From Sphingopyxis sp. YF1 (lineage in GTDB: Bacteria > Pseudomonadota > Alphaproteobacteria > Sphingomonadales > Sphingomonadaceae), in the NCBI RefSeq assembly GCF_022701295.1, contig NZ_CP033204.1, positions 1,178,001 to 1,242,000 of the forward strand: a stretch of 64,000 nucleotides of DNA, given 5' to 3'. The notes below the pieces were generated by a model. That model saw nothing but the letters and a program-made list of their open reading frames with translations, was not told where the DNA came from and did no database searches. The position numbers and the translations under genes were made by a program. Positions 1-64,000 of the stretch are shown piece by piece (the first letter of the stretch is position 1; each line of letters starts with the position of its first letter).

Positions 1-753
1 GTCGGCCTGACCGCAAACCAGATGGCGAGCCGGGCCAGCAAGCTCGACCTGATGCTCGTCGTCGACACCACCGGCAGCATGGGCGACGAGATTCGCTATC
101 TTCAGGCCGAACTGCGATTGATCATCGCGGCGATTACCGCGAAACATCGCGATCTCGACATCCGCGTCGGCTTTGTTTTCTACCGCGACGTCGGCGACGA
201 CTATGTCACGCGGACGGTCCCTTTCGACCGCGACATCGGGCGGGTACAGGGCGTGCTGGCGCAGCAATATGCATCCGGCGGCGGCGACTATCCCGAGGCG
301 ATGGATCAGGCGCTGATCCGTGCGGTGGGGCAGGAATGGCGCCCCGACGCGGTGAAATCGATGCTGCTCGTCGCCGACGCCCCGCCGCACAACGAACTGT
401 TCGGACGCACGTGGAAGGCGGCCGAGGCCGCGCGCGCCAAGCGCATCCACATCACCCCGGTCGCGGCGTCGGGCGTAGCCGACGAGGCCGAATATGCGAT
501 GCGCGCGATGGCGGCGGCGACCCAGTCGCGCTACCTGTTCCTCACCGACGACAGCGGGGTTGGCAATCCGCACGCGCCGCCGGCGATCGACTGTTACCTC
601 GTCACGCGGCTCGACGCGCTCGTCCGCCGCGTGGTCGACAGCCAGATCAGCGGCCGCCGCATCGAACCCGAGGATCGCGAAGTGATCCGCAGCGTCGGCA
701 ACTACGACGCCGGGAAATGCATCCTGCCCGCCGACTTCCGCTGGCAGAGTTAA
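1..753 (+). CDS. von Willebrand factor A domain protein, 5' end outside window
   Basis: The reading frame is open to the left edge, so the first visible ATG (base 22) is probably not the start and the N-terminus is missing. The visible part is almost entirely a vWA domain. Counting from the ATG, the MIDAS metal site DTTGS lies at residues 15-19 after a hydrophobic strand (LMLVV), and a second acidic loop (VADAPPH) lies near residue 117. vWA domains bind Mg2+ and mediate protein-protein contacts. The closing YDAGKCILPADFRW segment ends the chain with no membrane segment. No partner gene is visible, so the specific role is unknown. It could be the C-terminal domain of a longer secreted or cytosolic protein. 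Confidence 0.75.
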   Translation, partial: VGLTANQMASRASKLDLMLVVDTTGSMGDEIRYLQAELRLIIAAITAKHRDLDIRVGFVFYRDVGDDYVTRTVPFDRDIGRVQGVLAQQYASGGGDYPEAMDQALIRAVGQEWRPDAVKSMLLVADAPPHNELFGRTWKAAEAARAKRIHITPVAASGVADEAEYAMRAMAAATQSRYLFLTDDSGVGNPHAPPAIDCYLVTRLDALVRRVVDSQISGRRIEPEDREVIRSVGNYDAGKCILPADFRWQS

Positions 754-768
754 TCGGGCGTTGACTCC

Positions 769-793
769 CCCCTGCATCCGATGGATGCAGGGG
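769..793. terminator. Perfect 11-bp hairpin after vWA gene
   Basis: CCCCTGCATCC and its exact complement GGATGCAGGGG are separated by GAT, 16 bases after the vWA stop codon. No T-run follows, so intrinsic termination is only a guess. Position and symmetry fit a transcript end or RNA-stabilising hairpin. Confidence 0.45.
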
Positions 794-865
794 ACATGGG
801 TCGCTTCGGGGAAACTCCCGGCGCCCGCCTGTCTTTCGGCCGCGCCAGGGGTCGGAGGAACGTCC

Positions 866-1858
866 ATGAAAAAATTGCTGTCGGCCATCGCCATCCTGGC
901 GATGCTGATCCAGCCCGTCCATGCCATCGCCAGGGACAAGGAGCCGGTGAAGATCGCCGGCCCGGCGAATGCGAAGGGCGTCGCGACCGTTACGGTCGGC
1001 GCGTTCAACGTCGGCTTCATCTTCGAATCGATCGACCGGACCGCGGCGAGCGGCGGGTTGATGGGCGCGTTCGGGGGTACGACCAAGGCGAAGAGCGAAC
1101 TCGTCGGCGTGACGCCCGAGATGATGCAGGCGGTCACCGACGCCGCCTATGCCGACTTCGTCGCACAGCTGACCGCGAGCGGCTACAGCGTCCAGGCGCC
1201 GGCCGATCTTTTCGGTCACGCCGCGCTTGCCAAGACCAAATCGCAGGAGGTGCCGCTCGACATCAACCTCGCGCTCGAAAAGGGGAGCAAGGGCAAGGCG
1301 ACTTATTTCAAACCGTCGACGCTGCCGTCGCTGCTGATGATCCCGGGCGATTTCACGGGGTCGGGGATGAGCAGCATGGGGATCAACATGGCCGCCGGAC
1401 AGGCAAGCATGGCGCTGACCAACTATGCCAGGGCGGCGAATGTCGGGGTGATCGACGTCGTCTATCTGATCGACTTCTCGCAGCAGAAACGCCCCGGCGC
1501 GTTCAGCTTCGGCGGGCTGCAGGTCAACAGCGCGCTGTCGGTCAGCGCCGACTATTCGCGCATCACGCTGATCGCGCCGAGCGGCAAGCAGTCGGTGATC
1601 ACGGTCAAGGCGCCGGTCGCGGTCGAGGGCGAGTTCGTCGAAAAGAGCGACGCGTCGAGCGGCACCGACAAGGCGCTGCAATCGGGCGCCAATGTCGCGG
1701 GCGGCGTCGCGGCGGTGATGGGTTTCGGCGGGCTGCGCTTTGGCAAGACGCGCAAATTCGCCTTCACCGCGAAGCCCGGCAATTATGAGCAGGGCGCGGC
1801 GAAGGCCGCGAATCTCGCGAGCACGATGCTGATCGGGCGGCTGGCGCCGCTGCGCTGA
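866..1858 (+). CDS. Secreted protein of unknown function (330 aa)
   Basis: The start at 866 (ATGAAAAAATTG) has GGAGGAA upstream and opens a clear Sec signal peptide: MKK, a hydrophobic run LLSAIAILAMLI, and a likely cut after VHA near residue 23. The frame is open further upstream but without a signal or ribosome site. The mature part has a glycine-rich hydrophobic stretch (GGLMGAF) near residue 60 and another (GVAAVMGFGGLRFG) near residue 285. No catalytic motif is recognisable. It stands alone between vWA and topA and is probably periplasmic or outer-membrane associated. I do not recognise the family. Confidence 0.7.
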   Translation: MKKLLSAIAILAMLIQPVHAIARDKEPVKIAGPANAKGVATVTVGAFNVGFIFESIDRTAASGGLMGAFGGTTKAKSELVGVTPEMMQAVTDAAYADFVAQLTASGYSVQAPADLFGHAALAKTKSQEVPLDINLALEKGSKGKATYFKPSTLPSLLMIPGDFTGSGMSSMGINMAAGQASMALTNYARAANVGVIDVVYLIDFSQQKRPGAFSFGGLQVNSALSVSADYSRITLIAPSGKQSVITVKAPVAVEGEFVEKSDASSGTDKALQSGANVAGGVAAVMGFGGLRFGKTRKFAFTAKPGNYEQGAAKAANLASTMLIGRLAPLR

Positions 1859-1890
1859 GGCGCGCGGCGGATCATGCCCCTCGTCCCGGG

Positions 1891-1932
1891 CCTGTCGAAG
1901 GATGCGTCTCGGCATCGTCGGGCTTCGACAGG
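1891..1932. repeat. Palindromic intergenic repeat before topA
   Basis: CCTGTCGAAG (1891-1900) and CTTCGACAGG (1923-1932) are perfect 10-base inverted arms around a 22-base centre. The TTCGACAGG core is a very common dispersed palindrome in sphingomonad genomes. It may form an RNA hairpin in the topA leader. No function is inferred beyond that. Confidence 0.6.
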
Positions 1933-2044
1933 TGCGGGCTGCGGTCCGGTCGGGTCGGTGACTCCGAAACCGCTTGACGGGGGGAGTGGACGCCCGCCAC
2001 CCTCGCGCGTACGTACGAGTAGAGTTTCGGGGAATCTGTTTTTC

Positions 2045-4636
2045 ATGCAATTGGTTATTGTGGAATCGCCCGCCAAGGCGAAGACGATCGAGAAGTATCT
2101 CGGCCGCGATTTCAAGGTGTTGGCCAGCTATGGCCATGTCCGCGACCTGCCGCCCAAGGACGGGTCGGTCGATCCCGACGACGGCTTTGCGATGCAGTGG
2201 CAGCTGTACCCCGACAAGGCGAAGCGGCTGAAGGAAATCCAGGATGCCGCCAAGGGCGCCGACCGTCTGATCCTCGCGACCGACCCTGATCGCGAGGGCG
2301 AGGCGATCAGCTGGCACGTGCAGGAATTGTTGCGCGCGAAAAAGGCGCTGCCGGCCTCGGTCGACCGCGTCACCTTCAACGCGATCACCAAACAGGCGGT
2401 CACCGACGCGATGGCGCATCCGCGCGAGCTCGATACCGACCTGATCGACGCCTATCGCGCGCGCCGCGCGCTCGACTATCTGGTCGGCTTCACTTTGTCG
2501 CCGGTGCTGTGGCGCAAGCTGCCCGGCGCCAAGTCGGCGGGGCGCGTCCAGTCGGTGTCGCTGCGCCTGATCGTCGAGCGCGAGCGCGAGATCGAGGCGT
2601 TCGTCGCCCAGCAATATTGGTCGATCACCGGCCTGTTCGAAATGTCGGGCACGCCGTTCAGGGCGCGCCTCGCGCGCTGGCGCGGCGACAAGATCGAGCG
2701 GCTGTCGATCACCAGCGAAGCCGACGCCCGCGCCGCCGAGGCTGATGTGAAGGCGGGGCATTTCACCGTCGAACAGGTCGAGACCAAACCGCTGACGCGC
2801 AACCCGCCGCCGCCGTTCACGACCTCGACGCTGCAACAGGAGGCCGCGCGCAAACTGGGCTTCTCGGCGAGCCACACGATGCGCATCGCGCAGAGCCTCT
2901 ACGAGGACGGCGCGATCACCTACATGCGTACCGACGGCGTCCAGATGGACGGCAGCGCGATCAGCGCCGCGCGCAAGGCGATCGCGACGCGCTACGACGG
3001 CGGCTATGTCCCCGACCAGCCGCGCCAGTACCAGACCAAGGCGAAGAATGCGCAGGAAGCGCACGAGGCGATCCGTCCGACCGATTTTTCGAAGGACAAG
3101 GCGGGCAGCGGCGACCATGGCCGGCTGTACGAACTGATCTGGAAACGCGCGCTGGCAAGCCAGATGGCGTCGGCGCGGCTCGAACGCACCAGCATCGACC
3201 TCAGCGACGGCACCGGCAAGACTATGCTGCGCGCGACCGGGCAGGTGGTCAAATTCCCCGGCTTCCTCGCCCTCTATGACGAAAGCCGCGACGAGGCGGG
3301 CGACGACGACGATGCGCGCCTGCTGCCCGCGATGGCAAAGGGTGACGCTCCTGCGAAGACGGGGTTCGAGGTCGAAAGCCACGAAACCCAGCCGCCGCCC
3401 CGCTATTCGGAGGCGAGCCTTGTCAAGAAGATGGAGGAACTCGGCATCGGGCGTCCGTCGACCTACGCCTCGATCCTCCAGGTGCTCAAGGACCGCGCCT
3501 ATGTGACGGTCGAAAAGAACCGCTTCATTCCCGAAGAGAGCGGGCGCCTGCTCACGGCATTCCTCGAACGCTTCTTCACCCGCTACGTCGAATATGATTT
3601 CACCGCGGGGCTCGAAGAGGAACTCGACGACGTGTCGGGCGGCCGCGCGCAGTGGCAGGCGGTGCTCGAACGCTTCTGGCGCGACTTCAAGCCGCGCACC
3701 GGCGAGGTGATGGACCAGAAGCCGTCGGAGATCACCGCGGCGCTCGACGAATTCCTCGGCCCCTATCTCTTCCCCGACAAGGGCGACGGGACCGATCCGC
3801 GCCTCTGCCCCAATTGCGGCACCGGGCGGCTCGCGCTGCGCGGCGGCAAGTTCGGGCCGTTCATCGCGTGCAGCAACTATCCCGACTGCAAGTTCACGCG
3901 CAAATTCGCGCAGCCGGGCGGCAATGGCGAGGCCGACACCGGCCCCGAAACGCTGGGCACCGATCCCGAAAGCGGGCTGGAAGTGACCAGGCGCAGCGGG
4001 CGCTTCGGCCCCTATATCCAGCTCGGCGAGGGCAAGGAGGCCAAGCGTTCGTCGATCCCCAAGGACATTCCGGGCGAGGATTTCGACCTCGATTATGCGC
4101 TGCGGCTCTTGAGCCTGCCGCGCGAGGTCGGGGTGCATCCCGAAAGCGGCAAACCGATCATGGCAGGGCTGGGACGCTACGGCCCCTACCTGCTCCACGA
4201 CGGCAAATATGCCAAGCTGACGGGCACCGCCGAGATCTTCGACATCGGCATGAACGCCGCGGTCGTCCGCATCGCCGAAGCCGCGGCGGGCGGCGGACGC
4301 GGGCGGGCCAAGGTCGAGCCGCTCAAGACGTTCGGCGCGCATCCGACGAGCGGCGGCGACATGAAGCTGATGGCGGGGCGTTTCGGCCCCTATGTCACCG
4401 ATGGCACCACCAACGCCACCTTGCCCAAGTCGATCGAACCCGACGCGCTGACCGAAGAGGAAGCGATCGCGCTGATCGACGCGCGCGCTGCCAAGGGCCC
4501 CGCAAAGGGCAAGAAGAAGGCGGCGCCCAAGAAGGCGGCGGCGAAGAAGGCGCCCGCCAAAAAGGCCCCGGCAAAGAAAAAGGCGCCCGCGAAGAAAAAG
4601 GCGGCGACGGACGAAGCGCCGGCCGCAGACGAATAA
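2045..4636 (+). CDS. topA: DNA topoisomerase I
   Basis: Type IA topoisomerase that relaxes negative supercoils by single-strand passage. The start at 2045 gives MQLVIVESPAKAKTIEKYLG, the canonical N-terminus with the Toprim glutamate; the frame is open upstream but that part looks unlike protein. Toprim DPDREGEAISW is near residue 80. The active-site tyrosine lies in ITYMRTDG (Tyr293). A topoisomerase zinc ribbon (CPNCG...CSNYPDC) is near residues 588-615, followed by several FGPY repeat modules. The 863-residue chain ends in a lysine/alanine-rich tail of about 40 residues, as in many alphaproteobacterial enzymes, probably for nonspecific DNA binding. It is monocistronic as far as visible. 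Confidence 0.97.
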   Translation: MQLVIVESPAKAKTIEKYLGRDFKVLASYGHVRDLPPKDGSVDPDDGFAMQWQLYPDKAKRLKEIQDAAKGADRLILATDPDREGEAISWHVQELLRAKKALPASVDRVTFNAITKQAVTDAMAHPRELDTDLIDAYRARRALDYLVGFTLSPVLWRKLPGAKSAGRVQSVSLRLIVEREREIEAFVAQQYWSITGLFEMSGTPFRARLARWRGDKIERLSITSEADARAAEADVKAGHFTVEQVETKPLTRNPPPPFTTSTLQQEAARKLGFSASHTMRIAQSLYEDGAITYMRTDGVQMDGSAISAARKAIATRYDGGYVPDQPRQYQTKAKNAQEAHEAIRPTDFSKDKAGSGDHGRLYELIWKRALASQMASARLERTSIDLSDGTGKTMLRATGQVVKFPGFLALYDESRDEAGDDDDARLLPAMAKGDAPAKTGFEVESHETQPPPRYSEASLVKKMEELGIGRPSTYASILQVLKDRAYVTVEKNRFIPEESGRLLTAFLERFFTRYVEYDFTAGLEEELDDVSGGRAQWQAVLERFWRDFKPRTGEVMDQKPSEITAALDEFLGPYLFPDKGDGTDPRLCPNCGTGRLALRGGKFGPFIACSNYPDCKFTRKFAQPGGNGEADTGPETLGTDPESGLEVTRRSGRFGPYIQLGEGKEAKRSSIPKDIPGEDFDLDYALRLLSLPREVGVHPESGKPIMAGLGRYGPYLLHDGKYAKLTGTAEIFDIGMNAAVVRIAEAAAGGGRGRAKVEPLKTFGAHPTSGGDMKLMAGRFGPYVTDGTTNATLPKSIEPDALTEEEAIALIDARAAKGPAKGKKKAAPKKAAAKKAPAKKAPAKKKAPAKKKAATDEAPAADE

Positions 4637-4702
4637 TCCGCGCCGGCAGGATTTTCGTCGCGGTCCGATCATGTTAGCATCGGTGCATCGGGAGGTGTTT
4701 CG

Positions 4703-5833
4703 ATGCGCCGCGTGCTTGCCGTCTTCTATGCCCTGACCCTCCTGCTGCCGGCGGCAGCGATCGCGCAGCCGCCCGGAACGCTGATATCGGCCGACCCGAT
4801 ACCCGACGCGCCCGCGGGCGCGCAGGCGTGGCGCATCCGCTATTGGACGACCGATCAGGACGGGCAGGTGCACGAGGTCACCGGTCTGGTCGCCGCCCCG
4901 CGCGAGGCGGCGCCGGCGCGCCCGCGCCGCGTCATCGCCTGGGCGCACGGAACGACGGGCGTCGCCGAAAAATGCGCGCCGTCGGCCTATCCCGAAAGCT
5001 TCGAAGCCACCCCCGCGCTCGATAGCATGATCGCCGCGGGCTATGTCGTCGTGGCGCCCGACTATCCCGGGCTCGGGTCGCCGACGCCGCACCCCTATCT
5101 CGTCGGGCGCGACACGGCGCATTCGGTGCTCGACGCCGTGCGCGCGGCGCGCGCCATACCGGGTGCGGCGGCGGGCGGGCAGTTTGCGGTGTGGGGCGAA
5201 TCGCAGGGCGGCCATGCGGCGTTGTGGACCGCGGCGACGGCGCGATCCTATGCGCCCGACCTGGTGCTCGCCGGAACGGCCGCGGCGGCGGCGCCGACCG
5301 ATCTGGCCGCGAACATGCGCGAGGGAAGCGACCCCAACGCCCGCGCCTTTCTGCTCGCGCTGACGCTGCACAGCTGGTCGCAGCGCTTCGGCTATTCGCT
5401 CGACGGCTTCACCAATGCCGCGACGCAGGGCGTCATCCACCGGCTGGCGGAGAATAATTGCCTCGAACTCGGCAAAAATCCGAGGCTCGGGACGATTCTC
5501 GGCATTCTCTCGGTGCGGCAGGCGGTCAAGAAGCGCGACGTGACGCGGATCGAGCCCTTTGCCGCGACGATGCACGCCAACAGCGTCGATCCGGCGAGCG
5601 TGGCCGGCCCGCTGCTGATCGCGCAGGGCAGCAAGGATACGATCGTTGCGCCGGCCGTGACGCGGGGTTTCGCCAGAGCGGTCTGCAAGCGACGGATACC
5701 GGTGCGCTGGATCGAAATTCCGGGGGGCAGCCATATCGACGGCGCGCGCGGCGACCGGGCGGGCGAGACGCTGGCGTGGATCACCGCGCGCTTCGACGGA
5801 AAGACGCCGCCCGACGACTGCCGGCGGATCTGA
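4703..5833 (+). CDS. Secretory lipase-type alpha/beta hydrolase
   Basis: A 376-residue exported serine hydrolase. A signal peptide (MRRVLAVF...AAAIA, cut near residue 22) precedes an alpha/beta-hydrolase fold of the secretory lipase (LIP) family. Visible are the oxyanion strand IAWAHGTTG, the DYPGLG loop, and the nucleophile elbow GESQGG with Ser167. The likely acid is the Asp in GSKDTIV and the likely His is in GGSHIDG. GGAGGTG precedes the ATG. A paralogue with the same HGT-G, DYxGLG and SQG landmarks lies at 57937-59121. It probably hydrolyses an ester in the periplasm or outside the cell; the substrate is not readable from sequence. Confidence 0.85.
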   Translation: MRRVLAVFYALTLLLPAAAIAQPPGTLISADPIPDAPAGAQAWRIRYWTTDQDGQVHEVTGLVAAPREAAPARPRRVIAWAHGTTGVAEKCAPSAYPESFEATPALDSMIAAGYVVVAPDYPGLGSPTPHPYLVGRDTAHSVLDAVRAARAIPGAAAGGQFAVWGESQGGHAALWTAATARSYAPDLVLAGTAAAAAPTDLAANMREGSDPNARAFLLALTLHSWSQRFGYSLDGFTNAATQGVIHRLAENNCLELGKNPRLGTILGILSVRQAVKKRDVTRIEPFAATMHANSVDPASVAGPLLIAQGSKDTIVAPAVTRGFARAVCKRRIPVRWIEIPGGSHIDGARGDRAGETLAWITARFDGKTPPDDCRRI

Positions 5834-5936
5834 CCGCACTGCGCCGGTTTGGCGCAATTCGCCTTCATTTTCCGTTACGGTAACGGCGCGGTGCGTGATA
5901 GCTTCCTGGTCTGACAAGGACTGTGGGAGAGCGGAT

Positions 5937-7742
5937 ATGCGTCGCGTCAAATTCCTTCACACGTCACTCGCCGCACTGGCGCTGCTGGCCACCGCCGCGC
6001 CGCTGCCGGTGCTGGCACAGGATAGCGCCGGGCAGGACGACGAGGATGCCGACTACAGCAGCATCGTCGTCACCGGCGCACGCATTCGGCAGGGCGGCGC
6101 GCAGGATATCCAGCATTTCCGGGCGACCGCGCTCAGCGCGTCAACGCTGCCGCGCCCCGAATCGCTGACCGTCGAGGGACTGCTCGGCGAGCATGATCTG
6201 ACATTGCCCGCCGGCGATGCCTGCGCGCAGCTTTTTTGCCTGAACGTCCAGACCATGGCGGCCAACCTGCCGACCCGGCCCGACGACCTGTTGTTCGTCG
6301 GCATGGCCTTCGACAGCAATATCGACGCCGCCAACTGGAAGCGCGAACCGCTCAGCATCATGGCCGTGGTCGATCGATCGGGATCGATGACCGGGGCGCC
6401 GATCGCCAATGTGAAGGCGGCGCTGCACCAGATGGTCGACGAACTCGCGCCGCGGGACCGGCTCGGCATCGTCATCTACGGGACCAATTCCAACGTGCAC
6501 CTTGCGCCGGTGACGGTGCAGGGGAACCGCGAGGCGATGCACGCCGCGATCGACGGGATCGCCATCGACGGCTCGACCTCGATGGAGGCCGGACTGACGC
6601 TCGGCTTTCAGGCGGCCTTTGCCGAGGCCGAACAGTTCGGCGGCAAGGTGCGCATGATGCTGTTCACCGATGAACAGCCCAACACCGGCCGTACCGACGC
6701 CGGCAGCTTCATGGCGATGGCCGAGGATGCGTCGAAGCGCGGGGTCGGGCTGACGACGATCGGCGTCGGGGTGCAATATAATGGCGCGCTCGCGACCAAG
6801 GTTTCCAGCGTGCGCGGCGGCAATCTCTTTTTCATCGCGGGTCCCGACAAGGGCGCCGAACTGATGAAGAGCGAGTTCCGCAACATGGTGAGCGAGGTCG
6901 CGCACGATCTCGTCATGACATTGGTTCCGCACGCGGGCTATCGGATCAGCGGCGTTTTCGGGGTGCCCGACGGCCTGATGAGCGAGGGCAAGGACGGGGC
7001 GATTGCGATCACCGTGCCGACCGCCTTCCTCTCGTCGAACGGCGGCGGCATCTATGCGTCGCTCGGCAAGGCGGAGGCGCGTGCGCATCTGCCCGCCACG
7101 CCGCTGTCCGACGGCGCACCGCTGATGGACGTGTCGCTGAGCTATGTCAGCGCGCTCGACGGCAGCAGGCATGGCGACCGGTTGAGCATCGGGACGCCGA
7201 CAACAGCCCCGGCGGCGAACCTTCGTCTCGCGCAGGTGCTTGTCGATCAGTATCTAGTACTCGATGCCGCAACCCGCGCCTTTCATCGCGACGGCAATCC
7301 CAAACAGGCCTTTGCGTTGCTCGACGGGCTGAACACGCGGCTCGCGGGGGTCGACTATGCCGATCTCAAGGCCGAACGCGAACTGGTCGACACGATGCGC
7401 GGCAAGGCGGCGCTGTATGCGGGTTATGGCGGCGAGGTGCCGAAGGATATGCAGCCGATGCGCGTGCTCGGCAAATGGCGGGTCGTCGCGCTGGGCGGGG
7501 TCGACGACCTGTCGCGTGGCGACGTCGTCGAATTCACCGACGACGAATCCTTCATCACCTATTTCCAGCGGCCACTGCGCGGCGAGGATGAAATGTATCA
7601 GGATTTCCGGATCAACGAGCGCGAGATCTATATCCCCGACGGCGACCTGCGCGTACGGTACCGGATCGACGGCGACCGGATGCGAATGACGTCGGATGAC
7701 GGCAAGGTCCGGATCGTGCTGGAGCGCGAGACGGTCAGCTGA
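5937..7742 (+). CDS. Secreted vWA-domain protein with TonB-receptor-like IVVTG motif
   Basis: The start at 5937 (MRRVKFLHTS) gives a signal peptide cut near AQD (residue 28). Residues 43-50 read IVVTGARI, the motif that normally opens the plug region of sphingomonad TonB-dependent receptors, but no beta-barrel follows. A vWA domain begins near residue 140, with a complete MIDAS (DRSGS, Asp146) and a later FTDEQPNTG loop. The last 150 residues hold a separate beta-rich region (GKWRVVALGG...). The 601-residue size and layout recall YfbK-like vWA proteins of alphaproteobacteria. It is likely an exported adhesion or complex-assembly protein; partner unknown. It follows the lipase by about 100 bases, but co-transcription is not shown. 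Confidence 0.8.
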   Translation: MRRVKFLHTSLAALALLATAAPLPVLAQDSAGQDDEDADYSSIVVTGARIRQGGAQDIQHFRATALSASTLPRPESLTVEGLLGEHDLTLPAGDACAQLFCLNVQTMAANLPTRPDDLLFVGMAFDSNIDAANWKREPLSIMAVVDRSGSMTGAPIANVKAALHQMVDELAPRDRLGIVIYGTNSNVHLAPVTVQGNREAMHAAIDGIAIDGSTSMEAGLTLGFQAAFAEAEQFGGKVRMMLFTDEQPNTGRTDAGSFMAMAEDASKRGVGLTTIGVGVQYNGALATKVSSVRGGNLFFIAGPDKGAELMKSEFRNMVSEVAHDLVMTLVPHAGYRISGVFGVPDGLMSEGKDGAIAITVPTAFLSSNGGGIYASLGKAEARAHLPATPLSDGAPLMDVSLSYVSALDGSRHGDRLSIGTPTTAPAANLRLAQVLVDQYLVLDAATRAFHRDGNPKQAFALLDGLNTRLAGVDYADLKAERELVDTMRGKAALYAGYGGEVPKDMQPMRVLGKWRVVALGGVDDLSRGDVVEFTDDESFITYFQRPLRGEDEMYQDFRINEREIYIPDGDLRVRYRIDGDRMRMTSDDGKVRIVLERETVS

Positions 7743-7782
7743 ACGGAGCGGGGGTGTGCCGCTGCTCAGTTCGTGGCACGCC

Positions 7783-8325
7783 TCAGCGCACGGGTAGCGG
7801 CAGCGATGGGTCTTTTGCGTTCCACCAATATTTTCCCAGCCGCGGCGGTCGGTCCTGAAAACGTCCTGCCTGCTTGGCTTGATCGAAGACCATGTCGAGA
7901 TATTTGCTGTCTTCGACGGGAAAGAAGTCTGCAACGCGCCATCCCGCGTTGCGGGTATCTGTCGCTTCGACAGGCATCAGGATCATTCGCGCAAATGCCA
8001 CTCCGGCTGGTGGAAGACGGCGAGAACCGCATCCCCCGCCGCGCTTCCCGCGCGGTGGCAGCAGTTCATAATCGCGTTCGGAGCGACTGATCACAAATTC
8101 CCGCTGATGAGGATCGCCAACAAATATTTTTTCGGCATGAATGATTTCGGGCTTCTTGTTCTCCGTATCGATGGACTGGACGAATGAGCCGCTGATTATG
8201 ACGCCTTTGGCGGCGATCTCTCCGACCATTTCTTCTAGTGGAGGCCCCATCGGCGAACATGCCTGTACCGGCGCCGAAAAGCTCGACATCAACAGCATAG
8301 ACAACAGGGCTGCCGCTCGTTTCAC
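7783..8325 (-). CDS. Small secreted protein of unknown function
   Basis: I chose the GTG at 8325 because GGGAG lies 8 bases before it and it starts directly with a signal peptide (VKRAAALLSMLLMSS, cut near VQA-C). A GTG at 8358 would add 11 polar residues. The mature chain of about 155 residues has a KGVIISGSFVQSI strand, a FVGDP-REFVISRSE stretch and a GGGCGS loop. A cysteine directly after the signal could be lipidated, but the -3 residue (V) makes a poor lipobox. No family is recognised. It is convergent with the vWA gene, with a 40-base gap. Confidence 0.6.
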   Translation of the reverse strand: MKRAAALLSMLLMSSFSAPVQACSPMGPPLEEMVGEIAAKGVIISGSFVQSIDTENKKPEIIHAEKIFVGDPHQREFVISRSERDYELLPPRGKRGGGCGSRRLPPAGVAFARMILMPVEATDTRNAGWRVADFFPVEDSKYLDMVFDQAKQAGRFQDRPPRLGKYWWNAKDPSLPLPVR

Positions 8326-8408
8326 TGGCTGAACTCCCGATCCGTTGCGTTGCCGCACGCTAGGAAATTCATCCAGGCAAGAATATGACCTGAATCACAG
8401 GGGCAACC

Positions 8409-9302
8409 TCAATCGACCCAGTCGAGCCCCATGTCGCGATAGACGCTGCGGTCCTCGTCCCAGTTTTCCTTCACCTTGACGTGGAGGAAAAGGTGGACCT
8501 TGCGCCCCATCAACTCGGCCAGTTCGGCGCGGGCCCGGGCACCGATTTCCTTGATGCGGGCGCCGCCCTTGCCCAGCACGATCGCGCGCTGGTTGTCGCG
8601 CGCGACATAGATTTGCTGGTGGATCTCGGCGCTGCCGTCGGGGCGCGTCTTGAACAACTCGGTCTCGACCGTCGACTGGTAGGGCAGTTCCTCGTGGAGC
8701 TGGCGATAGAGCTGTTCGCGCGTGATCTCGGCGGCGAGCATGCGTTCGGGCGCGTCGCTGACCTCGTCCTCGGGGAAATGCCAGGGCCCCTCGGGCATCA
8801 GCGTGGCCAGATGCGCCTTGAGCTCGGCGACGCCGTCGCCGCTGTTCGCCGCGATGAAGAAGGTCTCGTCGAAGGCGAGCCTTGCGTTGAGCTCGGTCGC
8901 GATCGTGAGCAGCTTGTCCTTCTTGGTCAGGTCGACCTTGTTGAGGATCAGATATTTCTTCTCGGGCCGGTTCGCGACACCCTCGATCACGCGCTCGACG
9001 CGGCCGGTCAGCTTGGCGGCCGCGTCGACCATGACGAGGATCGCCTCGGCCTCTTCGAGACTGCCCCACGCGGCGGCGACCATCGCGCGGTCGAGCCGGC
9101 GCGTCGGCGCAAAGATACCCGGCGTGTCGATCAGTACGATCTGGGCATCGCCCTCCATTGCAACGCCCATCAGCCGGGTGCGCGTCGTCTGCGCCTTGGG
9201 GCTGACGATCGCGACCTTCTGGCCGACGAGCGCGTTGACGAGGGTCGACTTGCCCGCATTGGGGGCGCCGACGACGGCCACGAAACCGCAGCGCTGGGTC
9301 AT
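8409..9302 (-). CDS. era: GTPase Era
   Basis: Era binds the 3' end of 16S rRNA during 30S ribosome assembly. The 297-residue chain has G1 GAPNAGKS (about residues 10-17), the G2 region TTRT, G3 DTPG and G4 NKVD, then a C-terminal KH-type RNA-binding domain containing the [13 protein letters not shown] loop. The length is normal. Its ATG overlaps the rnc stop as ATGA, so it is the last gene of lepB-rnc-era and is probably translationally coupled. Confidence 0.97.
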
Positions 9303-9982
9303 TTTTTCTCTTCCTGGGTCAATATGTCGAGGAGCGCGGTCGCGGCGGCCTTTTCGGCTGCCTGTTTCGACGCGCCTTCGCCTTCCGCCTCGGCGAGCTT
9401 GCCGACGGTGACACCCACCCGAAAGCGCGGCGCATGGTCGGGGCCCTCGCGCCGGATCAGGCGATATTCGGGGGGCTTGCGCCCCTTGGCGGCCGCCCAT
9501 TCCTGGAGTGCCGCCTTGGGATGCTTGGGCGCGGCGACCTGCCCGTCGATCATCTCGCCCCATTCCTTGACGATGAAGGCGCGCGCCGCTGCTTCGCCGC
9601 AGTCGAGCCACAGCGCGCCGATCAGGGCTTCGAGCACGTCGGCGGCGATATTGTCGCTGTAGCGTCCGCCGTCGCCGATCGCCTGGGTTCCGAAGCGGAC
9701 CAGCGCGTTGAGGTCGAGGCGCTGCGCGATGCGCGCGCAGGTCTCGCCCGAAGCAAGCGCGTGCAGCCGCGACGACAGGTCGCCTTCATGCGCCTTGGGA
9801 AAGCGGCGGAAAAGCTCCGACGCGATCACCAGCCCCAATACGCGGTCGCCGAGGAATTCGAGCCGCTGATAATCGCCCGCACCGCTGCTGCCGTGAGTCA
9901 GCGCCTCGTGATAGAGCGCCAGGTCGCGCGGGTCGGTGCCGGTGATGGCTGCGATCGTCTGAGCGGACGGGCGTTCGCTCAA
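9299..9982 (-). CDS. rnc: Ribonuclease III
   Basis: Double-strand-specific endoribonuclease for rRNA and mRNA processing. The N-terminal catalytic domain shows the signature [11 protein letters not shown] (the usual residue after GD is A; here it is R), with further acidic residues in [10 protein letters not shown] dsRNA-binding domain follows ([13 protein letters not shown] ... [15 protein letters not shown]). The only start that gives the normal 227-residue length is TTG at 9982, which overlaps the lepB stop as TTGA. The stop overlaps the era start. Both overlaps point to translational coupling. Confidence 0.95.
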
Positions 9983-10872
9983 AAGCCTTCCCCGATGCGT
10001 TCCCAGCGCGCGGCGGTGAACCAGCTGATCGGGTTGATCCAGCTCGCCGAACCATCGGTCGAGAACATGCCGACGAGGGCATGGCCGACGAGATTTTCCT
10101 GCGGGACGCCGCCGCCGAGGCCGCCTTCTTCCATCGGAACGCGGCTGTCGGCGCTGCGGTCGCGATTGTCGCCCATCAGGAAGATCTGGCCTTCGGGCAC
10201 GACATAGGGCGTCGTGTTGTCGACGGGCAGGTCGATGATGTCGAGCACGGCATAGCTTTTCCCGCTGGGCAGCGTTTCGCGGAACTGCTTGTAGCGGCAC
10301 TGGCGCTGGCCGTTGGCGCCGATTTCCTCGAACGCCATCGAGAAACAGGCATGCGTGCCCTGCGCGCGGGCGACTTCCTCCATGTTCGGGGTCACCGGAA
10401 TGACGAAATCGGGCATGGGCTCGCGCTTGAGCGGCTTGCCGTTGAGCCAGACGATGCCGTCGATGACCTGCACCGTATCGCCGGGTAGTCCGATGACGCG
10501 CTTGATCCAGTCATCCTTGTTCTGCGGCGGGGCCTTGAAGACGACGACGTCGCCGCGCTCGGGCGTGCGCGCAAAGATGCGGCCGGGGATCAGCGGTACG
10601 CCGAAGGGCAGGCTGTGCTTCGTATAGCCATAGGCCATCTTGTTGACGAGCAGGTAGTCGCCGATCAGCAGGCGCGGCTGCATCGATTCCGAAGGGATGT
10701 TGAACGGCGACAGAAAGAAGCTGCGAAAGACCAGTACCGCGACCGCGAGCCAGGCGAGAAAGCGTACCGTGTCGATCGCCTCTTCCTTCGCGCTCATCTG
10801 CGCGGGTTCGGGGCTCGGCTTGGCGGGGCCGGTCGGGGGCGGGCTGTCGGCGGTCAGGCTGGCGTCGGTCAT
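9979..10872 (-). CDS. lepB: Signal peptidase I
   Basis: Membrane serine protease that removes Sec signal peptides. A proline-rich cytosolic lead precedes one transmembrane helix (residues 36-55). The catalytic Ser63 is in PSESMQP and the general base Lys124 is in [12 protein letters not shown]; the conserved [11 protein letters not shown] box is near residue 250. I took ATG 10872 as the start; frames upstream add only arginine-rich residues. It is the first gene of lepB-rnc-era and divergent from pgi across about 118 bases that must hold both promoters. Confidence 0.95.
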
Positions 10873-10990
10873 GCCGCGCATTTGGCGTTGAATAGGTCTG
10901 CGCGCAAGCAAATATCGGCGGACGGCACTGGCGCGCGCGCGGCGGCAGGCCTAGAGAAAAGCCCCCATCGACCGCAAGAGGATGCCGAAC

Positions 10991-12496
10991 ATGACGACCG
11001 CCGACCAGGCTTGGCAGGCCCTTGCCGACTGGCAGCCGCAGACGCTGACCGCGCTCGTCGGCGCCGATCCCGAAGCGCGGCTACAGGCGCTGGTGCGCAA
11101 CGTCGCCGACATCCGCTTCGATTTCGCGAAGACGCACCTCGATGCCGGCGCGATCGCGATCCTGTCGGACCTTGCCGAAGCACAGGATTTCGCGGGGCAC
11201 CGCAAGACCCTGTTTTCGGGCGGGATTGCCAATCCGACCGAGAACCGCGCCGCCGAGCACAGCGCCGAGCGCGGCGACGGCGCGCCCGAGTCCGTGCACC
11301 GTGCGCAGATGCTGCATCAGCGGATGCGGATGATGGTCGACGCGATCGAGGCCGGTGCGTTCGGCGAAATGCGCCACCTGCTGCATATCGGCATCGGCGG
11401 GTCGGCGCTCGGCCCCGACCTGCTGATCGACGCGCTAGGCCGCCACGGGTCGCGCTATGACGTCGCGGTGGTGTCGAACGTCGACGGCGCCGCGCTCAGC
11501 GAAGCTTTCGCGAAATTCGACCCCAATCACACGCTGATCGCGGTCGCGTCGAAGACCTTCACGACGACCGAGACTTTGCTCAACGCAGTCTCGGCGCTGC
11601 AATGGCTCGACGAGGCGGGGGTGGCCGATCCCTATGGCCGTGTCATCGCGCTGACCGCGATGCCCGAGCGCGCGATGGAGTGGGGCGTCGACGAGACGCG
11701 CATCCTGCCGTTCAGCGAGACCGTCGGCGGACGCTATTCGCTCTGGTCGTCGATCGGCTTTCCCGCGGCGCTGGCGCTCGGCTGGGACGCCTTCGCCGAC
11801 ATGCTCGAGGGGGCGGCCGAAATGGACCGCCATTTCCGCCTCGCCAATGGCGCTGACAATATCGGGCTGCTCGCGGCCTTCATCGACCAGATCTATGCGA
11901 ACCGGCTCGGCTGCCAGACGCGCGCGGTCTTCGCCTATGACGAAAGGCTGCGGTTGCTACCTGCCTATCTCCAGCAGCTCGAGATGGAATCGAACGGCAA
12001 GTCCGTGACGCGGGACGGCGCGCCGCTGGGACGCGCGAGCGCGGCGATCACATGGGGCGGGGTCGGCACCGACGCGCAGCATGCGGTGTTCCAGCTGCTG
12101 CATCAGGGGACGCATCTCACGCCGGTCGAGTTCGTCGTCGCGCGCGAGCCCGATCATCTGCTCGACGAGGCGCATCACGAGATGCTCGTCGCCAACTGCA
12201 TCGCGCAGGGCGCGGCGCTGATGGCGGGGCGGGCGAGCGACGATGGCGCGCGCCACTATCCGGGCAACCGGCCCTCGACGACGATCCTGCTCGACCAGGT
12301 GACGCCGCACAGCCTCGGCGCGCTGATCGCCTTCTACGAACATCGCACCTTCGCCAATGCGGTGCTGCTCGGGATCAACCCGTTCGACCAGTTCGGGGTC
12401 GAGCTGGGCAAGGAAATGGCGAAGGGGCTGGCCGAGGGGACGGCCGATTTCGATCCTGCGACGCAGGCGCTGATGGCGGCGGCGCTGGGCGAATAG
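10991..12496 (+). CDS. pgi: Glucose-6-phosphate isomerase
   Basis: Interconverts glucose-6-phosphate and fructose-6-phosphate. Sugar-phosphate-binding motifs are visible: GIGGSALGPDL near residue 136, a SKTFTT loop, and the PGI signature VGGRYSLWSSIG. The late EHRTF...INPFDQFGVELGK block carries the active-site Lys. I chose ATG 10991 because AGAGG (10977-10981) lies 9 bases before it; ATG 10982 would touch the ribosome site and add three residues. At 501 residues it belongs to the compact bacterial PGI form. It is single and divergent from lepB. Confidence 0.96.
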   Translation: MTTADQAWQALADWQPQTLTALVGADPEARLQALVRNVADIRFDFAKTHLDAGAIAILSDLAEAQDFAGHRKTLFSGGIANPTENRAAEHSAERGDGAPESVHRAQMLHQRMRMMVDAIEAGAFGEMRHLLHIGIGGSALGPDLLIDALGRHGSRYDVAVVSNVDGAALSEAFAKFDPNHTLIAVASKTFTTTETLLNAVSALQWLDEAGVADPYGRVIALTAMPERAMEWGVDETRILPFSETVGGRYSLWSSIGFPAALALGWDAFADMLEGAAEMDRHFRLANGADNIGLLAAFIDQIYANRLGCQTRAVFAYDERLRLLPAYLQQLEMESNGKSVTRDGAPLGRASAAITWGGVGTDAQHAVFQLLHQGTHLTPVEFVVAREPDHLLDEAHHEMLVANCIAQGAALMAGRASDDGARHYPGNRPSTTILLDQVTPHSLGALIAFYEHRTFANAVLLGINPFDQFGVELGKEMAKGLAEGTADFDPATQALMAAALGE

Positions 12497-12504
12497 CCGG
12501 CGGG

Positions 12505-13044
12505 TCAGGCCGCGGCGAGCGCCTTGCCCATGCGGATGAGCGGCACGGTCACGCCGTCGGGGCCGGGGGCTTCGACGCGCTCGATCGGAACATAGCCGCA
12601 GGCGCGGTAGAGCGGTTCGCCCGAGAGCGTCGCCATCAGTTCGGCGCGCCCAAAACCCGCATCGCGCGCGGCCGCTTCGCACAGCGCCATGACCCGGCGT
12701 CCGACGCCCTGCCGGGCATGGTCGGGGTGCGTGTACATCGCGCGGATGCGCGCGGCATCGACCGCCGGGTCGAGCAGCGCGGGATCGCGCAGGTCGGTGC
12801 TGTGGTCGCCGCCATAGAGGGTGGCGCGGCGCGACCAGCCGCCGCAGCCGGCGATGCGCCCGCCGGCCTCGATGACGAAATAGCTGCCATCGGCGATCAG
12901 CTGGGTATCGAGCCCCATCACCGCGCGGCTGGCGGCGATCTGCGCGGGGTCGAGGAAGTCCTTCTGGAGTTCGGCGATCGCGAGCGCCATCACGTGGCGC
13001 AGCGCGTCGAGGTCGTCGAGGGTGGCGAGACGGTCGGTGAGCAT
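12505..13044 (-). CDS. GNAT family N-acetyltransferase
   Basis: A 179-residue single-domain GNAT fold. The acetyl-CoA-binding motif A is RAMYTHPDHARQGVGRRVMALCEAAA (split here around the Q/RxxGxG/A core QGVGRR), preceded by the strand GRIAGCGGW. Near the end, YRACGYVPIE is the usual GNAT closing motif. The substrate cannot be assigned. It is convergent with pgi (8-base gap) and lies downstream of the GGDEF gene on the same strand, 42 bases away, so read-through is possible. Confidence 0.85.
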   Translation of the reverse strand: MLTDRLATLDDLDALRHVMALAIAELQKDFLDPAQIAASRAVMGLDTQLIADGSYFVIEAGGRIAGCGGWSRRATLYGGDHSTDLRDPALLDPAVDAARIRAMYTHPDHARQGVGRRVMALCEAAARDAGFGRAELMATLSGEPLYRACGYVPIERVEAPGPDGVTVPLIRMGKALAAA

Positions 13045-13086
13045 CGCGCCGCTATAGGCCGCACGGCGCGCGCGTCCAGCCCGCGC

Positions 13087-14220
13087 CTAGGGGCTCTCCG
13101 CGATCTCGACCCGGTTCCGTCCGTTCTGCTTGGCGGTGAACAGCGCTTCGTCGGCCGCCTTGAGCGCCGCGCGCGCATCGCCATGGCCGAAAACGTCGGC
13201 GACGCCGCCCGAAAAGGTGATCTGCCCGAAGGGCTCGTCGGTCTTGCGGTTGATCAGGCGGCGGCTCGCAAGATGTTCGCGCGCCTGGTCGAGCCGCTCG
13301 GCGGCGGCGGCGGGATTGCGGCCGCGAAACAGCATCACGAACTCCTCGCCGCCGTGGCGCGCGACATGGCAATGGTCGTCCGAAATCTGCGCGAGCGTGT
13401 CGGCGATCGCCTTGAGCACGCGGTCGCCCGAATCATGGCCGTGCGCATCGTTGATCGCCTTGAAATTGTCGATGTCGCAAAAGGCGATGCTGAGCGGCTC
13501 CATCGCGGCCTGTGCGTCGCGATATTCGCGTTCGAGCAGGTCCTCGAAGGCGCGCCGGTTGGGCAGGCCGGTCAGATAGTCGACCTCGGCATCGCGCTTG
13601 GCGCGTTCGAGGCTGCGGCGCAGCGACTTGGCCTCTTCCTCGCTCTTGCGCATCTCGTCCTCGGCCTTGCGCGTGCGTTCGAGCATCGTCTTCGCAAGGT
13701 CGGCGAGGCTCGACACGATCTGGCCGGTCTTCTGGAGCTGCTCGAGGTCGGTGACGTGCTGTTCGAGCTCGCTGCCGTAATCCTGCGCGCTTTTCGACGC
13801 GGCCTTGCTCTGGACCTGAAAGGCGTCGAGGTTGGTTTCGAGCCGCGCCATCAGCTTTTCGAGCTCGGCCTGCGCCGACGTGTCGCTTGCCCCTTCGGTG
13901 AGTTCGTCGAGCCAGGCCTGGGTCACCTCGCCGGTACCGGTGCGTGCCGTGATCTGGCGCGCGAGGCGCGGATTGGCGCCCGAAAAGGCGTTGTGCGCGA
14001 CGAGCAGATTGGCCGGCGTCACGTCGAGGTCGTTGTCGAGCAGGAAGCTGCCGATCGCCTCGATCAGGTCGCGGCGCGCCAGCCGGGCGAGATCGCGCAC
14101 GCCTCCGGGTTCGGTCGCATCCGCCTGCAGGGCTTCGTCGCCGCGGGAATGGCGAAGCCCCAACCAACCCAGAAGCCGCCCGACCGGCTCCCTCGAAGAG
14201 GATGATGCGAAAGTGGTCAT
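13087..14220 (-). CDS. Diguanylate cyclase (GGDEF domain)
   Basis: Makes cyclic di-GMP from two GTP. The C-terminal half is a GGDEF domain with the active-site GGEEF at residues 290-294 and the substrate motif DIDNFKAINDAHGHDSGD before it. No RxxD lies five residues upstream of GGEEF, so the usual inhibitory c-di-GMP site appears absent. The first 120 residues are a helical region of no recognised family. A coiled-coil stretch with many Glu/Lys/Arg residues (about 125-200) joins the two and could dimerise the protein. There is no membrane segment, so it is cytosolic; the input signal is unknown. Confidence 0.92.
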   Translation of the reverse strand: MTTFASSSSREPVGRLLGWLGLRHSRGDEALQADATEPGGVRDLARLARRDLIEAIGSFLLDNDLDVTPANLLVAHNAFSGANPRLARQITARTGTGEVTQAWLDELTEGASDTSAQAELEKLMARLETNLDAFQVQSKAASKSAQDYGSELEQHVTDLEQLQKTGQIVSSLADLAKTMLERTRKAEDEMRKSEEEAKSLRRSLERAKRDAEVDYLTGLPNRRAFEDLLEREYRDAQAAMEPLSIAFCDIDNFKAINDAHGHDSGDRVLKAIADTLAQISDDHCHVARHGGEEFVMLFRGRNPAAAAERLDQAREHLASRRLINRKTDEPFGQITFSGGVADVFGHGDARAALKAADEALFTAKQNGRNRVEIAESP

Positions 14221-14337
14221 GGCGGCCTTAACGGCGCGCCGCGAACAGGATTAAGCCCGTCTTCACCATAAAAATGCCGCGTGAAGCCGCAAGATCGTGG
14301 CGCGGTTTCGCGGGGGATGAAATAAATTCGCGCCGGG

Positions 14338-14364
14338 TGTCGATCCGGAGCCGACTCGTTCGTC
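14338..14364 (+). promoter_or_regulatory. Candidate ECF42-type promoter
   Basis: TGTCGA at 14338-14343 is followed 17 bases later by CGTC (14361-14364), 47 bases before the DGPF start codon. As I recall, reported ECF42 target promoters have TGTCGA at -35 and CG[A/T]C at -10. The match would make the DGPF-sigma operon self-activating. The motif is short, so chance is possible. Confidence 0.5.
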
Positions 14365-14410
14365 GTCAGATCGGGAGGCCATTCGGGCTCCGTCCGTGAG
14401 GAGATGCAAG

Positions 14411-14842
14411 ATGCGTGTGATGGTATTCGTGAAGGCGACCGAGGACAGCGAGCGGGGCATCGACCCCACGCCGGAGACGACCGCGATGTTCGAGGCGATG
14501 GGCAAGTTCAACGAGGAACTGGTCAACGCCGGGGTGATGGTCAGCGGCGACGGGCTCAAGCCCTCGTCGGCGGGCAAGCGCATCGCCTTCGATGGCGCAA
14601 GCCGCGCGGTGATCGACGGCCCCTTCGCCGAGACCCGCGAACTGGTCGCGGGCTTCTGGATCTGGGAGGTCAAAGACATGGACGAGGCCGTCGCCTGGGC
14701 GAAGCGTTGCCCCAATCCGATGCCGGGGCCCAGCGAACTCGAAATCCGGCCCTTTTACGAGGTCGAGGATTTCGGCGACGTACTCACCCCCGAAATCGTC
14801 GAGCGCTACGAACGGCTGACCGACAAGCTTGGCGGCGCCTGA
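14411..14842 (+). CDS. DGPF (YCII-related) protein paired with ECF42 sigma factor
   Basis: A 143-residue YCII-fold protein with the hallmark DGPF in VIDGPFAETRE (about residues 69-72). The start at 14411 (MRVMVFVKAT) follows GAGGAGATG. Families of this kind sit next to ECF42 sigma factors throughout bacteria and are their usual regulatory targets; their biochemical role is not settled. Here the sigma gene begins 16 bases after the stop, and a candidate ECF42 promoter lies upstream. The ferredoxin-like fold suggests small-molecule or stress sensing, but no catalytic residues can be assigned. Confidence 0.88.
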   Translation: MRVMVFVKATEDSERGIDPTPETTAMFEAMGKFNEELVNAGVMVSGDGLKPSSAGKRIAFDGASRAVIDGPFAETRELVAGFWIWEVKDMDEAVAWAKRCPNPMPGPSELEIRPFYEVEDFGDVLTPEIVERYERLTDKLGGA

Positions 14843-14858
14843 TCGCGGGGCGGCCGCC

Positions 14859-16160
14859 ATGCTTGCCTCGACCGCGGCTTTGTCCGACAAGGCCGGCATG
14901 GCGGCCGACGAGACCCACCGCGCGATCGAGGCGGTGTTCCGGATCGAACGCGCGCGGTTGATCGCCGCGCTCGCGCGGATGACGCGCGACGTCGACCGCG
15001 CCGAGGAACTGGCGCAGGAGGCGCTGCTCGTCGCGCTCGCCGAATGGCCGAAATCGGGCGTGCCCGCCAATCCGGGTGCATGGCTGACCGCCACCGCAAA
15101 GCGGCGCGCGATCGACGGCATGCGGCGGCGGCAGATGCAGGCGCGCAAGCATGCCGAAATCGCGCGCGAACGGGAGTGGGAGGCCGATATGAGCGCCGAG
15201 GCGACCGAGGCCGCGATCGACGACCCTCTGGGCGACGAACTGCTCGCGCTGATCTTTGCCGCCTGCCACCCCGTGATCGCGCCCGAGGCGCGCGCGGCGC
15301 TGACGCTGCGGCTGGTCGGCGGGCTTTCGGTGGGCGAGATCGCGCGCGCCTTCCTGTCGAACGAGGCGGCGATCGCCGCACGGATCACGCGCGCCAAAAA
15401 GGCGATCGCCAGGGCGGGCGTCCAGTTCGAGGTGCCGCGCGGCGCCGAACTCGACGCGCGCCTCGCCTCGGTGCTGGAGGTGATCTACCTCATCTTTAAC
15501 GAAGGCTATGCCGCGACCGCCGGCCCGTCGCTGGTGCGCCCTCCGCTCTGCGCCGAGGCGCAGCGGCTCGCGCGCATCCTCGCGGGGTTGATGCCGGGGC
15601 AGCCCGAGGTGCAGGGGCTGCTCGCGCTGGTCGAGATCCAGGCGTCGCGGCTTGCGGCGCGCGCAGGTTCCGACGGTCGGTTCGTCCCGCTGACCGAGCA
15701 GAATCGCGCGCGCTGGGACCAGTTGCTGATCCGGCGCGGGCTGAATGCGCTGGGCCGCGCCGAGGCGCTCGGCGGCGCCGATGGCCCCTATGCGCTGCAG
15801 GCGGCGCTTGCGGCGTGTCATGCGCGGGCGCGCCGCGCCGAGGACACCGACTGGCGACGGATCGCCGGGCTCTACGACCGGCTGCGCGCCGTGATGCCTT
15901 CGCCGGTGGTCGAGCTCAACCGCGCGGTCGCGCACAGCATGGCGTTCGGGCCCGAGGCAGGGCTCGCGTTGGTCGATGCGATCGCCGACGCAGCGCTGCT
16001 GCGCAACTATGCGCCGCTGCCTGCCGCACGCGGCCATTTCCTGCTGCGCGCGGGGCGCCGCGCCGAGGCAGGGGCTGCCTATCGGACAGCGGCTGCGCTT
16101 GCGGTCAACGAGCGCGAGCGCGACTATCTGCTCGCGCAGGCCGCAGCGTGCGACGATTGA
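14859..16160 (+). CDS. ECF42-type RNA polymerase sigma factor with C-terminal DUF6596 extension
   Basis: Sigma-70 region 2 (VDRAEELAQEALLVALAEWP) and region 4 (ALTLRLVGGLSVGEIARAFLSNEAAIAARI) occupy the first 200 residues. A long extension follows, with the conserved YLIFNEGYAATAG block and helical repeats up to residue 433. This architecture and the DGPF neighbour define the ECF42 group, in which the extension replaces an anti-sigma factor. I took ATG 14859; an alternative ATG at 14898 removes 13 poorly conserved residues. No anti-sigma gene is present nearby. Confidence 0.92.
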   Translation: MLASTAALSDKAGMAADETHRAIEAVFRIERARLIAALARMTRDVDRAEELAQEALLVALAEWPKSGVPANPGAWLTATAKRRAIDGMRRRQMQARKHAEIAREREWEADMSAEATEAAIDDPLGDELLALIFAACHPVIAPEARAALTLRLVGGLSVGEIARAFLSNEAAIAARITRAKKAIARAGVQFEVPRGAELDARLASVLEVIYLIFNEGYAATAGPSLVRPPLCAEAQRLARILAGLMPGQPEVQGLLALVEIQASRLAARAGSDGRFVPLTEQNRARWDQLLIRRGLNALGRAEALGGADGPYALQAALAACHARARRAEDTDWRRIAGLYDRLRAVMPSPVVELNRAVAHSMAFGPEAGLALVDAIADAALLRNYAPLPAARGHFLLRAGRRAEAGAAYRTAAALAVNERERDYLLAQAAACDD

Positions 16161-16205
16161 GCGCCAAGGGGGCAGCCGCCGGGGCGTTCGAAAAAAAATG
16201 CGCCA

Positions 16206-16348
16206 ATGCGGGAACCATCGGCCCCGCATCGCGTTTCATATACCTATCCGATCGAAAGAGAAGGTAGAATTTGGTTCCTGTCTTCGGGCGGAACCTAGGG
16301 AGCCCCGCCGCAGAAATGCGACGGGGCTTACCTGTTTCGGGCGCTCCC
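16206..16348 (+). other. Cluster of stable hairpins in a 550-base gap; possible structured RNA
   Basis: The 16161-16713 gap has no convincing gene. It holds three consecutive inverted repeats: ATGCGGG/CCCGCAT (16206-16229), GGTTCC/GGAACC with an inner GTC-TTCG-GGC stem (16273-16295), and AGCCCCG/CGGGGCT closing on CGCA-GAAA-TGCG (16301-16328). GGGAGC at 16298 can alternatively pair with GCTCCC at 16343. UUCG and GAAA tetraloops are typical of RNA. It could be the sigma operon terminator, an sRNA, or a leader; I could not match it to a known RNA family. Strand is a guess. The rest of the gap (16350-16700) shows nothing I can support. Confidence 0.4.
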
Positions 16349-16713
16349 CCGCGCGCGCGTCCTGTCCTGAACATTCCGAAAGCCCGGTGCGTCAGCTTCG
16401 ATGCGATGGGGCATGCCTTGGACTCTGATAACTGCTCGGCGCCCGATGGCGATATGCACCGTTTGTCGGAAGAGCTTGTGCTCGTGCTCGGGCTTCCGCT
16501 CGTCCCGTCGCATGACGCGGGCGCCCGGCGGCGTGGCACCGGGGCCGACGGACCGGACGCGCCTGCGGCGTTGCGCCCCGATGAACGGACGCGCCGCTGT
16601 GCGACAAATTGCGACAATTTTTCGTCGATCCGACACGGCGCTGGGACAAATGGTGCCTAGACCGGCTCCATCGCAGCCCGTCTCCCCAGGGCTGCCCTTG
16701 AGGAGTTTTGCCC

Positions 16714-17343
16714 GTGAAGAAGATTTCCCTCCTGACGCTGGGTGCCGCGCTGATCGCGGTGCCCGTTCTCGCCGCCCCGGGGGCGGGACCCAAGGCCGAC
16801 GCCGACGCCAATGGCGTGCTCACCCGCGCCGAGGCGCAGGCCGGCGCGACGCAGATGTTCGCGAAGCTCGATGCCAATGGCGACGGCAAGCTCGACCAGG
16901 CCGATCGCACCGCCCGGCATGCGGCGATGCAGGCCAAGCGGTTCGAGGCGCTCGACGCCAACAAGGACGGCAGCATCAGCAAGGCCGAATGGGATCAGCA
17001 CGGCGCCGACCGTGCGGCGAAACGTGCCGAACGTGGTCAGAAGCACGCCGAGGCCGGCGAACCCAGCCAGCGCGGCGGTCACCGCATGGGCGGCCGCCAC
17101 GGTCCGCGCGGCGGGCATCACGGCATGCGCGGCGGCATGATGATGAAGGCCGATACCAATGGCGACAAGGCGATCAGCCAGGCCGAATTCCAGACCGCGG
17201 CGCTCGCGCGTTTCGACGCCGCCGACGCGAACAAGGATGGTCAGGTGACCGCCGCAGAACGCCAGGCCCAGCGCACCGAGCGCAAGGCCAAGCGTGACGA
17301 ATGGCGCGCCAAGCGCGCGGCTCCCGCAACGCCGGCCAATTGA
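16714..17343 (+). CDS. Secreted EF-hand calcium-binding protein
   Basis: The start is GTG 16714, eight bases after AGGAG; TTG 16708 is too close to the ribosome site. A signal peptide (VKKISLLTLGAALIAVPVLA) is followed by at least four EF-hand loops: DANGDGKLD, DANKDGSIS, DTNGDKAIS and DANKDGQVT, plus a degenerate first loop. Between loops 2 and 3 lies a His/Gly/Met/Arg-rich segment (GGHRMGGRHG...HHGMRGGMMM, residues about 122-146) that could bind other metals. The 209-residue protein is probably a periplasmic Ca2+ buffer or sensor. A two-component pair follows 130 bases downstream behind a strong hairpin. Confidence 0.88.
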   Translation: MKKISLLTLGAALIAVPVLAAPGAGPKADADANGVLTRAEAQAGATQMFAKLDANGDGKLDQADRTARHAAMQAKRFEALDANKDGSISKAEWDQHGADRAAKRAERGQKHAEAGEPSQRGGHRMGGRHGPRGGHHGMRGGMMMKADTNGDKAISQAEFQTAALARFDAADANKDGQVTAAERQAQRTERKAKRDEWRAKRAAPATPAN

Positions 17344-17423
17344 GATCCGGCCGGGACCGGCGGGTGAGGGCGGCTCAACACCCCCTCCCGCCATTGCCTT
17401 TGCCCCCGGTCCCTGCCAGCTAT

Positions 17424-17452
17424 CGCCCACCGGCCTTTTGGGCCGGTGGGCG
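17424..17452. terminator. Perfect 12-bp hairpin between EF-hand gene and response regulator
   Basis: CGCCCACCGGCC (17424-17435) pairs perfectly with GGCCGGTGGGCG (17441-17452) around TTTTG. It lies 80 bases after the EF-hand stop and 23 before the next start. Only a weak CCCTTT follows, so it may attenuate rather than fully terminate. Confidence 0.6.
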
Positions 17453-17475
17453 AACCCTTTGGAAACGAACGAGTG

Positions 17476-18210
17476 ATGACCGACAGCGACACGCCGCGCA
17501 TCCTGCTGGTGGACGATGAACCCTCGATCCGTGAACCGCTCTCCGACTATCTGACGGGGCAGGGTTTTGCGGTGACCGCTGCGGCGAGCGCCGCCGAGGC
17601 GCGATCGGTGCTGCGCGCGCAGGGCGTCGATCTCGTCGTCAGCGACATCATGATGCCGGGCGAGGACGGACTGTCGTTCACGCGTCACCTTCATGAAACC
17701 AGCAATATTCCCGTCATCCTGCTGACCGCGCGTGCCGAGGATACCGAACGGATCGTCGGGCTCGAGATCGGCGCCGACGATTATGTCGTCAAACCCTTCA
17801 ACCCCCGCGAACTGGTCGCACGCATCCGCACCGTGCTGCGCCGGACGCAGGCCGGCGGGCGCACGCTCGACGCGGGCGGGGTCAGCTATGCGTTCGGGCC
17901 GTGGGTGCTGCGCGAGACCGAGCGTGTGCTTGTCGATTCCGACGGGACCGAGGTTGCGCTGTCGTCGGGCGAATATCATCTGCTCCACGCGCTGGTACGC
18001 CATCCGCGGCAGGTGATGAGCCGCGACCGGCTGCTCGACCTGGTGCGCGGGCGCGAGGCGGAGATTTTCGACCGCGCGATCGACAATCTGGTCAGCCGGC
18101 TGCGCAAGAAGATCGAGGAAGACGCGGCGCATCCGCAGCTGGTCAAGACCGTGTGGGGCGGTGGTTACACGCTCGCGTGCGAGGTCAAGCGGCTGGGCGG
18201 CGCGGCGTGA
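17476..18210 (+). CDS. OmpR-family response regulator
   Basis: A 244-residue two-component transcription factor. The receiver domain has the acidic pair LVDDE, the phosphoacceptor Asp57 in VVSDIMMPGEDG, the switch region LLTARAED and Lys in YVVKPF. A winged-helix DNA-binding domain (SSGEYHLLHALVRHPRQVMSRD ... RLRKKIE) fills the C-terminus. ATG 17476 is the sensible start; the upstream extension is non-conserved. The stop overlaps the kinase start as GTGA, so the pair is co-translated. Target genes are unknown; the preceding EF-hand gene is a candidate. Confidence 0.94.
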   Translation: MTDSDTPRILLVDDEPSIREPLSDYLTGQGFAVTAAASAAEARSVLRAQGVDLVVSDIMMPGEDGLSFTRHLHETSNIPVILLTARAEDTERIVGLEIGADDYVVKPFNPRELVARIRTVLRRTQAGGRTLDAGGVSYAFGPWVLRETERVLVDSDGTEVALSSGEYHLLHALVRHPRQVMSRDRLLDLVRGREAEIFDRAIDNLVSRLRKKIEEDAAHPQLVKTVWGGGYTLACEVKRLGGAA

Positions 18211-19568
18211 AACTGCGGCTCTGGCCCCGCAGTCTCGTCGGCCAGCTCGTGCTTGCCGTCGCGGCGATGCTGTTCGTTGCGCAGGCGGTCAATTATGTTC
18301 TGCTCGTCGGCGGCCAGCGGCAGCAGTCCCTCGCCAATGCCGGCGGCATGGCGGTCGCCCGGATCGTCGACGCCATCGAGCGCGAACGCCGCGACACGGT
18401 CTTTTCCGGCGATGACGAGCCGCGGCAGGCGCAGCCGACGCGGCGCCTGCCGCGGACGCAGATTCTCGATACGCAATTCGACCCGCCGCGCGGTGCCGTT
18501 CATGCCGATCCGCGGCTCGCCCAGCACGTCGCCGCGCGCCTCGGCGAGGCCGGGCTGCACGCCGAGCGGGTCGACGCCTGGGTGCTGCACGCGCGGCGCG
18601 ACGTGGTGGGTCCGCACGGTCCTGCGCGCACCGCCGTCGTCTCGGCGAAGATCGGCGGGCGGTTCGTCGTCGTCCGCACCTGGCTGCCCGCCGAAGGCAA
18701 GCGGTTGCAGGGCTTTCTCCTCTGGCAGACGCTGACGCTGTACCTGCTCATCCTTGTTCCCGTCCTGTTGATCGCGTGGCGCGCTGCGCGGCCGCTGCGC
18801 AGCCTGACGCAGGCGGTGCGCCGCGACCCGGCCGGCGAGGGGCCGCCGCTGGACGAGGAAGGGCCGTCGGACGTGCGCGACGTGATCGCCGCCTTCAACG
18901 CCTCGCGCGCCCGGATCGGCACGATGCTCGCCGACAAGGATCGCATGCTCGGCGCGGTCGGGCACGATCTGCGTACCCCGCTCGCGAGCCTGCGCGTCCG
19001 CGTCGAGGCGGTCGATGACGAGGGACTGCGCGACAAGATGGTGGCGACGATCGACGAGATGACCGCGATGCTCAGCGACATATTGGCGGTCGCGCGCAGC
19101 GGCGCGGGCAAGGAGGCGCCCGAACGCTACGATCCCGCGACGTTGCTTGCGCAACTCGGCGAGGAATATCGCGCGATGGGCAAGCCGGTTTCGGGTCCCG
19201 ACGCATTGCCCGCCCTGCCGATGCTCACCGGGCGCCCGCTGCTCGTGCGCCGCGCGCTGCGCAACCTCGTCGACAATGCGCTCGCCTATGCCGGCGACGC
19301 GACGCTGCTCGCCGAAATGCGCGGCGATGCGTTGCGGCTGGTCGTGCGCGACGCGGGGCCGGGGATCGAACCCGGGCGGATCGCCGAATTGATCGAACCC
19401 TTCGCGCGCGGCGAGGCATCGCGCAACCGTGCGACCGGCGGCGCCGGGCTGGGGCTTGCGATCGCGCATGCACTCGCGGAAGGCGAGGGCGGGCGGCTCG
19501 ATGTCAGCAACCGCGCCGATGCAAGCGGGCTCGACGCGGCGGTGGTGCTGAACGCCCGTCAGGCGTAG
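18207..19568 (+). CDS. Membrane sensor histidine kinase
   Basis: Partner of the upstream regulator. GTG 18207 overlaps the regulator stop. Two transmembrane helices (residues about 10-32 and 172-192) bracket a periplasmic sensor of about 140 residues. A short HAMP-like region leads to the H-box VGHDLRTPLASL (phospho-His253), the N-box RNLVDNALAYA, G1 DAGPGIEPG and G2 GGAGLGLAIA. Length is 453 residues. The sensor domain is rich in Arg and Pro and gives no ligand hint. The 3' end overlaps the convergent thioesterase gene by 10 bases. Confidence 0.93.
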   Translation: MKLRLWPRSLVGQLVLAVAAMLFVAQAVNYVLLVGGQRQQSLANAGGMAVARIVDAIERERRDTVFSGDDEPRQAQPTRRLPRTQILDTQFDPPRGAVHADPRLAQHVAARLGEAGLHAERVDAWVLHARRDVVGPHGPARTAVVSAKIGGRFVVVRTWLPAEGKRLQGFLLWQTLTLYLLILVPVLLIAWRAARPLRSLTQAVRRDPAGEGPPLDEEGPSDVRDVIAAFNASRARIGTMLADKDRMLGAVGHDLRTPLASLRVRVEAVDDEGLRDKMVATIDEMTAMLSDILAVARSGAGKEAPERYDPATLLAQLGEEYRAMGKPVSGPDALPALPMLTGRPLLVRRALRNLVDNALAYAGDATLLAEMRGDALRLVVRDAGPGIEPGRIAELIEPFARGEASRNRATGGAGLGLAIAHALAEGEGGRLDVSNRADASGLDAAVVLNARQA

Positions 19569-20359
19569 ATCGCGATTCCCTGGCTGCCGCTCATCACGGA
19601 CTCGCCGGCGCGGTTCCAGATCATCATGTCCTGCACCGAAAAACCGCCGCGAGCATAGGCGGTCTTCGCCGACAACAGCCACCAGCCATCGTCGGTGCGT
19701 GGCGTGCCGGTCAGCATGTTGACCGTCCAGTTCATCGAACTGATCGGCCCGAATTCGCTGAACAGCGCCATCGCCGCGGGGGGCAGCGCGTCGCCCATCG
19801 CGAGGATCGCGACCGCCGGATGGCAGGCGGGTTCCTCGACGAAGCGCACCCAGGTCAGATATTCGCCGACCTCGCTTTTCCAGTCGAAGCGCGGACCCGT
19901 CGTCGGGCGCATGTCGAAATGCCGCGTGAAGGGCGGGCGCGCCTTGTGTTCGGGAACGGGCGCCAGCGTCTCGGGGGCGGGCGCGTCGGGCATCGCCAGC
20001 CGGTCGTGGTCGATATGGCTCGCGCGATCGCCCGAAAAGGCAAAGACCGCGGCGGTGCCGAAACCCTGGTCGCTCGACACGCCGGCCTCGACGAACAGGC
20101 TCGACTTCGACTGGCGCAGCACGCGCGTTTCGACCGTGCAATCGCCGCCGACGGGGCCGACGAAGCTGATCTGTGCATAGCGCAGCGGCGTGTCGGTCGG
20201 GTGCAGCGCCATCGCCCCCGCGAGCGCGACCGCCGAGCTGATCCCGCCATAGGCGGTGCGTCCCTGCATCCAGCCCGCATCGATATGCGCGGTGGCCACG
20301 CCGTCCTCAGTGCGCAACGTTGTAAGCAGCACGTCAAGCGCGCTGGAAGAAATCGTCAT
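19559..20359 (-). CDS. Acyl-CoA thioesterase-like protein (double hotdog)
   Basis: A 266-residue protein with the two-hotdog layout of TesB-like thioesterases (4HBT_3 type). N-terminal landmarks are GWMQGRTAYGGISSAVALAGAM; the second half has GPISSMNWTVNML and DDGWWLLSAKTAYARGGFSVQDMMIWN, the typical closing strands. It would hydrolyse acyl-CoA to fatty acid and CoA. It starts 7 bases after the saccharopine-dehydrogenase-like gene, suggesting a two-gene lipid-metabolism operon. The substrate chain is unknown. Confidence 0.85.
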   Translation of the reverse strand: MTISSSALDVLLTTLRTEDGVATAHIDAGWMQGRTAYGGISSAVALAGAMALHPTDTPLRYAQISFVGPVGGDCTVETRVLRQSKSSLFVEAGVSSDQGFGTAAVFAFSGDRASHIDHDRLAMPDAPAPETLAPVPEHKARPPFTRHFDMRPTTGPRFDWKSEVGEYLTWVRFVEEPACHPAVAILAMGDALPPAAMALFSEFGPISSMNWTVNMLTGTPRTDDGWWLLSAKTAYARGGFSVQDMMIWNRAGESVMSGSQGIAIYA

Positions 20360-20366
20360 CCTGTTT

Positions 20367-21539
20367 CTATTCCTCGATTTCGAATGTCAGTCCGGCATGG
20401 GCGGTCAGCCGGTCGATCAGCGCCTCGCCGAGTAGCGCGCCCGGCGTCCATACGCCGCCTTCGCCCTTGTTCTCGAGCAGCGCCATCCCGGTTTCAGCGA
20501 GCATTTTCGACGTCGAACCATAGCCGGGGTCGCGATCGCCTTGCACGCTGGCGCGGATGCTCGTCCCGTCGGGATATTCGCCGACGAACAATATGTCGTA
20601 GAATCCGTTCTCGCGCTCCTCCTTGCTCGGCCCCTCGCCGGGCTGGAGCTTCGATTCGCCGAACGGGTTCGCCTTTGCCATTGCTTCGGCCATCGCTTTT
20701 CCGGCATCGCCGATCGTCGTCATCACCATCTCGTCATAGACAAGGTCGGAGCCCCAGCGATGACCGAGCAGGAAATTGGTGCGATGGACATTCTTGGTGT
20801 TGATCGGCGCCATCACGAAGGGCGCGGTCCAGGTTCCCGTCGCGCTGTCATATTCGGGGATCAGTCCGCTCGGCTGCGACGGCCCTTCGAAGCCGGGGGT
20901 GAGCGCGAAGGAGGATTTGAGCAGCAGCGCGAGCGACGGCTTTTTCGCGACGGCCTTCAGCGTTTCGGTCAGGCTGGCGATCGTACCCCCCGAGGCGCCG
21001 CCCTGCATCTTGCGCACGCGGCCCTTGACGCGCGGCGCGGGGGCGCCGTGGCGCTTCACCGCCTCGGCCTGGAGGAACAATACGCCGAGGTCGAACGGGA
21101 TCGAATCGAAGCCGCAGCTGAAGGTGATGCGCGCGCCCGATGCTTTCGCGGCGTCCTGATGCGCGTCGATAATTTCGCGCATCCAGCCGGGTTCGCCGCA
21201 CAGGTCGGCGTAGGCGGTGCCTGCGTTTACGCAAGCGGTGACGACGTCGCTGCCATAGAGCTGGTAGGGGCCGACGGTGGTCAGGATCACGCGCGCGCGT
21301 GCCGCCATGCGGTCGAGGCTCGCGCGATCGTCCGCGTCGGCGACGACCAGCGGCGTATCCGCGGGGGCGCCGATCAGGTCGCGCACCTCGGCGAGCTTCG
21401 CGGCGCTGCGTCCCGCCATCGCCCATCGCGGCGCATCGGCGCGCCCGGGATAATGTTGCGCCAGATATTCGGCGACGAGGCGCCCGGTAAAACCGGTCGC
21501 GCCATAGACGATGATGTCGAATTCACGCTCCGCGCCCAC
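20367..21539 (-). CDS. Saccharopine dehydrogenase-like / trans-acting enoyl reductase family protein
   Basis: A 390-residue NAD(P)-binding protein. The N-terminal Rossmann motif is YGATGFTGRLVAEYL. AGRSAAKL, the TVGPYQLYG loop and YADLCGE are characteristic of the family that includes mycobacterial trans-acting enoyl reductases and eukaryotic SCCPDH. True saccharopine dehydrogenases in lysine metabolism look different, so reduction of a lipid intermediate is more likely. The thioesterase immediately downstream supports a lipid role. Start ATG 21539; nothing lies upstream on this strand for 200 bases. Confidence 0.85.
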   Translation of the reverse strand: MGAEREFDIIVYGATGFTGRLVAEYLAQHYPGRADAPRWAMAGRSAAKLAEVRDLIGAPADTPLVVADADDRASLDRMAARARVILTTVGPYQLYGSDVVTACVNAGTAYADLCGEPGWMREIIDAHQDAAKASGARITFSCGFDSIPFDLGVLFLQAEAVKRHGAPAPRVKGRVRKMQGGASGGTIASLTETLKAVAKKPSLALLLKSSFALTPGFEGPSQPSGLIPEYDSATGTWTAPFVMAPINTKNVHRTNFLLGHRWGSDLVYDEMVMTTIGDAGKAMAEAMAKANPFGESKLQPGEGPSKEERENGFYDILFVGEYPDGTSIRASVQGDRDPGYGSTSKMLAETGMALLENKGEGGVWTPGALLGEALIDRLTAHAGLTFEIEE

Positions 21540-21604
21540 GGCCAGCCTCCCTTTACGTAAACGTCAAGTGGAGGCTAGCGCAGGCCGCGGGGATTGCCAA
21601 GCGC

Positions 21605-21778
21605 GAAGCGTCGGCGGTGCCCGAAGGGGGGGGCTCCGCCGCCACGGCGGAAGCGTCGGCGGCGCCCAAAGCGACACTCCCCCGCCGCGATGGAAGTGTC
21701 GGTGGTGCCAGAAGCGACGCTTCGCCGCCACGACGGAAGCGTCAGCGGCGCCAGAAGGGGCGCTTCGCCGCAATGATT
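21605..21778. repeat. Degenerate 43-45 bp tandem repeat, four units
   Basis: Units begin at 21605, 21650, 21693 and 21736, each opening with GAAGYGTC and containing a G/C-rich middle with a CGCC-centre. Units of 45, 43, 43 and about 43 bases differ by point changes. Each unit carries internal inverted GAAGCG...CGCTTC parts, so it can fold. The last unit overlaps the 3' end of the DoxX gene and supplies its final dozen codons. No spacers of constant length exist, so it is not a CRISPR. Confidence 0.75.
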
Positions 21779-22254
21779 GGCGCGGGGGCGGTTTCGCCAT
21801 GCCCCTCCGCGCGCGCGGCGCGCAATTCGGCTTCGGCCGCGCGCGTTTCGGCCTCGTGTCTGGCGATTTCGTCGCGGCGCCGCTGGCGCAGTGCATCGTA
21901 GCTCCAGCGCGTATGGCCGTAGCCGAAGAGGCAGAGCAGCCCGCCGGCGATCGCGAGATTCTTCATCGCCGCCATCGCCTGCACCGGATCGGTGAACTCG
22001 CGGTGGAAGAAGAGGATGGTCGCGAGCACGAAACCCGCGAGCAGGATCGCGAACAGCCGCGTCGCGATGCCCAGCGCGATGCACACGCCGGCGACCAGTT
22101 CGAACAGGCCGGTCGGGATCGCCAGCCCGGCGGGCAGGCCGGCGGCGGCGATCATGGCATTGGTGTCGGTGACGTGGATCAGCTTGTTGATCCCCGACAC
22201 GACAAAGATCAGGGCGATGAACAAGCGTCCGAGAAAGACGGCGATCATGGACAT
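21742..22254 (-). CDS. DoxX family membrane protein
   Basis: The start at 22254 (MSMIAVFLGRLF) has GGAGGA upstream; the frame is open further but without membrane character. Four hydrophobic helices span residues 3-130, with the DoxX landmarks RLFIALIFVVSGINKL and LFELVAGVCIALG. A basic/acidic helix (RQRRRDEIARHEAETRAAE) forms a cytosolic tail, and the last residues (AKRPFWRR) are read from the tandem repeat array, suggesting that the C-terminus was altered by repeat expansion. DoxX proteins are linked to oxidoreductase or thiosulfate/redox modules; the exact role is unclear. Confidence 0.88.
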   Translation of the reverse strand: MSMIAVFLGRLFIALIFVVSGINKLIHVTDTNAMIAAAGLPAGLAIPTGLFELVAGVCIALGIATRLFAILLAGFVLATILFFHREFTDPVQAMAAMKNLAIAGGLLCLFGYGHTRWSYDALRQRRRDEIARHEAETRAAEAELRAARAEGHGETAPAPIIAAKRPFWRR

Positions 22255-22363
22255 GGCGAATCCTCCGCTGCGTGCCCCGGCCGCTTGTCGATCAGGACGC
22301 GCGGGAGTGCGGGAGGGTTCCGCTACAGGAGTGGGACCGGCGCAGCGCGCGACGTTCGCGCAC

Positions 22364-22399
22364 GAAGAAAAACGCGCGAACCGAATCAAGTTCGCGCGT
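22364..22399 (-). terminator. Rho-independent terminator (minus strand)
   Basis: ACGCGCGAAC and GTTCGCGCGT form a 10-bp perfect stem around an 8-base loop. On the minus strand the stem is followed by TTTTTCTTC. It lies 25 bases after the 51-residue peptide gene and would end the UPF0262-GH25-cdd-dcd-peptide transcript. Confidence 0.75.
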
Positions 22400-22423
22400 C
22401 AAAACCTTGAAATTTCTGCTTTA

Positions 22424-22579
22424 TTACGAAAGATCGTAGGTCGCGTCGTCCTGATCGTTCGCGGTGCCGCCGCCTCCGCGCGTCCGGCGCGCGGGAATCA
22501 CCGACCGCACGCTCGGCGTGCTCCAGCTCTTGCTCGCGGTCTTCGTCTCGTTGCCGCGACGCCCCTCATTCTTGGTCAT
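22424..22579 (-). CDS. 51-residue peptide of unknown function, W-x2-P-x-V motif
   Basis: ATG 22579 follows AAGGGTGAG. The peptide is polar: an Asn/Glu/Lys/Arg N-terminal half, then SWSTPSV, a basic RRTRGGGG stretch and the acidic end NDQDDATYDLS. The layout (W..P.V, a glycine cluster, a short acidic tail ending in S) resembles short RiPP-type precursor peptides of sphingomonads, but no maturation enzyme is in the window. It lies 73 bases after dcd on the same strand and is closed by a good terminator, which supports expression. It is long for a chance frame with both signals, but not proven. Confidence 0.5.
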   Translation of the reverse strand: MTKNEGRRGNETKTASKSWSTPSVRSVIPARRTRGGGGTANDQDDATYDLS

Positions 22580-22652
22580 TTTCTCACCCTTCCCAGTAGA
22601 AGAGGGCATGTTGGAACATGGTGACGGCGCCGTCAACCTTTGGGCGGCCGCG

Positions 22653-23207
22653 CTACAGCTTGGGGAGCGTCACCCCCTGCTGGCCCATATATTTGCCGGC
22701 GCGGTCGGCGTAGCTGGTCTCGCACGGCTCATTGCCCTGGAGGAACAGGAATTGGCACGCGCCCTCATTGGCATAGATTTTCGCGGGCAGCGGCGTGGTG
22801 TTCGAAAACTCCAGCGTCACATGACCTTCCCAGCCGGGTTCGAGCGGGGTGACGTTGACGATGATGCCGCAGCGCGCATAGGTCGACTTGCCGAGGCAGA
22901 TGACCAGAACGTCGCGCGGAATGCGGAAATATTCGACCGTCCGGGCGAGCGCGAAGCTGTTCGGCGGAATGATGCACACGTCGGTTTCGCGGTCGACGAA
23001 ATTCTTCGGATCGAAGGCCTTCGGATCGACGGTGGTGCTGTCGATGTTGGTGAAGATCTTGAACTCGGGCGCGACGCGCGCGTCATAGCCGTAGGAGGAG
23101 AGGCCGTAGCTGATGCAGCCGTCGCGGCGCTGCGCCTCGACAAAAGGTTCAATCATGCCCTGGTTGAGAGCGGCGTCGCGAATCCACTTGTCGGAAAGTA
23201 TGGCCAT
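22653..23207 (-). CDS. dcd: dCTP deaminase
   Basis: Deaminates dCTP to dUTP, the first step to dTMP in this pathway. The 184-residue length is exactly typical. Conserved blocks are SDKWI at the start, [15 protein letters not shown], the nucleotide-binding [21 protein letters not shown] (split at the catalytic-Glu strand HVTLEFSN), and the tail [19 protein letters not shown]. It follows cdd by 38 bases, so the operon joins two pyrimidine deaminases. Confidence 0.96.
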
Positions 23208-23245
23208 GGCGCTGTCTTGTCGGGGCGGCGCGCGTTGCGCAAGGG

Positions 23246-23701
23246 TCAGTCGGCGATCAGGCCCAGGTCCTTGGGGCCGAAGCTGTGCGGCAGCAGTTCG
23301 CTGAGTTTGTAGCTCGCGACCGTGCGGCCGTCGCCCGACGCACAATGCACCGCAATGTCGGTTTTCGATCGCTCGGCCGCCTCGTTCAAAATCTGGCGGC
23401 AACGCCCGCACGGATGCACCGCGTCGCTGCCGGCCAGCCCGTCGTCCCCGGGGCGCCCGCCGACGATCGCGACCGCGACGAGCCGGTCGATCCATCCCTC
23501 GTTCGCGATTTTGGCGACAGCGGCGGTCTCGGCGCAGAGCGTCAGCCCATAGCTCGCATTCTCGACGTTCGCGCCGGTGACGACGCTGTCGTCGTCGAGC
23601 AGCAGCGCGGCGCCGACATGAAAGCCCGAATAGGGGGCGTAGGCGCGCGTCGCGGCGTCGCGCGCCGCCTCGATCAGCGCGTCGCGCAGTTCGTCGGTCA
23701 T
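23246..23701 (-). CDS. cdd: Cytidine deaminase
   Basis: Deaminates (deoxy)cytidine for pyrimidine salvage. The 151-residue zinc enzyme has the catalytic CAETAAV (Cys and Glu) and the zinc ligands in HPCGRCRQ. Substrate residues lie in [10 protein letters not shown]. The start ATG overlaps the GH25 stop as ATGA. This is the small homotetrameric form of the enzyme. Confidence 0.95.
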
Positions 23702-24450
23702 TTGATGTCTCCGTCGGGGCGCACGACGTTCCACCCGATCGTGCCGTCGGCGCCCGAAATCCGCATATAATCGTTGGCCTGCCACATCGCCCAGGGGTGC
23801 GCGCCATAATCGGGGGCAAAAAAGTCGCGGCGCAGCCAGGCGGTGCGCGCGATTCCGCGCGTGACCTGGTAATCGGCCTCGAAGGCGGGGCTGGGCGCGA
23901 CCATGCTCGGCTTGCCCATATGCGCCTCGATCTGCGCAAGGAAGGTCGCCAGTTCGGACAACAGCAGCGCGCGCGTCGGCCGGTCGGGGCAGCGATCGTT
24001 GTAATCGAGCCAGACCGCGGCGGGCAGCGTGTCGGCGCGCCGCGGCACGTGGCGGATGAAATTGGCCGCCTGGTCGGTCGCGAGCCGGCAGAGGTCGTAG
24101 CGGTGGATCGCACCGGTTTGCACCCCGACCTCGCGCGCGGCGCGAATATTGCGCGCGAACATCGGGTCGACGCGCGCGGCGCCGTCGGTCGCGACGATAT
24201 AGGCGAAATCGGCGCCCGCGGCCTTGACCGATCCCCACTGGACCTGGCCGTTGCGCGCGTCGATCGTCGCGCCTTGCCAGGGATATTGATCGCGCGACGG
24301 CGCCCATCGCGCCGCCCACCACAGGGTGAGGCCGATCGCGAGCAGGATCAGCAGCACCGCGGCACCGATCCGGCGCAGCCAGCGCAGCAGCGCCGCCCGC
24401 CACGCCGGGACCGCAGTTCCGGTCCGGTTTCCGATTGCCCCCGCCGCCAT
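23698..24450 (-). CDS. Glycoside hydrolase family 25 (lysozyme-like), membrane-anchored
   Basis: A 250-residue protein with an N-terminal transmembrane helix (about residues 27-46, [13 protein letters not shown]) and an exported GH25 domain. Family marks are [26 protein letters not shown], the YDLCR strand, VWLDYND (usual acidic catalytic pair region) and MWQANDY near the end. GH25 enzymes cleave the MurNAc-GlcNAc bond of peptidoglycan. The first Asp of the usual D-x-S/Y motif is retained (TIDARN). Its place inside a nucleotide-salvage operon (overlap with cdd, 2-base gap to UPF0262) is unusual. Confidence 0.88.
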
Positions 24451-24452
24451 CG

Positions 24453-24950
24453 TCAGCCCTTGATGTGCAGCACGCAGATCAGCGTGAACAGCCGCCGTGC
24501 GGTGTCGAAATCAACCGCAATCTTGCCGTCGAGCCGGTCCATCAGCATCTCGGCGGCTTCGTTGTGCAGCCCGCGGCGCGCCATGTCGACGGTCTCGATC
24601 TGCTGCGCGGTCGAGGTCTTGATCGCCTGGTAATAGCTGTCGCAGATCGCGAAATAGTCGCGGATCGGACGGCGGAAGCGGCCGAGGCCGAGGATGATCG
24701 CTTCGAGCGGCGAACCGTCTTCGCGGCTGATTTCAAAGATCAACCGGCCGTCCTCGACACGCAGCATCAGGCGGTAGGGGCCGGCATAGCCGTCGGGGTG
24801 GCCGCGCTGCGGCACGAACTTGTTGTCCTCGATCAGGTCGAAGATCGCGACGCGCCGTTCCTGCTCCACATCGGGATTGCGCCAGACGATCGAGCCCTCG
24901 TCGAGCTCGACCGAAATGATGCGCTGTTTGGAAGGGTCGGCGTCGGTCAT
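24453..24950 (-). CDS. UPF0262 family protein
   Basis: A 165-residue member of a family nearly confined to alphaproteobacteria, with the conserved blocks ISVELDE, RLMLRVEDGRLIFEI and DYFAICDSYYQAI, and the late helix GLHNEAAEMLMDRL. No function is known. It is the first gene of the minus-strand operon UPF0262-GH25-cdd-dcd, and divergent from dnaB across 131 bases. Confidence 0.9.
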   Translation of the reverse strand: MTDADPSKQRIISVELDEGSIVWRNPDVEQERRVAIFDLIEDNKFVPQRGHPDGYAGPYRLMLRVEDGRLIFEISREDGSPLEAIILGLGRFRRPIRDYFAICDSYYQAIKTSTAQQIETVDMARRGLHNEAAEMLMDRLDGKIAVDFDTARRLFTLICVLHIKG

Positions 24951-24998
24951 GGTCGGAACGCTTCTACTTGGCGCGCCGCGAAGGGCAAGGGGCGCGAC

Positions 24999-25007
24999 TT
25001 ATTCACA
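24999..25007 (+). promoter_or_regulatory. DnaA-box-like site upstream of dnaB
   Basis: TTATTCACA matches the DnaA box consensus TTATNCACA exactly, and a related ATTCCACAG follows 3 bases later in an AT-rich patch (TTATGATATG) that is striking against the GC-rich background. It lies 75 bases before the dnaB start and may put the helicase gene (or the divergent UPF0262 operon) under DnaA control. A single perfect box can be chance. Confidence 0.4.
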
Positions 25008-25081
25008 GCATTCCACAGTTATGATATGCTCGGCGATATCGTCGGTTGCGTCGCTTCGAGCCTCGACGCATGAAGGTCGCC

Positions 25082-26593
25082 ATGCCCGAGCTAGCCTTGT
25101 TTCCCGCCCCGGTGTCGTCCGGGGACGACCGTCAATTGCCCCGCAATATCGAGGCCGAGGCCGCGTTCCTCGGCGCGATCCTGATCGACAACCGAGTCGT
25201 CGAGGACCTGCCGGTCCAGCTTCATCCCGATCATTTTTTCGAACCGCTTCACGGCCGCATCTTTCAGCAGACGATGGCGCTGATCGAGCGCAACAGCATC
25301 GCGACGCCCGTGACGCTCAAGCCCTTCTTCGAGGCCGACGAGGCGATGAAGGCGGTCGGCGGGGTCGGTTATCTTGCGCAGCTGACCGGCAGCGGGGCAG
25401 GGCTGATCGGCGCGCGCGACTTCGCGCAGCAGATTTACGACCTCGCGCTGCTGCGCGAGCTCGTCGGCGTCGGGCGCACGCTTGTCGACAGCGCGCTCGA
25501 CACGAGCGAGAGCGTCGACCCGCAGGCACAGATCGAGGAGGCCGAAACCGCGCTCTATCGCGTCGCGGGCGGCGAGGCCGAGATGGGGTCGGTCAAGAAT
25601 TTCAGCCAGGCGAGCCTCGTGGCGTTGCAGGCGGCGGAACGCGCGCTCAATTCGGGCGGTCATCTGTCGGGGATCACCACCGGGATCGCCAGCATGAACG
25701 CCAAGATCGGCGGCATGCACAATTCGGACTTGATGATCCTCGCCGGGCGTCCGGGCATGGGCAAGACGTCGCTGGCGACGAACATCGCCTATAATGCCGC
25801 CGAACGCTGGCGCCGCGACGAAGAGGACGGCATCCCGGCCGAGAAGAATATGGGCGCGAAGGTCGCCTTCTTCAGCCTCGAAATGTCGGCCGACCAGCTT
25901 GCGACGCGCGTGCTTGCCGAACAGTCGGGGGTGTCGGGCGAGGCGCTGCGCATGGGCAAGATCAGCAAGGAGCAGTTCCAGCAACTGAGCCGCGCCGCGC
26001 AGGCGCTCCAGACGCTGCCTTTGTTCATCGACGACACGCCGGGGCTGACGATCGCGGGCCTGCGCACCCGCGCGCGCCGTCTCCAGCGCCGCCATGGCAT
26101 CGGCTTCATCATCGTCGACTATCTCCAGCTGTTGCAGGGGTCGTCGAAGAGCGGCGACAACCGCGTTCAGGAAATTTCGGAAATTTCCCGTGGATTGAAG
26201 ACTTTGGCAAAGGAACTTCATGTTCCCGTGATGGCGCTGTCGCAGCTCAGCCGTCAGGTCGAAAGCCGCGAGGACAAGCGTCCGCAGCTCTCCGACCTTC
26301 GCGAATCGGGTTCGATCGAACAGGACGCCGACATGGTGCTCTTCGTGTTTCGCGAGGATTATTATGTCGCCGCGCGCGAGCCCAAGCGCCCGGTCGAGGG
26401 CGACGACGTCAAGATCCACGCCCAGCACGAGGAATGGGCGGCCGAAATGGAGCGCGTCTTCGGGCTTGCCGAAGTCATCGTCGCCAAATCGCGTCACGGC
26501 TCGACCGGCAAGGTGCGCCTGCACTTCGAGGCGAAGACGACGAAGTTCAGCGACCTCGCCGACGACAGCATGGCGTATGAGGATTATGAGTAG
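25082..26593 (+). CDS. dnaB: Replicative DNA helicase DnaB
   Basis: Hexameric 5'-3' helicase that unwinds the fork and loads primase. The N-terminal DnaB domain begins LPRNIEAEAAFLGAIL. The RecA-like motor has Walker A GRPGMGKTSLA near residue 225, FFSLEMSADQLATR, Walker B IIVDYLQLL, and the LSQLSRQVESRED...LSDLRESGSIEQDAD block. I chose ATG 25082 because GAAGG lies five bases before it; the ATG at 25070 lacks a ribosome site. At 503 residues the length is normal. The last motif, VAKSRHGSTGKV, is intact. Confidence 0.97.
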   Translation: MPELALFPAPVSSGDDRQLPRNIEAEAAFLGAILIDNRVVEDLPVQLHPDHFFEPLHGRIFQQTMALIERNSIATPVTLKPFFEADEAMKAVGGVGYLAQLTGSGAGLIGARDFAQQIYDLALLRELVGVGRTLVDSALDTSESVDPQAQIEEAETALYRVAGGEAEMGSVKNFSQASLVALQAAERALNSGGHLSGITTGIASMNAKIGGMHNSDLMILAGRPGMGKTSLATNIAYNAAERWRRDEEDGIPAEKNMGAKVAFFSLEMSADQLATRVLAEQSGVSGEALRMGKISKEQFQQLSRAAQALQTLPLFIDDTPGLTIAGLRTRARRLQRRHGIGFIIVDYLQLLQGSSKSGDNRVQEISEISRGLKTLAKELHVPVMALSQLSRQVESREDKRPQLSDLRESGSIEQDADMVLFVFREDYYVAAREPKRPVEGDDVKIHAQHEEWAAEMERVFGLAEVIVAKSRHGSTGKVRLHFEAKTTKFSDLADDSMAYEDYE

Positions 26594-26607
26594 GTCGATC
26601 GCCAACA

Positions 26608-26632
26608 CGTCATCCCAGCGAAAGCTGGGATC
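26608..26632. repeat. REP-like hairpin left of GIY-YIG gene
   Basis: ATCCCAGC-GAAA-GCTGGGAT within CGTCATCCC context, 15 bases after the dnaB stop. The CGTCAT(T/C)CC...GCGAAAGC pattern is a widespread sphingomonad REP type. A sister hairpin lies at 27006-27025. Confidence 0.7.
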
Positions 26633-26660
26633 GTTTGCGGTTTAGAGCGGCACGTACTGC

Positions 26661-26951
26661 ATGCCCAAAGGCGGTTACGTCTACATCATGACGAACAAGC
26701 CGCGGGGCGTGCTCTATACCGGCGTCACCGCCGCAATGGCCGCCCGGAATTTCCAGCACCGCACCGGGACAGGTTCGGCATTCTGCCGGAAATATGGGCT
26801 GGATCAGCTTGTTCTGATCGAAGATTTTCCGACAATCACCGAAGCGATTGCGCGCGAAAAGGCGATCAAGGCATGGAAGCGGGCCTGGAAAATCGAGTTG
26901 ATTGAGGCTTCCAATCCCAATTGGGAAGATTTGGGCGCGAACCTTCTCTGA
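26661..26951 (+). CDS. GIY-YIG nuclease domain protein (96 aa)
   Basis: A single-domain protein of the small GIY-YIG family (UPF0213-like). The diagnostic strands are YVYIMTN and LYTGVT, with the conserved Arg in AARNFQHRTG and Glu in IEDFPTITEAIAREKAIKAW. Such proteins carry the nuclease fold but their cellular role is unknown; they often accompany REP-type palindromes. Here hairpins of one type lie on both sides (26608-26632 and 27006-27025). It is inserted between dnaB and the convergent cysH. Confidence 0.88.
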   Translation: MPKGGYVYIMTNKPRGVLYTGVTAAMAARNFQHRTGTGSAFCRKYGLDQLVLIEDFPTITEAIAREKAIKAWKRAWKIELIEASNPNWEDLGANLL

Positions 26952-27005
26952 ACGCACGCCTTCCGCACGGACACGCGCCTGCCACGATGCGCTTTGGCGA
27001 GAGCG

Positions 27006-27025
27006 GCCCCAGCTTTCGCTGGGGC
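27006..27025. repeat. REP-like hairpin right of GIY-YIG gene
   Basis: GCCCCAGC-TTTC-GCTGGGGC, an inverted relative of the left hairpin (the loop TTTC is the complement orientation of GAAA). It sits 55 bases after the GIY-YIG stop and just before the end of cysH, where it may also end that minus-strand transcript. Confidence 0.7.
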
Positions 27026-27035
27026 GACGGCTATC

Positions 27036-27827
27036 TCAAAACGCCGGGTCGTTCGCCGGGTCGTCGTCGATCGGGGTCACTTCGGCGTGGATGCCGCATT
27101 CGGTCTTGTCCCAGCCGCGCCAGCGGCCCGAGCGCGGATCCTCGCCGGGTTTGACCTTCGACGTGCAGGGCGAGCAGCCGATCGACGGATAGCCTTCGGC
27201 CTCCAGCGGATGCCGCGGCAGGTCGTGCGCCTCGAAATAGGCGTCGAGCTCTTCGCGCGACCAGTTGGCGAGCGGGTTGAACTTCAACCGCCCGGTGCCG
27301 CCGTCGAGCTCGAAGCGCGGCAGGCCGGTGCGCGTCGCCGACTGGAAACCCTTGCGCCCGGTGATCGAGGTGTCGAAATCGGCGAGCGCCTTTTCGAGCG
27401 GCTTCACCTTGCGGATTTCGCAGCAGCCGTCGGGATCGTACGACCAGCGCAGTTCGGTCGCATCCTTTTTCGCCAGATCGTCGGGGTCGGGCGTCAGGTT
27501 GACGATGTGGAGCCCGAGCCGGGCGGCGAGGGTGTCGCGGTAGGCGAGCGTTTCGGGGAAATGCTTGCCGGTGTCGAGGAACAGCACCGGCATGTCGGGC
27601 GCGGCCCGGCTCACCAGATGCAGCAGCACCGCGCTTTCGGCGCCGAAGCTCGACACGATCGCGCTGTCGCCGAGCAGCCCGGCCCCGACCACGCTCGCGA
27701 CCACCTCTGCCGCGTCCTGGCCGCGGAAGAGGTTGTTGAGGCGGATGACGTCGGCCTGCGTGAAACGCGGCGCCACGTCGATCCGGTCGCGCGAGCGGTC
27801 GTGGGGCGAGGCCTTCACGTCAGCCAT
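27036..27827 (-). CDS. cysH: Assimilatory adenylyl-sulfate (APS/PAPS) reductase, Fe-S type
   Basis: Reduces activated sulfate to sulfite. The 263-residue chain has the P-loop-like SSFGAESAVLLHL, LDTGKHFPETL, and both cysteine pairs of the [4Fe-4S] form: DGCCEIRK and IGCSPCT. The redox-active tail motif ECGIH is also present. The two pairs indicate an APS-type reductase, as in plants and many alphaproteobacteria, rather than the E. coli PAPS form. Its start overlaps the DUF934 stop by 8 bases. It is the last gene of the cobA-DUF2849-cysI-DUF934-cysH operon. Confidence 0.95.
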   Translation of the reverse strand: MADVKASPHDRSRDRIDVAPRFTQADVIRLNNLFRGQDAAEVVASVVGAGLLGDSAIVSSFGAESAVLLHLVSRAAPDMPVLFLDTGKHFPETLAYRDTLAARLGLHIVNLTPDPDDLAKKDATELRWSYDPDGCCEIRKVKPLEKALADFDTSITGRKGFQSATRTGLPRFELDGGTGRLKFNPLANWSREELDAYFEAHDLPRHPLEAEGYPSIGCSPCTSKVKPGEDPRSGRWRGWDKTECGIHAEVTPIDDDPANDPAF

Positions 27828-28234
27828 GCCTCAGCTTCCAGATCGGCACCGCCGCATCGGTCGCGTCCTGATAGACGTGGGTGTAGCGATTCAGCGCGGC
27901 CTCGACATCGGCGGGGTTCAGCGAATGCTGCGAGACGAAGCTGTCGAAGCCGCAGCGCCGCATGAAGAAGAGCAGGTCGATCAGCACGTCGCCCTCGGCG
28001 CGCAACTCGCCCGTGTAGCCGGCTTCGCGCAGGATGCGCGCGCTCGAAAAGCCGCGGCCGTCGCGAAAGCGCGGAAAGGAGATTTCGACGAGCTCCAGCC
28101 GGTCCAGATGCGGGATCAGCTTGCGCGCATCCTCGCCCGCCTCGACGCGCACCGCGGTGGCGTCGGGCTGTTCGAGGAAGGCGTCGAGCGTGACGGCGGG
28201 TTCTTCGTGCGGTTGGTCGTCACGGTAACGGAAA

Positions 28235-28242
<8 letters not shown>
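27820..28242 (-). CDS. DUF934 family protein of the sulfite-reduction operon
   Basis: A 140-residue protein starting at 28242 (MASFRYRDD). Conserved blocks are LVEISFPRFRDGRGFSSARILRE, GELRAEGDVLIDLLFFMRRCGFDSF and a late YTHVYQ. DUF934 proteins are found almost only between cysI and cysH-type genes in alpha- and betaproteobacteria. A role as an accessory of sulfite reductase is inferred from context and unproven. Overlaps exist on both sides: 8 bases with cysI and 8 with cysH. Confidence 0.92.
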
Positions 28243-29869
<1,627 letters not shown>

Positions 29870-29870
29870 G

Positions 29871-30167
29871 TCAGATCACCCAGTCGCCGGCCGCGGGGTC
29901 GGCCGGTTTCAATGTCAGGTCGGCGCGCACGGTCGGTCCCAGCGCGCGGATGCGGTCCTTGATGTGCGCGGGGCGCGGGCCGTCGGGGGTCGCTTCGGCA
30001 TCGACGATGTAGCCGCCGTTGACGCGCCGCGCGCCGTCCTCGGCGGTCAGGATCGCCTCGCCATGGTCGCCGACGTCGACCGCATCCTCGACATGGATCG
30101 ACCAGTCGTGGCCGGTCCACCAGATGACAGCCCCGCTTTTCAGGTCATTACCGGTCAGAATTCGCAT
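29871..30167 (-). CDS. DUF2849 family protein
   Basis: A 98-residue protein (MRILTGNDLKSGAVIWW...) with conserved W-T-GHDW and GGYIVD stretches. The family occurs almost only between cobA/cysG and cysI in alphaproteobacterial sulfur operons. Its start overlaps the cobA stop by 13 bases and its stop lies one base from the cysI start. Function unknown; the small size suggests an accessory or assembly factor. Confidence 0.9.
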   Translation of the reverse strand: MRILTGNDLKSGAVIWWTGHDWSIHVEDAVDVGDHGEAILTAEDGARRVNGGYIVDAEATPDGPRPAHIKDRIRALGPTVRADLTLKPADPAAGDWVI

Positions 30168-30952
30168 GCAACATCCTTCAGTGAAGCGGTGACGCCCGGC
30201 GCGCCGAGGCAGTCGAGCGCGTCGGCGCGCGCCGCGACCTTGCCGACGATGATCAGCGCCGGGCTTTGTACCTGTTCGCGCGCGACGAGGTCGCCGAGAT
30301 CGGTGAGGAGGGTGCGCAGCACGCGCGCCTCGGCGGTGGTGCCGCGTTCGACCACCGCGACGGGAAGCGCGGGCGACACGCCGTCCGCGATCAGCTTGTC
30401 GGCGATCGCGGTCGCGGTCGCGAGCCCCATGTAGATGACGAGCGTGCGGCCATGCCCCGCGAGCCCGGACCAGTCCTGGTCGGTCAGGTCCTTGCACTGG
30501 CCCGCGACGAAGCTGACCGCGCTCGCATCCTCGCGGTGGGTGAGCGGCAGGCCCGCCTGCGCGGCGCAGCCCGCCGCGGCGGTGATGCCGGGGACGACTT
30601 CGCAGGCGATGCCCGCCTCGCGCGCCGCGTCGAGTTCCTCGCCGCCGCGCCCGAAGATGAAGGGGTCGCCGCCCTTGAGCCGGACGACCTGCCGGCCGGC
30701 GCGCGTTTCGCGGACGATCAGTTCGTTGATCATCTCCTGCTTCATCGTGTGGCGGCTGCGCTGCTTGGCGACGCTGATCCGCTCGACATGCGGCGGGATC
30801 AGCGCGAGCACGCCGTCGCCGACCAGCCCGTCATGGACGACGAGGTCGGCGCTTGTCAGCAGCCGCGCGGCGCGCAGCGTCAAGAGGTCGGGGGCGCCGG
30901 GGCCGGCGCCGACCAGCCACAGCTTGCCCGGAGAAGGGAATGTTTTTTCCAT
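30155..30952 (-). CDS. cobA: Uroporphyrinogen-III C-methyltransferase
   Basis: Makes precorrin-2 from uroporphyrinogen III with two SAM, for siroheme. At 265 residues it carries only the methyltransferase domain: the SAM-binding loop VGAGPGAPDLLTLRA at residues 12-26, the VVHDGLV strand, GGDPFIFGRG, the PGITAAAG loop and a final GKVA. The dehydrogenase/ferrochelatase part of CysG is absent, so oxidation and iron insertion must come from another gene. ATG 30952 is the start; the upstream open frame adds 12 non-conserved residues. First gene of the sulfur operon. Confidence 0.94.
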   Translation of the reverse strand: MEKTFPSPGKLWLVGAGPGAPDLLTLRAARLLTSADLVVHDGLVGDGVLALIPPHVERISVAKQRSRHTMKQEMINELIVRETRAGRQVVRLKGGDPFIFGRGGEELDAAREAGIACEVVPGITAAAGCAAQAGLPLTHREDASAVSFVAGQCKDLTDQDWSGLAGHGRTLVIYMGLATATAIADKLIADGVSPALPVAVVERGTTAEARVLRTLLTDLGDLVAREQVQSPALIIVGKVAARADALDCLGAPGVTASLKDVACEF

Positions 30953-31035
30953 GCAGCGAAAAATGGTCGACTGGCCCCGGAATCGCAAAGCAGGCTTTAT
31001 TGACGGCCATGAAGGTAAAATTGGGCGGTCACATC

Positions 31036-31120
31036 ACCGCGTCATTGCGAGCGAAGCGAAGCAATCCAGCGCCCGCGTAAACCGCCCTGGATTGCTTCGC
31101 TTCGCTCGCAATGACGCGGT
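31036..31120. repeat. Perfect 34-bp inverted repeat (REP-type) with 17-base loop
   Basis: Arms 31036-31069 and 31087-31120 are exact reverse complements, containing CGTCATTGCGAGCGAAGCG. The right arm ends two bases before the stop codon of the aldehyde dehydrogenase gene. A degenerate relative is at 44655-44738. It lies between divergently placed transcripts' ends and would give a very stable RNA stem for the minus-strand dehydrogenase. Confidence 0.9.
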
Positions 31121-31122
31121 TG

Positions 31123-32568
31123 CTAGAGATACTTCTTGGTCACCAACTGCGATTCTTCGGGGTCGCGCAGGCCGACGCCGATCGATGCGCGCGCAGCCTC
31201 GCTTTCGGAGCTTGCGACCGGATAGGCGCAATAATCGGCGGCATAGAAGGCGCTCGGACGGTGGTTGCCCGACAGGCCGACGCCGCCGAAGGGTGCGGCG
31301 GAGGAGGCGCCGTTGGTCGGGCGGTTCCAGTTGATCACCCCGGCGCGCGCGTTCGCCCAGAACTGGTCGTAAAGCTGCGGCGTGCCGCCGATCAGTGCCG
31401 CCGACAGGCCGAAGGCGGTATTGTTCGCCTCGGCGATCGCCGCCTCGAAACTGTCGACGCGCACGATCTGGAGCAGCGGGCCGAACAATTCGATATCGGG
31501 GCGTTCGGGCATGTCGGTGACGTCGATGATGCCGGGGGTCAGGAACGGGCGTCCCGGCACCGGGCGGGTCATGTGGCGGATCACCTTGCCGCCGTTCGAC
31601 ATCAGGATCAGGAAGCTCTCGGTCAGTCCGTCGGCCGCCTCGTTGTCGATCACCGGCCCCATATAGGGGGCCGGGTTCGCGAAGGGTTCGTCGACGATCA
31701 GCCGGTTCGCGAGCTTGCGAACCTCCTCGACCAGCCGGTCGGCCATGCTTTCGCGCACGATCAGGCGGCGCGCGTTGGTGCAGTGTTGCCCCGCGCTCAG
31801 GAACGCCGACTGCACGACGAGGATTGCCGCGGTCGGGATATCGGGCGTGTCCCACACGACCACGGGATTGTTGCCACCCATTTCGAGCGCGAGGATCTTG
31901 TCGGGGCGGTTCGCGAACTGGCGGTTGAGCGCGAGGCCGGTGCGCGCCGACCCGGTGAACAGCAGCCCGTCGATGCCGGCATGCCCGGCGAGCGCCTTGC
32001 CCTCGTCGGGCCCGCCGATGACGAGGCGCAGCACCTCCCTGGGGACACCCGCGCTGTGGAACAGCTCGACGAGCATCGCGCCCGTCGCGGGGGTTTTTTC
32101 GGACGGTTTGAACACCACCGAATTGCCCGCGATCAGCGCCGGGACGATATGCCCGTTCGGCAGATGCGCGGGGAAATTATAGGGGCCGAGCACCGCGAGC
32201 AGCCCGTGCGGCTTGTGGCGCACCGCGCTGCGCAGCCCCAGGGCGCCCTCGGTGCGGCGGTTGGGGGTGCGTTCGGCATAGGCGGTGATCGAAATGTCGA
32301 CCTTGTTGGCGACCGATTCCACCTCGGTGCGCGCTTCCCACAGCGGCTTGCCCGTCTCGCGCGAAATCAGCGTTGCCAGCGTTTCGGCCTCGGCCTTCAC
32401 CCGGTCGGCGAAGCGGCGTAGCGTCTCGGTGCGGAAACCGAGCGGTTTGGCGGCCCATTCGGGCCAGGCGCGGCGGCCGATCTCGACCTCCTGATCGACG
32501 TCGCTGATCGCGCGGCGCCAGACTTCCTCGCCCGTCGCGGGATTGTGGCTGACCAGTTCCTGCGTCAT
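31123..32568 (-). CDS. astD: Aldehyde dehydrogenase, succinylglutamate-semialdehyde dehydrogenase type
   Basis: Oxidises an aldehyde to an acid with NAD(P)+. The 481-residue chain starts at 32568 (MTQELVSHNPATGEEVW). Landmarks are LGPYNFPAHLPNGHIVPALIAGNSVVFKPS (read in parts), the catalytic Glu in LEMGGNNPVV, and the catalytic Cys in AGQHCTNARR. These are closest to AstD of the arginine succinyltransferase pathway. The other ast genes are not beside it, so the exact substrate is less sure than the family. The stop codon touches a 34-bp palindrome. Confidence 0.85.
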   Translation of the reverse strand: MTQELVSHNPATGEEVWRRAISDVDQEVEIGRRAWPEWAAKPLGFRTETLRRFADRVKAEAETLATLISRETGKPLWEARTEVESVANKVDISITAYAERTPNRRTEGALGLRSAVRHKPHGLLAVLGPYNFPAHLPNGHIVPALIAGNSVVFKPSEKTPATGAMLVELFHSAGVPREVLRLVIGGPDEGKALAGHAGIDGLLFTGSARTGLALNRQFANRPDKILALEMGGNNPVVVWDTPDIPTAAILVVQSAFLSAGQHCTNARRLIVRESMADRLVEEVRKLANRLIVDEPFANPAPYMGPVIDNEAADGLTESFLILMSNGGKVIRHMTRPVPGRPFLTPGIIDVTDMPERPDIELFGPLLQIVRVDSFEAAIAEANNTAFGLSAALIGGTPQLYDQFWANARAGVINWNRPTNGASSAAPFGGVGLSGNHRPSAFYAADYCAYPVASSESEAARASIGVGLRDPEESQLVTKKYL

Positions 32569-32843
32569 GCGCCCGGTCGCCCGGAACGAAGAAGCGAAAG
32601 GGCGACGATGTGGTGCGATCCGGCCATTGCCGGCCCTCTTATCGGTGAAAGCGCAGAGCGGCAAGGCGAGCACCGGCAAGTTCGCCGTGGGTTGCGCGGT
32701 ACGCTGCGGTTCGCGATAGAGCGGCAAGGCGGCCGGCGCTCGCGCGCCGGGACGGGCAACGCGATGGACAAGGGGGAAGCACTATTTCGGTCAGGCAGGA
32801 TTTCCGCGACTGGACGGACCATTATTGGTGGTCCGCCGACGGC

Positions 32844-33677
32844 GTGCGCCTGCACGCGCGCATCCATGCCGGACCCGATGCCGCATCGGGGGCTCCGCCG
32901 ATCCTCTGCATGCCCGGGCTTGCACGCAATGCCCGCGACTTCGAGGGGCTGGCGCCGCACATGGCGCAGCATCGCCGCGTGATCTCGGTCGAATTTCGCG
33001 GGCGCGGCGACAGCGCCTTTGCGAAGGACCCGATGACCTATGTCCCGCTGACCTATGTGCAGGACGTGGTGGCGCTGCTGGACGATCTCGACATCGGACG
33101 TTTCGCCGCCGTGGGCACCTCGCTCGGCGGGCTGGTGACGATGCTGCTCGCGGCGACGCAGCCCGGCCGGCTGGTCGGCGCGGTGCTCAACGACGTCGGC
33201 CCCGAACTGGAAACGGCGGGGCTCGACCGCATCCGCGACTATATCGGCGCCGGCGGCAGCCAGCCGACCTGGATGCACGCGGCGCGCGCCTTTGCCGAAC
33301 TCAACGCCGCGGTCTATCCGGGATATGGCATTCACGACTGGCTGCGGCTGACCAAGCGCACGCACCGCCTCACCGCCGAAGGGCGTATCGTCACCGATTA
33401 TGACAAGCAGATCGCGGCACCGCTGCGCGTCCCGAACGGCGGCGACGCGGGCGTCGACCTGTGGCCTGCCTATCGCGCGCTCGCGGACATCCCGCTGCTG
33501 ATCCTGCGCGGCGCGCTGTCCGACATTCTCGCCCGCGGACCGGCGCAAAAAATGGCCGCGGAACTGGCGCATGCTCGCCTGGTCGAGGTCCCGGGGGTCG
33601 GTCACGCCCCGACGATGGACGAGGACGAGGCGCGCGCCGCGATCGACACCTGGCTCGCGGAGCTTCCGGCGACGTGA
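32844..33677 (+). CDS. Alpha/beta hydrolase (start uncertain)
   Basis: A 277-residue serine hydrolase from the GTG at 32844: oxyanion loop CMPGLARNARDFEGLAP, FRGRGDS, nucleophile elbow GTSLGG (Ser near residue 94), acid region LRGALSDIL and the histidine in GVGHAPTM. The frame continues upstream with hydrolase-like residues FRDWTDHYWWSADG, but there is no ATG, GTG or TTG there. An ATT at 32784 with AGGGGG seven bases upstream would give this fuller N-terminus. The stop overlaps the glycosyltransferase start as GTGA. Substrate unknown. Confidence 0.85.
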   Translation: MRLHARIHAGPDAASGAPPILCMPGLARNARDFEGLAPHMAQHRRVISVEFRGRGDSAFAKDPMTYVPLTYVQDVVALLDDLDIGRFAAVGTSLGGLVTMLLAATQPGRLVGAVLNDVGPELETAGLDRIRDYIGAGGSQPTWMHAARAFAELNAAVYPGYGIHDWLRLTKRTHRLTAEGRIVTDYDKQIAAPLRVPNGGDAGVDLWPAYRALADIPLLILRGALSDILARGPAQKMAAELAHARLVEVPGVGHAPTMDEDEARAAIDTWLAELPAT

Positions 33678-34852
33678 GCGCGGAAGAGCCCGAAACGCCC
33701 TGGCCGATCCGCATCCTGCACCTTCATTCGAGTTTCTCGCTCGGCGGCAAGGAGGCGCGGGCGGTCCGCCTGATGAACCTGATGGGCGACCGTGCGCATC
33801 ATACGATCCTGTCGGCGATGCCCGACGCGCTCGGCGCCCGCGATGCGATCGCGCCGGGGATCGTCGTCGATTTTCCCGCGGATGCGCCGCCGCTGCACGG
33901 CAAACCATCGCTCGCACGCTATCGCGATCTGGCGCGCTACATGACCGGTTTCGATCTGGTCCTCAGCTATAACTGGGGGGCGATGGACGGGGTGATGGCG
34001 CGTCGCTGCCATGTTTCGCGCTGGTGGCACAGCATGCCCGAACTGATCCATCACGAGGATGGCTTCAACGAGGATGAAAGCGTCCGGCGTAACTGGAAAC
34101 GCAACCTGTTCCGCCGGATTGGACTGCGTACCGCGCAGGCGGTCGTGGTCCCCTCGACGCTGTTGCAGCGCATCGCCGCCGACGAATGGGGGGCGGGCGA
34201 CCGCACCCGCCTGATCCGCAACGGCATCGACACCGCGGTATATGGGAAAGGGCCGAGTGTGCCGATCCCCGGTTTCGAGCGGCGCGAGGGCGAGGTGGTG
34301 ATCGGCACCGTTGCCGGCCTGCGCAAGGTGAAGGACCTGCCGCGGCTGGTGCGTGCGGTCGCGGAGCTGCCGCGGAATGTCAGGCTGGTGATCGTCGGCG
34401 AGGGACCCGAACGCGCCGCAATCGCCGCCGAGGCCGCGGCGTGCGGCTTTGCAGACCGGCTCTTCATGCCGGGTTTCATGGCGCACCCCGAACGCTGGAT
34501 CGGCCATTTCGACCTGCTTGCGCTGTCGTCGCTCAGCGAACAGGCGCCGATCGCGGTGATCGAGGCGATGGCCGCGGGCCTGCCGGTCGTCAGTCCTGCG
34601 GTCGGCGACGTCGCCGCGATGGTGTCCGGTGCGAACCGGCCTTTCGTCGCGGCCGACGAAGCGGCGTTTCGCGCCGCGCTGGCGCAAATGGCGCGCGATC
34701 CGGCGCTGCGGGCGGCCGTCGGCGCCGAAAACAGGCGCGTCGCGGGCGAATGCTTCGACGAAACAACGATGGTCGCGGCGTATGAAAGCCTCTATGCTCG
34801 CGCGCTTGAAGGTTATGGCCCGTTCAGCGGGCGATGGGGCGGCGCCGATTGA
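33674..34852 (+). CDS. Glycosyltransferase family 4
   Basis: A 392-residue GT-B glycosyltransferase. The N-terminal domain has the glycine loop SFSLGGKEARAVRL. The C-terminal donor domain shows VIGTVAGLRKVKDLPRLV, LVIVGEGPER and the E-x7-E region SLSEQAPIAVIEAMAAGLPVV. It transfers an activated sugar to an unknown acceptor, plausibly for lipid or surface polysaccharide. GTG 33674 overlaps the hydrolase stop, so the two are coupled, although no polysaccharide cluster surrounds them. Confidence 0.9.
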   Translation: MSAEEPETPWPIRILHLHSSFSLGGKEARAVRLMNLMGDRAHHTILSAMPDALGARDAIAPGIVVDFPADAPPLHGKPSLARYRDLARYMTGFDLVLSYNWGAMDGVMARRCHVSRWWHSMPELIHHEDGFNEDESVRRNWKRNLFRRIGLRTAQAVVVPSTLLQRIAADEWGAGDRTRLIRNGIDTAVYGKGPSVPIPGFERREGEVVIGTVAGLRKVKDLPRLVRAVAELPRNVRLVIVGEGPERAAIAAEAAACGFADRLFMPGFMAHPERWIGHFDLLALSSLSEQAPIAVIEAMAAGLPVVSPAVGDVAAMVSGANRPFVAADEAAFRAALAQMARDPALRAAVGAENRRVAGECFDETTMVAAYESLYARALEGYGPFSGRWGGAD

Positions 34853-34936
34853 CAAAGGCGCCGGTCTTCCGCTTACGGAAACGGCAATCGGGGACCCGCG
34901 CGACAACGCGGCGGGCGGAGAGAAAGAGGGTCTGAA

Positions 34937-36340
34937 GTGTTCAAAGGTTTGAAGCCCATCCTGTATGGCGGCCGCGAAGTCTGGCCGCTGGTCGAGGGCG
35001 GGAAAGGCGTGTCGGCGACCAACCATATGTCGAGTGGCGCCTGGGCGGCGGCGGGCGGCATCGGCACCGTGTCGGCGGTCAACGCCGACAGCTACGACGC
35101 CGAAGGCAAGATCATCCCGCAAATCTATCACGCGCTGACGCGACGCGAACGCCACGACGAGCTGATCCAATATGCGATCGCGGGCGCGGTCGAACAGGTC
35201 AAGCGCGCGCACGAGATTGCGGGCGGCAAGGGCGCGATCAACATCAACGTGCTCTGGGAAATGGGCGGCGCGCAGCAGATCCTCGAAGGCGTGCTGGCGC
35301 AGACCAAGGGACTGGTGGCCGGGGTCACCTGCGGCGCGGGGATGCCGTACAAGCTCAGCGAAATCGCCGAGCGCCACAATGTCCTCTATTTGCCGATCAT
35401 CAGCTCGGGACGCGCTTTCCGCGCGTTGTGGAAGCGCGCCTATCACAAGGTGCCGCACCTGCTGGGCGCGGTGGTCTACGAAGATCCGTGGCTCGCGGGC
35501 GGCCACAACGGCCTGTCGAACGCCGAAGACCCGCTGGTGCCGCAGGACCCCTATCCGCGGGTCAAGGCGGTGCGCGACGTGATGCGCGGCGAGGGCATCG
35601 CCGACAGCGTGCCGATCGTGATGGCGGGCGGCGTCTGGTATCTGCGCGACTGGGAGGACTGGATCGACAATCCCGAACTCGGCCAGATCGTCTTCCAGTT
35701 CGGTACCCGGCCGCTGCTGACCGAGGAAAGCCCGATCCCGCAGGGCTGGAAGGACCGGCTGCGCACGCTCGACGACGGCGACGTGCTGCTCCACCGTTTT
35801 TCGCCCACCGGCTTTTATTCGAGCGCGGTGCGCACCCCTTTCCTGCGCGACCTCGAGGCGCGCTCGGAACGCCAGATTCCCTATTCGAAGCAGGAAGCGG
35901 GCGACCATATCGTCCAGCTCGACGTCGGGGTGAAGGGCAAGAATTTCTGGGTCACTCCGCATGATCGGGCAAGGGCACGCGACTGGGCGGCCGAAGGCTA
36001 TACCGCGGCGCTCAAGACCCCCGACAACACTGTCGTCTTCGTGACCGAGGAAGACAAGGCGGTGATCCGCAAGGACCAGACCGATTGCATGGGGTGCCTG
36101 TCGCATTGCGGCTTCTCGTCGTGGAAGGACCATGACGATTACACCACCGGCTATCTCGCAGACCCGCGCAGCTTCTGCATCCAGAAGACGCTCCAGGACA
36201 TCGCGCACGGCGGCGACGTCGAGCAGAATCTGATGTTCGCGGGCCACGCCGCGTTCAACTTCAAGACCGATCCCTTCTACTCGAACAACTTCACCCCGAC
36301 GGTGAAGCAGCTCGTCGACCGGATTTTGACGGGGGATTGA
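34937..36340 (+). CDS. Nitronate monooxygenase family protein with C-terminal cysteine cluster
   Basis: A 467-residue FMN-dependent TIM-barrel protein of the nitronate monooxygenase/2-nitropropane dioxygenase family. Barrel marks are INVLWEMGG, GVTCGAGMPYKL, the phosphate-binding PIVMAGGVW and FQFGTRPLLTEES. After the barrel, near residue 385, it carries CMGCLSHCGF, a C-x2-C-x3-C arrangement not needed for the classic enzyme, and a further FCIQ cysteine; a metal or Fe-S site is possible. The start is GTG 34937 with AGAGGG seven bases before it. The substrate is unknown; some relatives oxidise nitroalkanes, others are enoyl reductases. Confidence 0.85.
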   Translation: MFKGLKPILYGGREVWPLVEGGKGVSATNHMSSGAWAAAGGIGTVSAVNADSYDAEGKIIPQIYHALTRRERHDELIQYAIAGAVEQVKRAHEIAGGKGAININVLWEMGGAQQILEGVLAQTKGLVAGVTCGAGMPYKLSEIAERHNVLYLPIISSGRAFRALWKRAYHKVPHLLGAVVYEDPWLAGGHNGLSNAEDPLVPQDPYPRVKAVRDVMRGEGIADSVPIVMAGGVWYLRDWEDWIDNPELGQIVFQFGTRPLLTEESPIPQGWKDRLRTLDDGDVLLHRFSPTGFYSSAVRTPFLRDLEARSERQIPYSKQEAGDHIVQLDVGVKGKNFWVTPHDRARARDWAAEGYTAALKTPDNTVVFVTEEDKAVIRKDQTDCMGCLSHCGFSSWKDHDDYTTGYLADPRSFCIQKTLQDIAHGGDVEQNLMFAGHAAFNFKTDPFYSNNFTPTVKQLVDRILTGD

Positions 36341-36351
36341 GGCTGCCGTCG

Positions 36352-36373
36352 CGCCCCCGCGCAGGCGGGGGCG
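36352..36373. terminator. Bidirectional hairpin between convergent genes
   Basis: CGCCCCCGC and GCGGGGGCG form a perfect 9-bp stem around GCAG in the 39-base gap between convergent genes, where a shared terminator is expected. No T-run is present on either side. Confidence 0.55.
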
Positions 36374-36379
36374 GCGGCG

Positions 36380-37378
36380 TTACGCCCACCCCTCCAGCAC
36401 CTGATCGGGCGGGCGGTGGCCGTCGCACCAGGCGCGGATGTTGGCGATGACCTTCTCGCCCGAGGCCTCGCGCCCCTCGATCGTCGCCGAGCCGAGGTGC
36501 GGCAGCAGCACGACATTGTCGAGCGCGAGCAGTTCGGGGTCGACCGCGGGTTCGTGGGTGTAGACGTCGAGACCCGCGCCCGCGATGCGCCCCGCCTTGA
36601 GCGCCGCGATCAGCGCCTTTTCGTCGACGATCTCGCCGCGCGCGGTGTTGATCAGATAGGCGGTGGGTTTCATCGCCGCGATGCGCGCGGCGCTCACCAT
36701 CTCGTGCGTCTCGCTCGTGTGCGGGCAGTGGATGGTGACGATGTCGCTGATCCGCAGCAGCGTGTCGACGCTGGCATGATAGCTCGCGCCCAGTTCCTCC
36801 TCGACCGCTTCGGGCAGGCGCCGCCGGTTGTGGTAGTGGATCGACAGGCCGAAGGCGCGCGCGCGCCGCGCGACGGCGAGGCCGATGCGCCCCATGCCGA
36901 TGATGCCGAGCAATTTGCCGCCGACGCGGTGGCCGAGCATCGTGCTCGGCGCCCAGCCGGCCCACTGGCCCGAGCGCATCAGTTTCTCGCCCTCGGCCAG
37001 CCGGCGCGGCACGCTCAGGATCAGCGCCATCGTCATGTCGGCGGTATCCTCGGTGAAGACCCCCGGCGTGTTCGACACCATGATCCCCTTCGCGCGCGCG
37101 GCGGCGAGGTCGATATGGTCGACCCCGGCGCCGAAATTGGCGATGAGCTTCAGCCGCTCGCCCGCGGCGGCGATGATGCCGGCGTCGATCTCGTCGGTCA
37201 CGGTGGGGACCAGCACGTCGCAGTCGGCGACCGCGGCCTTGAGCTCCTCGACCGAAAAGGCATGGTCGCGCGCCGACAGCGCGACGTCGAACAGTTCGGC
37301 CATGCGGCCCTCGACATGCGGCATCAACTGGCGGGTGACGATGACGCGCGGGCGCTTGGGACGGGAAGAATCGGGCAT
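36380..37378 (-). CDS. D-2-hydroxyacid dehydrogenase (glyoxylate/hydroxypyruvate reductase type)
   Basis: A 332-residue NAD(P)H enzyme. Signs are the N-terminal substrate domain (NFGAGVDHIDLAAARAKGIMVSNTPG), the Rossmann motif LGIIGMGRIGLAVARRARAFG, and the catalytic Arg, Glu and His in NTARGEIVDE, DVYTHEPAV and LPHLGSATIEGRE. The sequence is closest to glyoxylate/hydroxypyruvate reductases (GyaR-like). Start ATG 37378 (MPDSSRPKRPRVIVTRQL); residues upstream are not conserved. Convergent with the nitronate monooxygenase gene. Confidence 0.9.
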   Translation of the reverse strand: MPDSSRPKRPRVIVTRQLMPHVEGRMAELFDVALSARDHAFSVEELKAAVADCDVLVPTVTDEIDAGIIAAAGERLKLIANFGAGVDHIDLAAARAKGIMVSNTPGVFTEDTADMTMALILSVPRRLAEGEKLMRSGQWAGWAPSTMLGHRVGGKLLGIIGMGRIGLAVARRARAFGLSIHYHNRRRLPEAVEEELGASYHASVDTLLRISDIVTIHCPHTSETHEMVSAARIAAMKPTAYLINTARGEIVDEKALIAALKAGRIAGAGLDVYTHEPAVDPELLALDNVVLLPHLGSATIEGREASGEKVIANIRAWCDGHRPPDQVLEGWA

Positions 37379-37503
37379 GCCGCCGATAGAGCGCGCGGCG
37401 CGGGAACGGTCAAGGGGCGCGCGCGTACGACGATTGTGGGAAAGCCGCCGCGCGGCCGACACCGACGGTTGAAAAATGGGCGCGCTTGCAACAAGGGTTG
37501 ATG

Positions 37504-37962
37504 ATGACCAGCCGAAAATACCTGACTTTCATCCTCTGCCTCGCCGTGGTGGGACCGGCGGCGGCGCAATCCGACCCCGAGCTGCCCTATTGGGCGTCGA
37601 TCAGCGTCGACGAGGCGCGCATGCGCAAGGGGCCGTCGCAGGACGTTCCGGTGATCTGGGAATATCGCCGCAAGGACCTGCCGGTGAAGGTGATCGCGCG
37701 GCACGAAACCTGGCGCAAGATCGAGGATCCCGACGGGACGCAGGGCTGGATGGCGGCGCGCCTGCTCAGCCGTGCGCGCACCGCGATCGTCACCGGCGGT
37801 GTCCGCCCGATGCGCGAAGCGCCGAGCGCTTCGGCCGCCGTCGCCTTTCGCGCCGAACCCGGCGTGGTCGGCAAGATCACCGACTGCGCCAACGGCTGGT
37901 GCCGGTTCGACGTCAGGGGGCGCCGCGGCTGGATCGAGACCGACCATATCTGGGGCGACTGA
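37504..37962 (+). CDS. Secreted SH3-domain protein
   Basis: A 152-residue exported protein. Of two adjacent ATGs (37501, 37504), the second sits better behind AAGGG. The signal peptide cuts near AAAQ-SDP (residue 22). Two bacterial SH3-like repeats follow, each with the pattern ARMRKGPS...DLPVKVIARHETWRKIEDPDGTQGWM and VRPMREAPS...VGKITDCANGWCRFDVRGRRGWI (read in parts), ending in the typical GWIETDHIWG. Such proteins bind cell wall peptides or act as envelope scaffolds. It faces a lipoprotein gene on the other strand. Confidence 0.87.
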   Translation: MTSRKYLTFILCLAVVGPAAAQSDPELPYWASISVDEARMRKGPSQDVPVIWEYRRKDLPVKVIARHETWRKIEDPDGTQGWMAARLLSRARTAIVTGGVRPMREAPSASAAVAFRAEPGVVGKITDCANGWCRFDVRGRRGWIETDHIWGD

Positions 37963-37993
37963 TCCGGTCGCGCGACCGGCAGTCCCGCGACAG

Positions 37994-38389
37994 TCAGTTC
38001 TTCTTCGGCGATACCGTGACCGTCGTTCCCTTGGGATCGGTGGCGGTAAAGCTGCCGTCGGCACCCGCGGCCGACACGGTCCAGCATGTTTCGCCTTCGT
38101 CGCCGTCGGGGTCGAAGCAGTCCTTTCCATCCTTGACCGCAAAGCGACCCTTGGCAGTACCGCCTTTGGCGTCGGTATCGACATAGGTTCCGTCGGCGTT
38201 GATCACCGTTGTCGCCGCCGAACCGTCGGCCATTTTGACGTCATAGCTGCCGGGTTTTGTCGCCGAGTCGGACGCCACCGGCGCCGGCGTGGGGGCCGTC
38301 GCGGGCGCGGCGGTTTCCTTCGTCTCTTCAGGTTTTTGCGAGCAGGCGGCCAACGCCGTCAGCGCCGCGACCAGGATAAGCGTTCGCAT
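37994..38389 (-). CDS. Small lipoprotein of unknown function
   Basis: A 131-residue protein starting at 38389 (MRTLILVAAL). The lipobox LAAC places the lipidated cysteine at residue 16. A Thr/Ala/Pro-rich linker of about 30 residues leads to a compact beta-rich domain (GSYDVKMADG ... GRFAVKDGKDCFDPDGDEGETCW...) with two cysteines that could form a disulfide. No family identified. Convergent with the SH3 gene. Confidence 0.75.
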   Translation of the reverse strand: MRTLILVAALTALAACSQKPEETKETAAPATAPTPAPVASDSATKPGSYDVKMADGSAATTVINADGTYVDTDAKGGTAKGRFAVKDGKDCFDPDGDEGETCWTVSAAGADGSFTATDPKGTTVTVSPKKN

Positions 38390-38461
38390 GTTGGTCACTC
38401 CCTTGCTGGGAGCGGGAAGAATAGACCGCATGCCATGCGCGTGCAACGTGCGCTGCCATGC

Positions 38462-38493
38462 AAAAAGGGCCGGACGGTTTCCCGTCCGGCCCT
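38462..38493 (-). terminator. Rho-independent terminator after RcnB-like gene
   Basis: A 12-bp perfect stem (AGGGCCGGACGG with CCGTCCGGCCCT) around TTTC. On the minus strand it is followed by TTTTTG. It lies 18 bases after the RcnB-like stop, so it is a good intrinsic terminator for that gene. Confidence 0.85.
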
Positions 38494-38510
38494 CCCCATG
38501 ACCCGCTGGT

Positions 38511-38975
38511 TCAGCGCCAGCGGAAGTGGTTGCGATAGACCCGGATCACCTTGCCGTTGCGGGTGTTGACGAGCAGCAGGTCGTTGTAGTGGCGGACATA
38601 GGTCTGGAACCGGCCCGCGCGCGGCACGCCCCAGCGGCTGTCCCACGCCGGGCGATAGTTCGGCGCGTAATAGCTGGATCGCAGCGTCGAACCGACGCGG
38701 AACTGCTGGTAGCGGAAGGGCGCACGATAATTCTGGTAGCGCTTGTCCTGGCGCCAGTCGCGGACGCTCTCGCGATAATCCTTGCGCGCGTCGTTATAGT
38801 CGCGGCGCGCTTCGCGGACGTCCTTGCGGTCGCCGTAGCGCTGCGCATCGCGATAGTCGCGGCGTTCCTCGCGGACCTCGCGGCGGTCGCGTTCGATCTC
38901 GCGCGTCTGGGCCTGCGCCACCGCGGGGACCATCATCGCGGCGATCAGGCCGGCGGTGAGAAATTTGCTCTTCAT
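38511..38975 (-). CDS. RcnB family periplasmic protein
   Basis: A 154-residue exported protein. The start at 38975 has AGGAA eight bases upstream; a GTG six codons earlier is less likely. Signal peptide to AQAQ (residue 23), then a highly charged helical region with repeated DR/RRDYR/DAR units (about residues 25-80), then the RcnB-type domain with GRFQTYVRHYNDLLLVNTRNGKVI and the closing VYRNHFRW. RcnB of E. coli modulates Ni/Co export, but most homologues are uncharacterised, so a metal role is inference. Confidence 0.82.
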   Translation of the reverse strand: MKSKFLTAGLIAAMMVPAVAQAQTREIERDRREVREERRDYRDAQRYGDRKDVREARRDYNDARKDYRESVRDWRQDKRYQNYRAPFRYQQFRVGSTLRSSYYAPNYRPAWDSRWGVPRAGRFQTYVRHYNDLLLVNTRNGKVIRVYRNHFRWR

Positions 38976-39151
38976 GGTGCCATTCCTTTTCACGTCAGGG
39001 GGGAGGGGATCTGCCCGATGACAGGAAGAGGACTAGGCGCGCGGGTTTGAACGCCGCCGGAATGCCGCGTTTATTTTGAGGACATTAGTGTCGCAATTTG
39101 TCGCGGCGATGCGACGAGGCGGTTCATGGCCAGGCCCGAACCGTGCAACTT

Positions 39152-39982
39152 TCAGAAGATCGGCACATCCGCGTCGACCAGCCGCGCCCGCGGTTCGCCG
39201 TCGACGATTTCGGCCATCCACAAACGTTCATTCTGCGTCGTGATCACATAGACCGGCGTCCGTCCGGCAAAGACCGAGAAGAAATGGATCTCGGTCGGCG
39301 TGGGGTCGAGGAGGTGCGAAATCACGAACCCTTCGGCCTTCGCGTCGAGCGGCATGGCGATACAGCTGTTGGAGAAGGCGCGCGACGACAGGATCTTTCC
39401 ATCCTTCACCGCGCTGCGGTGATGCCCGCCGAGCGGAATGGTGCCGGTTTCGGTCTGCGGGGTGAGCAGATAGACGAGATCGGGCCCGTCGGCGCTCGAT
39501 CGCGGCAGGACAACCCGGTTGAAGCGCCGGTCGGCGCAGCGAAGCGGCCCTTGTTCGGGCACCGCATCCGACGCCGCGGCCAGCCGTGCCTGTTCGGGCG
39601 ACAGCTGGCTGTCGCCGGCTTCGTGGACCCTGCGGTCGCGGATATCTGTCGCGCCGGTCCAGACCGCCGAATAGACGGCGCGATGTTCGGTCCCGGCGTC
39701 GCCCGAATAATAGGTGACGCGATAGTCGTCGCCATCGGGCGTGACGACCCAGCCGCGGATCGTCGCGAGCGCTTCCCCGGGCACGTCGCGCCGCAGGGCG
39801 TCGGTGGTGTGCCAAGCAGCCTGATCGTAGCGATAGAGGAGCTTCGCCCGCGCGGTCGCCAGGGCGATGTCGGCCTGTTCTTCGGCAGACGGCGAAACCG
39901 CCGCCTCGCCCCCGGGCTTGACCAGCGCTGGCGCCGCTGCGCCCAGTGCGAGCGCGAGCGGCAGGATCAGCGTGCGGATCAA
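39152..39982 (-). CDS. Secreted protein of unknown function downstream of thiolase
   Basis: A 276-residue exported protein. The only start that gives a clean signal peptide (IRTLILPLALALGAAAPALV) is TTG 39982, which overlaps the thiolase stop as TTGA. The mature part has an N-terminal helix (EEQADIALATARAKLLYRY), then a beta-rich region with DDYRVTYYSGDAG, a region with two cysteines (RCADRRF, NSCIAM) and a YVITTQNERL end. No catalytic motif recognised. It is probably periplasmic and translationally coupled to the thiolase, but without a known link. Confidence 0.65.
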   Translation of the reverse strand: MIRTLILPLALALGAAAPALVKPGGEAAVSPSAEEQADIALATARAKLLYRYDQAAWHTTDALRRDVPGEALATIRGWVVTPDGDDYRVTYYSGDAGTEHRAVYSAVWTGATDIRDRRVHEAGDSQLSPEQARLAAASDAVPEQGPLRCADRRFNRVVLPRSSADGPDLVYLLTPQTETGTIPLGGHHRSAVKDGKILSSRAFSNSCIAMPLDAKAEGFVISHLLDPTPTEIHFFSVFAGRTPVYVITTQNERLWMAEIVDGEPRARLVDADVPIF

Positions 39983-41166
39983 ACCAGCTCGATCGCGACC
40001 GCGGTGGCTTCGCCGCCGCCGATGCACAGGCTCGCGATACCGCGCGTCTTGCCGTGGCGCTGGAGCGCGGCGATCAGCGTCGTGATGATGCGCGTGCCGC
40101 TCGCGCCGATCGGGTGGCCGAGCGCGGTCGCGCCGCCATGGACGTTGATTTTCTCATGCGCGATGCCGAGGTCGTGCATCGCGAACATCGCGACGCAGGC
40201 AAAGGCTTCGTTGACTTCGAACAGGTCGACGTCGGCGATCGTCCAGCCGGCCTTGGCCAGCACCTTGTTGATCGCGCCGACGGGGGCGATCGTGAAATCC
40301 TTGGGTTCCTGCGCGTGCGCGGCGTGCGCGACCAGCCGGGCGACGGGCTTCGCGCCCTTGGCATCGGCGACCGACTGGCGCGTCAGCACGACCGCGGCGG
40401 CGCCGTCGGAGATCGACGAGCTGGTCGCCGCGGTGATCGTGCCGTCCTTGGCAAAGGCGGGCTTGAGTGTCGGGATCTTGTCGGGGCGGCCCTTGCCGGG
40501 GGCCTCGTCGGTGTCGACGACGACCTCGCCCGCGCGCGTCTTGAGCGTCACCGGAACGATCTCGCCGGTAAAGGCACCGTCGGCGATCGCCGCCTGCGCG
40601 CGCTTCAGCGATTCGATCGAATAGGCATCCTGCGCTTCGCGCGTCAGCTGATAGGCGTCGGCGGTATCCTGCGCAAAGGTGCCCATCGCGCGGCCTGCTT
40701 CATAAGCGTCCTCGAGCCCGTCGAGGAACATATGGTCATAGGCGGTATCGTGCCCGATGCGCGCGCCCGAGCGGTGCTTCTTGAGCAGATAGGGCGCGTT
40801 GGTCATCGATTCCATGCCGCCCGCGACGACGAGGTCGATGCTGCCGGCGGCGAGCGCTTCGGCGCCCATGATCACGGTCTGCATGCCCGAACCGCACACC
40901 TTGTTGACGGTGGTCGCCTGCACCGACTTGGGCAGGCCGGCCTTGATCGCGGCCTGGCGCGCCGGCGCCTGGCCGAGCCCGGCGGGCAGCACGCAGCCCA
41001 TATAGATGCGCTCGATGTCGTCGCCCGACACGCCCGCGCGCTCGACCGCCGCCTTGACCGCGGTGGCGCCGAGGTCGGTCGCACTCGCGTCCGACAGCGC
41101 GCCCTGCATGCCGCCCATCGGGGTGCGGGCATAGGAGAGGAAAACGACGGGATCGGTGGCGGTCAT
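39979..41166 (-). CDS. Acetyl-CoA acetyltransferase (thiolase)
   Basis: Condenses or cleaves acetoacetyl-CoA; used in fatty-acid or polyhydroxybutyrate metabolism. The 395-residue chain has the nucleophilic Cys in NKVCGSGMQTV (near residue 90), EVNEAFA, the catalytic His in GGATALGHPIGASG, and the second Cys in CIGGGEA. Length and motifs are of the biosynthetic-type thiolase (AtoB/PhaA). Start ATG 41166. First of two coupled genes. Confidence 0.93.
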   Translation of the reverse strand: MTATDPVVFLSYARTPMGGMQGALSDASATDLGATAVKAAVERAGVSGDDIERIYMGCVLPAGLGQAPARQAAIKAGLPKSVQATTVNKVCGSGMQTVIMGAEALAAGSIDLVVAGGMESMTNAPYLLKKHRSGARIGHDTAYDHMFLDGLEDAYEAGRAMGTFAQDTADAYQLTREAQDAYSIESLKRAQAAIADGAFTGEIVPVTLKTRAGEVVVDTDEAPGKGRPDKIPTLKPAFAKDGTITAATSSSISDGAAAVVLTRQSVADAKGAKPVARLVAHAAHAQEPKDFTIAPVGAINKVLAKAGWTIADVDLFEVNEAFACVAMFAMHDLGIAHEKINVHGGATALGHPIGASGTRIITTLIAALQRHGKTRGIASLCIGGGEATAVAIELV

Positions 41167-41282
41167 GGCGAGAGACTCCGTAGGGGAAACCAGTTTCGGC
41201 GGCCCGATTAGCCCAAATGCTGCACTTGCGAAAGGGGGAGGGTGATTGCCGGCCCAAGGCTTTCTCGGGAGCGGGAAACAAG

Positions 41283-41335
41283 GGGTCGTGGTCACCGACA
41301 AGCGGGGCAGTTTTGGGGTGGGAAGCGGACGTTTC
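41283..41335. repeat. Island repeat copy A (partial)
   Basis: The stretch ends in TTTTGGGGTGGGAAGCGGAC followed by GTTT, and matches the right half of copy C (42557-42627) with few changes. The left GTCCGC end seen in B and C is missing here. It sits 58 bases before the first low-GC gene. Confidence 0.6.
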
Positions 41336-41393
41336 CTTCTTGATCGATCCAAGGCAGGTAGATTGCTACTGCAAGTAGAGCGATAGGACAGAG

Positions 41394-41792
41394 ATGCCCC
41401 ATGACAGAAAGCTGGTTCTTGGAGGGGTATCCCTAACCTTAGCAAAAATACGACCAGCTAGTGCAAACAGTGCGGCTGCTAGTCGCGTGCGCGATGACCT
41501 TGAACGGGAGATGGTTGCGTCCGGTTATCTCGAAGGCGCTCCGTTCAAGTGGGTAAGTCTTATCGTTAGGTATGGATTAGTCGATGAGCCCGAGCCATCT
41601 TATGGGGCCATCAATCAGAAGCACGGTGACTTACCTCTTGCTATTGAAGTCGACGTTCAAAACCTCCTCGGCGTTTCGGAGGACGATATGGCGCTGGTTT
41701 ACAGGAGGGCCACGTTGGCGGCGTTGATCCACGCCGGCGAAAAATATGGGCTTAAAACAGATGCGCTGCGGGCTCTCCTGAGCCCATCTTGA
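41394..41792 (+). CDS. Imm39-like immunity protein
   Basis: A 132-residue protein of visibly lower GC than its surroundings. The C-terminal 80 residues carry FKWVSLIVRYGL, YGAINQKHGDLPLAIEVDVQNLL and LAALIHAGEKYGLKTDALR, which match my recollection of the Imm39 family, immunity proteins found beside polymorphic toxins. The start at 41394 follows AGAG; the first 30 residues are less conserved. No toxin lies beside it, so it could be an orphan immunity gene kept against toxins of others. It is followed three bases after its stop by repeat copy B. Confidence 0.6.
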   Translation: MPHDRKLVLGGVSLTLAKIRPASANSAAASRVRDDLEREMVASGYLEGAPFKWVSLIVRYGLVDEPEPSYGAINQKHGDLPLAIEVDVQNLLGVSEDDMALVYRRATLAALIHAGEKYGLKTDALRALLSPS

Positions 41793-41794
41793 AC

Positions 41795-41858
41795 GTCCGC
41801 AGTCGGTCGAATCAATCCAAATCGGCGGCGAACGGCGACTTTGGGCTGTGAGGCGGAC
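41795..41858. repeat. Island repeat copy B
   Basis: 64 bases from GTCCGCAGTCGGTCG to GGCGGAC, with GTCCGC/GCGGAC terminal inverted repeats, starting three bases after the Imm39-like stop. It shares GTCCGCA-N-CGGTCG, GCGGCGA and TTTxGGG blocks with copy C. Confidence 0.65.
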
Positions 41859-41899
41859 ACAATGTGAGCTACGCCATGCAGCCGATATTGGGGAAACAC

Positions 41900-42541
41900 A
41901 TGAGTGAAACGAAGCTAAACGGAGCAGAGAAGCGGGCGCGCCGCCAACTCGGAAAACTGTTTGATGCGGCGTGGAAACGGGAAGCAAAGGCTGCTGGTTG
42001 GGGCTATCTTAAGCCGACTTCGTTCAAGCGGATTGGCGATTGGTTCGTTTATCTGGATCCAGAAATCTCAACTGAACGAAACAGTTCAAAAATCTCTGCC
42101 ACGGTCAAGCCGTTTGCTATTGATGACCTGATGAGCCGCATTCTCGGCTTCGAAGGATTAGATGGGACATCATTGTCCCTCCGCGCTCGTGGTCCCCACT
42201 GTTTGGTCGTTCCAATGTTCAGTAGTTCGATCGAAGGCGATGGCGGTCTTGATCGCATGATCGAGCTTGCCGCAGAATTTTCAAAGACGATGCCGGTTCG
42301 CGTCGAAGCGTTAACGCTGGCGGACTTCGCCGATTTTTCCGCGGCGCCCGCCGGACATGTATCGGCCAATCAAGTTGCGGCACTAATTTTAGCGGGGGAA
42401 GGAGAAGAAGCCGCCAAGCTTTGCGAACTAGCGATTTCCATAAAGCAATGGGGTGGCCCCGCTCGCAGTACCGCCGACGGAAAAGTTGTAAGTTTCTTTC
42501 ATTTGGCACGCCAGTGGATTGACGAGCATAGGGATGCGTAA
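41900..42541 (+). CDS. Cytosolic protein of unknown function in low-GC island
   Basis: A 213-residue protein from ATG 41900 (MSETKLNGAEKRARRQ) behind GGGGAAA; a GTG at 41864 in frame has no ribosome site. The N-terminal half reads WKREAKAAGWGYLKPTSFKRIGDWFVYLDP and SKISATVKPFAIDDLMSRI, a layout reminiscent of DUF4304-type immunity or accessory proteins, but I cannot assign it. The C-terminal half is helical. No signal or membrane segment. Codon use is AT-richer than the chromosome, as for its neighbour. Repeat copy C begins 16 bases after the stop. Confidence 0.65.
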   Translation: MSETKLNGAEKRARRQLGKLFDAAWKREAKAAGWGYLKPTSFKRIGDWFVYLDPEISTERNSSKISATVKPFAIDDLMSRILGFEGLDGTSLSLRARGPHCLVVPMFSSSIEGDGGLDRMIELAAEFSKTMPVRVEALTLADFADFSAAPAGHVSANQVAALILAGEGEEAAKLCELAISIKQWGGPARSTADGKVVSFFHLARQWIDEHRDA

Positions 42542-42556
42542 ATCTGTGGCACCAAT

Positions 42557-42627
42557 GTCCGCAACCGGTCGTTTTTGGCGTTGCCCCCGACCAACGCCGA
42601 GCGGCGATTTCGGGGTGGAAAGCGGAC
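42557..42627. repeat. Island repeat copy C
   Basis: 71 bases from GTCCGCAACCGGTCG to GGAAAGCGGAC, with GTCCGC/GCGGAC terminal inverted repeats. It follows the second low-GC gene by 16 bases and is the most complete copy. Confidence 0.7.
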
Positions 42628-42645
42628 GTTTGCTCTCAATTTGTA

Positions 42646-42724
42646 CCCCGGCGAGAGCCGGGGGCCAGGGCGTCAGAACGTCAGCGTTGCGTAGTTCCGC
42701 TCTGGGCCCCGGCTTTCGCCGGGG
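42646..42724. repeat. Inverted pair of REP hairpins
   Basis: CCCCGGC-GAGA-GCCGGGG (42646-42663) and CCCCGGC-TTTC-GCCGGGG (42707-42724) form a head-to-head pair, like a BIME. The outer GCCAGGG and CTGGGCC parts can also pair. This and the next element fill the gene-free stretch 42628-43181; I see no gene in it. Confidence 0.75.
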
Positions 42725-42753
42725 CACGGCAATGACCGGTCGCTTTCCGCCAA

Positions 42754-42887
42754 TCCTCCCTGTGGCGAAGCCATGGGGAGGGGGACCGCCGCCGCAGGCG
42801 GTGGTGGAGGGGCCGCGAGGTCGCGTCTTTCGCCCCTCCGTCAGCGCTCCGCGCTGCCACCTCCCCATCGCTGCGCGACCGGGAGGA
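42754..42887. repeat. 134-bp palindromic sphingomonad intergenic element
   Basis: Terminal TCCTCCC/GGGAGGA inverted repeats enclose paired CCATGGGGAGG / CCTCCCCATCG arms and an inner ACCGCC...GGCGGT hairpin. Elements of this kind recur in sphingomonad genomes. The rest of the gap up to 43181 has a GTGACCTTTGTGACCTTC short direct repeat and nothing else I can name. Confidence 0.7.
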
Positions 42888-43181
42888 TCAATGGGCCGTA
42901 CCCATCCGTCACGGTCCCGAAATATTCGCTTTCCTAAAATATCCCGCCATGCTCCAAACTGGCCGATGACCCATATGCCTCTCTCATTCTCTGCCGCCGC
43001 GCCCTGGCTGCGCGGGCCGGGGAGCGAAAGAGAAGGGGGACGTGGCGTGACCTTTGTGACCTTCCGGAAGAAACGGCGCGCTTTGCCCCTGCGCTCCGTG
43101 CCGCGTGGCAGCGCGTTTCAACTTGCAACCCGCCGTGCGTCATGGTCAAACATGCGCGACAGAACATAGGGGAGACGGGTC

Positions 43182-44636
43182 ATGGCCACCGCCATCAAGC
43201 AGGATATCGCCGGCGAAGCCGCGCGCATGCACGAGGTGCTCGCGGCGCAGAAGGTGAGCTTTACCGCCGCCATGCCCGAGAGCCTTGGCGTTCGCACCGA
43301 CCGCATCGACCGCGCGATCGCGCTGCTCGTCGACCATGCCGAGGAATTCGCGAAAGCGGTGAGCGAGGATTTCGGGCATCGCAGCCGCGAACAGACGCTG
43401 ATGACCGACATCATGCCCTCGGTCAGTGCGCTCAAACATGCAAAAAAGCATATGGCGGCGTGGGCGAAGGGCGAGAAGCGCAAGCCGACCTTTCCGCTCG
43501 GGCTGCTCGGCGCCAAGGCCGAGGTCGTCTATCAGCCCAAGGGCGTCGTCGGCGTCGTCGCGCCGTGGAATTTCCCCGTCGGCATGGTGTTCGTGCCGAT
43601 GGCGGGCATCCTCGCTGCGGGCAATCGTGCGATGATCAAGCCGTCGGAATATACCGAAAATGTCGCGGGGCTGATCGCGCGGCTGGTGCCTGACTATTTC
43701 GACGAGAGCGAGATGGCAGTGTTCACCGGCGATGCCGACGTCGGGGTCGCCTTCTCGAAGCTCGCCTTCGACCATATGATCTTCACCGGTGCCACCAGCG
43801 TCGGCAAGCATATCATGCGCGCCGCCGCCGATAATCTCGTCCCCGTGACGCTCGAACTCGGCGGCAAGTCGCCGACCTTCGTCGGGCGCAGCGCGAACAA
43901 GGAACAGGCGGGCCAGCGCGTCGCGCTCGGCAAGCTGATGAACGCGGGGCAGATCTGCCTTGCCCCCGACTATTTGCTCGTCGCGGAGGATCAGGAGGGG
44001 GAGATCATCGACAGCGTCACCAGGGGCGCGGCCGCGCTCTATCCGACGATGCTGGCGAACGACGATTACACCTCGGTGGTCAACGTCCGCAACTACGACC
44101 GGCTGCAATCCTATCTCGCCGACGCGCGCGAGAAGGGCGCCGAGGTGATCGAGGTCAATCCGGGGAACGAGGATTTCGCGAGCGCCAACGGCCACAAGAT
44201 GCCGCTCCACATCGTGCGCAACCCGACCGACGACATGAAGGTGATGCAGGAGGAAATCTTCGGCCCGATCCTGCCGGTGAAGACGTACAAGACGATCGAC
44301 GAGGCGATCGATTATGTGAACGCGAACGACCGCCCGCTTGGCCTCTATTATTTCGGGCAGGACAAGAGCGAGGAGGAGCGCGTGCTGTCGCGCACCATCT
44401 CTGGCGGCGTCACGGTCAACGACGTCCTGTTCCACAATGCGATGGAGGATCTGCCCTTCGGCGGGGTCGGCCCGTCGGGGATGGGCAATTATCACGGCCT
44501 CGACGGTTTCAGGACCTTCAGCCATGCGCGTGCGGTCTATCGTCAGCCCAAGCTCGACGTCGCGGGGCTTGCGGGCTTCAAGCCGCCCTATGGCAAGGCG
44601 ACCGCAAAGACGCTGGCGAAGGAATTGAAGAAATAG
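43182..44636 (+). CDS. calB: Coniferyl aldehyde dehydrogenase
   Basis: A 484-residue NAD(P)-dependent aldehyde dehydrogenase. Marks are VVAPWNFPVGMVFVPMAGILAAGN, the catalytic Glu in LELGGKSPTFVG and Cys in NAGQICLAPDY. The short N-terminus and the QICLAPDY context are those of coniferyl aldehyde dehydrogenases (CalB-like), which oxidise lignin-derived aromatic aldehydes; related enzymes act on fatty aldehydes. GGGGAGACGGGTC precedes the ATG. Monocistronic. Confidence 0.88.
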   Translation: MATAIKQDIAGEAARMHEVLAAQKVSFTAAMPESLGVRTDRIDRAIALLVDHAEEFAKAVSEDFGHRSREQTLMTDIMPSVSALKHAKKHMAAWAKGEKRKPTFPLGLLGAKAEVVYQPKGVVGVVAPWNFPVGMVFVPMAGILAAGNRAMIKPSEYTENVAGLIARLVPDYFDESEMAVFTGDADVGVAFSKLAFDHMIFTGATSVGKHIMRAAADNLVPVTLELGGKSPTFVGRSANKEQAGQRVALGKLMNAGQICLAPDYLLVAEDQEGEIIDSVTRGAAALYPTMLANDDYTSVVNVRNYDRLQSYLADAREKGAEVIEVNPGNEDFASANGHKMPLHIVRNPTDDMKVMQEEIFGPILPVKTYKTIDEAIDYVNANDRPLGLYYFGQDKSEEERVLSRTISGGVTVNDVLFHNAMEDLPFGGVGPSGMGNYHGLDGFRTFSHARAVYRQPKLDVAGLAGFKPPYGKATAKTLAKELKK

Positions 44637-44654
44637 GCTTCGATTTCTAAACCT

Positions 44655-44738
44655 CGTCATTGCGAGCGAAGCGAAGCAATCTAGAGCGGTTTACGCTCCT
44701 CTGGATTGCCGCGTCGCCTCCGGCTCCTCGCAATGACG
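44655..44738. repeat. Degenerate REP inverted repeat
   Basis: CGTCATTGCGAG at 44655 and CTCGCAATGACG ending at 44738 are perfect ends; the inner parts diverge (CGAAGCG versus a CGCCTCC-type right arm). It is a decayed relative of the perfect 34-bp repeat at 31036-31120 and lies between convergent genes. Confidence 0.85.
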
Positions 44739-44757
44739 AAGTTTTTTGGCGGCAAGG

Positions 44758-45855
44758 TCAATCCTTCCCGGCGATCTTGATATCCTTGCCGAGCAAAGTC
44801 TTCACATAGATGCGCTGGACCAGCACATAGACGACCACCGTCAGCGGCGCCGCGAGCAGCACGCCGAGGAAGCCGAACAGGATGCCCGCCGCGACCACCG
44901 CGAAGAGCAGCACCGCGGGCGGCACGTCGACCGCCTGTTTCTGGATCATCGGCTGCAGGAAATTGCCCTGGAGCTGCTGGATGGCAAGGAAAAGCAGCAA
45001 GGTCCACAGCGCGGTCATCGGCGACACGGTGAAGGCGAGCAGCACCGCGGGCACCCCGGCGATGATCGGCCCGACCATTGGGATGATGTCGAGCAGCCCG
45101 GCGATCAGCCCGAGCCCGCCCGCGGCGGGCACGCCGAGCGCCGCGAGCCCCGCCCAGGTCAGCGCCGCGACGACGAGCGACGACACCGCCTGCCCGAGCA
45201 TCCAGCCCTTGAGCCCGCGCGCCGCATCGCCGATCGCGAGCGACGCCGTTTCCTCGGCGCGTTGCGGCAGGAGGAGGAGGAGGCCGCGCCGGTAGGTCGC
45301 GGGATCGCCCGCGAGGAAGATCGCCGCGACGAGCACAAGCACGAAATCGGCGATGCCGCTTCCCGCCGCAAGCGCATAGCCGCCCGCCTGCGAAGCGAGG
45401 CGCGAGATGTCGTCGCCGCCGACCGCGGCGAGCTCGCGCACCTGTTCACCGAGCCCGTAGCGGTCGAGGAACGCCTCGACCCCCTGCAGCGCGGCGGGAA
45501 TTTTCTGGCGGATCGTATCGACCTCGCTGGCAAGCTGCGATCCGAACAGCATGAAGGCCCCGGCGAAGATCGCGACGATCCCCGCCACCGACAGCGCGAG
45601 CGCAATGCCGCGTCCGATCCGTGTCTTTCGGTGAATCCAGTCGGCGATCGCATCGAAGATCGCGCCGAGTACCACCGCCGCGAAGACGAGCATGAAGAAG
45701 CGCGTGAGCTCGATCAGCAGCAACGCGACCCCGGTGATCGCGAGTATGATCAGCGTCGCTCCGGCGATCCGCCCGGGGCCGAAGCCCGGCGCGGGTTCGG
45801 CTTTTGCACGGGGTTTCGCGGCGGGCGCCGTCGGCGGCCTGGTTTTTTCGGTCAT
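44758..45855 (-). CDS. AI-2E / PerM family membrane transporter
   Basis: A 365-residue protein with about seven to eight hydrophobic segments (for example residues 30-70, 85-108, 165-182, 215-260, 275-340). The family signature lies in GLIAGLLDIIPMVGPIIAGVPA and the long GNFLQPMIQKQAV loop before the last helices. Some members export autoinducer-2, others are Na+/H+ antiporters or of unknown substrate, so the substrate is left open. Convergent with calB. Confidence 0.9.
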   Translation of the reverse strand: MTEKTRPPTAPAAKPRAKAEPAPGFGPGRIAGATLIILAITGVALLLIELTRFFMLVFAAVVLGAIFDAIADWIHRKTRIGRGIALALSVAGIVAIFAGAFMLFGSQLASEVDTIRQKIPAALQGVEAFLDRYGLGEQVRELAAVGGDDISRLASQAGGYALAAGSGIADFVLVLVAAIFLAGDPATYRRGLLLLLPQRAEETASLAIGDAARGLKGWMLGQAVSSLVVAALTWAGLAALGVPAAGGLGLIAGLLDIIPMVGPIIAGVPAVLLAFTVSPMTALWTLLLFLAIQQLQGNFLQPMIQKQAVDVPPAVLLFAVVAAGILFGFLGVLLAAPLTVVVYVLVQRIYVKTLLGKDIKIAGKD

Positions 45856-45988
45856 GCGCGCACCTTATCGGCGCCGTCGCCGCACGCAACCGCCGCCGTG
45901 CGCTTATCGCTGGACGGCGAGGGGGCTGTTGTGGCAACGGCTGCACGCACCGGCGCGGGGGTGAATCGAAACCACCGCGCCTCCACGG

Positions 45989-46073
45989 GCCCCTGTGGTG
46001 AAATTGGTAGACGCGCTCGACTCAAAATCGAGTTCCGCAAGGAGTGCTGGTTCGAGTCCGGCCAGGGGCACCA
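45989..46073 (+). tRNA. tRNA-Leu (anticodon CAA)
   Basis: The acceptor stem GCCCCTG pairs with CAGGGGC, followed by A and an encoded CCA. The anticodon stem CTCGA/TCGAG encloses loop CTCAAAA, giving anticodon CAA (reads UUG). The long variable arm (class II) and TTCGAGTCC T-arm are present. Length 85 bases. The 3' end abuts a recombinase remnant, consistent with use as an integration site. Confidence 0.96.
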
Positions 46074-46350
46074 TTTCGGAACAAAGCCGGGCACCGCGCA
46101 CGATTTTTTTCGCAACCTCCGCGACGAGCGCTTGCAGCAGATTGCGCTTGGAGCCGAGAATTCGAACCTCGTCAGCCGGCACTTTCACCTGCTGTGCAAC
46201 CGCCTTCGGGCATTCAGCGCTGAGCGACGCCGTCGCCCATGCCGCGGCGGTCTCTGCCTGATCGCTTGTCGCCTCGAGAGTCTCTATGCGATCCTTGAGG
46301 TCCAGATCGTCCACGCCGGCAATGCCGTTTTCGATCGCATCATGTCGCCG
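46074..46350 (-). pseudogene. C-terminal remnant of a site-specific serine recombinase
   Basis: The frame contains AGVDDLDLKDRIETLEATSD and, 35 residues later, VKVPADEVRILGSKRNLLQALVA. Both are hallmarks of the C-terminal part of serine recombinases of alphaproteobacteria, whose genes often end by reading into the opposite strand of a tRNA gene, as here. The segment usually found between these two blocks is missing, and the whole catalytic N-terminus is absent. An element once integrated at this tRNA-Leu is the simplest explanation. Confidence 0.65.
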
Positions 46351-46467
46351 CAATGTCTGCTTTTTGGAATGGAGATCGCCGCATGGGATTTCCGCCTCTC
46401 CCAACAATAAGCTATCTGCAATCCATGGTGAAAGAGACACGGATACGGTCGACGACGGAGGCTGTTC

Positions 46468-46700
46468 TGATCTGCCCCTTCTGAGTGGTCCAAAATTGAT
46501 GATATTTTGGATTACGAAGGAAAATGTGAATGCCGGCCAAGAAGCACCGCCCGGAAGAGATTATCGGCAAGCTGCGTGAAGCGGAGGTTGTGCTGGCGCA
46601 GGGCGCCACGACGGCGGAAGCGTGTCGGCGGATCGCGATCAGCGAGCAGACCTATTGTCGTTGGCGCAAGGAATAGGGTGGCCTGAAGATCGATCAGGCG
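46468..46700 (+). mobile_element. IS3-family remnant: left end and broken orfA
   Basis: TGATCTGCCCCTTCTGAG (from 46468) looks like an IS3-type terminal inverted repeat. ATG 46530 opens a typical orfA: MPAKKHRPEEIIGKLREAEV ... EACRRIAISEQTYCRWRKE, a helix-turn-helix transposase start. After 48 codons a TAG replaces the usual Tyr codon; the next codons still read GGLKIDQAR as in intact copies, then homology stops. orfB and the right end are gone. The remnant runs directly into the MFS fragment. Confidence 0.8.
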
Positions 46701-47614
46701 CGTCGGGAGAGGCGGCTGCGACGCCGACGATGTACGCTCTCATCGGCGACGTATTTCCTCCGGTGAAACGTCCGCTGGCGCTCGCGATTGCCGGCTTGGG
46801 CTCGTCGATCGGCTCTTTCGTGGCCCTCTGGTTCGGTGGTTACATCATCGAGCAGTGGGGCTGGCGCCAGGCGTTTGTGATGTTCGGCGGCATCGGCGTT
46901 GCGGTCGCGATCCTTGTCGTCGCGTTGATGCCGGAGCCTCGCAGGCTGAAGCCCAAGAACGACACCAAGAGTCCGCCCCTGCTGGTGCAAGCGCGGAGCC
47001 TGCTCTCCATCGGCGCCTACCGGTGGTTGCTCGTCGGGACGCTGTTCGGCTCGATGGCCATGTATTCCTTCACCAGGCTGCCTTCTTTCTACATGCGGGT
47101 GCATGACTGGACGCCTTCAACGACCGGGTTCTGGCTGGGGATCGTCGTCGGCGTAACCGGGATCGGCGGCGGGCTGGTCATTGGTGCACTGGCCGGTCAT
47201 TGGAGCAAGACGGACTTGGCCGCGCCAAACAAGCTGTGCGTGCTTTTGCTGCTGATCGGCGCGCCTTTCATGTTCGTGACGCTCTTCGCTCCGTCTCCGA
47301 TGGTTTCGATCCTGGCCTTCGCGTTGCCGGCGATATGAATTCAGGGCTACTCGATACCCATCCACGCGGCTCAGCAAAACCTTGCGCCCGATGACTCGCG
47401 CGCCCTTGCCGCCTCGCTGGGGATCATCGTGACGAACCTGGGCGGTCTTTCGCTCAGGGCGGGCTTGGTCGGTCTGATCTCCGACGTGCTCAAGGATTAC
47501 GGGGTGGACGAAACCTTGCGCTTTGCTCTGATCCTGGTTCCCGCCGTCTCCGTCATCGGCGCCGCGGCATTCTGGCGATCTGCACAGCTTATGCCCCGCA
47601 CAGCGGTGGATTGA
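46701..47614 (+). pseudogene. Truncated and interrupted MFS transporter
   Basis: From about 46701 the frame reads GEAAATPTMYALIGDVFPP, an MFS motif normally near helix 4, so about the first third is lost at the IS junction. It continues as good MFS sequence to an in-frame TGA at 47336-47338, after which the same frame goes on (IQGYSIPIHAAQQ ... RFALILVPAVSVIG) to a TGA ending at 47614. A truncated start plus a nonsense codon make it non-functional. The 47615-47770 stretch shows nothing. Confidence 0.8.
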
Positions 47615-47770
47615 AGCCCTTGTAATCTCTCCATTGGCGTGCGCCACGGCGGGGCCGGAGAGACGGTTTTCTGCTAGGCCCTTTTCGGCCCGCCTCGCCT
47701 GCCGCTACCCGGGCGCATTTCCGGCTTGCGCAAGGATGCCGGCTCGGGATGGTGTGGCGTCTTTGCCGGC

Positions 47771-48478
47771 TCAGCCGCCCGGGGCCTCGGCGATCCTGCT
47801 TATTGTCTCGGGTGACACTATAATCAGCCCCTGCCTCCGGCTGGCCAGCAGGCCCCGACGCTCCCAATTCGCAAGAATTCGGCTGGCGGTGTGAAGCGTC
47901 GTTCCCGCAATGTCTGCAATGTCCTTGCGCCGCAGTGGAAATTCGATCCGGATGCCATCACCGGTCGGGCGGCCGGCCTGATCGAGCAGCCGCAACAGGG
48001 TGCGTGCGACCCGGCGATCGGCGCTCTGCGTCGCCAGCTCGCGCAGCCGTTCCTGCGTTTCGCCGATACGCTTGCCGAGGATTGCGATCATGTTGATCGC
48101 TACGCCTGAATGCTGTTCCATCAGCGCCAGCAGGGCGAGAGGATCCCAGCTGATTTCGACCGAGTCGGTCATCGTCGTTGCATCGGCGGGATAAAGTCCG
48201 TCGGTCAGTACCGGTACGCAGCCGAATATTTCACCCGGGCCGATCAGGCGGATCAATATTTCTTCGCCGTCGCTTCCGGATTGCGTGATGCGAACGCTGC
48301 CCGACAGCAATGCATGGGCGCGGCCGGCGTGCTCGCCCTGGTCGAAGATCCGCATATTCCCGGGAATCCGCCGCATCTGCGCCGCTGCAGCGGTCTTGCG
48401 CCGGATATCGGCAGGGAGCGCCGCCATCAGTGCAAGGCCGGCCAGATCATCGGCGTCGGGACGGGAAATGGTCGTCAC
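47771..48478 (-). CDS. Crp/Fnr-family regulator of the NO-detoxification cluster (NnrR/Dnr-like)
   Basis: A 235-residue activator: an N-terminal cNMP-binding fold (RIFDQGEHAGRAHALLSGSVRI, IGPGEIFGCVPV), a dimer helix, and a C-terminal winged helix RKDIADIAGTTLHTASRILANWERRGLL. Only one cysteine is present in the sensor, so an FNR-type iron-sulfur cluster is ruled out; heme-based NO sensing as in Dnr/NnrR is likely from context. GTG 48478 is the start; a TTG at 48514 would cover the palindrome. It is divergent from cupin-norB-nnrS and an NnrR-type palindrome lies 22 bases before its start. Confidence 0.88.
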   Translation of the reverse strand: MTTISRPDADDLAGLALMAALPADIRRKTAAAAQMRRIPGNMRIFDQGEHAGRAHALLSGSVRITQSGSDGEEILIRLIGPGEIFGCVPVLTDGLYPADATTMTDSVEISWDPLALLALMEQHSGVAINMIAILGKRIGETQERLRELATQSADRRVARTLLRLLDQAGRPTGDGIRIEFPLRRKDIADIAGTTLHTASRILANWERRGLLASRRQGLIIVSPETISRIAEAPGG

Positions 48479-48499
48479 GGGGCAGACCCTAAGGCCCTG

Positions 48500-48515
48500 T
48501 TTGCGCCAGCGCAAA
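48500..48515. promoter_or_regulatory. NnrR-type binding palindrome
   Basis: TTTGCGC-CA-GCGCAAA is a perfect 7+2+7 palindrome and contains TTGCG-N4-CGCAA, the NnrR box pattern reported in alphaproteobacteria. It lies between the regulator start and the norB operon and could serve autoregulation and activation of norB. Confidence 0.65.
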
Positions 48516-48591
48516 TTGCACTTGTGCGTTTCGCGCTATTTTCCGGGCGGTCGGATGCACACCCGATTTCGGCGCGAATGGAGAATGGCAG

Positions 48592-48768
48592 ATGTTCTGT
48601 CCGGAGTGCGGAGAAATCGTCGGGCCGGGACCGCTGGATCTGCGGCACCCCGGTCGCCGCGCGGCTGAAACCGCGGAGAGCAGGTTGCGGGCGATTTTCG
48701 GCGGGCGCAATTGGTTTCGATCGTGGCGGAGCGCGGGCAGGCAACGTCGCTGCGTCCGGGAGGATTGA
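48592..48768 (+). CDS. Possible 58-residue protein with CPxCG start
   Basis: ATG 48592 opens MFCPECGEIVGPGPLDLR, resembling half of a zinc ribbon, and the frame ends 3 bases before the cupin start. The rest is Arg-rich with no second cysteine pair, so it may be untranslated leader. No strong ribosome site (GGCAG) is present. Confidence 0.25.
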   Translation: MFCPECGEIVGPGPLDLRHPGRRAAETAESRLRAIFGGRNWFRSWRSAGRQRRCVRED

Positions 48769-48770
48769 TC

Positions 48771-49103
48771 ATGGCGATACGTCATTCGCGATCCGGCGAG
48801 CCGGTGCGTCTGGGGTCGATCGGCGACGCCGCGACACGGACCGTGGCGCTTGCGCGCACGCCGGCTTTCGAGGCCGTCCATCTGGTTGTGCGCGCCGGTG
48901 ATTCAATAGCTTCGCACCGCGTTGCGGGCGCGATGACGCTTTATTGCATCGCTGGCCATGTGCGTTTCGAGGGCGGTTCGCCGCCCGAACTTGGGACCGG
49001 CGACTGGCTGTATCTCGATCCCGGCACACCGCACGCGCTGGAGGCGGTGACCGACACGTCGCTGCTGCTGACGATATTGTTCGATCAATCCGGCAAAAAG
49101 TGA
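48771..49103 (+). CDS. Small cupin-domain protein
   Basis: A 110-residue single-cupin protein. ATG 48771 follows GGGAGG. The beta-barrel has FEAVHLVVRAGDSIASHRVAG (first half) and GTGDWLYLDPGTPHALEAV (second half). Metal ligands are reduced to H in SHRV and H in TPHAL, so metal binding is possible but incomplete. It precedes norB by 52 bases in a probable NO-stress operon; such cupins are common there but uncharacterised. Confidence 0.8.
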   Translation: MAIRHSRSGEPVRLGSIGDAATRTVALARTPAFEAVHLVVRAGDSIASHRVAGAMTLYCIAGHVRFEGGSPPELGTGDWLYLDPGTPHALEAVTDTSLLLTILFDQSGKK

Positions 49104-49155
49104 CTGGCGCCCACATTGGGCGTGCGAGGACGCGTTGAAAGGACAGGGGGTTTTC

Positions 49156-51405
49156 ATGGGCGAATATCGCAGGCTCTGGTGGACGTTGATCGCGGTCCTG
49201 ACCGTCACCTTCGCCATATTGGGGGTGTCGGGGGTCGAGGTCTATCGCAAAGCGCCGCCCATCCCGGCGCAGGTCGTCACCGCCTCGGGCGAGGTGCTGA
49301 TGACCCGCGACGATATTCTGACCGGCCAGACGGCATGGCAGAGCACCGGCGGAATGCAGCTCGGTTCGATCTGGGGGCACGGCGCCTATCAGGCCCCCGA
49401 CTGGTCCGCCGACTGGCTGCACCGCGAACTGACCGCCTGGCTCGGCCTTGCGGCCGAGGAGAGCTACGGCAAGGCGTTCGACGCGCTCGATGTCGAACAG
49501 AAAGCCGCGCTGACGCACGGGCTGAAACAGGAATATCGGCACAACAGCCTCGACCCCGCGACGGGCACGGTCACCGTTTCGGACCGTCGCGCCCGGGCCA
49601 TCGTCCTGACCGCCGATCATTTTGACCGCCTCTACGGCAGCGATCCCGCGCTGCGGTCGATGCGCGACAATTATGCGATGAAGGAGGACACGCTGCCCGA
49701 TCCCGCCAGGCGGGCGGCGCTCACCGATTTCTTCTTCTGGACCGCGTGGGCGGCGTCGACCGAACGGCCGGGCACGATCGCCACCTACACTAACAACTGG
49801 CCACCCGAACCGCTGATCGGCAACCAGCCGACGCCGGAAAATATCCTGTGGTCGCTCGCCTGCGTCGTCATCCTGATCGCAGGCGTCGGTGCGCTCATCT
49901 GGGGCTGGGCGTTTTTGCGCCGGCACGACGATACACCGCCCGTCGCCGCAGAGCGCGATCCGCTGACCCTCGCGGCGCTGACGCCGTCGCAGCGCGCGCT
50001 CGGCAAATATCTGTTCGTGGTGCTCGCGCTCTTTGTCTTTCAGGTGTTTATCGGCGGCTTCACCGCCCATTATACGATCGAGGGACAAAGCTTTTACGGC
50101 ATCGATGTCTCGCAATGGTTTCCCTATGCGCTGACCCGCACATGGCACGTGCAGAGCGCGGTGCTGTGGATCGCGACGGCCTTCCTCGCCGCGGGCCTGT
50201 TTCTCGCGCCGGTCATCCACGGCGGCGACCCGAAGCATCAGAAGCTGGGAGTCGACATCCTCTTCTGGGCGCTGCTCCTCGTCGTCGTCGGGTCGTTTGC
50301 CGGCAATTATCTGGCGATCGCGCAGACGATGCCGACCGAACTCGGCTTCTGGCTCGGGCATCAGGGATATGAATATCTCGACCTCGGGCGGGTCTGGCAG
50401 ATCGCGCTGTTCGGCGGACTGCTCTTCTGGCTGGTGCTGATGCTGCGCGGCATGCTGCCCGCGTTGCGCAAGGGGGAGGGCGACAGGAACCTGCTCGCGC
50501 TGCTCACCATCGCCACCGTCGCGATCGGGCTCTTCTATGGTTCGGGCCTCTTCTATGGCGAGCGCACGCACATCACGATCATGGAATATTGGCGCTGGTG
50601 GGTGGTCCATTTGTGGGTCGAGGGGATTTTCGAGGTGTTCGCGACCGCGGCGCTCGCCTTCATCTTCGCGTCGATGGGACTGGTCTCGAAGCGCATCGCG
50701 ACTGCGGCCAGCCTTGCGTCGGCGTCGCTCTTCATGGTCGGCGGCGTGCCGGGCACCTTCCACCATCTCTACTTCTCCGGAACGACGACGCCGGTCATGG
50801 CGGTGGGCGCCGCGTTCAGTGCGCTCGAGGTGGTGCCGCTGATCGTGCTCGGTTACGAAGCGTGGGAGCATTGGAGCCTGCGCAACCGCGCGCCGTGGAT
50901 GCGTCCGCTGCGCTGGCCGCTGATGTGTTTCGTCGCGGTCGCCTTCTGGAACATGCTCGGCGCGGGCGTCTTCGGTTTCATGATCAACACGCCGGTCGCG
51001 CTCTTCTATCTTCAGGGATTGAACACCACCGCGGTCCACGCGCATGCCGCGCTGTTCGGGGTCTATGGCTTCCTCGCGCTGGGTTTCACGCTCCTCGTGC
51101 TGCGCTACATCCGACCCGAGATCGCGTTCAGCGAGCGGTTGATGCGGACCGGTTTCTGGGGGCTCAACGCCGGCCTCGTGCTGATGATCTTCACCAGCCT
51201 GCTGCCCGTCGGCCTGTTCCAGTTCGAAGCCAGCGTGACGACGGGCATGTGGTATGCGCGCAGCGACGAATTCCTGCAGCAGGATTTCCTCGAAACGCTG
51301 CGCTGGGTCCGCACCTTTGGCGATGTCGTGTTCATTCTCGGCGCAGTCGCGGTGGCCTGGCAGGTCGTGATCCTCAGCCTGTGGCGCAAGGGCGCGCGGG
51401 CGTGA
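49156..51405 (+). CDS. norB: Quinol-dependent nitric oxide reductase (qNOR)
   Basis: Reduces two NO to N2O in the inner membrane, taking electrons from quinol. At 749 residues it is the single-subunit form: an N-terminal helix, a long periplasmic region (GQTAWQSTGGMQLGSIWGHG), then twelve helices of the heme-copper oxidase type with histidines in RTWHVQSAV, VVHLWVEG, TFHHLYFSG and VHAHAALFG. No CxxCH motif exists, so no cytochrome c subunit is needed. ATG 49156 has AGGGGG six bases upstream. No nitrite reductase is near, so it more likely detoxifies NO than completes denitrification. The stop overlaps nnrS. Confidence 0.95.
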   Translation: MGEYRRLWWTLIAVLTVTFAILGVSGVEVYRKAPPIPAQVVTASGEVLMTRDDILTGQTAWQSTGGMQLGSIWGHGAYQAPDWSADWLHRELTAWLGLAAEESYGKAFDALDVEQKAALTHGLKQEYRHNSLDPATGTVTVSDRRARAIVLTADHFDRLYGSDPALRSMRDNYAMKEDTLPDPARRAALTDFFFWTAWAASTERPGTIATYTNNWPPEPLIGNQPTPENILWSLACVVILIAGVGALIWGWAFLRRHDDTPPVAAERDPLTLAALTPSQRALGKYLFVVLALFVFQVFIGGFTAHYTIEGQSFYGIDVSQWFPYALTRTWHVQSAVLWIATAFLAAGLFLAPVIHGGDPKHQKLGVDILFWALLLVVVGSFAGNYLAIAQTMPTELGFWLGHQGYEYLDLGRVWQIALFGGLLFWLVLMLRGMLPALRKGEGDRNLLALLTIATVAIGLFYGSGLFYGERTHITIMEYWRWWVVHLWVEGIFEVFATAALAFIFASMGLVSKRIATAASLASASLFMVGGVPGTFHHLYFSGTTTPVMAVGAAFSALEVVPLIVLGYEAWEHWSLRNRAPWMRPLRWPLMCFVAVAFWNMLGAGVFGFMINTPVALFYLQGLNTTAVHAHAALFGVYGFLALGFTLLVLRYIRPEIAFSERLMRTGFWGLNAGLVLMIFTSLLPVGLFQFEASVTTGMWYARSDEFLQQDFLETLRWVRTFGDVVFILGAVAVAWQVVILSLWRKGARA

Positions 51406-52613
51406 CCCGGGCGATAGCCGCCGACGGGGACGGCCGGGACAGGGCGCCGCCGCTATGGCTTCGGGGCGGCTATCGGCTGTTGTTCGGGTGCGGCGCGTTG
51501 TGGGCGGTGGCAGTCGTCGTCCTGTGGCTCGGTGCGTTCGGCGGATACTGGACGCTGCCGACCGCGATGACGCCGCTCGCCTGGCACCAGCACGAGATGC
51601 TGTTCGGTTATCTCGGCGCGGTGATCGGCGGTTTCGTCAGCGCGGCGATCCCCAACTGGACCGGGCGCCCGACGGTGAAGGGCTGGCCCGTCGCGGCCGT
51701 CGTCCTCCTGTGGTTCGCGGCGCGACTGGCGATCCTGTTTTCGGCGACGGTGCCGCTACCGATCGGGGCGGTGCTCGATGTCGCCTATCCCCTCTTCCTT
51801 CTTGCCTATGCCGCGCGCGAGATCGTCGCGTCGGGCAACCGTAACAAGCCGATCCTCGTCATCCTCTTCCTGTTCGCCATCGCCTACGCGCTCGATCATG
51901 CCGCGATGATGGGGGCACTCGCCGACCCTGCGTGGGGCATGCGGATGGGCTTTGCGCTGATCCTGCTGCTGATTTCGCTGATCGGCGGCCGGATCACGCC
52001 CGCCTTCACCCGTAACTGGCTGGTGCGGCAGGGCACGGCCGAGGGGCTGCCGGTCATGCCGGGGCGGTTCGACATGGGGGCGATCGGGATTACCGCGCTC
52101 GCGCTCGCGGCATGGGTTCTGGCGCCCGCCGGTTCGATCGCGGGCGGGCTGCTGGTGCTGGCGGGCGGCGTGCAGGCGGCTCGTCTCGCGCGCTGGGCGG
52201 GGATCAGGGCACGACGCGATCCGCTCGTCCTTGTCCTCCATATCTCCTATGCTTGGTTGCCGATCGGCCTGATCCTGCTCGGCGGCACGATCCTGTATCC
52301 GTTCATGCCGGTTTCGAGTGCCGTGCACGCGCTGGCCGCCGGTGCGATGGCGACGATGACATTGGCGGTGATGACGCGCGCGACGCGCGGCCACACCGGT
52401 CGCCCGCTCGAGGCCGACTGCGCGACGGTCGCCATCTATGCGCTGGTGCATCTGGGCGCGCTGCTGCGCGTGAGCGCGCCCTTGCTCCCGTTCGATTATG
52501 GGCGCACCGTCGAAGTCGCCGGCGGGCTGTGGGGCGCCGCGTTCCTGCTGTTTGTTGCGGTCTACGGGCCGATGGCGCTGCGGCCCGTTTCCCGGGCCGG
52601 AACGGGCGCTTGA
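51402..52613 (+). CDS. nnrS: NnrS family membrane protein
   Basis: A 403-residue protein with about twelve hydrophobic segments. Family marks are TPLAWHQHEMLFGYLGAVIGGF near residue 62, IGGRITPAFTRNWL and RATRGHTGR. NnrS is a heme- and copper-containing protein that relieves NO stress and belongs to NnrR-type regulons. GTG 51402 overlaps the norB stop as GTGA, so the two are coupled. It ends convergently with the amidohydrolase gene, 99 bases apart. Confidence 0.92.
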   Translation: MTRAIAADGDGRDRAPPLWLRGGYRLLFGCGALWAVAVVVLWLGAFGGYWTLPTAMTPLAWHQHEMLFGYLGAVIGGFVSAAIPNWTGRPTVKGWPVAAVVLLWFAARLAILFSATVPLPIGAVLDVAYPLFLLAYAAREIVASGNRNKPILVILFLFAIAYALDHAAMMGALADPAWGMRMGFALILLLISLIGGRITPAFTRNWLVRQGTAEGLPVMPGRFDMGAIGITALALAAWVLAPAGSIAGGLLVLAGGVQAARLARWAGIRARRDPLVLVLHISYAWLPIGLILLGGTILYPFMPVSSAVHALAAGAMATMTLAVMTRATRGHTGRPLEADCATVAIYALVHLGALLRVSAPLLPFDYGRTVEVAGGLWGAAFLLFVAVYGPMALRPVSRAGTGA

Positions 52614-52712
52614 GATCGGGTTTCAAGCGGGGACATGGCCGTGCAGCGCAAGCCTGTCCTTCGCGGCCGGCGGGCGGTGGCCAGTGGCCAAACGGAAGCG
52701 CGTCGCCGCCGG

Positions 52713-54098
52713 CTATCTCTTCCGTCCGTCGTTCATCGCCATCATCACCGACAGCGCCAGCGTCGCGGCACCGCGCTTGATCGTCGGTTCGGGGACGGGC
52801 GCGAAGAAGGGGGAGTGATTGACGGGCATCGGCTTGCCTTCCGCCTTATATTGTGCGGCCATCGCCGGATCCTGTCCGCCGATTGCAAAGAAGACCGACG
52901 GGACGCCCGCGTTGATGAACTCGGAAAAATCCTCGCTCGCGGTGCCGCCCGCTTCGCTCGCCGGCACGAAAGTCACCGCCTTGCCGAACGCGGCACTCAG
53001 CACCGCGGCCGAGCGTGCCGACAGCGAAGGGTCGTTATAGACTGCACTGGTGGCGCCCGGGCGTTCGATCGTGGGTGCCGGCGCTCGGGCCATGTCCGCA
53101 ACGCTCCGCGCGGTGCGCTGTACGCCGTCGATCAGCAGCTTGCGCGTCGCATCGTCGTGCGAACGCAGCGTCAGTTTCAGGTCGGCATGGTCGGGGATGA
53201 TGTTGTTGACCGTGCCCGCGACGAAGCTGCCGACGGTGATGACGCCGAACGCCTTGGGATCCTTCTCGCGGCTGATCACCGACTGGACATCGGTGACGAA
53301 GCGGCTGCCCATCATCACCGGATCGATGCTCTTGTCGGGCATCGATCCGTGCGCTCCGACGCCGTGAAAAGTGATGTGGATCGCGTCGGAAGCCGAGCTG
53401 ACCACGCCGTCCTTCACGACCACGGCGCCGGCGGGCAGCGGAGCGACATGCGCCGCGAAGCCGACATCGGGTTTCGGCCAGCGGGTGAACAGGCCGTCGG
53501 CGATCATCGCCTCGGCGCCGCTCACCGATTCCTCCGACGGCTGGCCGATGAACATCAGCGTGCCCTGCCACTGGTCCTTCATCGCGACCAGTGCCGCCGC
53601 CGCGCCGACCCACCACGCCATGTGGCTGTCGTGTCCGCAGCTGTGCGTGACATAGGAGAGCTTGCCGTCGACCGTCTGCTGCGCACGACTGGCATAGGGG
53701 AGGCCGGTTTTCTCCTCCATCGGCAGCGCGTCCATTTCGGTGCGGACAAGCACGGTGGGTCCTGCGCCATTCTTGAAGATCGCGACGATTCCGGTCTTGC
53801 CGACCTGTTCGGTCACCGTGAAACCCAGCTTGCGCATTTCGCCCGCGAGCAGCGCGGCGGTGCGTTTCTCCTGAAAGCCGACTTCGGGGTTGGCGTGGAG
53901 ATCCTTGTAGAGCGCGTCGAGGTGCGGATACTGCCGGTCGAGCGAGGCGTCGATCCGCGCGCGCGCGGTGGCGACGTCGAAGCCCGGCTGCGCCGATGCC
54001 GACGGCTCGGCGGTGTTCCGGGCAAGCGCCGGGGCGGCGCAGGCGAGCGCCGGAATGGTGATGAGGCCGGCGGCCAGGGGCAACAACATCTCGCGCAT
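52713..54098 (-). CDS. Exported M20-family amidohydrolase/peptidase
   Basis: A 461-residue zinc hydrolase with a signal peptide (MREMLLPLAAGLITIPALACA, cut near ALA-R). Metal and catalytic residues lie in TEMDALPM, SCGHDSHMAW, the Glu pair PSEES and the AAHVAP strand. HGVGAHGSMPD belongs to the dimerisation lid domain. Members of this M20D group cleave N-acyl amino acids or peptides; here in the periplasm. It lies downstream of the tetR gene on the same strand (36-base gap), so a joint transcript is possible. Confidence 0.88.
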   Translation of the reverse strand: MREMLLPLAAGLITIPALACAAPALARNTAEPSASAQPGFDVATARARIDASLDRQYPHLDALYKDLHANPEVGFQEKRTAALLAGEMRKLGFTVTEQVGKTGIVAIFKNGAGPTVLVRTEMDALPMEEKTGLPYASRAQQTVDGKLSYVTHSCGHDSHMAWWVGAAAALVAMKDQWQGTLMFIGQPSEESVSGAEAMIADGLFTRWPKPDVGFAAHVAPLPAGAVVVKDGVVSSASDAIHITFHGVGAHGSMPDKSIDPVMMGSRFVTDVQSVISREKDPKAFGVITVGSFVAGTVNNIIPDHADLKLTLRSHDDATRKLLIDGVQRTARSVADMARAPAPTIERPGATSAVYNDPSLSARSAAVLSAAFGKAVTFVPASEAGGTASEDFSEFINAGVPSVFFAIGGQDPAMAAQYKAEGKPMPVNHSPFFAPVPEPTIKRGAATLALSVMMAMNDGRKR

Positions 54099-54133
54099 GG
54101 AATTACTCCGTCTGAATGGGAAACGGGGGGCGG

Positions 54134-54715
54134 TCAGCGCAGCAGCGCGGTGACGAGGCGTTCGAGGAAGTCATCGGTGACCGGCCGGTCCGCCAGATAG
54201 CCCTGATCGATCGCCGCGGTGATGGCGAAGTTGATTTCGAAGGGCGTCAGGACAGGGGCGATGCCCTGCTCGCCGAGCGCGCGGGCCAGCGTCGCGACAT
54301 TGGCTTTCCGCCGCTGGCGCTGCGCATCGATGATCGGCGCGATCAACCCGGGCGCCGCGCGCCGCGTCTCATAAATGGCGGGTAGGCAGGTGCCCACGAC
54401 CGGGTCGTCGTAGCGGTTGCGGACGCGAACCGCGAAATCGAGCAGGTCGGCTTTTGCATCGCCGCTGTCGACGAGCAACGCATCGTCGAAGCGATCGTTG
54501 AAGGCGTCGACGAGGGCTGCGACTGCCGACGGCCAGCGGCGATAGAAGGTTGGGCGCGGGATGCCCGCGTGCTGGCAGATGCGGTTGATCGACAGGCCCG
54601 CGAATCCCTGTTCGCCCAGAATGGCGACGGCACTGCGCTTGATCCGCTCGTCCAGCTCGGCCTGTCGGGGCCGTCCTGCCGTCGTGTCCCTTTCACCCAC
54701 TGCCATGACTTCCAT
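54134..54715 (-). CDS. TetR-family transcriptional regulator
   Basis: A 193-residue repressor. The N-terminal helix-turn-helix is IKRSAVAILGEQGFAGLSINRICQHAGIPRPTFYRRWP (read in parts), followed by a ligand-binding domain with a TetR_C-type tail. It is divergent from the TonB-receptor/lipase operon. A 26-bp palindrome lies 50 bases before its start and a second similar one upstream of the receptor, so it probably represses itself and the receptor operon. ATG 54715 is used; ATG 54706 is an alternative. Confidence 0.9.
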   Translation of the reverse strand: MEVMAVGERDTTAGRPRQAELDERIKRSAVAILGEQGFAGLSINRICQHAGIPRPTFYRRWPSAVAALVDAFNDRFDDALLVDSGDAKADLLDFAVRVRNRYDDPVVGTCLPAIYETRRAAPGLIAPIIDAQRQRRKANVATLARALGEQGIAPVLTPFEINFAITAAIDQGYLADRPVTDDFLERLVTALLR

Positions 54716-54764
54716 CTGTGCGGCCCCCGCAATGCCCGATCATGCCGCCACAGGCGAATGAATA

Positions 54765-54790
54765 ATATCGATACATTCATGTATCGATAT
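54765..54790. promoter_or_regulatory. Candidate TetR operator 1
   Basis: ATATCGATACAT and ATGTATCGATAT are exact reverse complements around TC. It is AT-rich in a GC-rich genome and sits 50 bases before the tetR start. Confidence 0.7.
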
Positions 54791-54892
54791 ATTGAATGCG
54801 GTCAAGGGCTTCATGCCATTCGTGTCGCCGAGTCCCGCATTTCCGCCTTCGCCCGGGGATTGACACGCGCACCGATTATACGCCAAGACCGA

Positions 54893-54918
54893 ATTTCGAT
54901 GCATATTTGTATCGAAAT
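54893..54918. promoter_or_regulatory. Candidate TetR operator 2
   Basis: ATTTCGATGCAT and TTGTATCGAAAT flank two bases (26 bp in all), matching operator 1 in length, spacing and core (TCGATnCAT/TGTATCGA) with imperfect symmetry. It lies 95 bases before the TonB-receptor start. The gap 54716-55012 otherwise shows no gene. Confidence 0.65.
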
Positions 54919-55012
54919 AGATCGCGGCAGCGACAGATAATGACCAGAAGGGCGTCCGGCGGGCCAACCCTTCGGCTTCGCCGCGACGGGCAAACAGGGA
55001 AGGGCTCTCGAT

Positions 55013-57913
55013 ATGTTGGACAATCGCAAATTATTGCTCGTGATTTCGGCATCGGCTTTCGCATTCGCCGGCACCCCCGCTTTCGCGCAGGAAGCGCCTG
55101 CCGCCGAGACCGCGGCCGATGCAGGTGCGAACGAGATCGTCGTCACCGGCTCGCGTATCGCGCGCCGTGATTTCGAGGCGACGAGTCCGATCGTCACGCT
55201 CGGCGCCGACGCCGTGGCGGCAACCGGGCAGGCGACGCTGGAAGGCGCGCTCAATCAGCTTCCGCAATTCTCGGCGGGCACGACGGCCTTCTCGAACGAT
55301 CTCAACGCGACCGGCCAGGCGACGCTCAACCTTCGCGGTCTCGGCGCGCAGCGCAATCTGGTGCTGCTCGACGGGCGCCGCCTGCAACCGTCGAATTCCA
55401 GCCAGGTCATCGACATCAACACCATCCCCTCGATCCTCGTCGGCGGGACCGAGATCATCAGCGGCGGCGCCTCCGCGGTTTATGGCTCCGATGCGATCTC
55501 GGGCGTCGTCAATTTCAAGGTGCGCGAGCTCGACGGTATCGAGATATCGGGCCAGAATACGCTGACCGAGCGCGGCGATGGCGGCATTCGCGATCTTGCG
55601 ATCGGCGCAGGCACGCGCTTCGCCGATGGCCGGGGTCGCATCGTCGTCGGCGCGGCCTATACCGACCGCGATGCCGTCCACATCAACAACCGCGCCTTCT
55701 TCCGCCGGAATCAGGGCGTCTCGGGTACGATCCCGTTCGGCATCTTCACGCCCGGTGCCAATCCTGCCAGCCAGCAAGCGCTCGACAACGCTTTTGCCGC
55801 ATATGGGATCGCACCGGGGTCGGTGATTCCCGCGTCGGGGATCGGGGTGAATTCGGACGGCACGCTCTTCGCCAACGGGCGCGGCGTCTACAATTATCGT
55901 GACGATGTCGCCCATCTCTACAACAACGGGCAGGCGCTGCTGCAGGTGCCGTCGACGACCTATACGCAGATTCCGCTCGAGCGCATCTCGACCTTCGGCC
56001 GCGCGACCTTCGAGGCGACCGACAATATCAAGCTGTTCGTCCAGGGACTCTACACCGACTATACGTCGACGACCATCCAGGACCCGGCCCCCAACGCCGG
56101 GCTGTGGACGATCCGTGTTCCGGTCACCAATCCCTTCGTTCCGGCGGCGCTCCAGCCCATCCTTGCGTCGCGGCCCAATCCGGCGGCGCCGGTCTTCGTG
56201 ACCAAGCGCTACAGCGAGGCGGGGCCGCGCAGCGTCGACCACAAGGCGACGACGTGGCAGGTGCTCGGCGGCGCATCGGGCAAGTTCGGCGACAGCGGCA
56301 TCACCTGGGAGCTCTACGGTTCGACGGGGAAGAGCGTCGTCGACGATATCTCCTACGGTTCGGTCTTCACCAGCAAGGTGCAGCAACTGGCATCGGCGGC
56401 CGACGGCGGCGCTTCGATCTGCGCGGGCGGCTACAATCCCTTCGCGGTCACCAACTCGCCCGAATGCGTCGCTTTCATCAGCGGCGTGACGCGCAACCGC
56501 ACCGAGACGAAACAGGATGTCGTCGAACTCAACCTGCAAGGCGGGATTGCGCAGCTTCCCGCAGGTGAGCTGCGCTTCGCGGCGGGCATCGGCTATCGCC
56601 GCAACGAATTCGCCTTCACCCCCGATCCCGAGCAGGTCACGGGCAATATCGTCGCAATCGCGCGCACCTCGCCGACCGCGGGTTCGACGAGCGCGAAGGA
56701 AGCCTATGCCGAGCTGCTGATCCCGCTGCTCCACGACATTCCGTTGATTCAGGAGCTTACGGTCGACGCCGCTTACCGCTATTCGAATTACAAGCAGAGC
56801 GGCGGCGTTTCGACCTACAAGGTCGATGTCGACTGGACGGTGGTTACCGGCGTGCGCCTGCGTGGCGGCTATCAGCGCGCGATCCGCGCGCCGAATGTCG
56901 GCGAACTCTATACCGCGACGACGGGAGTATTCCCGACCATCGGGTCGGTGGCCAACGGCGCCGGCGATCCGTGCGACACGCGCAGCACGTTCCGGAGCGG
57001 CGCCAATGCGGCGCGGGTGCGCGCGATCTGCGTTGCACAGGGGATGCCTGATGTGCTCGCCGACTCCTATATCAACAACGTCACGCAGGTCGCGGCCTTC
57101 CTGTCGGGCAACGCGAATCTGAAGCCCGAAAAAGCCGACACCTGGACGGTCGGCGCGGTCCTGTCGCCCCGCGCGGCTTCGCCATGGCTGTCGAATTTCC
57201 GGGCGTCGGTCGACTATTACAACATCGCCATCGACGACGCGATCGCGACGATCCCGGTGTCGGTGTCGCTGAACAAATGCTTCAACGCCGACGGCAGCAA
57301 TCCGGGCTACGACGCGAATAATTTCTTCTGCTCGCTGATCGGCCGCGACGTCAATTCGGGCGGCATCACCAATGCGCTCCAGCCTTATCTGAATCTCGGC
57401 GGCTACAAGACGTCGGGGGTCGACGTGCAGCTCGACTGGTCGGTGCGTCTCGCCGATGTCGGTCTCGGCGACGGATCGGGGCGCTTCGGCATCTCGTCGG
57501 TGATCAACTATCTCGACACATTCGAGATCCAGAACCTGCCCGGCACGCCGTTCCAGGATTTCAGCCGCACGATCGGATCGGGGACGACCCTCCCTCGCTG
57601 GCGGTCGACGACCTCCTTTACCTTCGGCACCGATACGGTGAACGCGCTGCTGCGCTGGCGGCATATCGGGGCGATGATGGATGCGTCGAAGGTGACCAAC
57701 GCGGCAAGCACGACACCGGGGGTCAAGGCCCATGACTATTTCGATCTCTCGCTGCGGATCGACCCGATCGAGCGGTTCAGCCTGCGCTTCGGGGTGAACA
57801 ATCTGTTCGACAAGACACCGCCGGTGGTCGGCGGCGTCCTCGGACAAACCGATGCGGGCACCTACGACGTGCTTGGCCGTACCTATTATCTCGCCGCCAC
57901 CGCGCGTTTCTAA
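55013..57913 (+). CDS. TonB-dependent outer-membrane receptor
   Basis: A 966-residue receptor: signal peptide to AFAQ (residue 25), the sphingomonad plug opening IVVTGSRIARRDFEATSPI, plug domain with GLGAQRNLVLLDGRRLQPSN and SAVYGSDAISGVVNF, then a 22-strand barrel ending in RTYYLAATARF with the usual C-terminal Phe. Plug-type signs place it among large sphingomonad receptors that import iron complexes, sugars or aromatics; the ligand is unknown. ATG 55013 follows AGGGAAGGG. It is co-transcribed with the lipase 23 bases downstream, so an ester or glycolipid substrate is plausible. Confidence 0.94.
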   Translation: MLDNRKLLLVISASAFAFAGTPAFAQEAPAAETAADAGANEIVVTGSRIARRDFEATSPIVTLGADAVAATGQATLEGALNQLPQFSAGTTAFSNDLNATGQATLNLRGLGAQRNLVLLDGRRLQPSNSSQVIDINTIPSILVGGTEIISGGASAVYGSDAISGVVNFKVRELDGIEISGQNTLTERGDGGIRDLAIGAGTRFADGRGRIVVGAAYTDRDAVHINNRAFFRRNQGVSGTIPFGIFTPGANPASQQALDNAFAAYGIAPGSVIPASGIGVNSDGTLFANGRGVYNYRDDVAHLYNNGQALLQVPSTTYTQIPLERISTFGRATFEATDNIKLFVQGLYTDYTSTTIQDPAPNAGLWTIRVPVTNPFVPAALQPILASRPNPAAPVFVTKRYSEAGPRSVDHKATTWQVLGGASGKFGDSGITWELYGSTGKSVVDDISYGSVFTSKVQQLASAADGGASICAGGYNPFAVTNSPECVAFISGVTRNRTETKQDVVELNLQGGIAQLPAGELRFAAGIGYRRNEFAFTPDPEQVTGNIVAIARTSPTAGSTSAKEAYAELLIPLLHDIPLIQELTVDAAYRYSNYKQSGGVSTYKVDVDWTVVTGVRLRGGYQRAIRAPNVGELYTATTGVFPTIGSVANGAGDPCDTRSTFRSGANAARVRAICVAQGMPDVLADSYINNVTQVAAFLSGNANLKPEKADTWTVGAVLSPRAASPWLSNFRASVDYYNIAIDDAIATIPVSVSLNKCFNADGSNPGYDANNFFCSLIGRDVNSGGITNALQPYLNLGGYKTSGVDVQLDWSVRLADVGLGDGSGRFGISSVINYLDTFEIQNLPGTPFQDFSRTIGSGTTLPRWRSTTSFTFGTDTVNALLRWRHIGAMMDASKVTNAASTTPGVKAHDYFDLSLRIDPIERFSLRFGVNNLFDKTPPVVGGVLGQTDAGTYDVLGRTYYLAATARF

Positions 57914-57936
57914 GCGTCAGAAAAGGGAGAAGACCC

Positions 57937-59121
57937 ATGTCGAAGGGGATGCGATCGGCGGCGATATTCGCCGCTTTGGGATTGGCGACCGTACAGCCTG
58001 CGCTGGCGGCGCAGGCGCCGTTAGCGCAGACGGTGCCCGCTCCCGCGGCGGGAGCGCTGATCGACAGCCGGCCGCTCGCGTCCGAATTCGGCCTCGACGG
58101 AGCAGCGCAGGCCTTTGCGATCCGCTACGGATCGACCGACGGCATCACCGGCAGCGGTATTGTACCAGTGACCGGCGCATTGTTCATCCCACGGGGCACG
58201 CCGCCCGCGGGGGGATGGCCGGTGATCGCCTGGGCGCACGGAACCGTCGGCATTGGTGATGATTGCGCGCCGTCGCGCAACCCGCGCTCGGCGCGCGACC
58301 GCACCTATCTCGATCATTGGCTGGGCGAGGGCTATGCCATCGTTGCCACCGATTATCAGGGACTCGGCGCGCCCGGGCCGCACCCCTATCTGAACAGCCG
58401 CGCCGCTGCCTATTCGACCCTCGATGCCGTGCGCGCGGTACTCGGCGGCGATTTCGGCCTCGCGAACAAGGTGCTGCTCGTCGGCCAGTCGCAGGGCGCG
58501 GGCGCGGCCTTCGCGACCGCCGGCTATGCGGCGGACTATGCGCCCGGCCTCGATATCCGTGGCACGGTCGCGACCGGTATCCCCAACCTTGCGGCGGTGC
58601 CGGCCGGGGCTGCCGGCGACGACGAAAAGGTCGACCGGATCATCGCCTATCTGCTCTACATCGCCTCGGCGGCGCAGCAGATCGATCCGAAATATGATCC
58701 CGCCGCGGTCCTGACCGATCGCGCCATGCCGCTTTTCGACCGCGCCGCCGATACCTGTGTCGTCGATATGTTCGGCGCGGTGGTCGAGGCCGGACTGACG
58801 CGCGCCAATACATTCAAGACCGATTTCTGGCGCCATTATGCGCCGATGCTGACGCACGCCGGATACCCGACGCTTAGCATTCGCACCCCGATTTTCATCG
58901 GCACCGGCGCGGAGGACATCGACACCCCCGCATCGATGCAAAAAGCCCTTGTCGAGGCGGCCTGCGCCGCCGGATCGGTGATCGAGGCGCATGTCTATCC
59001 GGGGCTTGACCATTCGGGAACGGTCAACCGCTCATTCGCTGATTCCCGGCTCTTCGCGCGCAGCGTCATGGCAGGCGAAACCATCACCGCGACCTGTGCG
59101 CCCGGCGGCAAGGAAAGTTGA
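57937..59121 (+). CDS. Secretory lipase-type alpha/beta hydrolase, receptor-linked
   Basis: A 394-residue exported serine hydrolase. Signal peptide MSKGMRSAAIFAALG...ALAA (cut near residue 27). The LIP-family landmarks match the paralogue at 4703: IAWAHGTVG, DYQGLGAPGPHPYL, nucleophile elbow GQSQGAG (Ser185), GAEDIDTPAS (acid region) and GLDHSGT (His). AAAAGGGAG precedes the ATG. Placed after the TonB-dependent receptor under a TetR regulator, it may release a molecule that the receptor then imports. Confidence 0.87.
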   Translation: MSKGMRSAAIFAALGLATVQPALAAQAPLAQTVPAPAAGALIDSRPLASEFGLDGAAQAFAIRYGSTDGITGSGIVPVTGALFIPRGTPPAGGWPVIAWAHGTVGIGDDCAPSRNPRSARDRTYLDHWLGEGYAIVATDYQGLGAPGPHPYLNSRAAAYSTLDAVRAVLGGDFGLANKVLLVGQSQGAGAAFATAGYAADYAPGLDIRGTVATGIPNLAAVPAGAAGDDEKVDRIIAYLLYIASAAQQIDPKYDPAAVLTDRAMPLFDRAADTCVVDMFGAVVEAGLTRANTFKTDFWRHYAPMLTHAGYPTLSIRTPIFIGTGAEDIDTPASMQKALVEAACAAGSVIEAHVYPGLDHSGTVNRSFADSRLFARSVMAGETITATCAPGGKES

Positions 59122-59319
59122 ATAGCGCGTTCGAATATATGGCGGCGCGATCCGGGCGATCGTCCTATTCCCGTGACGTGCGCCCGGAAGCGGAAAGGGT
59201 GCTTTCGGCCAGACCCTGCCTTGGCAACCGTGGCGACGGTGTGCCGAAAGGCCGCGGCGGCTGTTCGGGCGAAGTACGGGCATTGTCGATCATGAAACGG
59301 TAACTTCAAACTTGAATGG

Positions 59320-60699
59320 CTAAAGGCGAGCCGGGGTTATCGGCAGGGTCAGCCGGACCACCAGCCCGTGCGGAGAATTGGCTTCGAGATGCATCGCCCC
59401 GCCGTGCAGATGGGCGATGGTTTCGACGAGCGACAAGCCAAGCCCCGCGCCGGTTCCGCCGCGAGCCGGGTCGAGGCGGACAAAGCGCCGGGTTGCTTCG
59501 GCCATCTGGCTTTGGCTCAGCCCGGTGCCATCGTCGCTTACCGTCAGTTCAACCTCGCCGTCGCCGGCTTCGCGGGCGCCGATCCGGATCACCGATCCCC
59601 CGGCCGCATATTTGAGCGCGTTGTCGACGAGGTTCGACAGCGCCCGCACCAGCAATTCGCGGTGCGCGAATATGTCGAGCCCGGGCGCGGCGTCGACCGC
59701 GATCGCAAAGCCACGGTCCTCGGCGAGCGGGCCATAGACCTCCGCCATGTCGTCGAGCATCGGGCGCAGGGCAAATCGCGCGAACTGGTCGCGCCCGATC
59801 CCCGCCTCGGCCCGGCTGATTTCGAGGGCGGTGTCGAGCAGGCGATGCAGGCCGTCGGCTTCCTCGATCGCACCGGCGATCGCCGTCTGCACTTCCGCAT
59901 CCTCCGTTCGCCCGAGCGCCTGTTCGAGCCGGGCCTTCATCCGCGACACCGGCGAGCGCAAATCATGCGCCATCGAATCGGTCACCATGCGCAGTTCGCG
60001 CACCAGCCCCGCGATGCGGCCGAACATCGCGTTGATCGAAAGTGCCAGCCGGTCGAAGGCATCGCCCGTATCGTCGCGCTCGACACGGGCATCGAGCCTG
60101 CCGCCGACGAAGGCATTCGCCGCGCGCGAAAAGACATCGATCCGGCGTGCAAGGATCCACGCGACAAGCGTGGCCATCAGCATCGCGATAATGAGCCCGA
60201 CGCCGATTGCGTAGAAGAAAGCCGTTTCGCTGGCTTCGGCCAGCTGGCGCTGCGTTTCGAGTGTCTCGCCGGTCAGCAGGGCATAGCCGCCGGGCAGGCG
60301 CGTGGTAACGACACCGATCGGTTCGGGAGCGGTCGCGCCTTCGCGGGTGAGCAACCTCTGTCGCCAGTTCGCGGTATCGGCGACCGTTGCCGGCCATTCG
60401 TGCAGATTGCCCACCAGCCGTTTCCCGTCGGGGGCCTTCAGCAGCACGACGAAATTGCGGTCGTCGCGCGCCTTCAAGCGATATTCGATCGCCTCGATCA
60501 GGCCCGACAGGCCGAGCTGCCGATAGTCGTCGATCAGGTCGTCGCGGGCGACTTCGGCGGCGGTGCGCGCGTCGGACAGGATCGCTGCCGCGGTGAAGCG
60601 GTGGATGACGGTCAGGCCCAGCGCGAGCGCGGCAACCTGTGCGAGGACGAGCATCAGCGTCAGACGGACAATCGTGCTGCCGAAAAGCCCGCGTCGCAC
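59320..60699 (-). CDS. Membrane sensor histidine kinase
   Basis: A 459-residue kinase. Transmembrane helices at residues about 10-33 and 160-183 enclose a 125-residue periplasmic sensor. HAMP-like region, H-box SMAHDLRSPVSRM with His245, N-box SNLVDNALKYA, G1 SDDGTGLSQ and G2 GGTGAGLGLSLVE. GTG 60699 is the start, 6 bases after the regulator stop. It forms a pair with the regulator, below mprF in the same direction. The sensor has no recognised ligand signature. The 198 bases between it and the lipase show no gene. Confidence 0.93.
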   Translation of the reverse strand: MRRGLFGSTIVRLTLMLVLAQVAALALGLTVIHRFTAAAILSDARTAAEVARDDLIDDYRQLGLSGLIEAIEYRLKARDDRNFVVLLKAPDGKRLVGNLHEWPATVADTANWRQRLLTREGATAPEPIGVVTTRLPGGYALLTGETLETQRQLAEASETAFFYAIGVGLIIAMLMATLVAWILARRIDVFSRAANAFVGGRLDARVERDDTGDAFDRLALSINAMFGRIAGLVRELRMVTDSMAHDLRSPVSRMKARLEQALGRTEDAEVQTAIAGAIEEADGLHRLLDTALEISRAEAGIGRDQFARFALRPMLDDMAEVYGPLAEDRGFAIAVDAAPGLDIFAHRELLVRALSNLVDNALKYAAGGSVIRIGAREAGDGEVELTVSDDGTGLSQSQMAEATRRFVRLDPARGGTGAGLGLSLVETIAHLHGGAMHLEANSPHGLVVRLTLPITPARL

Positions 60700-60705
60700 G
60701 GCGCG

Positions 60706-61392
60706 TCAGTCCGGGCTGCCGAGCATATAGCCGGCGCCGCGTATGGTGTGGACGAGCGGCTTGTCGAAGCCGTCGTCGACCTTGCGGCGCAGGCGGCTGA
60801 CATGGACGTCGACGACGTTGGTGCCCGGGTCGAAATGATATTCCCAGACTCCCTCCAGCATCATCGTCCGGGTCACGACCTGATCCTTGTGGCGCAGCAG
60901 ATATTCGAGCAGCCGGAATTCGCGCGGCTGCAGTTCGACGCGCTTGCCTGCGCGTGTCACGCGGCGATTGAGCAGGTTCATCTCCAGATCCTCGCATGCC
61001 AGGATCGTTTCGGTGGCCGCGCCGGCCGACGGTCTTGCGATCAACAGTTTCAACCGCGCGAGCAGTTCCGAAAAGGCGAACGGTTTGGACAGATAGTCGT
61101 CGGCTCCCGAAGTGAGCCCCTCGACCCGCGCGTCGACCGCGCCGAGCGAGGAGAGGATGATGACCGGAGTGCTGATCCGGGCCGCGCGCATCGCGGCGAG
61201 CACCGCCATGCCGTCCATGCCGGGCAGCATGCGATCGAGGACGATCGCGTCGTAGCTGCCGTCAGTCGCGTGGAACAGGCCGTCGCGGCCGTCGGCGGCA
61301 TGATCGACCAGGAAGCCTTGGCCCGTCAGGCTCTTGCAGATGAAATCCGCCGTGGTCCGGTCGTCCTCGATCACCAGTATCTTTTGCGACAT
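60706..61392 (-). CDS. OmpR-family response regulator
   Basis: A 228-residue regulator. Receiver: acidic pair VIEDD, phospho-Asp53 in IVLDRMLPGMDG, switch ILSSLGAVD, Lys in YLSKPF. Winged-helix output with LQPREFRLLEYLLRH and VHVSRLRRKVDDGF, ending in the IRGAGYML strand. ATG 61392 is the first sensible start. It is 65 bases downstream of mprF, so membrane-lipid modification and this system could share a transcript and a signal such as cationic peptides; that link is inferred. Confidence 0.93.
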   Translation of the reverse strand: MSQKILVIEDDRTTADFICKSLTGQGFLVDHAADGRDGLFHATDGSYDAIVLDRMLPGMDGMAVLAAMRAARISTPVIILSSLGAVDARVEGLTSGADDYLSKPFAFSELLARLKLLIARPSAGAATETILACEDLEMNLLNRRVTRAGKRVELQPREFRLLEYLLRHKDQVVTRTMMLEGVWEYHFDPGTNVVDVHVSRLRRKVDDGFDKPLVHTIRGAGYMLGSPD

Positions 61393-61457
61393 GGGCAAAC
61401 TTTCCAGTGCGAAGGCCTGTGTTCGATCGATGGCTATACCCGTTTGCCCGGTCATGG

Positions 61458-64000
61458 CTAACAGGAAGCCGCAGGGGCCCGGTCTCCGGTCGCCGGTTGG
61501 GGTGCCATGCGCTCCTCCTTGCCGCGGGCGGGACGCGAGACGATGTGATGGATCGCGGTCATGCCGCTGGCAAAGGCCATGCCGCGCGGTCCGGCAATAT
61601 AGCGCGGCTCCCAATGCGTCGCGAACTTAGCCTTGTAGCTTCTCAGCCCCTCGAAGCCATAAAGCAGCTCGCCATGCCGGAACAGGAAGGCGGCGCCGCG
61701 TGCCCATGCCGGGGCAAGCTTGCGCCCGTCGATCCCCGACAGGGGCGCGATCCCCAGTGTGAACCACCGGTAGGCTTCGGCCTGCGCATGCAGGATCAGG
61801 CGGACGAACAGATAATCCATCACGCCATAGGGGATGTCGCGCGCATGGCGCATCAGGTCGACCGACATTTCTTCGTGGTTCGGGGTCGCGAGAATATTCG
61901 CGAAGGCGACGATGCGCCCGCCGACGCGCACCACGGCGCATGGAAAATGCCCCAGATAGGCGGGATCGAAACTGCCGAGACTGAACCCCTTTTCACGCTG
62001 TTTTTTCGCGTCGAGCCAATCGTCCGATACCGCTTTGAGTTCGTGGAGATGTTGCGGCACCTCGGCGGCGGGGATGATGGCGAACGCGGCGCCCTCCTGC
62101 ACCGCGCGGCGTTCGGAATGGCGCAGCGACTTGGCCTGGGGGCCTGCCAGCGAAAAGGCTCCAAGTTCGACCCGCGCTTCCTCGCCATATTTGACGATCG
62201 ACAGGCCCAGATCGATCGCGGGCGGGAGGCAGGCGGCGCTGATCTGGTAGAGCAGGATGTGGCCCTGTGCGGCGTCGGCGCGTTCGCGAAGTTTCCAGAG
62301 CAGGTCGGCCCAGCGCTCCTCGCGTCCGACCGGGTCGCCCATCACGATCCAGTTTGCGCCCTGTACCCGGTACATGAGGAAGGCGTCGCCTTCGTCGGCG
62401 AGCAGGAAATGCTTGTCGCCGGTGAAAGCGAGAAAGGCGTCGCTGTGGTTGGCGGCCGCCATCGCCGGCGCGAGTTGATCGAAATTGACGATCGCATCGC
62501 GCGGGGCGCGCGGCGATGGCGCAAACAGTCTCCAGAGTGCGAGGCCGGCCACCAGCACCGCGATACCGAACAGTGCGCGCAAAAAGCGCGGGGCGTCGCC
62601 GTTCAGGCTGAACTGCCACCATAGACTGCTGGTGTAGGCGACATGCTTGTATGCAAAAAAGCCGGCGAAAGCCGACGCCATGACCGCGGTCAGCGCCGCG
62701 ACGATCCAGCCGCTCGACAGCGGTGCGTCGAGCAGGGACGTGGTCCGGTAAAAGGCGGGCCGGCTCCACTGGAGCGCGGCGCAGATCGCCGACAGGATCA
62801 GTGCCTCTTCATAGTCGAAGCCTTTGGTGAGTGAAAACAGGATGGCGCCGAGCAGCAGGGTGCGGGTCGCGAAAAAGGCGCCGTCCAGCCGGCGAAGCAG
62901 TCCGGGCGCGAGAAAGAGCAGCAGCGTTCCCGACAGGCTGGCGGCGATGTGTGACGCCTCGACAAAGGGTAGCGGCAGGACGTGCCTGAGGGCGTGCATC
63001 CGGCCGGCTTCGGCTGGCGTCGCGCCCGACAGCAGCAGGATCAGGCCACCCGCGAATACCAGCGCGGCGAGGAGAGGGGGGGCGAGGTCGCGGAGGAGCG
63101 ATTGACCGGCCTGCGCAATCTCTCTTGCTGGCGGCCGCCAGGCCTTGCTTTCGTGCCAGACGAGCAGCAGCGCTGCGAGCAACAGCGGCAGCAGGTAATA
63201 GACGACGCGATAGGCCAGCAGCGCCGCGAGCAACTGCGCCTTGTCGCCGGGCACGGTGGCGATCACCACCGCCTCGAAGACCCCCAGTCCGCCGGGCACA
63301 TGACTGATCAGCGCGGCGATAATGGCAAGCGCATAGCCGAGGAAAAAGGCGGGGTAGGCTGAAGGATCGGGGGCGGGGAGCAGAACATAGAGCGCCGCGC
63401 TCGCGGCGGCGAGATCGAATGCCGCTACCAGGGTCATCCCGGCGCTTTGCCCGAGGTGGGGCAGCGGCGTGCGCCAGCCGCCGATAACGAAGGCATCGAG
63501 TCCGAAATGACGGAGCAGCGGCGGGATGAGGCACAGGGTCAGCACCGCAAGGCCGGCGAGATGGAGCCAGTGAAGCGACAGTCCCCAATCGAAGAAGGGA
63601 AGGATATGGGTGCTCGCCAGAGCGGCAAGGCCGGCGAGAAGGATGACGCCGTTCCAGAAACCGAGGCTCGCCAGCGCGATCACGCTGCCGATCTGGCCCC
63701 CGCTCAGCCCCGCCGCACGATAGACGCGGTAGCGCGCGGACCCGCCGGTCAGCAGCGCCAGCCCCAGATTGTGGCTGAGGGTGTAGCTGGTGAAGGATGC
63801 CAGTGCGTAGGTTCGCCAAGGCAGCTTCCGGTCGATGACTTTCAGCGCGAAGCGATCGTACAGCGTCAGCATCAGATAGCTTGCGGCGGTCAGCAGCAGC
63901 GCTGCGCCGATCTGGCCGGCCGATAGCGTGTCGAAGGCCTGACGGACCGCGTGTGGCCGGACCGAATGGAGCAGCCTGAACAGCGCCGCCAGTCCGAGCG
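61458..64000 (-). CDS. mprF: Phosphatidylglycerol lysyltransferase MprF, 5' end outside window
   Basis: Adds lysine (or alanine) from charged tRNA to phosphatidylglycerol and flips the product, lowering the negative surface charge. The frame is open to the right edge, so the N-terminus is missing; 846 residues are visible. The first part has about 13 hydrophobic helices, including SHVPGGLGVFEAVV, the flippase signature. The final 300 residues are the cytosolic transferase: NFDQLAPAM, FLADEGDAFLMYRVQGANWIVMGDP (read in parts), and SVDLMRHARDIPYGVMDYLFV. The apparent ATG at 63872 is inside a helix and not the start. Confidence 0.93.
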   Translation of the reverse strand, partial: LGLAALFRLLHSVRPHAVRQAFDTLSAGQIGAALLLTAASYLMLTLYDRFALKVIDRKLPWRTYALASFTSYTLSHNLGLALLTGGSARYRVYRAAGLSGGQIGSVIALASLGFWNGVILLAGLAALASTHILPFFDWGLSLHWLHLAGLAVLTLCLIPPLLRHFGLDAFVIGGWRTPLPHLGQSAGMTLVAAFDLAAASAALYVLLPAPDPSAYPAFFLGYALAIIAALISHVPGGLGVFEAVVIATVPGDKAQLLAALLAYRVVYYLLPLLLAALLLVWHESKAWRPPAREIAQAGQSLLRDLAPPLLAALVFAGGLILLLSGATPAEAGRMHALRHVLPLPFVEASHIAASLSGTLLLFLAPGLLRRLDGAFFATRTLLLGAILFSLTKGFDYEEALILSAICAALQWSRPAFYRTTSLLDAPLSSGWIVAALTAVMASAFAGFFAYKHVAYTSSLWWQFSLNGDAPRFLRALFGIAVLVAGLALWRLFAPSPRAPRDAIVNFDQLAPAMAAANHSDAFLAFTGDKHFLLADEGDAFLMYRVQGANWIVMGDPVGREERWADLLWKLRERADAAQGHILLYQISAACLPPAIDLGLSIVKYGEEARVELGAFSLAGPQAKSLRHSERRAVQEGAAFAIIPAAEVPQHLHELKAVSDDWLDAKKQREKGFSLGSFDPAYLGHFPCAVVRVGGRIVAFANILATPNHEEMSVDLMRHARDIPYGVMDYLFVRLILHAQAEAYRWFTLGIAPLSGIDGRKLAPAWARGAAFLFRHGELLYGFEGLRSYKAKFATHWEPRYIAGPRGMAFASGMTAIHHIVSRPARGKEERMAPQPATGDRAPAASC

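Follow-up and report, generated by a model that had tools for sequence, protein, structure and literature searches.

What placed two genes of low GC content, framed by copies of one repeat, between genes for a thiolase and an aldehyde dehydrogenase (named by reading the ORFs) in Sphingopyxis sp. YF1, and does the frame itself take part in their movement? The insertion lies in a stretch of 64,000 nucleotides, here called the window (G000:C1:1178001-1242000), of a 4.37-Mb genome assembled as a single contig. An earlier note, made from the letters alone, described repeat A, an Imm39-like gene, repeat B, a second gene and repeat C, and likened each gene with its repeat to an integron cassette. The repeats are present where they were described, both genes are there, the first one belongs to the Imm39 family, and the payloads are less GC-rich than their surroundings, as had been claimed (0.528 and 0.529 vs. 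0.664 for the window). What the two-gene description had missed is a third, noncoding unit (42610-42742). The repeat consists of two halves, R (TGGGGTGGGAAGCGGAC) and L (GTCCGCAAYCGGTCG), and the order of the locus is R-Imm39-L / R-221-aa gene-L / R-noncoding-L, with the following features:

41300..41312, + strand: chromosomal outer arm flanking R site 1; GGCAG at 41306-41310 follows the G.C.G pattern (pattern from the profile of 152 units)
41313..41330, + strand: R site 1 (repeat A), TTGGGGTGGGAAGCGGAC, left end of the array (sequence)
41394..41792, + strand: cargo gene 1, Imm39 immunity protein, 132 aa (PF15568, E 7.7e-28)
41795..41809, + strand: L site 1 (left half of repeat B), GTCCGCAGTCGGTCG, closing unit 1 (sequence)
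41841..41858, + strand: R site 2 (right half of repeat B, 3 mismatches), opening unit 2 (sequence)
41876..42541, + strand: cargo gene 2, 221 aa (225 aa from the GTG at 41864) (ORF)
42557..42571, + strand: L site 2 (left half of repeat C), closing unit 2 (sequence; homology to the G002 copy stops here)
42610..42627, + strand: R site 3 (right half of repeat C), opening unit 3 (sequence)
42628..42742, + strand: unit 3, noncoding hairpin payload CCCCGGCG...CGCCGGGG (genome copies)
42731-42742, + strand: degenerate L, AATGACCGGTCG, ending unit 3 (sequence)
42743..42756, + strand: outer (chromosomal) right arm (by eye, L073 compared with the window: similar in G026 after its different payload)

The Imm39 stop codon (41790-41792) is followed by repeat B 3 bases later, and the stop of the second gene (42539-42541) by repeat C 16 bases later. 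Our main reading, to which we give a probability of about two in three, is that the locus is a short array of mobile cassettes of a non-integron site-specific recombination system, likely worked by a small tyrosine recombinase. The earlier interpretation is supported in large part, with its unit boundary and gene direction in need of correction. The units are cassette-like, as proposed; the true unit, however, is R-payload-L and not a gene with the repeat behind it, and repeat A, which matches the right half of C, is not simply a truncated copy of it, since units and arrays usually open with a single R on the left. The suggestion of a cassette-gathering mechanism other than the integron gains support from copy number, from the variety of payloads and from unit polymorphism.

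When lengthened to 20 bases and allowed up to 3 mismatches, the R motif has two matches in the window compared with 0.01 expected, and the L motif (up to 1 mismatch) has 62 in the genome compared with 3 for the reversed control, which gives the many copies that the earlier note had proposed to look for. The genome pattern GGNNNAAGCGGACG had 10 matches vs. 18 for its control. In 45 stretches of the own genome (202 kb around matches) R and L are mostly co-oriented and arranged in the order R-payload-L, the units being roughly 140-760 bp long. Exact extended L is present in 45 of the 80 genus genomes, with one control match overall. The polarity sample comprised 90 loci (332 kb) from the search of these 80 genomes and contained 113 L sites (up to 1 mismatch). 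Within 60-900 bp of them a co-oriented R lies upstream in 98 cases and downstream in 13, and an R on the opposite strand upstream in 3 and downstream in 6; with the distance extended to 1.6 kb, 92 of the 113 L sites have a co-oriented R upstream and 21 have no R upstream, several of the latter being near the end of a locus. A plasmid collection queried with the repeat site gave no match. A variant L site, GTCCGCAAYYGGGTCGTTA, was found in 31 of the 296 genomes of the order and in 8 of 79 genera, again with one control match. In a related genome (G458, locus L323) this variant forms an array of 17 regularly spaced sites, in which 17 of the 18 L sites have an R 55-57 nt further on and genes read in both directions. 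The full L-s-R pattern has 50 matches in 27 of the 80 genomes compared with 8 for the control, so that some of them are due to chance, and the matches with visible outer arms are mostly of near-equal length. In L195/L226 (G018) an R-L unit encloses a transposase-like ORF, presumably of the IS5 type, so that ordinary insertion sequences, too, can land in cassettes.

Base-by-base comparison of six sets of units having the same payload at different places located the ends of the unit. In five sets, among them two copies in G044 and window gene 2 compared with G002, homology begins at R (TGGGGTGG) and stops at L (CGGTCG) and the flanks are unrelated; the sixth (L201) is a tandem duplication with partly common flanks. 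As to unit 3, six of its best eight other copies in the genome start at query 19-23, which is the start of R, and one of the six stops at query 153, the end of L. Exchange was followed in units with both flanks aligned to another genome, sharing of payload being judged at blastn E 1e-5. None of the nine pairs of occupied orthologous sites, distributed over seven loci, share a payload, some of the payloads being short and noncoding; single-unit polymorphism, another expectation of the earlier note, is seen in all nine, the window locus among them. A tenth comparison met an unoccupied site. At the window locus the most similar of the 60 genomes searched (G026) has a left flank that matches at 94% over 498 bp up to a point 2 bp short of the unit, a right flank of 91% over 478 bp and a single noncoding unit vs. 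the three of the window. Three different payload sets occupy L244, L262 and the own 832052 locus, and in L189/L219 the left flank (98.7%) and a 40-bp spacer between two units are kept and both payloads differ. The gap between the thiolase and dehydrogenase genes is 122-132 bp, without insertion, in 12 of the 28 other loci read. The unit boundaries, the recurrence of the same payloads across loci and species and the different payloads at orthologous loci can all be read from these alignments, and mobility of the R-payload-L unit is, as far as sequence comparison goes, well supported.

Two families of noncoding hairpin repeats are found at this end of the locus, at 42643-42727 (CCCCGGCG...) and 42753-42888 (TCCTCCCTGTGGCG...), and both are dispersed genome-wide, often nested in or beside R-L units. 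The search of Rfam with the neighbouring hairpin gave four microRNA-type matches, all under their cut-offs.

A profile of 152 units (11 of 163 were left out for mismatches) revealed the anatomy of the sites. Each unit end has two inverted arms of ~11 bp, AAYGNCNGCWW, around a fixed spacer, which is TGGGGTGGG at R and YCGGTCGT at L, and the core site is about 30 bp long; cores with both arms intact measure 31 bp in 9 of 12 cases at R and 30 bp in 23 of 30 at L. The payload border reads GCGGACRTT and the bases that follow are near random. The attC site of integrons has the core GTTRRRY and the complementary RYYYAAC, and the remark of the earlier note that the repeat ends do not carry this core was borne out by the profile. 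The chromosomal outer arms keep the alternating G.C.G at 78-84%, and the docking site therefore seems to be recognised too. Integron sites work as folded single strands, for which covarying arms would be expected. Variable arm pairs of the left site do not covary (57 of 152 paired vs. 53.9 expected, and 47 vs. 47.3), one arm pair of the right site (L), beside the spacer, does (121 of 152 vs. 113.7, P 0.0002), and five single-site folds gave z from -1.76 to +0.53. On balance, the covariation figures, which have limited power, suggest half-sites acting on duplex DNA rather than on a folded strand.

From the sites we infer the following course of events. The cassette, R-payload-L, carries the spacer and the inner arm, and the outer arm belongs to the chromosomal docking locus. 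Since the spacers of R and L differ, exchange would take place between two R sites or between two L sites, not between R and L. Double exchange would replace one payload by another at the same locus; a circular cassette that enters by one R x R exchange would add a unit and leave a composite L-s-R of ~77 bp between units. The likely enzyme is a tyrosine recombinase of ~210 aa, apparently a catalytic domain only, the gene of which lies just upstream of R in some related genomes.

The 152 units fall into 104 payload families. A cargo ORF (at least 55 aa, GC below 0.60) is present in 74 of them, seven of these 74 coming from loci of the collection scan, so the idea of a different small gene with each copy fits these families and does not fit the other 30. 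In 24 of the 74 the ORF reads from R to L and in 50 in the opposite direction; the repeat on the 3' side of the gene, taken by the earlier note as the rule, is therefore not general. Third-position differences are in excess in all four cassette gene pairs compared, so that these are genes under selection. Differences between cargo gene 2 and its G002 copy number 11/5/29 by codon position. This gene has no Pfam match up to E 1 and has 30 homologs, of which the named ones are hypothetical or uncharacterized.

Pfam was searched with 67 cargo proteins, seven of the 74 having been left out as doubtful, and gave 11 member matches in 10 families: Imm39, Imm53, CdiI_3, SUKH-4, T6SS_Tdi1_C (below its cut-off), DUF4304 (twice) and four other DUF families. 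NCBIfam and PADLOC gave one match each with the same proteins. In the control, 22 host ORFs of the window matched 36 families, with no immunity family among the 25 of them that were listed. The proposal of immunity genes as cargo holds for this set of proteins and found no counterpart in two other arrays (L323 and L325), where 2 of 20 proteins had any Pfam match and none matched a named immunity family. Immunity genes are a visible part of the cargo, most of which is without known function. Imm39 itself was rejected as a marker of the system, being present in only 4 of 298 genomes of the family, the other three without an R/L frame (by eye, ~400 bp on each side). The Imm39 gene has a similar start in L148, L150 and L151 (by eye). 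In two of these, L148 and L150, the Imm39 genes of other genera follow an apparent toxin C-terminus (by eye), unlike the lone Imm39 of the window; the position after the toxin C-terminus is the usual place of immunity genes.

The window has no tyrosine recombinase match, in line with the earlier observation that no integrase is nearby. In the whole genome 15 PF00589 matches were found and compared with 314 fetched loci. The small tyrosine recombinase (209-212 aa) matches PF00589 only (E 2.9e-20) and stays under the curated cut-offs of every NCBIfam model listed, including XerC, XerD and the integron integrase. The catalytic set of tyrosine recombinases is R, K, HxxR, H/W and Y, and among 21 sequences K88, R160, H183 and Y192 are invariant and R60 and H157 nearly so; the AlphaFold model (mean pLDDT 57.5) is too poor for use. 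We infer the assignment of this enzyme to the cassettes mainly from where its gene lies. The layout recombinase-R-payload-L occurs in L328, L360, L368, L369 and L372, of which L360 has the recombinase, R and L within the window's own genus and L328 (G470) has a complete recombinase at the head of an array, 43 bp before R. In L323 a C-terminal recombinase fragment lies at the head of the 17-site array, 72 bp before R, beside a transposase ORF (L323 6748-7485) that we take to be of the IS6 type. In 30 loci from 30 genomes an R-like motif was found 60-110 bp past the recombinase stop in 7 (no mismatch), 8 (up to 1) or 12 (up to 2), where 0.01, 0.09 and 0.68 would be expected from 3070 background windows; this range was set post hoc, after a look at 400 bp (15 of 30 vs. 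17% in the background), and as the loci share descent the P values overstate the case. The distance from recombinase to R in the 12 loci is 72-88 bp. The enzyme is present in 20 of the 31 genomes with the variant L site vs. 73 of the 265 without it (odds ratio 4.8, P 6.6e-5, with the lists crossed by hand and phylogeny ignored). The arm and spacer anatomy and, in part of the loci, the adjacency of recombinase and R are thus directly visible when nucleotide sequences are compared.

There is also counter-evidence to the assignment. The motif is missing from the expected place at 18 of the 30 recombinase loci, and the own copy (G000:C1:1028717-1029343) has no canonical R within 400 bp. Only two of the seven array stretches fetched (the fragment in L323, and L328) have the small recombinase and five are without it; G029 and G006 bear cassettes, yet had no recombinase match at E 1e-20. 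An R-like motif is lacking next to all four rhizobial plasmid copies and one of the two sphingomonad ones, the other sphingomonad copy having one at +129.

Such observations bear on a second reading, in which the cassettes are real and site-specific, another enzyme (XerC/XerD, the recombinase trio RIT or a larger integrase) moves them and the small recombinase is a passenger. We consider it unlikely, though not negligible. It is favored by the many cassette-bearing genomes without the small recombinase, by the 15 PF00589 matches of the genome, which include XerC/XerD-like (by eye) and RIT proteins, and by integrases of a different, larger type that neighbour cassette sites: in L325, about 1.8 kb ahead of the first R, in L326, and in L247 (G044), where the ORF (805-1977) ends 47 bp from an opposite-strand L site (2024-2038). 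The regular distance to R in 12 of 30 loci, which was measured for the small recombinase only, argues against it. XerC/XerD are credited with the Acinetobacter dif/pdif modules, the sites of which are 28 bp long (11+6+11) in the accessible part of the source (PMC12907356). As far as that account goes, the two systems are alike in modules bounded by sites of two inverted arms with a short centre and in islands of consecutive modules; the spacers of R and L differ from those of dif in being 8-9 bp long and each fixed to the left or the right end (PMC12907356). RIT was rejected as the enzyme, its flanks holding other repeats and no R/L sites. The RIT of this genome (G000:C1:2946991-2949367; L280, L283, L281) is made of three adjacent tyrosine recombinases, flanked by TATGCCGAG-type repeats and nucleotidyltransferase-like ORFs (the latter by eye).

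Quite improbable, in our view, is that R-payload-L units are non-autonomous transposons (MITE or REP-like, with a RAYT or other transposase in trans) entering intergenic sequence. The units are scattered, frequently next to terminator-like sequences and intergenic repeats of other kinds, their ends are short and partly inverted, and one pair of occupied and empty sites exists (own L015 vs. L260), which is not clean, tens of bp of flank differing on either side. However, no consistent target-site duplication was found over the 152 units (900 combinations of length and offset, the best with 3 matches vs. 0.25 expected), and transposons would not be expected to fill one site repeatedly with different payloads while its spacer is kept, nor to give a 17-site array of constant spacing. 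REP/RAYT elements (PMC2817692) are likewise short, partly palindromic intergenic repeats in many copies; here the repeats differ in delimiting exchangeable genes. The RAYT/REP reading was rejected, as the Y1 transposase (PF01797) has no match in the own genome and is missing from 65 of the 80 genus genomes, 15 having one.

A reading with no dedicated recombinase, in which ordinary homologous recombination acts on the dispersed short repeats or, once DNA has been taken up, on the flanks, is very improbable. In its favor, R and L are repeated genome-wide, and flank recombination can also change a payload between conserved flanks. Against it, R and L have only about 17 bp in common, which is short for homologous recombination, copies of one payload at unrelated loci have their breakpoints at R and L, and the G.C.G half-site pattern of the chromosomal arms suggests a binding protein.

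Integrons are the textbook case of cassette collection in bacteria, and several of their features recur in the site-specific array that we favor. As in integrons and CALINs, there is one small gene per cassette, arrays have composite sites of constant length, a recombinase precedes the first site in some loci, the pool of genes without known function is large, and arrays without recombinase and single cassettes exist. Unlike them, the present cassettes have no GTTRRRY core, two different sites each and genes in both directions (24 vs. 50 of the 74), and are dispersed at dozens of loci. The integron/CALIN reading fails on the core site, on gene direction and on the integrase score, as the recombinases of L284 and L328 reach 20.9 and 22.6 bits with TIGR02249, the cut-off of which is 265.

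A second comparison is offered by the recombinase-associated acquired interbacterial defence (rAID) arrays of Bacteroidales, for which the accessible part of PMC12247911 describes short co-oriented genes in a single array, some of them coding for immunity proteins such as SUKH, with intergenic motifs that are conserved and a tyrosine recombinase. A tyrosine recombinase (here a candidate), short-gene arrays with immunity proteins (SUKH) and intergenic motifs are common to both; on the basis of that text, the system described here is set apart by its layout, namely mixed gene directions (also in L323), dispersed cassettes and R + L sites, and by its occurrence in Alphaproteobacteria (PMC12247911). 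A head recombinase in the rAID manner, followed by R and L sites, is seen in the five loci with the recombinase-R-payload-L layout and is missing at the window locus and in five of the seven array stretches fetched. No description of the system was found among the open-access papers listed, as judged by title or start of abstract, a scope that mostly leaves out subscription papers, so that it may be in print elsewhere, and the accessible part of the RepRanger paper (PMC12306157) has nothing on sphingomonads.

More tentatively, at slightly less than even odds, we propose a separate class of cassette systems in Sphingomonadales, and perhaps more widely in Alphaproteobacteria, in which the ~210-aa recombinase would capture cassettes and swap them among dozens of docking loci via two heterospecific sites and so circulate immunity and other small genes. 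It would be an apparently independent counterpart of the integron, with other sites, probably another recombinase and a chromosome-wide distribution instead of one platform. At all seven orthologous loci compared the cargo was different, and the exchange would give bacteria a concrete way to trade immunity genes unaccompanied by the toxins. The system may also be a natural two-site tool for cassette exchange, testable by a simple plasmid assay.

The candidate belongs to a very large family of recombinases: 7998 of 8000 scored candidates pass E 1e-20, and of 441 plasmid records 318 are below 60% identity. A 209-aa recombinase is 97-100% identical in three species (own genome L330, G056 L331 and G047 L332), and in all three loci it is followed by a different, conserved site-like sequence, GGAACGTCCGCTCTC. 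The same small recombinase is found, without an array of small genes, on plasmids of Mesorhizobium, Sinorhizobium, Rhizobium and Aminobacter (L382-L385). In three of these four cases it adjoins defence-like genes (AAA ATPase and RloB; AAA ATPase and ThiF with multiubiquitin; AAA ATPase and helicase), and in the fourth it lies beside genes of sugar metabolism.
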